Assembly: GCA_003559735.1 (NCBI GenBank)
Contig: PWKN01000189.1
Coordinates: forward strand, 1 to 36,884
Origin: Bacteroidales bacterium
Lineage (GTDB): Bacteria > Bacteroidota > Bacteroidia > Bacteroidales > UBA7960
Direction: 5' to 3'
Length of the DNA stretch: 36,884 nucleotides
Within the stretch, counting starts at the first letter, position 1; every line of letters begins with the position of its first letter. A program made the translations under genes and the position numbers. Positions 1-36,884 of the stretch are shown here, one piece after another. The notes under the pieces were generated by a model. The model worked only from the letters and a program-made list of their open reading frames with translations. It made no database searches and was not told the DNA's origin.

Positions 1-27
1 ATAAATAGTTACCAGCAGGTTGTTTGA
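1..27 (+). CDS. Possible 3' end of an upstream gene (partial)
   Basis: One + frame is open from the window edge to a TGA at 25-27, giving only eight residues (INSYQQVV). The TGA overlaps an ATG at 27-29, the kind of junction seen between coupled genes. In many Bacteroidota the gene before rnpA is a uroporphyrinogen-III synthase, but eight residues cannot identify it. The open frame may be chance. Confidence 0.2.
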   Translation: MNSYQQVV

Positions 28-53
28 TGTGCCCACCGATCTTACCTGGCAGT

Positions 54-491
54 ATGGATACCTTTAGGAAAAGTGAACGGCTGGCCAATTTCCGTCTTCG
101 GGCATTGCTTTTTGATAAAGGGGAGACATTCTTCCAGTATCCGTTTCGTGTCACCTATCTTTGTGTGCACCGCGACTTTGCAGGGAGCGTTTTTGCCGGA
201 AAAAAACCAGTGCCGGCAAACGGGTTGTTTCCATATCCGGTAAAATGCATGATCGGTGTATCCAAAAGAAAAGTTGCACATGCAACCGGCAGAAACCGCA
301 TCAGGCGACTGGTAAAAGAAATATGGCGTAAAAACAAAAGTCCCTTTTACGCGTTTTTAAATGAAAGAAAATCTGTTTGCATGGTTGCCTTAAACTATTC
401 GCTCAACGAAGAAATTGAGATGGCCGCGATGGAAAGAGGGTTACAAAAGTGTCTGCAACGCATGCAGGATGCCATTGCATCAGAACAGTAA
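54..491 (+). CDS. rnpA: Ribonuclease P protein component
   Basis: Protein subunit of RNase P, which binds the catalytic RNA and helps remove 5' leaders from pre-tRNAs. The protein has the family's N-terminal TF-K-ERL segment, a YPFRVTYL strand, and the basic signature helix [14 protein letters not shown] from about residue 79, including the RNR core. From the ATG at 54 it is 145 residues, slightly long for the family. That start puts [10 protein letters not shown] where other Bacteroidota RnpA proteins begin. Upstream in-frame starts exist at 24 (TTG) and 27 (ATG, overlapping a TGA), and would add about ten unconserved residues. The stop lies 58 bases before the preferred yidD start, and rnpA-yidD is a classical pairing. 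Family assignment is firm; the start is less so. Confidence 0.93.
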
Positions 492-549
492 CCTGTTTTT
501 TATGCCGGCAGATGAATGGGACAGGGATTGTGCAAACTATTACCTGGCA

Positions 550-774
550 ATGGTAAAAAGGACATTCGGCTGGTTGTTCATTGGGATTATTCGCTTTTAC
601 CAGGGGGCCATTTCACCCTTTTTTCCCCCCTCATGCCGGTATGTACCTACATGCTCGCAATATGGGGTGGAAGCAATAAAAAAACACGGTCCTTTCAAAG
701 GGGGACTGATGACCATAAAACGCATTGTGTCTTGTCATCCATGGGGAGGTAGCGGGTATGACCCGGTTCCCTGA
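550..774 (+). CDS. yidD: Membrane protein insertion efficiency factor YidD
   Basis: A small membrane-associated protein linked to YidC-dependent membrane protein insertion. From the ATG at 550 it has 74 residues. They contain the whole family core: an amphipathic [18 protein letters not shown] segment, the PTCSQY motif, [23 protein letters not shown] and the terminal YDPVP. An ATG at 502, 11 bases after the rnpA stop, would add 16 unconserved residues, and an ATG at 415 would overlap rnpA heavily. I prefer 550 because it gives the usual family length and puts the hydrophobic helix at the N-terminus. The stop is two bases before the next ATG, so it is probably co-transcribed with the S41 peptidase gene. 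Confidence 0.9.
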
Positions 775-776
775 GG

Positions 777-2462
777 ATGAAAAATAATCTGACCATGAAT
801 CGTACAAAAAAAATTGTTACCCGGATCACCAAAACACTGTTCATTGCAGTGTTTTGCATTGCCGCTGCTTTAACCATAAGTGCAGGCAGCAAAAACTTTG
901 AGGTTGCAAAGAACCTCGATATTTTTTCCACCTTGTTCAGGGAACTCGTTGTCCATTATGTGGATGATGTCAATGTGTCGGAAATGATGAAGTCTGGTAT
1001 TGACGGGATGTTATCGGTACTGGACCCCTATACCACCTTTATCCCTGAATCGGAGATTGAGGATGTGAGGCTTATGACCACCGGCCAGTATGGAGGTATT
1101 GGTGCTGTGATCCGGCCCCGGGGGGATCATATAATGATCGTTGAACCATATAAGGGGTTTCCGGCATACAAGGCCGGTTTGTTACCCGGAGACCTGATTT
1201 TGGATATCAATGGTATGTCGACAAGGAGTCGGGATGAAAATGAGATCAGGACACTTTTGCAGGGACAGCCTGGTACTTCAATCAGCCTGACAATTGAACG
1301 GGACGGGGAAGAACTGCTGAAAAAGATTGACCGTGAAGTGATCAGGGTCGATAACATTCCCTACTATGGCATGCTTGACGAAAACACGGGGTACATCAAG
1401 CTCACCGGGTTTACACAACGTGCCGGAAGAGAAGTCAGAAATGCTTTTCTCGACCTGAAGGAAAACCACGATCTGGAACATATTGTTCTTGACCTGCGCG
1501 ACAATGGAGGGGGACTGCTGCATGAAGCGGTAAATATTGCCAATCTGTTTATTGAAAAAGACAAACTGGTGGTAAGCACCAAGGGGCGCCTGCCCGAACG
1601 CAGTACCACCCATCGCACCCTGAATGATCCCATCGACCTGGAGATCCCTTTGGTGGTATTGGTAAACCGCCGCAGTGCCTCTGCTTCGGAGATCGTTGCC
1701 GGGGCGATCCAGGATTTTGACAGGGGGGTGGTCATCGGGAACAGGACCTTCGGAAAAGGCCTCGTTCAGAATGTGGTGTCGCTGAGTTACAATACCCGTC
1801 TCAAAGTTACCGTTGCCGAATATTTCATTCCAAGCGGTCGCAGTATCCAGGCGATCAACTACGCAGAAAGACGTGAAGACGGCAGTGTGGCAGAGATTCC
1901 GGACTCCCTGAAAATGTCCCACGAAACAATGGGCGGACGAAAGGTGTACGACGGGGGAGGCATCGAACCAGACATTCAGGTTCCGCAAATTACCCATGGA
2001 GCGGCTGTACGTGCGCTTATGCAGCAACATATGGTCTTTGATTTTGCTACCAGGTTTCAGCGCATGCATGACTCAATACCCGCACCGGAACAGTTTAATA
2101 TTACCGGTGAGCTATATGACGATTTTCTTGCATTTATCGAAGAGCGGGATTTCTCATACGATACAAGGTGTGAACAATTGCTCAGGAACCTCCGCGAAGC
2201 GGCAGCAGATGAAGCATATTATGGTGTCCTGGAAGAAAGTTTTGAGACGTTGCAGAACCTCATCCGGGAGGCCAAAGAGCAGGACTTCATCACCTACCGT
2301 GATGAAATTGAAGAATTGCTGAGAGAGGAAATTGTGGCACGCTACCACTACCAAAGAGGCAGGGTGATCGTTTCTCTTGGATCTGACCCCGAGGTGGGAA
2401 AAGCACTTAAGGTGTTGGCTGACGGTCAATCTTATCGTAATATCCTGGCTGGCATAGAATGA
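777..2462 (+). CDS. S41 family carboxy-terminal processing peptidase
   Basis: A periplasmic serine protease of the CtpA/Tsp type, which trims or degrades proteins from the C-terminus. An N-terminal hydrophobic segment (about residues 19-36) serves as signal or anchor. A PDZ domain follows (about 100-185, with GGIGAVI and AGLLPGDLILDING), then the S41 catalytic core (about 200-390). The Ser-Lys dyad can be placed: Ser302 within RRSASASEIVAG and Lys327 within TFGKGLVQ, 25 residues apart as in characterised members. The ~170-residue C-terminal tail is charged and helical. At 561 residues the length is normal for Bacteroidota. An in-frame ATG at 795 is an alternative start. It follows yidD by two bases and precedes a membrane protein gene by 16, so an operon from rnpA onward is likely. 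The physiological substrate is unknown. Confidence 0.93.
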   Translation: MKNNLTMNRTKKIVTRITKTLFIAVFCIAAALTISAGSKNFEVAKNLDIFSTLFRELVVHYVDDVNVSEMMKSGIDGMLSVLDPYTTFIPESEIEDVRLMTTGQYGGIGAVIRPRGDHIMIVEPYKGFPAYKAGLLPGDLILDINGMSTRSRDENEIRTLLQGQPGTSISLTIERDGEELLKKIDREVIRVDNIPYYGMLDENTGYIKLTGFTQRAGREVRNAFLDLKENHDLEHIVLDLRDNGGGLLHEAVNIANLFIEKDKLVVSTKGRLPERSTTHRTLNDPIDLEIPLVVLVNRRSASASEIVAGAIQDFDRGVVIGNRTFGKGLVQNVVSLSYNTRLKVTVAEYFIPSGRSIQAINYAERREDGSVAEIPDSLKMSHETMGGRKVYDGGGIEPDIQVPQITHGAAVRALMQQHMVFDFATRFQRMHDSIPAPEQFNITGELYDDFLAFIEERDFSYDTRCEQLLRNLREAAADEAYYGVLEESFETLQNLIREAKEQDFITYRDEIEELLREEIVARYHYQRGRVIVSLGSDPEVGKALKVLADGQSYRNILAGIE

Positions 2463-2478
2463 CATCAATCTGTAACGG

Positions 2479-4035
2479 ATGAATGACCACAGAAGATTAA
2501 CCCATCAATGGGTCTATTTTGGTGGACTGGCATTGCTTGCTGCGGGACTGCCCTCTTCGGTATTCCTTATGAGTGTGTCGCAGATCATCCTGTTTCTGAA
2601 CTGGGTGGCAGAAGGACGGTTCCTTGCCAAATGGCAACGTATTCGCACCAATAAAGCAGCCTTGCTGTTTATTTCAATATACCTGCTGCATCTTATCGCC
2701 TTGTTTTATTCATCAAATACTGGCTATGGGATCAGTACACTGCGCACACGGTTGCCTGTCTTTTTGCTTACCCTGGTTGTCGCTACTTCTGACCCCCTGC
2801 CAAAAGGGTTGCCCAAATACCTGTTGCTGGTATTCTCTGGTTCCATAACAGTGGTTTCCCTTTTTAGCATGCATACCTTCCTTGCCGGGAGCTTTCTGGA
2901 CTACAGGGAGCTATCACCGTTCATATCACATATCCGTCTCAGCCTGATGGTCACGCTTTCTGTGTTCCTTCTTCTTTACCTCGCAAAAAATGAATTCAAC
3001 CGTCAACCTGAATGGCGTGGCTGTCTGTATGGGGCCGCCGCATGGCATATGATCTACCTGCTGATCCTGCATTCTTTATCAGGAATATTGGTTTTTATGT
3101 CCGTTTTGCTTGTTTGGGGAACAAAACAATTGTTTGCATTGAATTTCCGTTACAAACCCTTGTTGATGACAGCCGGGGGGGTGGCTGTATTGGCGGGACT
3201 GACCATTATGTTGCTGCTGTGGAGAAATGTCAGCCAACCCATCGACATTGATGTCTCACAACTTGACTCCCACTCACTGAATGGATATAAGTACACACAT
3301 GTCCCCGATGCCGGGTTCAGCGAAAATGGTCATCCTGTATATATATACATTGCAGAAGGAGAACTGAGGGAGCAATGGAACCAGGCAAGTTCACTCGATT
3401 TTGACGGCGAGAATTATCGTGGTGAGCCGCTAAAAGATGCACTGTATCGATATATGAGCTCAAAGGGACTTCGGAAGGATGCAGAAGCCTTTGCAATGCT
3501 TTCGGCCAAAGATGTGGAACATGTTGAACAGGGCATTGCCAATTACCAATATACACGTTGGCCCTGGATTATCACACGAATCCACCAGTCGATGTGGGAG
3601 ATACAACAATACCGTCTGGGCGCTGATCCGTCAGGCCATACACTTACACAGCGCATTGAATTCTGGCGCGCTGCCGTGGAGGCGATAAAAAAGAAACCCT
3701 GGACAGGGTGGGGTACAGGCGACATCAGGGAAGCCTCACAATATGGGCTGGAAAAAACAGGGTCATCACTGGCTTTTGAAAGGTGGATGAAACCCCATAA
3801 CCAATACCTCTCTTTTGCCGTACTCTTCGGTTTACCGGGTGCGATATGGATACTTTTTGCTCTTGCATATTCCCCGGTCCTGGTCCGGAAATTCCACTCT
3901 TTTCCTTTCCTTGCCTTTTTTGTTGTTCTGTGGGTGTCTATGTTGAATGAGGATACTATTGACACGCAGGCAGGACTCTCATTTTTTGTGTTTTTCTACA
4001 ATTTTTTCCTCTTTCTGAAAGAGAAAAATACCTGA
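2479..4035 (+). CDS. O-antigen ligase/polymerase-like membrane protein
   Basis: A 518-residue polytopic inner-membrane protein with about ten hydrophobic segments. A large soluble loop sits between roughly residues 240 and 390. The end of that loop has the Wzy_C/WaaL-type pattern: a Q-R-x-x-FW motif (TQRIEFWRAAVEAIKKKP), then GWGTGD, then KPHNQYL, followed by a Gly-rich membrane helix. In that superfamily the protein joins or polymerises undecaprenyl-linked glycans at the periplasmic face. No glycosyltransferases or Wzx/Wzz genes lie nearby, so whether it is a ligase, a polymerase or a protein O-glycosylation ligase cannot be decided. It begins 16 bases after the S41 peptidase gene and is probably the last gene of that transcript. 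It faces the ABC-F gene convergently. Confidence 0.75.
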   Translation: MNDHRRLTHQWVYFGGLALLAAGLPSSVFLMSVSQIILFLNWVAEGRFLAKWQRIRTNKAALLFISIYLLHLIALFYSSNTGYGISTLRTRLPVFLLTLVVATSDPLPKGLPKYLLLVFSGSITVVSLFSMHTFLAGSFLDYRELSPFISHIRLSLMVTLSVFLLLYLAKNEFNRQPEWRGCLYGAAAWHMIYLLILHSLSGILVFMSVLLVWGTKQLFALNFRYKPLLMTAGGVAVLAGLTIMLLLWRNVSQPIDIDVSQLDSHSLNGYKYTHVPDAGFSENGHPVYIYIAEGELREQWNQASSLDFDGENYRGEPLKDALYRYMSSKGLRKDAEAFAMLSAKDVEHVEQGIANYQYTRWPWIITRIHQSMWEIQQYRLGADPSGHTLTQRIEFWRAAVEAIKKKPWTGWGTGDIREASQYGLEKTGSSLAFERWMKPHNQYLSFAVLFGLPGAIWILFALAYSPVLVRKFHSFPFLAFFVVLWVSMLNEDTIDTQAGLSFFVFFYNFFLFLKEKNT

Positions 4036-4077
4036 GGCGGCACCTTATCTGATCTGTCCTCCGCGAGGCGGTACCTT
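4034..4077. repeat. Short direct repeat in convergent gap
   Basis: GAGGCGGCACCTT at 4034-4046 recurs as GAGGCGGTACCTT at 4065-4077 (12 of 13 identical). The first copy overlaps the stop of the O-antigen-ligase-like gene. The gap to the convergent ABC-F gene is 100 bases and shows no clear intrinsic terminator with a T-run on either strand. Confidence 0.4.
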
Positions 4078-4135
4078 CTTGCATCCGTTGGACTGTGTTC
4101 ATGCTGTAATGGGGCACATTGAAATGCTGTGTTGG

Positions 4136-6079
4136 CTATGCCTTTTTCATTATGGCTTCCAGCTCTGTTTGTGCGGTTTCCCAGGCTGCTTCCTTAGACC
4201 GGATCTGTTGCTTCAGCGTTTCATATTCGACGAACACATCACTCCCACCCATCCATTCACTGTTTTGTTCAGGGCTGGCGATGATGCCTTCAATCTTTGC
4301 AAGTTCCTGTTCCAACTCCTCAATTTCATTTTCATACTGGTCAATGCGGCGTTGCAGTTTTCGGAGCACACGGTCGTGTTCCTTCTGTTGCTCATATGAC
4401 TGACGTCCCCCTGAGAGGTGGCCGCTCCCTTTTTCCGGACTTTTTGCCTGACTGTTCAGCTGGTCGAGCGTTTCAATGTGCCGTGTGGCAATAAAGTCAT
4501 ATATGTCGCCAATGAACTCCTTGATTCGCCTGTTTTTGAATTCAACCACTTTTTCGGTAAGGCCCTGGAGAAAATCGCGGTCGTGCGATACAACAATGAT
4601 GGTCCCGCCAAACTGCAGCAGTGCATTCTTCAGGATGTCCTTGGATCGCATGTCAAGGTGGTTGGTCGGCTCATCAAGCACCAGCAGGTTTACAGGTTCC
4701 AGTAATAGTTTGGCAATGGCCAGCCGGGCTTTTTCTCCACCCGATAAGACTTTGACTTTTTGTTCAATATCATCGCCACTGAACAGAAAGCCACCCAGAA
4801 TACCGCGAATGTTTTTCCGTATGTCGCCTGCTGCCACATCATCAAGGGTTTGAAAAACGGTTTTTTCACCATCAAGGTATTCTGACTGATTCTGTGCAAA
4901 ATAACCGATCCTGACCTGGTGACCAGGTTTGATCGTCCCCTGGTGTTGCAGCTCCCCAACAATGATACGGGCCAGTGTTGTTTTTCCTTCCCCGTTGCGT
5001 CCCACAAAAGCAATACGCTCCCCCCTGGCAATAAAGAAGTTAAGGTCTCTGAGCACCTCTTTTTCCCCGTAACTTTTTGATACATTCCTGGCTTCCAGGC
5101 TGATCTTCCCCGACGGGGGCGCTTCAGGAAAGCGGAACCGTATCGAACTGTTGTCCAGTTCATCCACCTCCACCCTTTCCATTTTTTCCAGGAGCTTGAT
5201 CTTTGATTGCACCTGTCGTGCTTTGGTTGCCTTTGCACGAAAGCGGGTAATGAAACGTTCAATCTGGGCAATGTCACGCTGCTGGTTTGAAAATGCCGCC
5301 ATTTCCCTTTCCATCCGGTCTTGCCTGAGCAGCTCATAATCAGTATAGCAGGCCTTGTAGTCATACATTTTGCCCATACTCAGTTCGACGGTGCGGTTGG
5401 TGATGTTATCGAGGAATGCCCTGTCGTGCGATACCAGCATGACGGCGCCGGGATAATCTGTTAAAAATGTCTCGAGCCACTGAATTGACTCAATGTCAAG
5501 ATGGTTGGTTGGCTCATCGAGCAGAAGCAACTCCGGACTTTGAAGGAGCAGTTTGGCCAGCTCAACACGCATCTGCCAGCCGCCACTGAACTCCTTCAGA
5601 GGCCTTTCCAGGTCCTCCCGTTCAAAACCCAGCCCCTGCAATACTTTCTCTGCCCTTGCTGTTTGGGTGCTTCCACCCAACAATTCAAAGCGTTCAGAAG
5701 CCTCTGCAAGCTTTTGTGTCATTCGCTGGTATTCGCCGCTCTGGTAATCGTCCCTTTTGGTGATCTCTGCAGTGAGTTTTCCGATCTGTTGTTCCAACTG
5801 CTGAATCTCATGAAAAGCGGTCAGAGTTTCTTCAAGCACCATTTTATTGCTGTGAAACTGCATTTCCTGGGGCAAATAGCCAACCTTGTTGCCAGATGGT
5901 ATGCTGACTTGTCCGCTGTCGGGCCTGAAGTGTCCGGTAATGATCTTCATCAGCGTTGTTTTGCCTGCACCGTTTTTTCCAACCAACCCAATGCGGTCGC
6001 GCCTGTTAATGATGAAGCTCACCTCCTCGAACAGAACTTCGCCGGAAAACTGGACATACAGGTTGCTTACTGAAAACAT
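4136..6079 (-). CDS. ABC-F family ATP-binding protein (YheS/Uup type)
   Basis: A cytosolic protein with two ABC ATPase domains and no membrane part. ABC-F members bind the ribosomal E site and rescue stalled translation or protect from antibiotics. Walker A motifs are at residues 34-42 (GKNGAGKTT) and 360-368 (GRNGEGKTT). Signature motifs FSGGW and LSGGE each precede a Walker B ending in LDEPTNHLD. The inter-domain arm is charged and helical (about 240-320), as expected of the P-site tRNA interaction motif. The C-terminus (about 540-647) is a charged coiled coil. I start at 6079 (MFSVSNLYVQF), which puts the first beta-strand in its usual place. An ATG at 6142 would add 21 unconserved residues. 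The 647-residue length fits a housekeeping factor rather than a dedicated resistance protein, but the antibiotic phenotype cannot be predicted. Confidence 0.92.
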   Translation of the reverse strand: MFSVSNLYVQFSGEVLFEEVSFIINRRDRIGLVGKNGAGKTTLMKIITGHFRPDSGQVSIPSGNKVGYLPQEMQFHSNKMVLEETLTAFHEIQQLEQQIGKLTAEITKRDDYQSGEYQRMTQKLAEASERFELLGGSTQTARAEKVLQGLGFEREDLERPLKEFSGGWQMRVELAKLLLQSPELLLLDEPTNHLDIESIQWLETFLTDYPGAVMLVSHDRAFLDNITNRTVELSMGKMYDYKACYTDYELLRQDRMEREMAAFSNQQRDIAQIERFITRFRAKATKARQVQSKIKLLEKMERVEVDELDNSSIRFRFPEAPPSGKISLEARNVSKSYGEKEVLRDLNFFIARGERIAFVGRNGEGKTTLARIIVGELQHQGTIKPGHQVRIGYFAQNQSEYLDGEKTVFQTLDDVAAGDIRKNIRGILGGFLFSGDDIEQKVKVLSGGEKARLAIAKLLLEPVNLLVLDEPTNHLDMRSKDILKNALLQFGGTIIVVSHDRDFLQGLTEKVVEFKNRRIKEFIGDIYDFIATRHIETLDQLNSQAKSPEKGSGHLSGGRQSYEQQKEHDRVLRKLQRRIDQYENEIEELEQELAKIEGIIASPEQNSEWMGGSDVFVEYETLKQQIRSKEAAWETAQTELEAIMKKA

Positions 6080-6162
6080 GGATATGGGTGCTATTGGATC
6101 CGGGATATGAAAGCTGGTTGCGTAAGCCGTTCCGGCAACCATATTCCGGAATTCTTTGTTTC

Positions 6163-7905
6163 CTAAATATTTTTCAGGTGAAGCTCTTTGAGTTGGTCGG
6201 CACTGATGGGACTGGGACTGTCAATCATCACATCCCGGCCTGCGTTGTTTTTTGGGAATGCGATGTAGTCCCTGATCGTTTCAGAGCCACCAAACAAAGC
6301 ACACCAGCGGTCAAAACCGAATGCCACCCCTCCGTGTGGCGGCGCACCATACTGAAAGGCATTCATCAGAAACCCGAATTGGCTTTGTGCCTCCGCAGGG
6401 GTAAAGCCGAGCACTTCGAACATCTTTTCCTGCAATGGACGATCAAAGATCCGGATGGAACCTCCCCCGATCTCAACGCCGTTGATTACCATATCGTAAG
6501 CGTTGGCCCGTACCTCTCCCGGCTCTGTGTCCAACAGCTGCATGTCTTCCTTTACGGGTGAAGTAAATGGGTGGTGCATGGCATAGAAGCGTTGTGTTTC
6601 TTCGTCCCATTCAAGCAGTGGGAAATCGGTGACCCAAAGACAGGCAAACGATTTGGGGTCGCGTAGTCCCAAACGATTTCCCATTTCAAGGCGCAGTTCG
6701 CCCAGGGCATTTCTTGTTCCGGCCGCCTCACCTGCAATGATCAGTAAAAGGTCTCCCGGTTTTGCGTCAAAAGCAGCGGTCCATGACTTCAGTGCATCCT
6801 GATCGAAAAACTTATCTGCCGACGATTTATAGGTCCCATCGGCATTGCATTTTACATACACCAGGCCTTTGGCTCCGATCTGTGGTCTTTGTACCCACCG
6901 GGTAAGTTCATCGAGTTGCTTCCGGCTGTACCCACCACAGCCTCCCGCACAGATCCCTGCTACCAGTTCAGCATTGTCAAATACTTTAAAACCTTTGTTT
7001 TTTACCAGGTGATCCAGCTCAACGAAACGCATCCCAAAACGGGTGTCGGGTTTGTCAGAGCCATAATATTTTATGGCATCCTGGTAACTCATGCGGTCAA
7101 AACGGATGTTGTCAACCCCCTTGATTGCACGGAACAGATGTTTGGCCAACCCTTCAAAGGTTTCAAGCACATCCTCGCGTGTCACGAATGACATTTCACA
7201 ATCGATCTGTGTGAACTCGGGCTGGCGGTCGGCACGCAGGTCCTCATCACGGAAGCACTTCACGATCTGGAAGTAACGGTCGATCCCTCCTACCATCAAC
7301 AACTGCTTGAATGTCTGGGGCGACTGCGGCAAAGCATAAAACTGTCCGGCGTGCATGCGTGAGGGAACCACAAAGTCGCGCGCCCCTTCAGGGGTAGATT
7401 TGATCAGCACAGGGGTCTCAACTTCAATGAAGTCTTGTTCGTGAAGGTATTTCCTTGTTTCAAGGGCCATCTGGTGACGAAGCTCAAGGTTGCGACGCAC
7501 CATGTCGCGCCGGATGTCGAGGTAACGATACTTCATGCGCAGTTCATCACCCCCGTCGGTGTCCTGTTCAATGGTAAAGGGAGGTGTTTGTGCTTTATTC
7601 AATACAGTTATCCTGGCAGCGATGATCTCAATATCGCCGGTAGGCATTTTGGGATTTTTGTTGCTGCGCTCGGTTACTACCCCGGTAACCTGCAAAACGT
7701 ATTCCCGTCCGAGTTCCCTGGCCTGTTCACAGAGCGTGGCATTGGTCTCCATGTTAAAGGCCAGCTGGGTAATGCCGTAGCGGTCGCGCAAATCGATAAA
7801 GGTCATCCCCCCCAGATCGCGTGATCGCTGTAACCAGCCGCATAACGTTACTTCTTTTCCGGTGTCGCCGATGCGGAGTTCTCCGCAATTGTGTGTCCTG
7901 AGCAT
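6163..7905 (-). CDS. aspS: Aspartyl-tRNA synthetase
   Basis: Class IIb synthetase that charges tRNA-Asp in the cytosol. The N-terminal OB-fold anticodon-binding domain contains [19 protein letters not shown]. The catalytic core has motif 1 (FIEVETPVL), the bacterial FYALPQSPQ segment, motif 2 ([18 protein letters not shown]) and motif 3 ([10 protein letters not shown]). The bacterial-type GAD insertion lies between. At 580 residues it has full normal length. The residue after RD in the anticodon-binding segment is Leu rather than His; from studies of Pseudomonas-type enzymes Leu here goes with tRNA-Asp specificity, so a discriminating enzyme is my inference. It is on the same strand as proC upstream and the ABC-F gene downstream, and has its own plausible -7 element at 7932-7939. 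Confidence 0.97.
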
Positions 7906-7931
7906 ATCCTTACATTAGTTTTTACCGGTGG

Positions 7932-7939
7932 CAAAGGTA
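7932..7939 (-). promoter_or_regulatory. Candidate -7 element upstream of aspS
   Basis: Read on the - strand this is TACCTTTG, an exact match to the Bacteroidota TAnnTTTG element. It lies about 27 bases before the aspS ATG. No good TTTG -33 element is visible at the right spacing, so support is moderate. Confidence 0.35.
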
Positions 7940-7961
7940 CAAAGAAAGTCTTTAGCTTCTG

Positions 7962-7989
7962 CTTCGTTGCGAAAGCCTTGAAACAGAAT
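7962..7989. repeat. Intergenic fragment shared with 26106-26133
   Basis: This 28-base stretch in the proC-aspS gap matches 26106-26133 at 25 of 28 positions, differing at positions 9, 10 and 23. The surrounding 7918-8038 segment also holds an open - frame with no start codon that begins right after a TGA. I cannot tell whether this is a degenerate dispersed repeat or remnants of a gene family. Confidence 0.4.
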
Positions 7990-8038
7990 GCCATATCGGC
8001 GACTTTTGGTGCACAGGTAGACTGCTTCCAGGGTTTTC

Positions 8039-8857
8039 TTACTGGATCACATCCCGTTTCCTGATCTTTTCAATTTTGTTGAATGATGCCAGCAATCCCT
8101 TGATCAGTGCGGAGCTGAAACCATTATGCTCCATTTCATTCAGTCCGGAAATGGTAATGCCAAGCGGGGTGGTTACCTTATCAATTTCTCTTTCGGGATG
8201 GTACCCGTTTTCCAGGATCAGCATTGTCGCACCTTTCAGGGTTTGTGCAGATATCAGGGTTGACAGCTCTGAGTCAAAGCCTATTTCGATACCACCCTGT
8301 GAAACCGAGCGTAAAAAACGGAGGGCAAACGCAACACCACAGGCCGCAAGCACAGTTGACGCACCCACCAGATCCTCCGGTATGATCAGTGTACGGCCCA
8401 GTTGATCAAACAATTCCACAACCGTGTTGACGGCATCTCCCTCCGGCTCCTGGTGGCTGATACATGTCATTGACTCACACAATGATATGGCTGTGTTGGG
8501 CATGGCGAGAAAGACAGGCACTTTATGTCCTGTATGTTCCCTGACATCATTGATTGTAACGCCTGTTACGACAGATACAATGATGTGTTGTTCGCTTACC
8601 AGCCAGGGAGTGATCTCTTCGAACAGTTCGGGTGCCTGGTGGGGTTTTACGCATATGATGATGATGGAAGAATGCTTCACCGCCTCTATGTTGTCAGACC
8701 CGGTGATCACCCCCTTCTCCTTCAGGTTGTCAACCATATGCAGTCTCCGGCGGGTTACATGAATGTTTGCAGGGGCAAGCGTTTTGCTTTTGATCAGCCC
8801 CTTCACTATTGATTTGCCTATGTTTCCCGCTCCCAGTACTGCGATTCTCTTGTTCAT
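8039..8857 (-). CDS. proC: Pyrroline-5-carboxylate reductase
   Basis: Catalyses the last step of proline synthesis, reduction of 1-pyrroline-5-carboxylate with NAD(P)H, in the cytosol. The N-terminal Rossmann motif is VLGAGNIGKSIVKGL (residues 7-21). It is followed by ICVKPHQ, MPNTAISLCESMT, and the C-terminal dimerisation domain with GGIEIGFDSELSTLISAQTLKGA and KVTTPLGITISGLNEME, the last being the family's TxPGGxT-like signature. At 272 residues it is the usual size. The signature here reads TTPLGIT, with Leu replacing the first Gly of PGG, a mild deviation. No other proline genes are nearby. Upstream are a palindrome at 8901-8919 and a candidate -7 element at 8936-8943. Confidence 0.93.
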   Translation of the reverse strand: MNKRIAVLGAGNIGKSIVKGLIKSKTLAPANIHVTRRRLHMVDNLKEKGVITGSDNIEAVKHSSIIIICVKPHQAPELFEEITPWLVSEQHIIVSVVTGVTINDVREHTGHKVPVFLAMPNTAISLCESMTCISHQEPEGDAVNTVVELFDQLGRTLIIPEDLVGASTVLAACGVAFALRFLRSVSQGGIEIGFDSELSTLISAQTLKGATMLILENGYHPEREIDKVTTPLGITISGLNEMEHNGFSSALIKGLLASFNKIEKIRKRDVIQ

Positions 8858-8892
8858 CTTACTGTTGATTTGTATTTTGTTTCGGTTGACCA

Positions 8893-8943
8893 GGACAAAA
8901 GTTGTTGATCATCAACAACAGTCGAATGGCCGGGACAAAAGTA
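8893..8943 (-). promoter_or_regulatory. Candidate proC promoter with palindrome in the leader
   Basis: On the - strand TACTTTTG (forward 8936-8943) matches TAnnTTTG. Downstream of it, at 8901-8919, is a perfect 9-1-9 palindrome, GTTGTTGAT-C-ATCAACAAC. A perfect ten-base direct repeat GGACAAAAGT occurs at 8893-8902 and 8933-8942, so the -7 region is partly duplicated on the other side of the palindrome. The palindrome could be an operator or an RNA hairpin in the leader. No clear -33 element is visible. Confidence 0.4.
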
Positions 8944-9009
8944 TCAAAGAAAATGACAGGAACATCAGTTGCATGAAAAAAATGATATGGGTAATACCGG
9001 GATGCTGTA

Positions 9010-11787
9010 TCAATCAACAAGCTGGTACCCGTTTTCGATTCCTTTCCTGACTGCAGGTATGCCCTGTTTCATCCACAGGGGCATGGCTTTGTCTTTCAGG
9101 TAGTGATCGAAGAACTGGTTCATCCTTATACTGAGGTCCACCATATTTGGCCTGCGTGTCAGGTTGTGCGCCTCATCGTTGTAGTTGAGCATCCAAACTG
9201 GCTTATCAAGCCTTCTGAGCGCCATAAAGTATTCGATGCCCTGGGTCCATGGCACAGCGCCGTCTGCATCATTATGCATCATCAGCAATGGGGTGTTTAC
9301 ACGGTTGGCGAAAAACACCGGTGAGTTCTCTATGTATTGCATGGTTTTATTCCATATAGTGCCACCAATGCGACTTTGGGTCTCTTCATACTGATATATG
9401 CGGCTCATCCCGGTAATCCACCTGATGCCACCATAGGCGCTGATCATGTTGCTGACGGGAGCACCGGCCATGGCAGCCCTGAACATATCTGTCCGCGTAA
9501 CCAGCCAGGCGATCTGGTAGCCGGCCCAGCTCTGGCCCTGGATACCGATCCTTTCGCGGTCGATGAAGTCGAATTGGTTCAGCATGGCTTTGGTGCCGCT
9601 CACGATGGCGTCATAGGCACTCTGACCGGGATACCCGATCCGGTAATGAATGTCAGGCACAAATACGATGTAGCCGTTGCTCACATAAAATGACCTGTTG
9701 ATGGTTGACCGGCTGGGTGAAGGCACCTGATGAAGATGCAGTCCGTCGGAAGACCGTTCATAAAAATACACGATCATGGGATGTTTTTTGGTGGTATCCA
9801 GGTCCTCAGGCGTATAAAGAAGTCCCTGCAGCGGTTCATTCCCGAATGAATGCCAGTCAACCAACCGCACACTACCCCACAAGTATTGATCCTGCTGGGG
9901 GTTGGCATCGGAGATGCGCCGGGGGTTATTGAAAAACATGTCGCTCACCCACAGGTCGGGATAGGTTGTAAAGCTGCTTTTCCGCCATAGGAGGAGATCG
10001 GCATCTTGGGCCTTTAGCGGACGATGGTAGCGGACATCGTCCATTGTCATGCGCTTCGGGTTACCGGGCTGTTGCATGTTGACGGAATAAAAACCGCTTT
10101 GTTTGGTATAGATGTGAAAGGCTTGCAAAAGTATGCGGTCGCGCCGGCCAACAGGTTTGTTGTCAGGGTCAGGATCAACGTACCTGAACCGGATTTGATG
10201 TTCACGGCCATAACCCCCTGTAAGCAAAACTGGTGACTGCTTGCCGGTGGGATCCACCTTCCATATGTCAAATCGGTCGTAGATCAGCACATGGCTGTCT
10301 TCTTCCATCCAGCCTCCAATGCCGTAGGGATCGGGATCGCCTGGTGCGTCGTGCAGCTCATCGTAAAGAGGGTGGTGAATCGCCGTAGTGATATTTGTTT
10401 TCTTCAGCTCCCGGGTTGAAAGGGAGTACCAGTGCTTGTCAGCCTGATTGTAATAAATCAGGAAGTTGCCTCCGGGCGATAACCTTGCATCTCCGGCTGT
10501 TGACAAATGTACCGAACCGCGGTGTTTTTCCAGGGCAAGCTGGCGTTCACCTGTTTTGATGTCTACCAGGTAAACATCCCGGTAGTCGCCCGACTTAAAT
10601 GAGTTTGGGATAAGGTATGACAGCTTTGATTCACCCATCTCCAGGCGGCCATCGCCGGACTGGCATGTGGTGATGTCTGGCATTTGCCTGTCGGCAAGCT
10701 GAACCATACGCCTGTCATTAAAATGGAACACGGCCGTATAGGTCCTGTTCTTTTCATCTTCTTTCCGGACCAGTTGCATGGGCTGAATGAGGGGATCACG
10801 GTAATGCCAGACGTCCAAACGGTGCCGTTCTTCCGGGAGAAGAGTGTCTTGCGGTTCAGCTTGTGGGATGGGGGCTGTGCCAAAAAAAAGCCGTTGCTTG
10901 TCGCCGGCAAATGTTAAGGGTGCGTGGTGCGACGGACCCCATCCATCGGGCATCCCTGCAGTATTTGCCGATACGATCGCTGTTGCCATGTCCTCCTCTC
11001 CACTCCAGTAGTGGATCGAATAGTCATATGGTTCTTCCCTGTTTTCTGTATAAAGAAATGCCACCCGACTGCCCTCTTCATCGATGGTGATGTTGTGGAA
11101 CTGTCCCGCCCCACTGAATATGTTTTTTTTTGTCTGTTGCCTGGTATCAAACAGAAACAGAGCTGCGTCTTCCCTGTCTCCTTTTTCCCGTAAAAAAGCC
11201 ACAAGTTGTCCGTTGGCTGAAATGGCATAGCTGGTCACCCTTTCAAAACGGTGCCTGGTTTCGTCAATGGGATTGAATATGACCAGCTCAGCACCTTCCA
11301 GTGTGTCGCCGGGTGCTTCGGATTTGTGGAATGCCATCCAGGTGGACATCCTTTCGGCAACGGCAAAGGAGGCTACATGTTCAAACACTCTGCTTTTGTC
11401 ATCATACAAACGGCGAATGCCCAATTGATCTTCCGGCATCCATTTTGTGTTGCTGTACTCCTTCCTGGCTTGTCTGACAACCTTTTTTTCAGGCCTGATC
11501 AGGTAAGCAATGTAATCAGAACCGGCCGAAAATACGGCATGCTGGCCCCTGGCCACCGTATCTGTTGCACCGGTTTGCAAATTCACCAGTATTAAACTGC
11601 CATCGCCATTCTGGGGGTTCAGCTCATAAGAAGCCCATCGTCCGTCGTTCGACAGCTGTTGCCGTGCAATGTTTTTCCAGTCATCGTACACCGAATGGTC
11701 AAGAGGCACCCTGGTTCCATAGACACACAGCGGATAAACAATGCCCAGTATCATGGCAATAAATAAAACCAGCGTTTGTTTGTTCAT
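9010..11787 (-). CDS. Secreted S9 family (prolyl oligopeptidase-type) peptidase
   Basis: A 925-residue serine peptidase with an N-terminal hydrophobic signal sequence (about residues 5-24), so probably periplasmic or exported. The N-terminal two thirds are repetitive beta-structure expected of a propeller. The C-terminal ~250 residues form the alpha/beta-hydrolase domain with a complete triad: Ser753 in GQSWAGYQ, Asp842 in HNDADGAVPW and His874 in NDEAHNL. S9 peptidases cleave short peptides, often after Pro or at N-terminal dipeptides (DPP/acylaminoacyl-type). The exact specificity here cannot be assigned. It lies 85 bases after the TPR gene on the same strand and 152 bases before proC. Nothing suggests damage. 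Confidence 0.92.
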   Translation of the reverse strand: MNKQTLVLFIAMILGIVYPLCVYGTRVPLDHSVYDDWKNIARQQLSNDGRWASYELNPQNGDGSLILVNLQTGATDTVARGQHAVFSAGSDYIAYLIRPEKKVVRQARKEYSNTKWMPEDQLGIRRLYDDKSRVFEHVASFAVAERMSTWMAFHKSEAPGDTLEGAELVIFNPIDETRHRFERVTSYAISANGQLVAFLREKGDREDAALFLFDTRQQTKKNIFSGAGQFHNITIDEEGSRVAFLYTENREEPYDYSIHYWSGEEDMATAIVSANTAGMPDGWGPSHHAPLTFAGDKQRLFFGTAPIPQAEPQDTLLPEERHRLDVWHYRDPLIQPMQLVRKEDEKNRTYTAVFHFNDRRMVQLADRQMPDITTCQSGDGRLEMGESKLSYLIPNSFKSGDYRDVYLVDIKTGERQLALEKHRGSVHLSTAGDARLSPGGNFLIYYNQADKHWYSLSTRELKKTNITTAIHHPLYDELHDAPGDPDPYGIGGWMEEDSHVLIYDRFDIWKVDPTGKQSPVLLTGGYGREHQIRFRYVDPDPDNKPVGRRDRILLQAFHIYTKQSGFYSVNMQQPGNPKRMTMDDVRYHRPLKAQDADLLLWRKSSFTTYPDLWVSDMFFNNPRRISDANPQQDQYLWGSVRLVDWHSFGNEPLQGLLYTPEDLDTTKKHPMIVYFYERSSDGLHLHQVPSPSRSTINRSFYVSNGYIVFVPDIHYRIGYPGQSAYDAIVSGTKAMLNQFDFIDRERIGIQGQSWAGYQIAWLVTRTDMFRAAMAGAPVSNMISAYGGIRWITGMSRIYQYEETQSRIGGTIWNKTMQYIENSPVFFANRVNTPLLMMHNDADGAVPWTQGIEYFMALRRLDKPVWMLNYNDEAHNLTRRPNMVDLSIRMNQFFDHYLKDKAMPLWMKQGIPAVRKGIENGYQLVD

Positions 11788-11872
11788 TTCTGTAGATTTT
11801 TATTGAATAATTTCTTCATTTGGGTTGTCCGTTTCTGAGCAGGGGCAGGAGTTCGTCCCGCACCCACCTGAA

Positions 11873-12592
11873 TTACGGTTCAAACTCCAGCGCTTTCTCC
11901 AGTGTTGTGATGGCTTCATCATGACGTCCTGTCTCTTTGTATGCGTTTGCCAGCGACACCAAAGTGCTAAGGTACAACCATCGGTGGTTGTTCTGCATGT
12001 CCTTTTCAAACAGATCAACTGCTTGCCGGTAATATTCGATGGATCGGTCCTTTGACCCCCCGAATATTGCCGGTGCATAAAACAACATATGACCCTTTTC
12101 GAGATAACCCCTGGGGTAACTGTCATCCATATCGATGGCCTCATCGATCAACCGTCCGCTGGGCCTTCCCAGGCTTACACTGCGCAGGGGATTGAGGCTT
12201 ATGCGGTAGGCATACAGGGATGCCCTGAATAATTTGGACGGCACGGTGTATCCCGGAACATCTTCCAGCATCTCCAGGTATTTTTCCTTCTTATTCAAAA
12301 TGTCCCTTGCTTCGTCTTTTCTTTTAGTTCCAAGGTAATAACCCGTCAGTCCGTATTGGGCCAGGAGAATATCATACAACAATGCAGGGTTCGGATTCTG
12401 GTTGTATTCAAACTCCATGGTTTCCAGTGTGCTTTCCCAGAGCGACATACGGTCAGTTACATATGCACGGTACACCAGGTTCTGAAAGGTGGTACTCCCC
12501 GTTTTCCCGCCAGACGGCATACTCCAGGATGCCATGCCTGAAAGAATGAATAACAACAAAAGTCCTATCCGGATATGATGCGACCTTTCCAT
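11873..12592 (-). CDS. Exported TPR-containing protein of unknown role
   Basis: A 239-residue protein with an N-terminal signal sequence (about residues 8-25, ending near SWS). The rest is helical, with tetratricopeptide-like segments, clearest near the C-terminus (SLANAYKETGRHDEAITTLEKAL). The central part (ARDILNKKEKYLEML, IDEAIDMDDSYPRGYLEKGHML, GGSKDRSIEYYRQAVDLFEKD) resembles TPR proteins annotated as hypothetical in Bacteroidota. Its start overlaps the 3' end of the glycosyltransferase gene by 28 bases, so the two are co-transcribed and it may belong functionally to the carotenoid operon, perhaps as a scaffold. That is inference from overlap only. Confidence 0.75.
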   Translation of the reverse strand: MERSHHIRIGLLLLFILSGMASWSMPSGGKTGSTTFQNLVYRAYVTDRMSLWESTLETMEFEYNQNPNPALLYDILLAQYGLTGYYLGTKRKDEARDILNKKEKYLEMLEDVPGYTVPSKLFRASLYAYRISLNPLRSVSLGRPSGRLIDEAIDMDDSYPRGYLEKGHMLFYAPAIFGGSKDRSIEYYRQAVDLFEKDMQNNHRWLYLSTLVSLANAYKETGRHDEAITTLEKALEFEP

Positions 12593-13659
12593 TTGTTTTT
12601 TTTGTAGATTATATTATGTATTGACCTAAACACCAGGATAATAAGTGATAACTGCTGAACCGGGGCAGCCAACAGGTTGTGTGCGATATGCTGTTTGCTC
12701 GCAGCGGACACGATTGTCCGTATCAGCAGGGTAGTGCAAAGGAGCAGAACAGCCCGGAGCGGACCCATGGCAAGGTATACCGGGACTACCCCAAAAGAGG
12801 TGATTGCGGTAAACGTGATGGCTGTAAGCGGACTGGATCCAAAAAAGGCCATCACATTCTTTGAAAAACCATTGACAGCTTCTGCAAAGGAAGCATACAT
12901 CCGGCATCGTACCTGTCCGCCACTCAGGATGGTGTGTGTCTGCAACCCGCTCCTTTTCATATACCGGGCTATGGCTATGTCTTCTGCCACACTGTTTTTG
13001 AATTTCTGGTGAAACATATGGTTCCTGTAAGTTTCGGCGCAGATCATCAGAAACTGTCCGTTTGCAGCTGACAGTGAGGGGAAACGGCTGACCCTGGTCA
13101 GTATTAATGGCAGCAGGCTTACCAGTATCCAGTTCATCAGGGGTACGATCAATCGTTCACCCCATGTTTGCATGATCTGTTGCGGAAATACAGACAACAT
13201 GTGTAACTGCTGTTTTTCAAAGTGTGCTATGGCGTTGCTTATCAGCGTTGTTTTCATCCGCACGTCGGCATCAACAAAAAGAAGAAGATCTCCCCTGGCA
13301 TGCCTTGCAAGCTGGTGACAGGCATGGTTCTTGCCCAGCCACCCTTCAGGCAGTTCCTGTCCCTTAACCAGCCTGATCCGTTTATCGTTATCTGTATAGG
13401 AGCCGGCAATTTCTGCAGTTTTGTCTTCCGACAGATCATCGTAAACAATGGCTTCCCACTGATCGTGATCCTGGCGGATGATGTCTTCCAGCAAAAGGGC
13501 AATGTTCTTTTCTTCGTTCCGGGCGGGGATCAACACCGATGTCAGTTGTTTCTTTCGGGGGACAGCCGGTTGAAGCCATTGACGCATCAGCAGGTTGCTT
13601 AAAGCAACCAACAGGCGCAAGCCGGTAAAAACCCATACGACCATTGCCAGAATAATCAT
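12565..13659 (-). CDS. Glycosyltransferase family 2, carotenoid-type (CrtQ/CruC-like)
   Basis: A membrane-anchored GT-A glycosyltransferase of 364 residues from the chosen start. It has an N-terminal membrane helix, the nucleotide-binding start PARNEEKNIALLLEDI, a DxD-like metal site LLFVDADV, an acceptor-side ED motif (NSVAEDIAIARYM), GGQVRCRMYASFAEAVNGFSKN, and a hydrophobic C-terminal third with two or three membrane segments. The architecture matches the diaponeurosporenoate-type glycosyltransferases of carotenoid clusters. With CruF- and CrtD-like genes upstream, the likely role is adding a sugar to a 1'-hydroxyl carotenoid. I prefer the ATG at 13659 over 13692/13689 because the first codons of the longer version contain an exact -7 element (TATATTTG), and the membrane helix begins at 13659. 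It overlaps the TPR gene by 28 bases. Confidence 0.82.
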   Translation of the reverse strand: MIILAMVVWVFTGLRLLVALSNLLMRQWLQPAVPRKKQLTSVLIPARNEEKNIALLLEDIIRQDHDQWEAIVYDDLSEDKTAEIAGSYTDNDKRIRLVKGQELPEGWLGKNHACHQLARHARGDLLLFVDADVRMKTTLISNAIAHFEKQQLHMLSVFPQQIMQTWGERLIVPLMNWILVSLLPLILTRVSRFPSLSAANGQFLMICAETYRNHMFHQKFKNSVAEDIAIARYMKRSGLQTHTILSGGQVRCRMYASFAEAVNGFSKNVMAFFGSSPLTAITFTAITSFGVVPVYLAMGPLRAVLLLCTTLLIRTIVSAASKQHIAHNLLAAPVQQLSLIILVFRSIHNIIYKKNKWKGRIISG

Positions 13660-13678
13660 CGGTTGATCAATAGAGCTG

Positions 13679-13709
13679 CAAATATACATCAATCTGTGTT
13701 CATGGTAAA
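13679..13709 (-). promoter_or_regulatory. Candidate promoter of the glycosyltransferase gene
   Basis: On the - strand TATATTTG (forward 13679-13686) matches TAnnTTTG exactly. TTTA, one off the TTTG -33 element, lies 19 bases further upstream. It sits in the 138-base gap after the acyltransferase gene and would give the glycosyltransferase-TPR pair its own transcript start. Confidence 0.4.
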
Positions 13710-13797
13710 GTATGTCCGGGTTCCTTACCGGTGGTTAATACACGGAACAGTCTGTTTCGAGCCATCATACGGATAAAAACACCGGCCAAAACAGGCT

Positions 13798-14484
13798 TCA
13801 CCCTCCGGTATGGCGGTCACGGTCCTGTTCGTTGACTGCCTCCTTCAAAAAAGCATTATACGCCTTTTCAGCCGATTCAGCATCATAAAAGGACAATGCA
13901 CCTGTATGAGGTCCCGGTCCCCCATCCATGCAGAACAGTTTGTTTCGTTCCTGCCTGGCAACGGCCAGATAAATATTAAGGGACGGCTTCCTGTATTCGA
14001 AATAATCACACAGGGTAGCCATAAACACAATTTGCAGCCGGTCGCTGGCATTGTCAATAATCCGGAACCACCCTTTTTCAAATTGCAGCGGGTAACGGTG
14101 TGATGACTGAAACGTTCCCTGTGGGAAAAGCAACAACATATTGCCTGGTTGTTGAAGGATCGCTGATGCGTAATGCAGTGACTGAAAGGCGCTCCTGCTC
14201 TTCTTTTTAATGGAAAAGGCGCCGAGCTTCCCGAGAAATGGACGCTTCTTCAATTCTTCTTCAAGCATCATCACATGAAACCTTCGTTGCAACACCTTTT
14301 TGTTCACCTTTCGGGCAACAAAACCATCCCACCAGCTTGAGTGATTGGCGATCAGGAGCACCGGACCGTCTGTCAGGGCGATGCGCTTCTTCAGACTGAA
14401 CGTTCTGAATCTCCTCCGCATGAGCAAGCCAAAGAGCATATCAATAAACACTGCATGCCCATGACTGTGGTTGGCTTTGAACAT
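13798..14484 (-). CDS. PlsC-type acyltransferase of the carotenoid cluster (CruD/CrtO-like role)
   Basis: A 228-residue protein of the glycerolphosphate acyltransferase (PlsC) superfamily. The catalytic HX4D motif is NHSSWWDG (His48, Asp53), and the substrate-binding motif is LLLFPQGTF, in the place of the usual FPEGT. The N-terminal part is basic and weakly hydrophobic. It sits one base after the CruF-like gene and before the glycosyltransferase. By analogy with green sulfur bacterial CruC/CruD and staphylococcal CrtQ/CrtO, the likely job is esterifying the carotenoid sugar with a fatty acid. A general phospholipid role cannot be excluded from sequence alone. Membrane-associated at the cytosolic face is the family norm. 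Confidence 0.8.
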   Translation of the reverse strand: MFKANHSHGHAVFIDMLFGLLMRRRFRTFSLKKRIALTDGPVLLIANHSSWWDGFVARKVNKKVLQRRFHVMMLEEELKKRPFLGKLGAFSIKKKSRSAFQSLHYASAILQQPGNMLLLFPQGTFQSSHRYPLQFEKGWFRIIDNASDRLQIVFMATLCDYFEYRKPSLNIYLAVARQERNKLFCMDGGPGPHTGALSFYDAESAEKAYNAFLKEAVNEQDRDRHTGG

Positions 14485-14485
14485 G

Positions 14486-15139
14486 TTACAGGAATCTGAG
14501 GGTAATATTCAGCGCAAGGAAGAATACAAGCATCACACCAAACAGCCAGGGAGCAACACGGTTGCCGGTTTTAATCCTGGCCAGGTGCATGGCTGCGAGG
14601 AAGACGAGTGATATGATCAGCCAGGCCTGGTAGTTCTGCAGCGGAACAACACCACCCTGCCAGTGCCACATGTCGAGACGCATGGCAACCGGTTCCATCA
14701 CAAAATCGAAAACCACCATGAGGACACCCCCAGCCAGGGCTTTCAGTGGCCAGAACAGCCGGGTTTCTTCCATGATGGCATACACACAATATGTGAGCAT
14801 CAGCCAGTTCAGTCCAATTATTAACGGGGTGCCAAAGGCCTTTAATCCCAATGCACTGCCATACCAATAGGTACCGAACACGTGTCCGGTGAGCACCCCA
14901 AGTACCTCAATCAGATACCCGGTAATGGCTATAAAGAGGAGTACAATTGCATCGGTTGAATGCCATTTGCGATGAAAGAACAACAGTATGGCAGCACTTA
15001 ACAGCAATGACAATGGCATCAGGCTGATAAAAAAGCCCCGTGTTGAAGGGAGAGAAAGTCCGATAAAACCTACCAGATAATACAATACGAAGAAATATCC
15101 TGCAAAACGGGCTGCTCTGCTTCTTTTTGATGTGGTCAT
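14486..15139 (-). CDS. cruF: Carotenoid 1',2'-hydratase, CruF family (DUF422)
   Basis: A 217-residue integral membrane protein with about seven hydrophobic segments. Family hallmarks are the EVLGVLTGHVFGTYWYGSALG segment (about 77-97), GTPLIIGLNWLMLTYC, the acidic VFDFVMEPVAMRLDMWHW and a conserved NYQAWL loop. CruF enzymes add water across the C-1',2' double bond of carotenoid psi ends, producing the tertiary hydroxyl that CrtD needs and that is later glycosylated. It is sandwiched between crtD (10 bases upstream) and the acyltransferase (one base downstream), so it is translated from the same message. The family call is strong; substrate (lycopene-like or gamma-carotene-like) is not determined. 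Confidence 0.85.
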   Translation of the reverse strand: MTTSKRSRAARFAGYFFVLYYLVGFIGLSLPSTRGFFISLMPLSLLLSAAILLFFHRKWHSTDAIVLLFIAITGYLIEVLGVLTGHVFGTYWYGSALGLKAFGTPLIIGLNWLMLTYCVYAIMEETRLFWPLKALAGGVLMVVFDFVMEPVAMRLDMWHWQGGVVPLQNYQAWLIISLVFLAAMHLARIKTGNRVAPWLFGVMLVFFLALNITLRFL

Positions 15140-15149
15140 AACAGATGAT

Positions 15150-16634
15150 TTAATGGTTGATATTATTTGTTTTACTGATCTCTTTGTCGACGATCATGGC
15201 TGAGGCCAGGCATAACGGAATGCCACCGCCGGGATGCACACTCCCTCCTGTAAAATAAATGTTTTTTATTGACTTAATGAAATTTGCATGACGGTAAAAG
15301 GCAGAAAACTTATTGTTGGAGCTGGGGCCATACAACGAACCCCTGTATGAGCCTGTATCTGCCTCTATGGTGCGTGGGTCGGCAACCGATTCAGTGACTA
15401 TGTGCCGATCGATGCTGATCCCCAGCATACGATTGATCTTGTCAATTATTCCGGAACGCGCCATGCTGATCATAGCCTCCCAGTCTTGTCCGTTATTCTC
15501 CGGTGCGTTGATCATCACATACCAGTTTTCATGACCCCCGGGTGCATCTGAAGGCACCTCTCTGGCACTGATAAAGATATACACAGTGGGATCGGCAGCA
15601 ATGGACTTATGCGTGAACAGATGGTCAAACTCCTTTTTGTAGTCATTGGAAAACAAGATGTTGTGCAATGACAACTCCGGGAAACTGCCCGACACCCCCC
15701 AGTAGAAGATCAGTGCAGATGTTGACCGTTCAACCGAAAGTTGCCTTTTTGGGAACGGGTGCCGGGGCAATAATTTTTTGTACAGGGTAACAACATCCGC
15801 ATCACTTACGATCAGGTCGAAAGGGATGGTTGTTCCTGCAGCACGCAGTGCCACTGCCCTTTTACCTTTGGTGATGATCTCTTCTGCAGGGGTGTTAAAA
15901 AGGAATTGCACCCCCATGTCAGAAGCCAGCCGGGTGAGCGCATCAACGATCTGATACATGCCTTTTTCAGGGAAAAAAGCCCCTGTGTTGTGTTCAAGGT
16001 GGGGGATGATGTTCAGCGTGGCGGGGGTCCGGTATGGATCTGAACCGTTATAGGTAGCATACCGGTCAAACAGTTGAACGATCTTAGGGTCCCGGAACCA
16101 ACGGCTGTTTTTCTTATGCATGGTGGTCCACACATCCAGTTCATGCAAGTACACCAGGGATCTTCTGTATGATGGAAGTGCCAGGTTGCTTATCCGGTGG
16201 ATGGAGTTGAACAGAAATACTTCACTGGTAAGATCGTAGAGCCGCTGGCTCTTTTTAAGAAAAGCGGTTATCCGGCTGACAGGAACACCTGTCTGGCGCT
16301 CCACTTCTTCAGAAAACCTGGCAGGATCCTGCCATGCAACCAGCCTGGTGCCATCCTCCCAAAAGTATTTACAGCTGGAATCGAGCAGATGGTAAGAGAA
16401 ATAATCACCAGGATTCTTGCCACACAGGGTAAACAGGCTGGTAACCATTTCCGGCAGGGTAAACAAGGAGGGTCCCGTGTCGAAGCGGAACCCATTATGC
16501 CTGCGTTCAGAGAGCTTGCCGCCGGCTATCGGACCCTGCTCAAAGACAACAACATCATAACCCCTGGCTGCCATGCGAATGGCCGATGCTATTCCGGCAA
16601 TGCCTGAACCAATCACGGCAGTTCGTTGTTTCAT
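15150..16634 (-). CDS. crtD: Carotenoid desaturase, 1-hydroxycarotenoid 3,4-desaturase type
   Basis: A 494-residue flavoprotein of the phytoene desaturase family. It has an N-terminal dinucleotide-binding motif (VIGSGIAGIASAIRMAARGYDV), the substrate-region sequence FRFDTGPSLFTLPEMV, CKYFWEDGT, and a C-terminal FAD motif YFTGGSVHPGGGIPLCLASA. The DTGPSLFT and KYFWEDGT blocks are, to my knowledge, characteristic of Bacteroidota CrtD rather than CrtI. The pairing with a CruF-like gene immediately downstream fits, because CrtD acts on 1-hydroxylated carotenoids. It is transcribed divergently from crtI, with a palindrome over its promoter. A second CrtI-like function is possible, so the CrtD label is likely rather than certain. 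Confidence 0.83.
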   Translation of the reverse strand: MKQRTAVIGSGIAGIASAIRMAARGYDVVVFEQGPIAGGKLSERRHNGFRFDTGPSLFTLPEMVTSLFTLCGKNPGDYFSYHLLDSSCKYFWEDGTRLVAWQDPARFSEEVERQTGVPVSRITAFLKKSQRLYDLTSEVFLFNSIHRISNLALPSYRRSLVYLHELDVWTTMHKKNSRWFRDPKIVQLFDRYATYNGSDPYRTPATLNIIPHLEHNTGAFFPEKGMYQIVDALTRLASDMGVQFLFNTPAEEIITKGKRAVALRAAGTTIPFDLIVSDADVVTLYKKLLPRHPFPKRQLSVERSTSALIFYWGVSGSFPELSLHNILFSNDYKKEFDHLFTHKSIAADPTVYIFISAREVPSDAPGGHENWYVMINAPENNGQDWEAMISMARSGIIDKINRMLGISIDRHIVTESVADPRTIEADTGSYRGSLYGPSSNNKFSAFYRHANFIKSIKNIYFTGGSVHPGGGIPLCLASAMIVDKEISKTNNINH

Positions 16635-16690
16635 TTTTATGTGGGATAAGATATCAGCGAATACCAGTACAAATATGGATCATTGCCAGG

Positions 16691-16723
16691 CAAAAATACA
16701 TAGTATTGCAACGGATTGCAATA
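16691..16723 (-). promoter_or_regulatory. crtD promoter overlapped by a 20-base palindrome
   Basis: On the - strand TATTTTTG (forward 16691-16698) matches the -7 element TAnnTTTG, and TTG lies 20 bases upstream as a -33 element. Overlapping this is an inverted repeat, TATTGCAA-CGGA-TTGCAATA at 16704-16723 (8-4-8, perfect arms), covering the spacer and the -33 element. That is the layout of a repressor or MerR-type activator site. It lies between crtD and crtI and could control both, although I found no convincing -33/-7 pair for crtI on the + strand. Confidence 0.55.
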
Positions 16724-16809
16724 TATTCTTTATATTCACGGCTGATTTGTGCCTGGATGGGGAGGGAGTCATTCTGGCGTGACGGCGATGAACCAAAAAC
16801 AAGAGACAG

Positions 16810-18300
16810 ATGAAAAAAGTGATCATAGCAGGTACCGGACTTGGAGCATTGACAACGGCGATGCGCCTTGTTAGCCGGGGATACCAGGTGGAGATGGTTG
16901 AGAAATATCACCAGCCGGGTGGCAGACTGAACCAGCTGAGGAAGGATGGGTTTACCTTCGACCTGGGCCCCACCTTTTTTAGTATGACATATGAGTTTGA
17001 AGAGTTCAGGAAGGACGTCGGACTATCCAGGCTGCCTTTTACTTTTCGTGAACTGGATCTGTTGTATGCGGTAAATTTCAGGGGGTCAGACAAACGTTAT
17101 ATGATTTACCGTGATCCGGAACGCCTGGCCAGGGAATTTGAAGCTGTGGAACCTGACTTTCGTAAAAAAATGGATCGTTTTCTGGATGGTGCAGCCCGTT
17201 TTTTTCACGACACAGAACACCTGGTACTCAAGCGGAACTATGATTCTGTGATGCAGTACCTGCTGACGCTCGTCCGGGTACCGATAAGATACTCACCCAA
17301 GCTTCTGCGGTCGGTCTGGACGGAAATGGAGCGCCATTTTGAATCGCGTGAGGTGAAAGAGATCTTTTCACTGGTGGCATTCTTCCTTGGGGCCACCCCA
17401 TTCGATACACCCTCTATATATACCATTTTGTCATACACCGAACTGGTGCACGATGGCTATCATAATGTGGTGGGTGGCATGTATAAAATTGTGGACGGAC
17501 TGTGTGAAGAACTGAAAAAGGCGGGGGTTGCCATGCATTTCAATACAGAGATTACGGGGTACAGGCACGAGAACGGGAAAATTGTTGCTATGGTTGATCA
17601 AAATGGCAAAGAATGGGAAGCAGACATTTTTGTGGTAAATGCTGATGCGGCCTGGTTCAGGCATAAAATACTGGGCAGGAAAAAATATTCCGAAAAAAAA
17701 ATGGATCAGCTCAAATGGACCCTGGCCCCCTTTACCATGTACCTTGGCCTGGACACAAAGCTTCCGCACGATGTTCCGCTGCATAATTATTTCCTGGGAA
17801 ACAACTTCAGGGAATATTCTGGAAAGATCTTTAAGAATGCGATCAAGCTGGACCAGCCATATTATTATATGAATGTGGTTTCGAAATCTGACCCGGAAAG
17901 TGCACCTGATGGGTGTGAAAGCCTGTTTATACTATGTCCGGTGCCCGATATGCGATTTAAGTCCGACTGGTCGGACCGTGACAAGGTAGCAGATGGGATC
18001 TTAAAGGACCTGTCAGATCGTATCGGGGTAAACCTTGGCAAGCATATTGTTTCAAAAACGGTGATGACACCTGTTGAATGGCGCGACTCGTTTAACCTGT
18101 ATAAGGGCAGCGGACTGGGTCTGGGTCACGATCTGGATCAGATTGGCGGATTCAGGCCAAAGAACTATGACGAGACTTTTGATAATGTTTTTTATGTTGG
18201 TGCTTCAACCGTTCCGGGCACAGGACTTCCGATGGCCGTGATCGGTTCCAAACTGGTTACCGAACGTATTACCAAAGCCTATGGACCTATACACGCGTAA
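16810..18300 (+). CDS. crtI: Phytoene desaturase
   Basis: A 496-residue FAD-dependent desaturase acting on phytoene, the product of the overlapping crtB gene, at the membrane. N-terminal Rossmann motif is AGTGLGALTTAMRLVSRGY (residues 7-25), followed by GGRLNQLRKDGFTFDLGPTFFSM. The C-terminal FAD/desaturase signature is YVGASTVPGTGLPMAVIGSKLV (about 463-484). The Gly-rich loop has Ala where most CrtI proteins have the last Gly (GLGA instead of GIGG), a small variation. The last 20 bases overlap crtB, so translation is coupled. It diverges from crtD across a 175-base regulatory gap. How many double bonds it introduces cannot be read from sequence. Confidence 0.92.
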   Translation: MKKVIIAGTGLGALTTAMRLVSRGYQVEMVEKYHQPGGRLNQLRKDGFTFDLGPTFFSMTYEFEEFRKDVGLSRLPFTFRELDLLYAVNFRGSDKRYMIYRDPERLAREFEAVEPDFRKKMDRFLDGAARFFHDTEHLVLKRNYDSVMQYLLTLVRVPIRYSPKLLRSVWTEMERHFESREVKEIFSLVAFFLGATPFDTPSIYTILSYTELVHDGYHNVVGGMYKIVDGLCEELKKAGVAMHFNTEITGYRHENGKIVAMVDQNGKEWEADIFVVNADAAWFRHKILGRKKYSEKKMDQLKWTLAPFTMYLGLDTKLPHDVPLHNYFLGNNFREYSGKIFKNAIKLDQPYYYMNVVSKSDPESAPDGCESLFILCPVPDMRFKSDWSDRDKVADGILKDLSDRIGVNLGKHIVSKTVMTPVEWRDSFNLYKGSGLGLGHDLDQIGGFRPKNYDETFDNVFYVGASTVPGTGLPMAVIGSKLVTERITKAYGPIHA

Positions 18301-19114
18301 TGCATTGCAATGTGGTGAGATCACCACAAAGAACTACAGCACTTCATTCTCTATGGGGGTTCGTGCAGTGGACAAAAAATACCGCAGGGCAATTTATGCC
18401 ATCTACGGTTTTGTCCGTTTTGCAGACGAAATAGTGGATACTTTTCATGATCAGGATAAAGAAACCCTCCTCAGGGATTTCAGCAAGCAAACCTATGATG
18501 CCATTAACAATAAGATGAGTACCAACCCTATACTGCATGGCTTTCAGTGGGTTGTAAATTCGTACAGGATAGATAGGGAACTTATTGACGCATTTTTGTA
18601 CAGCATGGAAATGGACCTGTATAAAAAAGAGTATTCACAGGAAGAATACAGGCGCTATATATATGGTTCGGCCGAAGTTGTGGGGCTGATGTGCCTTCGG
18701 GTGTTTTATGACGGAAAGGATGATGAATACCGCCGGTTACTTCCCGCTGCACGAAAGCTGGGGGAAGCCTTTCAAAAAGTGAACTTTTTGCGTGATATAC
18801 GTTCCGATATAAAGGAAAGGGGACGGGTCTATTTTCCTGATCTGGATCTTCAGCATTTTGGTCTGGAGGATAAGGGCAGAATTGAACAGGAGATAAGGGA
18901 TGACTTTCAAAGTGCATTTCCAGGCATTAAATCTTTAAAAAAGGAGGCACGGCTGGGTGTTTACCTGGCATATCGCTACTACCTTGAATTGTTGCGAAAG
19001 ATTCAGCATGCCGGACCACGACAGGTGCAAAAACAACGGTTCCGTGTATCAAATACAAAAAAAATGATCTTACTGTTTAAATCTTACCTGCGCAATAAGA
19101 TGGGTTGGTTGTAG
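18281..19114 (+). CDS. crtB: Phytoene synthase
   Basis: Condenses two geranylgeranyl diphosphates to phytoene, the committed step of carotenoid synthesis. It has the squalene/phytoene synthase fold and both Asp-rich sites: DEIVD (Asp49, Asp53) in YGFVRFADEIVD, and RDIRSD (Asp172, Asp176) in QKVNFLRDIRSDIKERGRVYFP. At 277 residues it is typical of Bacteroidota. The ATG lies inside the last codons of crtI (20-base overlap). The start is supported because the protein begins LYTRNALQCGEITTKNYSTSF, with the conserved YSTSF close to the N-terminus. No geranylgeranyl diphosphate synthase or isomerase gene is in the window. Confidence 0.94.
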   Translation: MDLYTRNALQCGEITTKNYSTSFSMGVRAVDKKYRRAIYAIYGFVRFADEIVDTFHDQDKETLLRDFSKQTYDAINNKMSTNPILHGFQWVVNSYRIDRELIDAFLYSMEMDLYKKEYSQEEYRRYIYGSAEVVGLMCLRVFYDGKDDEYRRLLPAARKLGEAFQKVNFLRDIRSDIKERGRVYFPDLDLQHFGLEDKGRIEQEIRDDFQSAFPGIKSLKKEARLGVYLAYRYYLELLRKIQHAGPRQVQKQRFRVSNTKKMILLFKSYLRNKMGWL

Positions 19115-19145
19115 CTATACCTCTGACCTGCCCGGTTTGACGGTG

Positions 19146-19169
19146 GCTTTCGACGCCTTGCATATGACC
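19146..19169. repeat. Intergenic fragment similar to 26146-26169
   Basis: In the crtB-tadA gap, this 24-base stretch agrees with 26146-26169 at 19 of 24 positions, with a shared core CGACGCCTTGC. Together with the stronger pair at 7962-7989 and 26106-26133 it suggests a degenerate sequence family in gaps. The match is short enough that chance is possible. Confidence 0.25.
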
Positions 19170-19185
19170 GTGATCAGAAACATCT

Positions 19186-19662
19186 ATGATACAGGATAGA
19201 ATGATGGAAATGACAGAATTGTTTTCGGATGCTTATTTTATGCGTGAAGCCCTGAAAGAGGCCTTAAGGGCTTATGATGCCGGTGAGGTACCGGTTGGTG
19301 CTGTTGTGGTTTGCGAACAAAGGATCATTGCCAGGGGACATAACCTTACCGAATGTTTGAACGATGTGACGGCACACGCGGAGATGCAAGCCATTACAGC
19401 AGCTGCCAATCACCTGGGGGGCAAATACCTGAACCAGTGTACCCTTTATGTGACGTTGGAGCCCTGTACGATGTGTGCCGGAGCCCTGTATTGGGCACGG
19501 CCGGGCAAGCTGGTTTACGGGGCAGCCGACGACAAAAGGGGCTTTACCCTGGTGCCTGCACCACTGTTGCACCCAAAAACGATCGTAACGAAAGGTGTGG
19601 AAGCACAGGCTGTTACCCAGATGATGCAGTCTTTTTTCTCCGCGAAACGACGGCATCTGTGA
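19186..19662 (+). CDS. tadA: tRNA-specific adenosine deaminase
   Basis: Converts the wobble adenosine-34 of tRNA-Arg to inosine; a zinc enzyme of the cytidine deaminase superfamily. The zinc and catalytic residues are visible: HAE at 64-66 (His64 ligand, Glu66 proton shuttle), and PCTMC with Cys94 and Cys97. The first residues (MIQDRMMEM) are unconserved. The family pattern ELFSDAYFMREALKEA starts just after, so ATGs at 19204 or 19210 are realistic alternatives. At 158 residues or slightly fewer it is the normal size. It follows crtB by 71 bases and may be read through from the carotenoid operon, but has a housekeeping role. Confidence 0.93.
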   Translation: MIQDRMMEMTELFSDAYFMREALKEALRAYDAGEVPVGAVVVCEQRIIARGHNLTECLNDVTAHAEMQAITAAANHLGGKYLNQCTLYVTLEPCTMCAGALYWARPGKLVYGAADDKRGFTLVPAPLLHPKTIVTKGVEAQAVTQMMQSFFSAKRRHL

Positions 19663-19719
19663 TCCGGCACCATCCCGCCCACACCTATGATAACCTGTTC
19701 CCCTTCCGCTTTAATGATT

Positions 19720-19804
19720 AGTGTCTGTCTCTACTATCCGGTTTCTGCGCATGCCTTGAACCCGGACATTATAGTTCAGACACCTGACTTTATGGACAGA
19801 CACT
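19720..19804. repeat. Ten-base inverted repeat between convergent genes
   Basis: AGTGTCTGTC at 19720-19729 is the exact reverse complement of GACAGACACT at 19795-19804. The right arm lies in the last codons of the DoxX gene. A CAGACAC at about 19777-19783 could pair with the left arm instead. The loop is long and there is no T-run, so this is a weak terminator at best between tadA (+) and the DoxX gene (-). Confidence 0.35.
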
Positions 19805-20914
19805 GATTATTTCTTCCAGCGTGGGGATATTGCGGAAGGCCCATTTGCCTTTCACAACACCTTCTTTCATCAGCACCAGTCCGGGATTGGAGCGTATGAT
19901 GGTTTTCAATTCTATTTCGTCTGACAGGTAAAAAGGGTAGGGGGTTTGCCAGGAATGGCGAAACGCATCAATGGCATCCTGCGATGAGCCGGTCAGCACA
20001 ATGAAGGGATATCCTTCTGATTCGGCTTCCCTTGCCAGGGGCGTGATGATCTGTTCAAATGCACGGGTGTTGGTTCGATACAGATCGTGGGCGACAACCA
20101 TGAAAAGATACCCGGGCTTTGTAATAAAAAAATCGGTCAGGTCGTCGCCAAACTCATCTTCAATATAGAACGCATCGATCTCCGCTTCCTGGTATGGATG
20201 TATGATCTCCCTGCGCTGCTCTTTGAAACGCCATATTTCTGCCCACTCAGGATCATCCCAGGGGTAGTCATTGGCAGGATATTCCCTGGTCTCACCCGTT
20301 TTTTGGTTTTCGAATACCAGGAAGACATCAGCGACCTCTTCGGTGGGCAAAACCAGCTCGGTAACGTCGTTACCCACTTTCCAGGGACGAAAGTCTATGA
20401 TGGGCAAATTACGCAGACAGTATACAGAAAGCCATAAAATGGCAACAGCAACAATGATCATCAGCATGTTGTCTGTTGTCTTGTTCCATGGCACCCTGAT
20501 CCTGTCACGATAAGCAAACACAACAATGGAAGCAGCGAGGATGACAAGGTTTTTGTAAAAGGTGTCCCAGTTGCTGATGATGATGGCATCGCCAAAGCAA
20601 CCACAGTCAGGTACCGGGTCTGTTATGGCAATGTAGAGTGTCAATGGCGTGAAAAACGCCATGAACAACAATCCGCCCCAGGCACTCAGGTTCTTTTTTA
20701 TGCCGGCCAAAACCCCGACGCCAATGATAAATTCAAGGGTGCTTAACATCACTGCTGCCGGCAGTGCCAGGAATGACATCCATTCGACGTCAAATGCCAT
20801 AAAGTAATCCTGGAACTTATAGGCCGAACCCAGGGGGTCAATGGCCTTGACAAAACCCGAGAAAATAAAGATCCCCCCAAACAAAATCCGGGATACCCAT
20901 AACAATATTTTCAT
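19790..20914 (-). CDS. DoxX/MauE-like membrane protein with C-terminal redox-like domain
   Basis: A 374-residue protein common in Bacteroidota (BT_3928-like DoxX group). The N-terminal ~165 residues hold about four or five membrane helices, starting ILLWVSRILFGGIFIFSGFVKAIDPLGSAYKF, with the conserved DCGCFGDAI loop found in DoxX/MauE proteins. After another helix comes a soluble C-terminal domain (about 185-374) ending NPGLVLMKEGVVKGKWAFRNIP. Its shape and the final GLVLMK-G-V--KW pattern resemble thioredoxin-fold proteins, though no CxxC is visible in it. It is downstream of the DUF1573 gene on the same strand (75-base gap). The function is not established; membrane redox chemistry is a reasonable guess. 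Confidence 0.8.
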   Translation of the reverse strand: MKILLWVSRILFGGIFIFSGFVKAIDPLGSAYKFQDYFMAFDVEWMSFLALPAAVMLSTLEFIIGVGVLAGIKKNLSAWGGLLFMAFFTPLTLYIAITDPVPDCGCFGDAIIISNWDTFYKNLVILAASIVVFAYRDRIRVPWNKTTDNMLMIIVAVAILWLSVYCLRNLPIIDFRPWKVGNDVTELVLPTEEVADVFLVFENQKTGETREYPANDYPWDDPEWAEIWRFKEQRREIIHPYQEAEIDAFYIEDEFGDDLTDFFITKPGYLFMVVAHDLYRTNTRAFEQIITPLAREAESEGYPFIVLTGSSQDAIDAFRHSWQTPYPFYLSDEIELKTIIRSNPGLVLMKEGVVKGKWAFRNIPTLEEIISVCP

Positions 20915-20989
20915 AGATGAACTGGTGTTATACAGAAAAAACCCCTGTTTCCGGCTGATGCGATCTGTGAAGGCAAAAAGTCAGGGATG

Positions 20990-21403
20990 TTACCCTTCTT
21001 CCCGCTCCACCACCTGTCCGGTTATTCTGTATCGCTCGGTGGGTCTCTCTTCGTTATTGTAGGTTACGGTTACCGACCGGCTGATTCGCTGTGGTCTTGC
21101 CGCAAGCCGGAATTCAATGGTAATGGTATCTTCCTCTCCTGGCAAAATGGGATCCCTTGGCCAATGTGTAACCCTTGTTCCGCAACATGCGCGCACACTG
21201 CTCAGCACCAGGGGTTCATCACCCGTATTGCTGAATTTGATGTCCAGCTTGCCATCGGGCATGTCATCAACATAGATGGTCCCAAAATTATGTCCGTTGG
21301 TTTCAAATGACAACCTGGGACCCTTTTTATCATCGTCGCCGGCACTGGCCACAAAAACAAACAACAACATCAGGCCCATAAAAGATAAAACATTCCGTAT
21401 CAT
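20990..21403 (-). CDS. DUF1573 domain protein, exported
   Basis: A 137-residue protein with a clear signal peptide (residues 1-22, ending VFVASAG) and one DUF1573 domain. The family pattern is present: a HNFGTIYVDDMPDGKLDIKF strand pair, then NTGDEPLVLSSVRACCGTRV with its Cys-Cys, then PGEEDTITIEF and a final YRITGQVV strand. The fold is an immunoglobulin/ASPM-like beta sandwich; role unknown. The ATG at 21403 places the signal peptide at the N-terminus; an ATG at 21436 would add 11 charged residues before it. Its promoter at 21447-21478 lies downstream of 21436's neighbourhood and supports the shorter start. DUF1573 genes next to DoxX genes recur in Bacteroidota, from memory. Confidence 0.87.
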   Translation of the reverse strand: MIRNVLSFMGLMLLFVFVASAGDDDKKGPRLSFETNGHNFGTIYVDDMPDGKLDIKFSNTGDEPLVLSSVRACCGTRVTHWPRDPILPGEEDTITIEFRLAARPQRISRSVTVTYNNEERPTERYRITGQVVEREEG

Positions 21404-21446
21404 ATCTGATCGTTTTTTTGTGTTGATGTAATGCATTTATTGATCG

Positions 21447-21478
21447 CAAATATACGATATATGATTAAGAAAACAAAA
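21447..21478 (-). promoter_or_regulatory. Promoter of the DUF1573-DoxX unit
   Basis: On the - strand TATATTTG (forward 21447-21454) is an exact TAnnTTTG -7 element, and TTTTG (forward 21474-21478) a -33 element, 19 bases apart. The distance from the -7 to the DUF1573 ATG at 21403 is about 43 bases. It is one of the best matches to the Bacteroidota primary sigma consensus in the window. It would separate DUF1573-DoxX from the arsR pair upstream. Confidence 0.6.
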
Positions 21479-21514
21479 TAATTGTAAAAATAATATTTTA
21501 TTGGAAACAATCAT

Positions 21515-21835
21515 TCAAATCATGTCAAGAAATTGTTTCAGGACTTGTTGCAGCAGGTGCCAGTTTTTTTTGTTTATGCAGTATTTGATCTTTGGCGGAC
21601 TGATGTTTCCCTGTATGATGCCTGCCTCTTTCAGTTCTTTCAGGTGCTGTGATACGGTAGATTGGGCGAGGGGTATCTCTTTAACAATATCGCCACACAT
21701 ACACGAATCCTTTTCAAGGAGCATTAGTATGATGGTAATCCGGGCAGGATGGCCCAGAGCTTTACAAAACCGTGCTACCTGTATGCTTTCCTCTGTGTAG
21801 TGATCGTTTCCCCTCACCGGTTTTCTGATATTCAT
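21515..21835 (-). CDS. ArsR family transcriptional regulator with Cys-Met-Cys site
   Basis: A 106-residue winged-helix repressor. The recognition helix is in LAQSTVSQHLKELKEAGII (about 56-74). Before it is DSCMCGDIV (Cys45, Cys47), in the position of the alpha-3 metal-binding motif of ArsR (CVCDL), with Cys24 a possible third thiol in RFCKALGHPAR. Sensing of a soft metal, metalloid or thiol stress is therefore plausible, but no efflux or arsenate genes are nearby. It starts 33 bases after the stop of a second ArsR gene on the same strand, so the pair is probably one transcript. Confidence 0.88.
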   Translation of the reverse strand: MNIRKPVRGNDHYTEESIQVARFCKALGHPARITIILMLLEKDSCMCGDIVKEIPLAQSTVSQHLKELKEAGIIQGNISPPKIKYCINKKNWHLLQQVLKQFLDMI

Positions 21836-21868
21836 CAGGTATTCTTGTATGAGTGTTTATGCAGATAC

Positions 21869-22162
21869 TCAGTGGCACCGGTTCAGACAGTCTATCATCT
21901 GGCTGAGTGCTTCATGTTTCAGAAAATAGAACGTGTTTTTGCCACTGCGGCGCGAATCAAGTACGCCTTTTGTTTTCAAGATGTTCAGATGATGCGAAGC
22001 AGATGCCTGTTCAATTTTCAGGGCTTCGTAGATCTGGGTTACATTCATCTGTTCCTGCTTTTCAAGCAACCCGATAATGGCAATTCTCATAGGATGAGCA
22101 ATAGCCCTTAGCTTGCTGGCTGCTTCTTCTAATTTTTTTGGATCCAGTTTTGGTTGTGCCAT
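21869..22162 (-). CDS. ArsR/SmtB family transcriptional regulator
   Basis: A 97-residue winged-helix protein: ASKLRAIAHPMRIAIIGLL, then the recognition region IEQASASHHLNILKTKGVLDSRR, and wing FYFLKHEALSQMIDCLNRCH. It lacks the CxC motif of its neighbour. The only cysteines are near the C-terminus (Cys92 and Cys96), which could be a redox or metal pair. The HPMRIAII and ASASHHLNILK pattern is near-identical in style to many Bacteroidota regulators of unknown ligand. Its promoter region has a palindrome adjoining the -7 element (22202-22229), which fits autorepression. It heads a two-gene arsR unit. Confidence 0.9.
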   Translation of the reverse strand: MAQPKLDPKKLEEAASKLRAIAHPMRIAIIGLLEKQEQMNVTQIYEALKIEQASASHHLNILKTKGVLDSRRSGKNTFYFLKHEALSQMIDCLNRCH

Positions 22163-22201
22163 GGTGCTGATGTTTTGATATCGTTCACATTGAAGTTTTT
22201 A

Positions 22202-22229
22202 CAAATGTATGAAATATATAAATATATTT
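22202..22229 (-). promoter_or_regulatory. arsR promoter with AT-rich palindromic operator
   Basis: On the - strand TACATTTG (forward 22202-22209) matches TAnnTTTG. Just upstream, in the -33/-7 spacer, is the inverted repeat AAATATAT-AA-ATATATTT at 22212-22229 (8-2-8, perfect arms). AT-rich imperfect palindromes over the promoter are the usual ArsR/SmtB operator layout. It lies 40 bases from the ATG at 22162. The rest of the gap to sdhB (to 22388) holds no further gene that I can see. Confidence 0.55.
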
Positions 22230-22388
22230 TGACATGTATTATTCATAAAAAGAAAACAAATAATTGTATCTTTTTGATTAACAGGCAAAATAGAGATAAT
22301 ACAAAAAAAACAGCATTCCCGGCCGCAACCAACGCCTTATCAGGCAAAAGTCCGGACAGGGCTTTGCCGTCTCTGGAACATGGCTGAT

Positions 22389-23144
22389 TCAGGTGTGTCT
22401 TTGCTTACACACTTTTGAAGAGAAGAATTCCCTGTTCATCAGGGCAATAAAGTCAATAGAGATCCCTTTTGGGCAATCGAATTCGCATCCATAGGTATTG
22501 GAACAAAAGCCAAAACCTTCGGCATCCATTTGTTTTACCATCTGGTCAACCCTTTCTTTGCTTTCGGTTTTTCCTTGCGGTATCAGGGCATATTGCGCAA
22601 TTTTGGCTGCAGCAAAGAGCATGGCTGATGAGTTAATACATGCAGCCACGCAAGCACCACATCCAATGCATGATGCAGCATCGAAAGCTTTATCGCTGAC
22701 TGGTTTGCCAACCGGATTGCTGTTTGATTCAGGGGCACTGCCTGTATTGACACTGATGAATCCCCCTGCCTGCATTATGCGCTCAAGTGAGCTTCTGTCA
22801 ACCACCAGGTCTTTGATCACAGGAAAAGCTTTTGCTCTCCAGGGTTCAATAACGATGGTGCCGCCGTCATTGAACGCACGCATATGCAGTTCACAGGTGG
22901 TTGTGTTCCGCATGGGCCCGTGAGGCCTCCCATTGATATACAGTCCGCATGAACCGCAGATCCCCTCACGGCAGTCATGTTCAAACACCACCGGTTCCTC
23001 ACCCTGCTCAATGAGCATTTTGTTGAGGTAGTCGAGCATTTCCAGGAAGGACATTTCCGGTGATACATCATCCAAAGAATACGTTTTAAATGAACCTTTG
23101 CTTGTGGCATTTTTCTGGCGCCATATTTTCAGAGTAAAATTCAT
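22389..23144 (-). CDS. sdhB: Succinate dehydrogenase/fumarate reductase iron-sulfur subunit
   Basis: Electron-transfer subunit of complex II, linking the flavoprotein to the quinone site. The [2Fe-2S] ligands are Cys58, Cys63, Cys66 and Cys84 ([10 protein letters not shown] and TTTC). The other clusters use [11 protein letters not shown] and a later [14 protein letters not shown]. At 251 residues it is the length typical of the B-type three-subunit complexes of Bacteroidota and Epsilonproteobacteria. The direction (succinate oxidation or fumarate reduction) cannot be told; in anaerobic Bacteroidota these enzymes usually act as fumarate reductases. It is the last gene of the operon, 126 bases after sdhA, with two hairpins in between. 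Confidence 0.95.
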
Positions 23145-23223
23145 TGTATAAAAGTGTTAATGACGAAAAACTGCTTTGTTACTGGTTGAATTACTCAAGA
23201 GGGCATAAGGGTTTGTCCCGTCC

Positions 23224-23264
23224 GGATGGTTTGTTCCATCCTGGTTGAATGCCTTTGACGGCAT
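23224..23264 (-). other. Two tandem hairpins between sdhA and sdhB
   Basis: Immediately downstream of the sdhA stop are ATGCC-tttgac-GGCAT (23249-23264) and GGATGG-tttgtt-CCATCC (23224-23241). Both would form small stem-loops in the mRNA. Neither has a T-run after it on the - strand, so they look more like processing or stability elements than terminators. Confidence 0.4.
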
Positions 23265-23270
23265 GCATTT

Positions 23271-25193
23271 TTATTTATAACTCCTTTCCTTCACCTCCAC
23301 ATAGTCAAATGTCAATGGTTCCTTATGCATACGGGGTTTCTTGTCCCTTCCCGTGTATTCCCACGCGCCCACATAGGCAAAAGAGGCATCGTTGCGTTTG
23401 GCTTCGCCGGTTTCCGTCTGGTGTTCTTCACGAAAATGGGCACCGCACGACTCTTCCCGTTGCAGCGCATCTTCGCACATCAGTCGTCCCACCTCAAAAA
23501 AGTCGGCTACCTTCAGTGCTTTTTCCAGCTCCTGGTTTAATTCGCCGGCAGTACCCGGCACGCATATGTTCTTCCAGAACTCTTCTTCGAGCCGGTTGAG
23601 CAGTTCAATCCCCTCTTTCAGTCCGCCGGCATCACGACGCATACCACAGTGGTCCCACATGATCTTGCCCAATCGTTTGTGAAACGACGAGGCGGTTTCT
23701 TTGCCACCTACAGCCATGATCTGCCCGATCTTTTCAGCCGCACCATGTTCCGCTTCTTCAAAAGGAGCACTGTCGGTGGGTATCTTTCCGGTTCGTATGT
23801 CATCAGCAAGGTAATCGCTTATGGTGTTGGGCAAAATGAAATAACCATCTCCGCAGCATTGCATCAGTGAGCTGGCACCAAGTCTGTTGGCTCCATGGTC
23901 TGAAAAATTGCTTTCACCAATGGCATACAATCCTGGAATGGTTGTCATCAGGTTATAATCCACCCAAAGTCCCCCCATGGTATAATGTCCGGCAGGGTAA
24001 ATCCGCATGGGTTGCTTATACGGGTTGATGCCTGTGATCTTTTCGTACATCTCAAACAGGTTTCCATACTTATCCCGGATGGATTTTTCGCCTTGTTTTT
24101 CAATCGCATCTTTAAAGTCGAGATATACCGACAGTCCGGTATCTCCTACACCATATCCGGCATCACAACGCTCTTTTGCGGCCCTTGAAGCCACATCGCG
24201 GGGCACAAGGTTCCCAAAGGCAGGATAGCGCCGCTCCAGGTAATAATCCCTGTCTTCCTCAGGTATCCCGGCAGGATGGCGTTTATCCCCCTTTTCTTTG
24301 GGCACCCATACCCGTCCGTCGTTTCTGAGGGACTCTGACATGAGTGTCAGCTTGCATTGGTAATCATTGAGTACAGGGATACTGGTGGGATGGATCTGGA
24401 TGAAGCTTGGGTTGGCAAACAGTGCACCTTTTCTATATGCACTCCAGGCTGCCGAAGCATTACTTCCCAGTCCGAGTGTTGAGAGATAATATACAGTGCC
24501 ATACCCACCCGTGGCAAGAACCACTGCATGTGCCGAATGACGTTCCAGTTCACCGGTAAGAAGGTTACGTGCAATAATTCCCCGTGCTTTGCCCTCAACG
24601 ATCACCACATCAAGCATGTCGCGGCGGGGATGAAGGGTTACTGTGCCTTTGGCAACCTGGCGGCTGAGCGACGAATAAGTCCCCAACAAACATTGTTGTC
24701 CGGTTTGCCCCCTTGCATAAAAGGTTCTTGAGACCTGCACACCGCCAAAGGAACGGGTATCCAGGCACCCACCATAATCACGGGCAAAGGGGACACCCAG
24801 CGCTGTGAAATGGTCGATCACGTCATTACTGACTTCCGCTGCACGATATACATTTGACTCCCTGGCCCTGTAGTCTCCTCCCTTCATCATATCATGAAAC
24901 AGACGGTAAACCGAATCATTGTCGTTGCGGTAGTTCTTTGCCGCATTGATACCACCCTGGGCAGCCACTGAATGTGCACGGCGCGGAGAGTCCTGAAAAC
25001 AAAAAACCTTCACATTATATCCCAGTTCGCCGAGCGCACTGGCGGCAGCAGAACCAGCCAGGCCGGTTCCCACCACAATTATGTCAATCTTTTTCTTGTT
25101 GGCCGGACTCACCAACCGTAAACCAGTCTTGTAGCTGCTCCATTTCTCAGCCAGTGGTCCCTCAGGTATTTTTGAATCTAATTGTCGCATCAT
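23271..25193 (-). CDS. sdhA: Succinate dehydrogenase/fumarate reductase flavoprotein subunit
   Basis: Catalytic subunit of complex II, with covalently bound FAD. The N-terminal dinucleotide fold is [22 protein letters not shown]. The FAD-attachment His is in [18 protein letters not shown]. Substrate-site segments include HPTSIPV, the RDVASRA arginine region, and [25 protein letters not shown]. At 640 residues it matches Bacteroidota B-type enzymes. The start [14 protein letters not shown] gives the usual short lead before the FAD fold. It lies 19 bases after sdhC, so all three subunits come from one transcript started at 25935-25966. Confidence 0.97.
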
Positions 25194-25212
25194 TGAATTG
25201 TGGTTTTATGGT

Positions 25213-25884
25213 TCATGGAGAATAGATAAACAAAAAATAAAAAGGGATGATGGCAAAACCCACACTGATCAGTATGGCATATATGGTGCCGATCACCTTA
25301 ATGGCAGGCGTGTATTTTGTATGGTTGAGTCCCAGCGACTGGAAAGCTGACTGAAAAGCATGCTTGAGATGAAATCCCAGAAACACAAATGACAGCCAGT
25401 ATAATGCTGAATACAAAGGGTTTTGGAATAATATCACCGCCATTGAATAAAAATCATGCCTGTCGCTGACCCCTGCAGGCATATCAACCCACCCAAGTTT
25501 AACAAAGAAAAAGTGCAGAAAATGAAACACGAGAAAAACCAGGATGATCATTCCTGTATGAAACATAAAGCGGGAGAATGGAGATGTTTCGGTTCGCAAC
25601 GGGCGGTGATATTTCACGGGACGGGCACGGTAATTATGGATCATCAGCACAAAGCCCAGGGCTATGTGGATCAGGAACCCGGCAAATAGAACATACTCCA
25701 TGATCTTGACTGCAGGATTTAGTGTCAGGAATTCAACTGCACGCTCAAAGGCCTCACCATCGCCGACCAACATCAACAGGTTCGTAGACAGGTGAAATAC
25801 GAGGAACAACATCAGGAACATCCCGGCTAGTGCCATGATATATTTCTTGCTGATGGATGAAAGGAAAGTGTTGGATCTCTTCAT
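25213..25884 (-). CDS. sdhC: Succinate dehydrogenase/fumarate reductase cytochrome b subunit
   Basis: Membrane anchor of complex II: 223 residues with five transmembrane helices, the cytochrome b558 family size. Histidines that could bind the two b hemes lie in the helices, for example LVFHLSTNLLM, FLIHIALGFVLMIHNY, FLVFHFLHFFF and FLGFHLKHAFQSAFQSLGLNH. One subunit with two hemes replaces the SdhC/SdhD pair of proteobacterial enzymes, which explains why no sdhD is present. First gene of the operon; a good promoter lies 50 bases upstream. Confidence 0.94.
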   Translation of the reverse strand: MKRSNTFLSSISKKYIMALAGMFLMLFLVFHLSTNLLMLVGDGEAFERAVEFLTLNPAVKIMEYVLFAGFLIHIALGFVLMIHNYRARPVKYHRPLRTETSPFSRFMFHTGMIILVFLVFHFLHFFFVKLGWVDMPAGVSDRHDFYSMAVILFQNPLYSALYWLSFVFLGFHLKHAFQSAFQSLGLNHTKYTPAIKVIGTIYAILISVGFAIIPFYFLFIYSP

Positions 25885-25934
25885 GGGATTGGCTTAATAT
25901 TTATTCGTAAACAAAGAACGGTAACGGTCGCTAA

Positions 25935-25966
25935 CAAATGTATCATTAATGTTTTGATTTTGCAAA
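25935..25966 (-). promoter_or_regulatory. Promoter of the sdhCAB operon
   Basis: On the - strand TACATTTG (forward 25935-25942) matches TAnnTTTG exactly, and TTTG (forward 25963-25966) lies 20 bases upstream as the -33 element. This is a full match to the Bacteroidota housekeeping promoter. The ATG of sdhC is 50 bases downstream of the -7 element. Confidence 0.6.
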
Positions 25967-26105
25967 AAAAATGGACAGGTTATGAAAAGAAATCTGCAAA
26001 TGGCCACGATCAGCCTATGCTGACTGTGTGCAACGAAGAATGTCTTTTGTCATTGATTGGCAGATGGTTGGATCAGCCCACCTGCATCGTTGCAGGAGCC
26101 TTGAA

Positions 26106-26169
26106 CTTCGTTGTAAAAGCCTTGAAAAAGAATACTTTGCCGGCCGATTCCGACGCCTTGCGCCTGACC
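26106..26169. repeat. Shared intergenic fragments in the sdhC-gamma-lyase gap
   Basis: 26106-26133 matches 7962-7989 at 25 of 28 positions, and 26146-26169 matches 19146-19169 at 19 of 24. GCCTTGAA also occurs twice here, at about 26098 and 26119. An 83-codon + frame (25954-26205) spans this part of the gap, but its protein has no recognisable features and I do not call it a gene. Otherwise 25967-26229 shows nothing I can name. Confidence 0.35.
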
Positions 26170-26230
26170 TGGATGATGCACACGAATGGTGCAGTTCGGG
26201 ATTAAAGAAAAAGAAATGAAAGAAAAGGGA

Positions 26231-26265
26231 ACAAAAAAACCCCGGAGCTGTTCAGAACTCCGGGG
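26231..26265 (-). terminator. Strong intrinsic terminator (- strand)
   Basis: CCCCGGAG (26240-26247) pairs with CTCCGGGG (26258-26265) across a ten-base loop. On the - strand the stem is followed by TTTTTTTGTT. This is the clearest rho-independent terminator in the window. It would stop transcripts from the gamma-lyase gene, 160 bases upstream of it, before they enter sdhCAB. See the adjoining pseudogene entry for the alternative reading on the + strand. Confidence 0.65.
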
Positions 26266-26295
26266 CTACCAATCAACTAACCAAAACAACAACAT
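26266..26295 (-). other. Possible nine-codon leader peptide ending in the terminator stem
   Basis: On the - strand an ATG at 26295 opens a nine-residue frame, MLLFWLVDW, closed by a TAG whose last base abuts the terminator stem. Two Trp, three Leu, one Phe and one Val next to an intrinsic terminator is the layout of a transcription attenuator. But the first gene downstream is sdhC, 380 bases away, with its own promoter in between. The peptide may therefore be accidental. Confidence 0.2.
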
Positions 26296-26394
26296 GAAGA
26301 AAAAACAACAAAGCGATAATATTTTTATGCCTTAAAAATCAATTCAATGAACCGCTCACTATTGATAACTCAAAATTCTGAAAAATGTTTTTAA
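26294..26394 (+). pseudogene. Frameshifted 5' remnant resembling a SusC-type TonB receptor gene
   Basis: On the + strand an A-rich leader (CAACTAACCAAAACAACAAC) leads to ATGAAGAAAAAA. The peptide is MKKKQQSDNIFMP and then a stop. Restoring one missing base after MP continues as LKINSMNRSLLIT and on to a stop at 26392-26394. MKKK followed by a polar stretch, MPLKI and a hydrophobic start is, from memory, how many Bacteroidales SusC/RagA-type receptors begin, and a GC-rich hairpin before the leader is also common there. I read it as a degenerate, truncated receptor gene start. It is short, so this is inference. Confidence 0.33.
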
Positions 26395-26422
26395 AGATAA
26401 TAAAATTTTCAATAAAAAAGTG

Positions 26423-27625
26423 TTAAATAATTTTTAATTTTTTGATACAGTCATGGATTATTTCCCAGGTTCTTTCGATATTATGGTCCAAGCCGACAGA
26501 AAACCTGATCAACCCCTCAGATAATCCCATTTCTTTCTGCACGTCATCCGGAACCTCACTGGAAGTACTTTTGCCCGAATTACTGAAAAGCGTTTTAAAA
26601 TATCCCAGACTGACGGCAAGGTAGCCAACCCCTGCCTTCTGCATGCTTTCCATTAACAATGATGCCTTTTCAGAAGTTTCAAGATCGATGGCAATCATTC
26701 CGCCAAATCCAAAACCAGGATGCATCAGTTCTTTCATTAATGAATGCTGCGGATGATCGGGCAATCCAGGATAAATGACCCGCAGCCCTGTTCCGGCAAA
26801 CTTATCTGCAAGGTACATGGCATTACGGCTATGCTGCTGCATGCGTATATGCAGTGTGTGAAGGTTTTTATGGATGCCTGATGAACGCAAAGGGTCGAGG
26901 ATGGGTCCCAGCAACATGGCTGAACCGGTATTTACATCAGCCAGGGAATCAATAAATGATTTACCGGCACAAACGGCACCGGCCACACAATCATTTTTTC
27001 CATTCACGAATTTTGTCAGACTGTACAATACGATGTCGGCACCAAATTGTGCTGGCGAAATGATCATTGGCGTAAATGTATTGTCAACCAATAGCTTTAC
27101 ATTATGTTTCTGTGCAATGCCCGATAAAGCGGGAAGATCAGACACCTGCAGTAAGGGGTTGGTCACCGACTCGGTATATATCAGCTTTGTGTTTTTCCGG
27201 ATGGCTTTTTCCACTTGATCTGTCCGGGTAATATCAACAAACGAAACATCAATGTTGAATTTTTTCAGATAGTTCGACAGAAATGCAAAAGTCCCACCAT
27301 AAGTTGTGATGCTCGAGACAATGTGGTCACCAGTATCACACAACTGCAAAATGGCAGTGGTTATGGCACCCATGCCTGAAGCGGTGACCCAGGCGCTTTG
27401 GGTCCCCTCCATGGCAGCAAGGGCATCTGCCAGGTATTTGTTTGACGGATTCCAGTGGCGTGAATACAAAAAACAACCCTCCTGTTCTCCCTGGAAAGTG
27501 TCAACCATGGTCTTGGCTTCCATAAATGTGTATGTTGCCGAGTCGGTGATCGACGGATTCACGTCTCCAAACTCACCAAACTGAAGCAGGTCCTGAATGT
27601 TTGATGCGGGATCAAATTTCTTCAT
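26423..27625 (-). CDS. Methionine gamma-lyase / trans-sulfuration family PLP enzyme
   Basis: A 400-residue PLP-dependent enzyme of the Cys/Met metabolism family. The cofactor lysine is Lys205 in YSLTKFVNGKND; PLP-binding features include TASGMGAIT, the ring-stacking ITTYGG, and VDNTFTPM. The substrate-end motif GYLAVSLGYFKTLFSNSGKSTSSEVP and GLIRFSVGLD are conserved in the family. The FGEFGDVNPSITDSATYTF start is, to my knowledge, typical of the Bacteroidota group annotated as methionine gamma-lyase, which splits methionine to methanethiol, ammonia and 2-oxobutyrate. Cystathionine gamma-lyase or -synthase activity cannot be excluded. I start at the ATG 27625; an ATG at 27661 would run across the -7 element. 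The gene is alone on its transcript. Confidence 0.87.
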   Translation of the reverse strand: MKKFDPASNIQDLLQFGEFGDVNPSITDSATYTFMEAKTMVDTFQGEQEGCFLYSRHWNPSNKYLADALAAMEGTQSAWVTASGMGAITTAILQLCDTGDHIVSSITTYGGTFAFLSNYLKKFNIDVSFVDITRTDQVEKAIRKNTKLIYTESVTNPLLQVSDLPALSGIAQKHNVKLLVDNTFTPMIISPAQFGADIVLYSLTKFVNGKNDCVAGAVCAGKSFIDSLADVNTGSAMLLGPILDPLRSSGIHKNLHTLHIRMQQHSRNAMYLADKFAGTGLRVIYPGLPDHPQHSLMKELMHPGFGFGGMIAIDLETSEKASLLMESMQKAGVGYLAVSLGYFKTLFSNSGKSTSSEVPDDVQKEMGLSEGLIRFSVGLDHNIERTWEIIHDCIKKLKII

Positions 27626-27650
27626 ACTATGTGTTTTTTTAATGAAACAA

Positions 27651-27658
27651 CAAATGTA
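27651..27658 (-). promoter_or_regulatory. -7 element of the gamma-lyase promoter
   Basis: On the - strand TACATTTG matches TAnnTTTG, 26 bases before the ATG at 27625. Only a poor -33 candidate (ATTT) is found 19 bases upstream. The spacer is filled by the palindrome CATGAA-TTTTT-TTCATG, so the promoter may depend on a regulator. Confidence 0.5.
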
Positions 27659-27677
27659 CATGAATTTTTTTCATGCG
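27652..27677 (+). repeat. 26-base direct repeat, copy 1, with internal palindrome
   Basis: Identical over 26 bases to 27790-27815. The core is the palindrome CATGAA-TTTTT-TTCATG at 27659-27675. It adjoins the gamma-lyase -7 element, so a protein bound here would cover the promoter. Confidence 0.85.
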
Positions 27678-27693
27678 AAATTTAACCCGGACG

Positions 27694-27711
27694 CATGATA
27701 AAAAATTCATG
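27694..27711 (-). repeat. Third, inverted and imperfect copy of the palindrome
   Basis: CATGAT-aaaaaa-TTCATG is the same 6-mer pair with one mismatch and a one-base longer spacer, and its flanks (CGCATGA) match the other copies in reverse orientation. It lies between the two identical direct repeats. Confidence 0.5.
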
Positions 27712-27730
27712 TGAAAGCGTAAGCGGTTCC

Positions 27731-27788
27731 TCCTGTACACCAGCATTTTGTAATTTTTTATACAAAATGATGGTGGTTTTTTACAGGA
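27731..27788. repeat. Large nested inverted repeat (hairpin)
   Basis: The innermost arms CATTTTGTA (27744-27752) and TACAAAATG (27761-27769) are perfect over nine bases, extend to 14 of 16 with ACACCAG/ATGGTGG flanks, and outer arms TCCTGTA (27731-27737) and TACAGGA (27782-27788) are again perfect. The whole could fold as one cruciform or RNA hairpin. It sits between palindrome copies 2 and 3 in the divergent gap. Confidence 0.65.
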
Positions 27789-27789
27789 G

Positions 27790-27815
27790 AAATGTACATG
27801 AATTTTTTTCATGCG
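27790..27815 (+). repeat. 26-base direct repeat, copy 3, with internal palindrome
   Basis: Identical to 27652-27677, 138 bases away. The palindrome CATGAA-TTTTT-TTCATG is at 27797-27813. The base before the repeat differs, so this copy lacks the G of the -7 element. It lies 150 bases upstream of the divergent secreted-protein gene. Confidence 0.85.
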
Positions 27816-27963
27816 TCTGTGTGTACGATCCAATAAAAATAGTTCATAAAAAACGCAGCGGCTACTTTTTATTGTGAAAGATGAACAGAGCACTCTTTTA
27901 TGTGCTGGAAATTTCATATATTGCGTTGACAACAATATTGTTCAATCCCAAAAATCATTGCTG

Positions 27964-28836
27964 ATGAAAACAACCAGTGCTATTATTGTTGCAATGGTCA
28001 TTATGTTGACAGGCAACATATTGCTTGCTATGGGAGACAAGTTGATGGCTCCTCCGCCACCAGGTGCCGTTCTTAAAGGAAACGAGCGCGATGGTGCGTC
28101 CTTTAAGATTCCTGCTGCAGGCTTCACAGCATCTTTCCATACACCCATGCAGGTCGGTGAAGCGGTTTCATTTTATGCCAGGGAAGTGGGGCCGATGGAT
28201 GAACTGGTAAGCGGTGAACATTACCGGACTGATATGATGACCGTTGAGATCAAACAACTCGGTGTGTTGAAAGTGTACGACATTCCGGAAAATCCCGGAA
28301 TATCGGTCAAAAGTGTCCGCATGCTTCAGCCTCGCCAATGTATTTCAGAGTATTTCAGGCCTTTCCGCCGTATGGCAGACGAACTGGAACAATACAGCAG
28401 AGACGATTTTAATGAGATCTGCTCGCGCTATGGATACCTTCAATATGCTTATTTCGGACGATCAGATGAGGCCGGTCTTAATCGTGATGAGGTATTGCAC
28501 AGGGAGTACAGACGAGAGCTGGATGCTGCTGCAGGCAAAGGACTGGATGCCGGTGAAATGATGGCAGAAGCTCAACGGTTGATGCAGCAGGGGAAAATGG
28601 ATGAAGCCACCGAACTGTTACATAAAGCTGCCGAATTGCAACAGGAAGCCATGCAAATGGACCTTCAGCGGCTTCAGGAGCCTGTGGCGCAAGAAGAAGT
28701 GGCGGACAATTGGGAAGGGTGGCTCAGGTTTCTAAATGAGTTGGAGGCCATTGCTTTTCCAACCATCGTGGTAATTGATTACCACCCATCCCATTGGCCG
28801 GATGATGAATGGTTGCGTGAAAGTACAGACTGGTGA
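27964..28836 (+). CDS. Exported protein of unknown function (first of a pair)
   Basis: I do not recognise the family. From the ATG at 27964 it has 290 residues with a hydrophobic signal sequence (about 5-24, SAIIVAMVIMLTGNILLA) and no lipobox Cys. The first domain is a compact alpha/beta stretch (FTASFHTPMQVGEAVSFYARE, then MTVEIKQLGVLKVYDIP). A long charged, Met/Gln-rich helical part follows at about 198-240 (EAQRLMQQGKMDEATELLHKAAELQQ), of TPR or coiled-coil character, and a Trp-rich end. A frame open back to 27874 would put 30 polar residues before the signal, so I reject it. The TP-x-V-x-x-x-x-x-Y segment recurs in the next gene, so the two may be distant relatives. The gene follows the repeat-rich region and could share its regulation. 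Confidence 0.72.
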   Translation: MKTTSAIIVAMVIMLTGNILLAMGDKLMAPPPPGAVLKGNERDGASFKIPAAGFTASFHTPMQVGEAVSFYAREVGPMDELVSGEHYRTDMMTVEIKQLGVLKVYDIPENPGISVKSVRMLQPRQCISEYFRPFRRMADELEQYSRDDFNEICSRYGYLQYAYFGRSDEAGLNRDEVLHREYRRELDAAAGKGLDAGEMMAEAQRLMQQGKMDEATELLHKAAELQQEAMQMDLQRLQEPVAQEEVADNWEGWLRFLNELEAIAFPTIVVIDYHPSHWPDDEWLRESTDW

Positions 28837-28912
28837 CCAGGCAGCATTAATTGCTGTAGGCTGCTTTAAGGGAACCAATCATTATTCATTTTAATCAAAC
28901 GGAGGATAGTTT

Positions 28913-29599
28913 ATGTGGCAATTATTTTTTTTATTCTTTATGTTCTTTTTTACAGGGGTGATCAGTGCACAGGTGGCGCATGACCAACTGGTCCCCCTGC
29001 CCGGATTTGCTGAATTTCAACCCGGTCTGACGAGTGAAATGGAAGAGATGCACCAGCAGATGGCAGCCACCAGGGAAAGTGCAACATACCAGGATGGCCA
29101 GCTATTACGCTATGAAGTTGTTGACACTGAAGTTATGGTATATACCACACCGCTGCCCGTTGAAATGGTGAGAGAAAAATACAAAGATTTGTTCATCGAC
29201 CAGATGAGAGCGGATGGCACACCGGAGGAAGCGATCAGCCAGTTTAGCAGGTTTCTTGACACCCAGGTTATTCAGCAGGTTGAAAACGTACCCCTTTTCC
29301 CTGGTGATCCGGATATGATGGAGACCTATTATGAGATGGCGGAAATTGATGTTCCAGCCAGGGTTATCGATTGTATGCGGGAACTATACCCGGACCTGAA
29401 GAATAAAGAAACCAGTACTTTTGTAATTGAGATGAACGAACAACAGTTTCGGCAGGATGACAGCCAAGGTGTGCAAGATCCATTTACCATGGTGGAAGTG
29501 GAGGTGCAGCAACCATCTGTCAACCTTTTTGATTGCTCGTTTTCGGAGCAGACATCCATCATATACCGGGTGTTTACCATGACCGTAAGCATTGAATAG
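28913..29599 (+). CDS. Exported protein of unknown function (second of a pair)
   Basis: A 228-residue protein with a strongly hydrophobic N-terminal signal (LFFLFFMFFFTGVISAQ, probably cleaved after SAQ). The mature part begins with an acidic Met-rich helix (TSEMEEMHQQMAATRE), then an alpha/beta domain (LLRYEVVDTEVMVYTTPLPVEMVREKYKDLFIDQM). It ends in beta strands with two cysteines (DCMRELYPDLK and LFDCSFSEQ). MVYTTPLPVEMVREKYKDLF lines up with SFHTPMQVGEAVSFYAREVG of the preceding protein, which suggests a common domain. No family is recognised. It is 76 bases after its neighbour on the same strand and 95 bases before ribE, so the pair is probably co-transcribed. Confidence 0.72.
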   Translation: MWQLFFLFFMFFFTGVISAQVAHDQLVPLPGFAEFQPGLTSEMEEMHQQMAATRESATYQDGQLLRYEVVDTEVMVYTTPLPVEMVREKYKDLFIDQMRADGTPEEAISQFSRFLDTQVIQQVENVPLFPGDPDMMETYYEMAEIDVPARVIDCMRELYPDLKNKETSTFVIEMNEQQFRQDDSQGVQDPFTMVEVEVQQPSVNLFDCSFSEQTSIIYRVFTMTVSIE

Positions 29600-29694
29600 A
29601 TCCTGCCAGGGAGAGGGGGCCGGATGACCCTGTCGCCTATACAACTGAACAAATAACCGAACGTATTAAAAACCTCTAAAAAATTACTGCCCTT

Positions 29695-30303
29695 ATGTTT
29701 ACAGGAATAGTGGAGACGACCGGAAAGGTCGTAAAAATTGAAAAAGACCGCGGCAACATCCATTTTACGATCGAAACACCCATTGCCGGGGAGTTGAAGA
29801 TTGACCAGAGCATTGCGCACGATGGTGTGTGCCTCACCACCGTACATGTTGATAAAAAGAAGCAACAATATACGCTGACGGCCATACAGGAGACGCTGGA
29901 TAAAACCAATATGCGTACGTGGGATGTGGGGTATGAGGTGAACCTTGAGCGTTGCATGCGTGCAGACGACCGGCTCGACGGACATATCGTGCAGGGACAT
30001 GTTGACCAGACGGCTGTGTGTACCAGGGTGGAGGAACTGGATGGAAGCTGGAAGTTCTATTTTAAATATGATCCTGGTCCGAAAAACATTACAGTCGAAA
30101 AAGGGTCTGTCTCTGTCAACGGGGTCAGTCTGACGGTGGTAGACTCGATGCCGGAGATGTTTTCTGTGGCGATCATTCCTTACACTTATGAGGTGACTAA
30201 TTTCCGGAACTTCAAACCCGGCTCTGTGGTGAACCTGGAGTTCGACATCATAGGAAAATACGTGGCACGTTTACTGGAACTGCACTTCAACGCACAAAAA
30301 TAG
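29695..30303 (+). CDS. ribE: Riboflavin synthase, alpha subunit
   Basis: Dismutates two 6,7-dimethyl-8-ribityllumazines to riboflavin and the pyrimidine precursor, in the cytosol. The 202-residue protein has the two tandem Greek-key barrels of the family. The first opens with the diagnostic MFTGIVETTG and GVCLTTV; the second with RLDGHIVQGHVDQTA and VSVNGVSLTVVD. SIAHDGVCLT replaces the more common S-A-NGVCLT. No other rib genes are in the window, and the 95-base upstream gap has no FMN riboswitch core. Its nearest neighbours are unrelated exported proteins. Confidence 0.95.
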   Translation: MFTGIVETTGKVVKIEKDRGNIHFTIETPIAGELKIDQSIAHDGVCLTTVHVDKKKQQYTLTAIQETLDKTNMRTWDVGYEVNLERCMRADDRLDGHIVQGHVDQTAVCTRVEELDGSWKFYFKYDPGPKNITVEKGSVSVNGVSLTVVDSMPEMFSVAIIPYTYEVTNFRNFKPGSVVNLEFDIIGKYVARLLELHFNAQK

Positions 30304-30373
30304 CCACGTTGCTGCAGTATTGTCTGTGTTGTCTAAAAGGTTTTTTGCTGCAGTTTCAGCCGGACATACAAAG

Positions 30374-30436
30374 AGAGCCAGCACTGAACTTTTCAATCCT
30401 GAAACAGATTACAGGAGAAAAATCTGTGCTGGCTCT
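30374..30436. repeat. 11-base inverted repeat in the ribE/M3 convergent gap
   Basis: AGAGCCAGCAC (30374-30384) pairs with GTGCTGGCTCT (30426-30436), 13 of 14 if extended, across a 41-base interior. GCTGCAGT occurs three times around it, at 30311-30318, 30347-30354 and 30448-30455. The structure could be a bidirectional terminator between ribE (+) and the M3 peptidase gene (-), or the ends of a small decayed element. There is no T-run. No gene is visible between 30304 and 30529. Confidence 0.5.
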
Positions 30437-30529
30437 GCCATTACCTGGCTGCAGTGCATCTTTTAAGGAACAAACCGGACCAATTCTGATTGTTCGCTTC
30501 ACATGATGCAATGCAACGGATCATACTGG

Positions 30530-32656
30530 TTAGTCTCTCATCAGACCCCGTTGTCTGAGCAACGGTTCTATCTCCGGTTCCCTTCCGCGAAAGTCGACGT
30601 ACATATCCATTGCATCTTTGGTGTTCCCCCTTTCCAGTATGGTTTCGCGGAAAGAACGCGCTGTTTCCTGGTCGTACACATCGCCGGTTTCACGGAATGC
30701 TTCATATGCATCGGCATCAAGAAGTCCCGACCACAGATAACTGTAGTACCCTGCAGCATAACCACCTGAGAAAATATGGTTAAAGTGTGTGCTTGCCCAG
30801 CGGTAGTGGATCTCGGGTATCATGCCATGCTGTTGAATGGTCTTTTCCTCAACGATCTCTGCCACTTCGTAAAGCATTTCTTCGTCAAATGGCTCGGTTA
30901 TGGTATGGTATGCCATATCAAGGTATGTTGACATCAGGAACTCTACTGTGGCGAAGCCCTGATTAAAGTGGGCACTGGTAACAATGCGTTCCATAAGCGA
31001 TTCTGGCATATACTCACCGGTTTCGTAATGCCTGGCAAAGGTTTTCATCACTTCGGGTTCGTTTGCCCAGTTTTCCATGATCTGGGATGGAAGCTCAACA
31101 AAGTCCCTCGGAACCGAGGTGCCCGCCAGACTTGGGTAGTGGACGTCGGAGAGCAAACCATGCAGGGCATGGCCAAATTCATGGAAGAAGGTGGTCATCT
31201 CGTCATAGGTGAGCAAAGATGGCCTGGTAGCTGTTGGAGGCGAAAAATTGCATACAATGGTGATCACCGGGTGAATAAATTTACCGTCCTGGTCTATACG
31301 CTGACTGCGGTAACTGCTCATCCAGGCACCAGGGCGCTTGCTGTCGCGCGGGTGAAAATCCATATACAAAATGCCAACATGCGATCCGTCCGATTCCAGG
31401 ACTTCGAATACCTGGACGTCCCTGTGGTATTTTGGCACATCGGTCCGTTCAACGAACTGCAAGCCCCAGAGCTTGTCAACAATCATAAATATCCCGTCAC
31501 GCACGGTGTTTAGCTCAAAGTATTGACGCACTTCCTGTTCATCCAGGTCATATTTTTGCCGTCTGACCTTTTCAGCATAATAGCGCCAGTCCCATTGCTC
31601 CAGTTCGAAATCGTTGCCTTCGGCATAGATCATGTTCTGGAGCTCCTCCGCCTCCTGTTTGGCAAGGGCAATTGCGGGGTCCCATACTTCATCGACAAAA
31701 GTCATCACCGTTGCTATGTCGCCCGCCATGGTTTCCTCCAGGCTGTAGTCAGCGTAAGTGTCATAGCCCAACAGCTGAGACCTTTCCAGGCGCAGATTGG
31801 CAATTGTTGCGAGGATCTCCCTGTTGTTGAACTCATTGTCGTTGTTGCCTCGGTTTATATGTGCCTGCTGCATTTTTTTGCGCAGCTCACGGTTGTCGGC
31901 ATTGTAAAGAAACGGCATCAGACTGGGGTTGTGCATCGTGAACACCCACTTGCCCTCTAGTCCGGCTTCAGCAGCCCTTTCCGCAGCATCTTCGATGGAG
32001 GTCTCAGGAAGTCCGGATAAGTCCTCTTCATTGTCGATCACCATCTGAAAGGTATTGTTTTCACCCAGCACATTTTGTCCGAAACGCAGGGTTAATGACG
32101 ACAATTGCGTATTGATCTCACGGAGCCGTTCCTGCTTTTCAGGTGGCAGATTTGCACCACTGCGTACAAAGCCCTTATAGGTTTCATCCAGGAGCCTAAG
32201 CTGTTCGGCATCCAGGTCAAGGTCATCTTTTTGTCCGTGAATGACCTTTACCCTGTCAAACAATTCCAGGTTCAGGTTTACATTATCAAAATGTTCTGAC
32301 AGTTTGGGTGACATCTCCTGGGCGATTTTTTCGAGCTCCGGACTGGTAAGTGATGAGTTGAAGTTGTAAAATACCCGCAGCACATTGGTCAGCAGTTCTC
32401 CCGAATATTCAAGTGCTTCAATGGTGTTTTCAAACGTCGCCGGTGCCGGATTATCTACAATGGCCTGCACTTCCGATTCACGCTGGCTGATCCCTTCGAT
32501 GATGGCGGGTTCAAAATGTACATTCTCTATCAGGTCAAATGGTGGCACCCCAAAAGGGGTGTCGTATTCGCTGAAAAAGGGATTGTCCTTTTCAGCCGGT
32601 GCACAAGATATGAGTAACATAAATGGTAGAAAAACAATGATTTTGAATTGTTTCAT
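30530..32656 (-). CDS. M3 family metallopeptidase, dipeptidyl carboxypeptidase (Dcp) type, lipoprotein
   Basis: A 708-residue zinc peptidase of the thimet oligopeptidase/Dcp family. The N-terminus is a lipoprotein signal with a lipobox LLISC (Cys about 18), so it is probably anchored in the periplasm or envelope. The zinc site is HEFGH at 492-496, with Glu521 in FVELPSQ the third ligand. The substrate-side Tyr/His segment HFNHIFSGGYAAGYYSYLWS is also present. Dcp enzymes remove dipeptides from C-termini of oligopeptides; M3 family members differ in specificity, so that is provisional. Full length with no damage. It is transcribed convergently to ribE and divergently from the broken transposase. 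Confidence 0.93.
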   Translation of the reverse strand: MKQFKIIVFLPFMLLISCAPAEKDNPFFSEYDTPFGVPPFDLIENVHFEPAIIEGISQRESEVQAIVDNPAPATFENTIEALEYSGELLTNVLRVFYNFNSSLTSPELEKIAQEMSPKLSEHFDNVNLNLELFDRVKVIHGQKDDLDLDAEQLRLLDETYKGFVRSGANLPPEKQERLREINTQLSSLTLRFGQNVLGENNTFQMVIDNEEDLSGLPETSIEDAAERAAEAGLEGKWVFTMHNPSLMPFLYNADNRELRKKMQQAHINRGNNDNEFNNREILATIANLRLERSQLLGYDTYADYSLEETMAGDIATVMTFVDEVWDPAIALAKQEAEELQNMIYAEGNDFELEQWDWRYYAEKVRRQKYDLDEQEVRQYFELNTVRDGIFMIVDKLWGLQFVERTDVPKYHRDVQVFEVLESDGSHVGILYMDFHPRDSKRPGAWMSSYRSQRIDQDGKFIHPVITIVCNFSPPTATRPSLLTYDEMTTFFHEFGHALHGLLSDVHYPSLAGTSVPRDFVELPSQIMENWANEPEVMKTFARHYETGEYMPESLMERIVTSAHFNQGFATVEFLMSTYLDMAYHTITEPFDEEMLYEVAEIVEEKTIQQHGMIPEIHYRWASTHFNHIFSGGYAAGYYSYLWSGLLDADAYEAFRETGDVYDQETARSFRETILERGNTKDAMDMYVDFRGREPEIEPLLRQRGLMRD

Positions 32657-32709
32657 TTTTTTGTTTTTTTATTGTCTAACTGTAAAGTTTCACCACGTTG
32701 TTGAAGGTT

Positions 32710-32759
32710 TTTCTTCTCTCTTTGTGAAGCGCAGCGGAACGGAACAAAGAGAGAAGAAA
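32710..32759. repeat. 16-base-pair hairpin upstream of the M3 peptidase gene
   Basis: TTTCTTCTCTCTTTGT (32710-32725) and ACAAAGAGAGAAGAAA (32744-32759) are perfect complements around an 18-base GC-richer loop. This is the longest perfect stem in the window. It lies 54 bases upstream of the M3 gene and 51 bases before the transposase remnant. It lacks a following T-run on either strand. Confidence 0.65.
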
Positions 32760-32810
32760 GCGCCCGAAGAAAACTTGTTTTATTTTTGTTTCCCATTAAA
32801 AAATAAAATT

Positions 32811-33132
32811 ATGAAACAAGAGTATCATTCGAACGCCGTAACAAATTTACACATTCGTAAGCAAATAAAAGGAAGTTCTTAAAAAAAATTTTAAATTAGC
32901 CGAAATGTACAACACTTCTGTTGCAACCATCAGTAAGTGGAAAAACAGAGAGGAGCTTCAAGACAAAAGTTCATGCCCGCATCAGATAGCATACGCTTTA
33001 AACGAGATGGAGCAAGCACTATCTGTCTCTATCAGGAAAACAACATGGCTGCCGCTGGATGAGGTATGGGAGTTGCTTTTATTTGTTCAATTGTTTGCAC
33101 CCGGGATGATGATTTATAACGAGAGACATTAA
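32811..33132 (+). pseudogene. Truncated, frameshifted IS481-type transposase
   Basis: The first frame (32811-32882) gives MKQEYHSNAVTNLHIRKQI and stops at a run of eight A. Shifting frame there continues through LAEMYNTSVATISKWKNREE, SSCPHQIAYALNEMEQALSV and WLPLDEVWELL to a TAA at 33130-33132. This is the start of Bacteroidota IS481-like transposases: HxNAxTNLHIRxxI, a helix-turn-helix with TISKW, and SSxPxxIxYALxExExAL-V. The rest, including the DDE integrase core, is missing. The gene is therefore dead, unless the A-run was once a frameshift site. TGTTTCCCATT at 32787 might be the left end. Confidence 0.75.
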
Positions 33133-33170
33133 GCGACTTTCGACCATATACATAATATAATTATCAAGCT

Positions 33171-34556
33171 ATGAAAAAACTGTTATTGATCGCAATGATT
33201 TTGGTATGTTTTTTACGGGTGTCAGCCCAGACATACGAGCCCGCCTGGGAGTCGGTAAACAGCCGTCCGTTGCCCGAATGGTTCTCTGACGTGAAGTTTG
33301 GGATCTTTATCCACTGGGGTGTGTATTCTGTGCCGGCCTGGGCACCTGCTGATGCTGATATTGGCATCTATGCCAAATATGCCGAATGGTACTGGTGGCG
33401 GATGATGAATACCAACGATGAAGCAGGAAGGCTGTTCAGGGAGTATCATGATGCGATGTATGGTGAAAATTTCAAGTACCAGGATTTTGCGCCGATGTTC
33501 AAGGCTGAACACTTTGACGCGGCGCAGTGGGCTGAGCTGTTCAGGCGTGCCGGAGCGCGCTATGTGGTGCTGACCTCTAAGCATCATGAAGGCTTTACCC
33601 TCTGGCCCAGTGAGCAGAGCTGGAACTGGAACAGCGTTGACATTGGCCCGCACCGCGACCTGTGTGGTGAGCTGTCGGAAGCAGTGAAGGAGGCAGGCCT
33701 GCACATGGGCTTTTACTATTCGTTGTATGAGTGGTTCAACCCTCTGTACAGGCGCGATGTAGAGACGTATGTCGATCAGCACATGCTTCCGCAGATGAAA
33801 GACCTGGTAACCAGGTATGAGCCGGATATTTTCTGGCCGGACGGGGAGTGGGACCATCCTGCTGAGACCTGGAGGAGCGCTGAGTTCCTGGCCTGGTTGT
33901 ATAACGAGTCACCCGTTAAGGACAGGGTGGTGGTGAATGACCGGTGGGGCCGGGAGACCCGTGGCAACACACCGGGTGGGTACCACACCACCGAGTATGA
34001 CCTGGTGCATGACGGCATAGGCATTGCTGATGGGGATCATCCCTGGGAGGAGTGTCGTGGGATAGGCACGTCGTTCGGGTACAACAGGATAGAAACCCCT
34101 GATCACTACATGACTTCGGAGGCCCTGGTGCATCTGCTGGTCGAAAAAGTGGCGTCCGGAGGCAACCTCCTGCTGAATGTTGGTCCGACGGCCGACGGCC
34201 GCATCCCTGCCATCCAGCAGCAGCGGCTGCTGGATATGGGCGCGTGGCTCGACGTGAACGGGGAAGCCATTTACGGCACACGCAAGTGGGGTGGGGCCGC
34301 ACAGAATGACCACCTTCAGGATGTATACTTCACCCGGAAGGGCAATGACCTGTATGTGATCTGCACCAGTTTTCCGGAGCGGCCAATCGTTGTGGAAGGC
34401 ATCAGGCGCGGTGGCAGGGTCAGCATGCTGGGCCACGACGGAATTATTCGTGCACGTACTTCCGGAGGCCGCATCACAATCAATGTCCCGGATATTACCC
34501 CCGCCAATAATCCATCTGACTATGCGTGGGTCTTCCGGATTGAGAATGCACTGTGA
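33171..34556 (+). CDS. Alpha-L-fucosidase, GH29 family, exported
   Basis: Removes terminal alpha-L-fucose from glycans, outside the inner membrane. An N-terminal signal peptide (about residues 1-19, ending VSAQ) is followed by the GH29 barrel: WFSDVKFGIFIHWGVYSVPAWAP, YVVLTSKHHEGFTLWPS, and the nucleophile region DIFWPDGEWDHP with Asp224. The later part holds GGNLLLNVGPTADGRIP and a C-terminal beta domain. At 461 residues it is the shorter GH29 type without extra binding modules. Subfamily A or B, and so linkage, cannot be assigned. The coding region looks more GC-rich than its neighbours, it follows a dead transposase by 38 bases, and no SusC/SusD pair is nearby, so horizontal gain is plausible. 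Confidence 0.92.
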   Translation: MKKLLLIAMILVCFLRVSAQTYEPAWESVNSRPLPEWFSDVKFGIFIHWGVYSVPAWAPADADIGIYAKYAEWYWWRMMNTNDEAGRLFREYHDAMYGENFKYQDFAPMFKAEHFDAAQWAELFRRAGARYVVLTSKHHEGFTLWPSEQSWNWNSVDIGPHRDLCGELSEAVKEAGLHMGFYYSLYEWFNPLYRRDVETYVDQHMLPQMKDLVTRYEPDIFWPDGEWDHPAETWRSAEFLAWLYNESPVKDRVVVNDRWGRETRGNTPGGYHTTEYDLVHDGIGIADGDHPWEECRGIGTSFGYNRIETPDHYMTSEALVHLLVEKVASGGNLLLNVGPTADGRIPAIQQQRLLDMGAWLDVNGEAIYGTRKWGGAAQNDHLQDVYFTRKGNDLYVICTSFPERPIVVEGIRRGGRVSMLGHDGIIRARTSGGRITINVPDITPANNPSDYAWVFRIENAL

Positions 34557-34678
34557 TCCACTATGAAATATCCAAAACAAATGCAAGGAGAGGGGAAAGG
34601 CGATCCTTTACCGGTTGTCGGCGACATTTTAGCTCCGTCACCATCCCACGAAAAATCTTATAGAAAACCGAACCATCT

Positions 34679-35401
34679 TTGGGCAATACAACTTTTCATT
34701 TCAAGCAATTCTCTGTCAGACAAGAGCGATCGGCGATGAAGGTGGGCACAGACGGTGTGCTGTTGGGGGCCTGGGCGCCTTGTGAGGGGGCCACCCGGAT
34801 ACTGGATGCGGGCACAGGCACGGGGTTGATCGCCCTGATGCTGGCCCAGCGGCAGCCGGATGCGAGCATTGTGGCAATCGATATTGACGAAGCATCGTGG
34901 CGGGAGGCAGCGGATAATTTCTCTGCATCGCCATGGAGCAACAGGTTTTCGGCGCATCATTGTTCATTGCAGCAGTTTGCCTCGCGGTCGAACGATACAT
35001 TTGATTTGATTGTGTCCAACCCTCCCTATTTCAGCCGGTCATTGCCGGCAAAGAACCCAAAAAGGACCCTTTCCCGCCACAATGATTTACTGGGTGCATC
35101 CGATCTGATCCTGGCCGCGAAGGAACTGATGACACAGGGTGGCACCCTGGCCCTGATCCTTCCGGTGAGTGAATATGCATCATTTTTTGAAATTGCGGAG
35201 CTGAAGGGCCTGTATGAACACAGAAAAATGGTGGTATACCCTGTTCCTGGCAAGCCCGCCCACCGCATCATGTCTTGCTGGGGCCTGGCCCCGGCGGCGG
35301 TGTGCACCAATGAGTCCCTGATTATAGAAGAGGGCGGGCGCCATCAGTACAGTGCCGAATATCTGGCCCTGACGCGTGCGTTTTACCTGAATATTTTTTA
35401 A
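34679..35401 (+). CDS. trmN6: tRNA1(Val) (adenine37-N6)-methyltransferase, TTG start
   Basis: An SAM-dependent methyltransferase that modifies adenine-37 of tRNA1-Val in characterised homologues. The 240-residue protein opens FHFKQFSVRQERSAMKVGTDGVLLGAW, which is diagnostic. The SAM-binding motif is ILDAGTGTGLIALMLA, and the adenine-N6 catalytic motif is SNPPYFSRS. In Bacteroidota the reading normally starts just before the F-FKQF segment. Here the only codon there is TTG at 34679, because an in-frame TAG lies at 34661-34663. The next ATG, at 34736, would delete the conserved start. A TTG start is therefore the best call. It stands 122 bases after the fucosidase gene. Confidence 0.87.
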   Translation: MGNTTFHFKQFSVRQERSAMKVGTDGVLLGAWAPCEGATRILDAGTGTGLIALMLAQRQPDASIVAIDIDEASWREAADNFSASPWSNRFSAHHCSLQQFASRSNDTFDLIVSNPPYFSRSLPAKNPKRTLSRHNDLLGASDLILAAKELMTQGGTLALILPVSEYASFFEIAELKGLYEHRKMVVYPVPGKPAHRIMSCWGLAPAAVCTNESLIIEEGGRHQYSAEYLALTRAFYLNIF

Positions 35402-35414
35402 AGGGCGGCCCCTG

Positions 35415-35479
35415 TTGTTTAAGAAATAATTATATGATATATTTGCAGTAAAATGTAATTATATCATGATAATATTACA
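35415..35479 (+). promoter_or_regulatory. Promoter and palindromic site upstream of the AAA/DUF4143 gene
   Basis: TTG (35415-35417) and TATATTTG (35438-35445), 20 bases apart, match the -33 and -7 consensus. Downstream, at 35454-35479, is a near-palindrome: arms TGTAAT/ATTACA around a perfect ATCATGAT centre, with three mismatched bases on each side. It ends three bases before the ATG at 35483. Position over the start site suggests an operator, perhaps autoregulatory. Confidence 0.5.
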
Positions 35480-35482
35480 ATT

Positions 35483-36628
35483 ATGAGTCTGTATAATCGA
35501 AAGATATCTCTGGATGACGAGCATGGTGATAGTATGTTTCTTTGGGGAGCCCGTCAGGTAGGTAAAACAACTTTGTTGGAGCAAAGGTTTCCTCACGCCA
35601 GGTATTATGACCTGCTTCAGTCCAGTGAATTTGAGCGATTGCTTCGAAAGCCTTCTTTGTTGAGCGAGGAATTGGAATGGATGGACGAGGGAGGGTTGGT
35701 CATTATTGATGAAATACAAAAAATACCACAACTTCTTGATGAGGTGCATGCTTTGATTCATCGAAAAAGAATTCGTTTCATTTTAAGTGGATCGAGTCCG
35801 CGAAAAATCATAAGGAGTGGTGCCAATTTGCTGGGTGGAAGAGCCCTGAAAAAAATACTGTTTCCCCTGATTAGCACTGAGGTTCCTGACTTTGATCTGG
35901 TTAAGGCGGTGAATAATGGAATGATTCCAAGGCATTATATGATCAGCAACCCATGGGAGAGATTTCGTGCGTATATTGGCGTTTATTTACAGGAGGAGAT
36001 CCGTGCAGAAGCCCTCACACGCAGCCTGAAATCATTTTCCCGTTTTCTTGAAATTGCTGCTATTAGCAATGGAGAGATGGTGGTTTACAAGAATATTGCA
36101 CAGGATTGTGGTATTGATCACCGCACGGTAAAAGATTATTTTGACATATTGACAGATACTTTGGCAGGGTATCTGATCCCGGGATTTTCTGCCACAGTTA
36201 AGCGCAGAGCGATTGTTGCTCCTAAGTTTTATTATTTTGATGTCGGTATTGCCAATTATTTGCTAAACCGAAGGAATTTGCAACCTGGATCAGAAAGCTT
36301 TGGTCGATCGTTTGAGCATTTTATCATCCAGGAAATGATTGCTTATCTTGGTTATATGCAGTCACATGAGCATATCTCATATTGGAGAACAAGTTCAGGA
36401 TTTGAAGTGGATGCGATCATTGGCAATGGTCGAATCGCCATCGAGATCAAATCGACAGATGAGGTAAAATCGCGTCATCTGAAGGGATTAAAAGCATTTA
36501 GGGATGATTTTCCGCAAGTCAGGGCCATTGTTGTATCCCTCGACAGGCATCCCAGGTTGATGCATGGTGTGGAGGTAATGCCTGCAACTGTTTTTCTGCA
36601 GGCATTGTGGGATGGTAAAATCATTTAA
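35483..36628 (+). CDS. AAA ATPase with DUF4143 C-terminal domain
   Basis: A 381-residue protein of the widespread AAA_14-DUF4143 group, whose role is unknown despite its abundance. Walker A is GARQVGKTT (residues 22-30), Walker B is GLVIIDEIQ (Asp76, Glu77), and the sensor-type segment is ILSGSSPRKI. The middle holds a winged-helix-like part (YKNIAQDCGIDHRTVKDYFDIL). The C-terminal domain has EVDAIIGNGRIAIEIKST, with Asp310, Glu321 and Lys323 spaced as in PD-(D/E)xK nuclease folds. Catalysis is not proven for this group. Codon use is more AT-rich than in the fucosidase and trmN6 genes upstream. It has its own promoter and is followed by an IS1380-like fragment. Confidence 0.9.
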   Translation: MSLYNRKISLDDEHGDSMFLWGARQVGKTTLLEQRFPHARYYDLLQSSEFERLLRKPSLLSEELEWMDEGGLVIIDEIQKIPQLLDEVHALIHRKRIRFILSGSSPRKIIRSGANLLGGRALKKILFPLISTEVPDFDLVKAVNNGMIPRHYMISNPWERFRAYIGVYLQEEIRAEALTRSLKSFSRFLEIAAISNGEMVVYKNIAQDCGIDHRTVKDYFDILTDTLAGYLIPGFSATVKRRAIVAPKFYYFDVGIANYLLNRRNLQPGSESFGRSFEHFIIQEMIAYLGYMQSHEHISYWRTSSGFEVDAIIGNGRIAIEIKSTDEVKSRHLKGLKAFRDDFPQVRAIVVSLDRHPRLMHGVEVMPATVFLQALWDGKII

Positions 36629-36684
36629 CGCAGGCACAAAGTGTAACTGTTCCCTACCCCGGATGCTGCTACCCTTGTACCTAA

Positions 36685-36884
36685 GTTGAGCGTTTTTCTA
36701 TAAGCGGCTTTGATAAAATCAAAAATGATCAAGCATATGCTGCTTTGTTGGAATGCAAGCCTGCACAAATGGCATCCTCACATCAGATCAAGCGTTTTTT
36801 TGCGAAGCTATCGGTGGTTACAAACTTGATTTTCAACAAAGTATTACACGAGTTATTTATGTGGCGCTTGCTTATTGCACAGCC
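36685..36884 (+). mobile_element. IS1380-like transposase fragment, cut by the window edge
   Basis: A + frame, open from after the TAA at 36682-36684 to the end of the window, translates to a protein containing SGFDKIKNDQAYAALLECKP, QIKRFFAKLS and LHELFMWRLLIAQP. The IKND-x-x-Y-x-x-L-L-x-x-x-P, a RFF segment and the helix before the first DDE strand are the N-terminal region of IS1380-family transposases. There is no ATG before the IS1380-like region, so the 5' end is missing, decayed or reached by a shift. The segment 36629-36684 before it shows nothing I recognise. Confidence 0.65.

What the first reader, a model, noticed from the sequence alone, without database searches (positions are those of the whole stretch)
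27652..27815. Three palindromes and a large nested hairpin upstream of the gamma-lyase
Two identical 26-base repeats (27652-27677, 27790-27815) each hold CATGAA-TTTTT-TTCATG. A third imperfect inverted copy is at 27694-27711. Between them lies a nested inverted repeat with perfect outer and inner arms (27731-27788). Copy 1 fills the spacer of the gamma-lyase promoter. This could be a multi-site operator with looping, or a small transposon-like element that duplicated its edge.
Basis: seen in the sequence. Interest (0 to 1): 0.6.

Follow-up and report, generated by a model that had tools for sequence, protein, structure and literature searches.

The report
Mobile hairpin element that invades promoters
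The repeats next to this gene are one copy of a small folded DNA element that has scattered through the genomes of a genus of Bacteroidales, nearly always landing inside the start signal (promoter) of a gene and replacing part of it, which suggests a selfish element that specialises in promoters.

Summary
Window 27652-27789 is one 138-bp copy of a dispersed, non-coding element: hairpin 1 (A, loop, A') followed by nested hairpin B, then a partial second copy (27790-27823). About 30 sites exist in the same genome, and many more in at least eight relatives of the genus. Both hairpins are supported by covariation (15 pairs changed on both sides against 5.8 in shuffles). A's own palindrome is not supported. 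In 86 of 86 assessable sites in ten genomes the A edge lies directly upstream of a gene transcribed outward from it; the other side is mixed (48 outward, 30 inward). The edge reads TAYATTT(G), the Bacteroidetes -7 promoter box TAnnTTTG. Unoccupied orthologous promoters (yicC, mutS, a deoxynucleoside kinase) show insertion inside the native -7 box, with the element supplying a new one. Downstream genes share no function. No terminal inverted repeats were found, and Y1 and Y2 transposases are absent from the four most populated relatives, so REPIN, IS200/605 and IS91 machinery is not supported. What moves it is unknown. Best reading: a new family of promoter-targeting, non-autonomous mobile hairpin element.

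The parts
27652..27789 (+). One complete 138-bp unit of the dispersed element (AAATGTACATG...ACAGGAG)
   Evidence: BLAST family in own genome and relatives; alignment A1 of 27 units
27652..27677 (+). Arm A: left end of the element; its first bases with the preceding C form the -7 box
   Evidence: Exact repeat; covariation with A'
27678..27691 (+). Loop between A and A' (AAATTTAACCCGGA-like here; AAATTTCACACAGA in most copies)
   Evidence: Alignment A1
27692..27712 (-). Arm A': inverted copy of A, 3' arm of hairpin 1
   Evidence: 13-nt perfect inverted match; helix 1
27730..27789 (+). Hairpin B: outer stem CTCCTGTA/TACAGGAG, inner stem CACCAGCATTTTGTA/TACAAAATGATGGTG; right end of the element
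   Evidence: helices 2 and 3
27790..27823 (+). Partial second unit: arm A again, followed by TCTGTGTG, the loop in flipped orientation
   Evidence: Identity to A; the same flipped loop in L038 and L076
27651..27658 (-). -7 promoter box TACATTTG of the gamma-lyase gene at the element's left edge
   Evidence: Sequence; orthologues G012 and G015 have the same box without the unit; TAnnTTTG consensus from PMC7366714
26423..27625 (-). Gene downstream of the invaded promoter: Cys/Met metabolism PLP enzyme (called gamma-lyase in the finding)
   Evidence: Pfam PF01053, E 8.6e-94

Best explanation
The feature is a copy of a non-coding mobile element of about 138 bp, with a longer form of about 230 bp. 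It folds into a long hairpin (A-loop-A') at one end and a nested hairpin (B) at the other, with no terminal inverted repeats. It inserts in one orientation into the sigma-ABfr type -7 box (TAnnTTTG, read as CAAAnnTA on the other strand), with the junction after the C, i.e. TAnnTTT^G. Its left end then supplies a new -7 box (TAYATTT completed by the native G) and new upstream promoter DNA for the gene. The native -7 remnant is pushed to the far side of the element. Because the right end is followed by AAATRTA, it is itself a target, so new copies insert there and give tandem units. Shown: dispersal, structure conservation, position, orientation, and three sites with unoccupied orthologues. Inferred: that it moves as a folded single strand or RNA with help from a protein encoded elsewhere, and that older copies decay while the ~25 bp next to the gene persist because they serve as its promoter.
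For: Dispersed copies in own genome and in G013, G017, G002, G009, G010, G018, G003, G004 and one in genus g7. Left neighbours are mostly non-orthologous between genomes, as expected of a mobile element. 86/86 assessable sites have the gene outward at the A edge (82 by script, four corrected by eye); the other side is 48 outward, 30 inward (Fisher p 5.5e-12). Unoccupied sites: yicC, G011/G020 TTGC|AAATATAGCACAAATGATTGGCTGAAAAC against G013 TTAC|AAATATACATG...ACAGGAG|AAATATAGCACAATTGACCGGCCGAAAAC; mutS, own contigs C101 and C250 carry the two sides, the right flank AAAAATACAAAAATTT being like the native -7 region seen in most element-free relatives; kinase, G013 right flank AAATATACATTTTCTTTTT against native AAAAATACATTTTCTTTTT in G018 and G002. 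At mutS and the kinase no element-free relative has CAAATRTA at the -7 position, while four of five element-bearing genes do. Covariation of both hairpins. Right ends followed by AAATRTA or a near match.
Against: No transposition was observed and no mobilising enzyme was found. Whether AAATRTA is a target duplication, part of the element, or a shared crossover sequence is unresolved: left and right copies usually agree but differ at mutS, L061, L080, L118, L124 and L158. Some A-only sites (L064/L065, L067/L068) are shared by orthologues in genomes with few copies; I read them as old insertions, but a native promoter type resembling A is possible. Genes were called by longest ORF, genomes are draft MAGs, and no transcription start is known.
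Confidence: 0.8

Rival explanations
1. A regulator-binding operator: the palindrome CATGAA-N5-TTCATG sits between the -33 and -7 boxes of a regulon, and the multiple sites near the lyase allow looping.
For: A has a fixed position against the -7 box at every site. Some A-only sites are conserved between species at orthologous genes (L064/L065, L067/L068).
Against: The interval between CAT and ATG varies by several bases. In G013 and G009 the palindrome is broken (CATTCG, GTTCG) while pairing with A' is kept. A's own halves show no covariation above shuffles, A-A' do. Downstream genes have no common function. The repeated tract extends over 138 bp and includes hairpin B.
Confidence: 0.08
2. A promoter-carrying element that inserts at random and survives only where its outward promoter serves a gene; position reflects selection rather than targeting.
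For: The left end does carry a -7 box, and old copies keep mainly that end. MITEs with outward promoters are known (PMC10969869).
Against: Unoccupied orthologues show that a native -7 box already lay exactly at the junction. Even full, young-looking units have no exception in orientation (30 of 32 by script, the two others being a contig end and a small ferredoxin gene corrected by eye). Selection alone should leave some neutral insertions between convergent genes.
Confidence: 0.12
3. A REPIN or IS200/IS605-type miniature element moved by a Y1 (RAYT/TnpA) transposase.
For: Hairpin ends, inverted doublet A-A', oriented target next to the left end, tandem arrays and decayed singlets, as described for REPINs (PMC3116915).
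Against: Y1 transposases are absent from G013, G002, G009 and G017, the relatives with most copies. The single Y1 in the own genome lies on a contig starting with adapter-like sequence and its flanks show no copy of A.
Confidence: 0.1

Closest known systems
REPINs with RAYT (Pseudomonas, E. coli)
   Same: Small non-coding, intergenic inverted doublets forming hairpins; tandem clusters; decayed singlets
   Different: No Y1/RAYT in the high-copy relatives; second, different hairpin B; insertion in -7 promoter boxes with fixed orientation
Correia elements (Neisseria)
   Same: About 100-200 bp, high copy, upstream of genes, outward promoter at an end
   Different: Correia elements are MITEs with terminal inverted repeats; none here. 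Here the junction lies inside a native -7 box and only one end faces the gene
BrickBuilt and other MITEs of Porphyromonas gingivalis (same order, Bacteroidales)
   Same: Always intergenic, hairpin-rich, with promoter activity
   Different: Those share terminal inverted repeats with IS5-family ISPg elements (PMC4596501); no such ends here, and no promoter-box target was described in the passages read
IS200/IS605-derived palindrome-associated elements
   Same: Subterminal hairpins, oriented insertion next to a short sequence
   Different: Y1 transposase absent where copies are most numerous; the target is a -7 promoter box

Membership tests
REPIN/RAYT system | Inverted doublet of a short palindrome forming a hairpin | tested here: met
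   A-loop-A' helix with 8 pairs changed on both sides
REPIN/RAYT system | A RAYT (Y1) transposase in the genome, flanked by the same REP | tested here: not met
   PF01797 absent in G013, G002, G009, G017; own Y1 not flanked by A
IS200/IS605 miniature element | Y1 transposase source in the genome | tested here: not met
   caveat: draft genomes, 80-98% complete
MITE of a DDE transposon (including Correia, BrickBuilt) | Terminal inverted repeats | tested here: not met
   Left end AAATRTACATGAATT, reverse complement of right end CTCCTGTAAAAAACC: no match
MITE of a DDE transposon (including Correia, BrickBuilt) | Constant-length target-site duplication | tested here: inconclusive
   AAA to AAATRTA on both sides, but left and right differ in several copies
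IS91/Helitron-like (Y2) | Y2 transposase source in the genome | tested here: not met
   PF04986 absent in G013, G002, G009, G017; only partial matches in own, G018, G011
Transcription-factor operator/regulon | Conserved palindrome of fixed spacing | tested here: not met
   Variable spacing; no covariation within A above shuffles
Transcription-factor operator/regulon | Functionally related target genes | tested here: not met
   MutS, M48 peptidase, desaturase, nitrilase, citrate transporter, carboxyltransferase and others
Known structured RNA (Rfam) | Match at gathering score | tested here: not met
   None in the window; long forms hit only chance hairpin families far below cut-off
IS110 (bridge RNA) derivative | IS110 transposase and a bridge RNA whose loops match target and donor | not tested
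   Genome searches exhausted

The most novel reading that the evidence does not exclude
A mobile element whose folded nucleic acid (the conserved long form with TTTGATTAAAnCGGT...GAGCTCGCCA...GGCTCGGTTC) directs an unidentified enzyme to the core promoter box itself, so that it edits promoters in trans across the genome: a promoter-specific, possibly RNA- or hairpin-guided transposition system.
Probability: 0.2. Interest if true: 0.85.

Novelty: new variant of a known kind. Interest (0 to 1): 0.6.

Why it matters
Bacterial mobile elements with outward promoters are known, but a family whose insertion point is the core promoter box of the gene next to it, with no exception among 86 sites, would be unusual. 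It would couple a selfish element to rewiring of housekeeping promoters (MutS, D-alanine ligase-like, shikimate kinase and others) and would explain how its gene-proximal end is kept while the rest decays. It also gives a defined target and structured ends with which to look for the missing enzyme.

Tried and rejected
Plasmids and phages: no match; viral contigs: no match to either core. Y1 and Y2 transposases as partner: rejected for the high-copy relatives. Rfam: nothing real. Hairpin B as intrinsic terminator: the scan found none, so not claimed. dif/Xer-like site: considered because CGCAT...ATG resembles it, rejected for variable spacing. Target-primed reverse transcription with truncated ends: considered for the sharp left and ragged right edges; not decidable from the junctions. 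The Fisher value for -7 boxes used rough hand counts and is not used. The first intra-A count used shifted columns and is replaced.

Full report
WHAT IS THERE. The two 26-base repeats, the inverted third copy and the nested inverted repeat are present as described. The unit is 138 bp, 27652-27789: arm A, a 14-base loop, inverted arm A', a linker (GTGAAAGCGTAAGCGGTTC) and hairpin B. From 27790 arm A starts again and is followed by TCTGTGTG, the loop read in the other direction. The same flipped loop occurs in L038 and L076. The region folds far better than shuffles (z = -7.8).

IT IS DISPERSED. BLAST with 191 bases of the window gives 42 matching stretches in the own genome, which I group into about 30 sites. 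Forms range from whole units through A-loop-A' to A alone. The core pattern occurs 28 times against 1 in the reversed control. Relatives in the same genus carry it too: G013 (30 stretches), G017, G002, G009, G010, G018, G004, G003, with one copy in another genus of the family. Several genomes of the genus have none. Some contigs end inside copies, so counts are lower bounds.

STRUCTURE. In an alignment of 27 units from seven genomes, the two hairpins keep 92.8% standard pairs. Fifteen pairs change on both sides (shuffled mean 5.8, 0 of 500 shuffles reach it; slid controls at most 9). Examples are CATGCG/CGCATG, CATTCG/CGAATG, CATGTG/CACATG. A longer form of about 230 bp carries an extra domain between the A' arm and the linker. 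Its stem also changes in a compensating way (ACGCTT/AAGCGT, ACTCTT/AAGAGT, AATCTT/AAGATT, CATCTGA/TCAGATG; alignment A2, read by eye), and the domain, without recognisable ends, is found in another genus of the family (G066). Rfam has no match.

WHERE IT SITS. The A edge reads CAAATRTA, which on the other strand is TAYATTTG, a form of the -7 box TAnnTTTG of Bacteroidetes (PMC7366714). In ten genomes, 82 of 86 assessable sites have the neighbouring gene transcribed outward from this edge by script. The four exceptions (L041, L135, L183, L194) are outward too when read by eye: a glycosyltransferase-like protein, GcvH, the ribosome recycling factor and a small ferredoxin (names from the sequence, not searched). 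The other side is mixed, 48 outward and 30 inward (p 5.5e-12). In 136 kb of own sequence, CAAATRTA outside the element is upstream of an outward gene in 5 of 6 non-coding cases with a neighbour in the stretch. A sequence-specific target plus loss of insertions in genes would therefore go a long way to explain the pattern. The genes have no shared function.

UNOCCUPIED SITES. One search compares three promoters over the genus. At yicC, G013 has two tandem units between TTAC and AAATATAGCACAATTGACCGGCCGAAAAC, and G011/G020 have C|AAATATAGCACAAATGATTGGCTGAAAAC with nothing in between. At mutS the own contigs C101 and C250 end inside the element and appear to be its two sides: the right flank AAAAATACAAAAATTTAGG...CATAATGTATGTTAAA matches the native promoter of relatives (inference, since the contigs are not joined). 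At the kinase gene, G013 continues after the element with the native ATACATTTTCTTTTT. In mutS and the kinase gene, element-free relatives have mainly CAAAAATA as -7 box and none has CAAATRTA, while four of five element-bearing ones do. So the left end brings its own TAYATTT and the native box ends up at the far side. At the lyase itself, G012 and G015 have CAACAAATGTACACGA without the unit, so the box was there before.

HOW IT PROBABLY WORKS. Inserting always in one orientation, at a short sequence, with hairpins at both ends and no terminal inverted repeats, is what elements moved as folded single strands or through RNA do (general knowledge of IS200/IS605, REPIN and similar systems). Since every right end abuts AAATRTA or a near match, a further unit can insert there, which gives the tandem order seen in the window and elsewhere. 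After insertion only the part next to the gene is useful as promoter, so it is kept while the rest decays. This explains sharp left and ragged right edges and A-only remnants. These steps are inference.

WHAT IS NOT KNOWN. The enzyme. Y1 transposases are absent from the four relatives with most copies, and so are Y2 transposases. Terminal inverted repeats are absent. The left and right AAATRTA usually agree but not always, so a target duplication of 3-7 bases, an element-borne end and a shared crossover core all remain possible. Genomes are drafts of 64-98% completeness.

VERDICT. A real, mobile, structured promoter-associated element: like REPINs and Correia elements in size and habit, but failing their defining tests of RAYT and terminal repeats.

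Noticed in passing
L083:1-17 (own contig C145): The contig starts with CGACGCTCTTCCGATCT, which looks like an Illumina adapter remnant; it carries the only Y1 transposase of the assembly.
   Followed up: no
L031, L035, L053 (ends): A second dispersed repeat, ACGGCCTTGTCCGGTGAGCCAAAAAACAAGCGCAGGTGGCG...GAAGCACCGACCGAAGGGAGGTGC, lies next to several copies.
   Followed up: no
L024, L030, L043: A third dispersed repeat around CTCTTGTAAAAACCTGTTTTCAAAACAAGCATAACGCAGAAACCGG.
   Followed up: no
L186, L070, L120, L183 (G013): In G013 the interior of some copies is replaced by TCTCAAGGTCTTTCACCCGGTCGTCGCTTG followed by an AGGTTTAAAGGTTTAAGGG minisatellite; in L186 the right end of the element is still present beyond it.
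   Followed up: partly
L288 (G066): The long-form domain (TTTGATTAAAGCGGTCAGATGGAGCTCGCCA...TGGCTCGGTTC) occurs in another genus without recognisable element ends; it may be an older structured RNA or a part of the autonomous element.
   Followed up: partly
window 27874-29599: Two ORFs without Pfam match lie between the lyase and riboflavin synthase genes; in several relatives (G017, G020, G011, G015, G005, G006, G008, G012) the two genes are direct neighbours.
   Followed up: no
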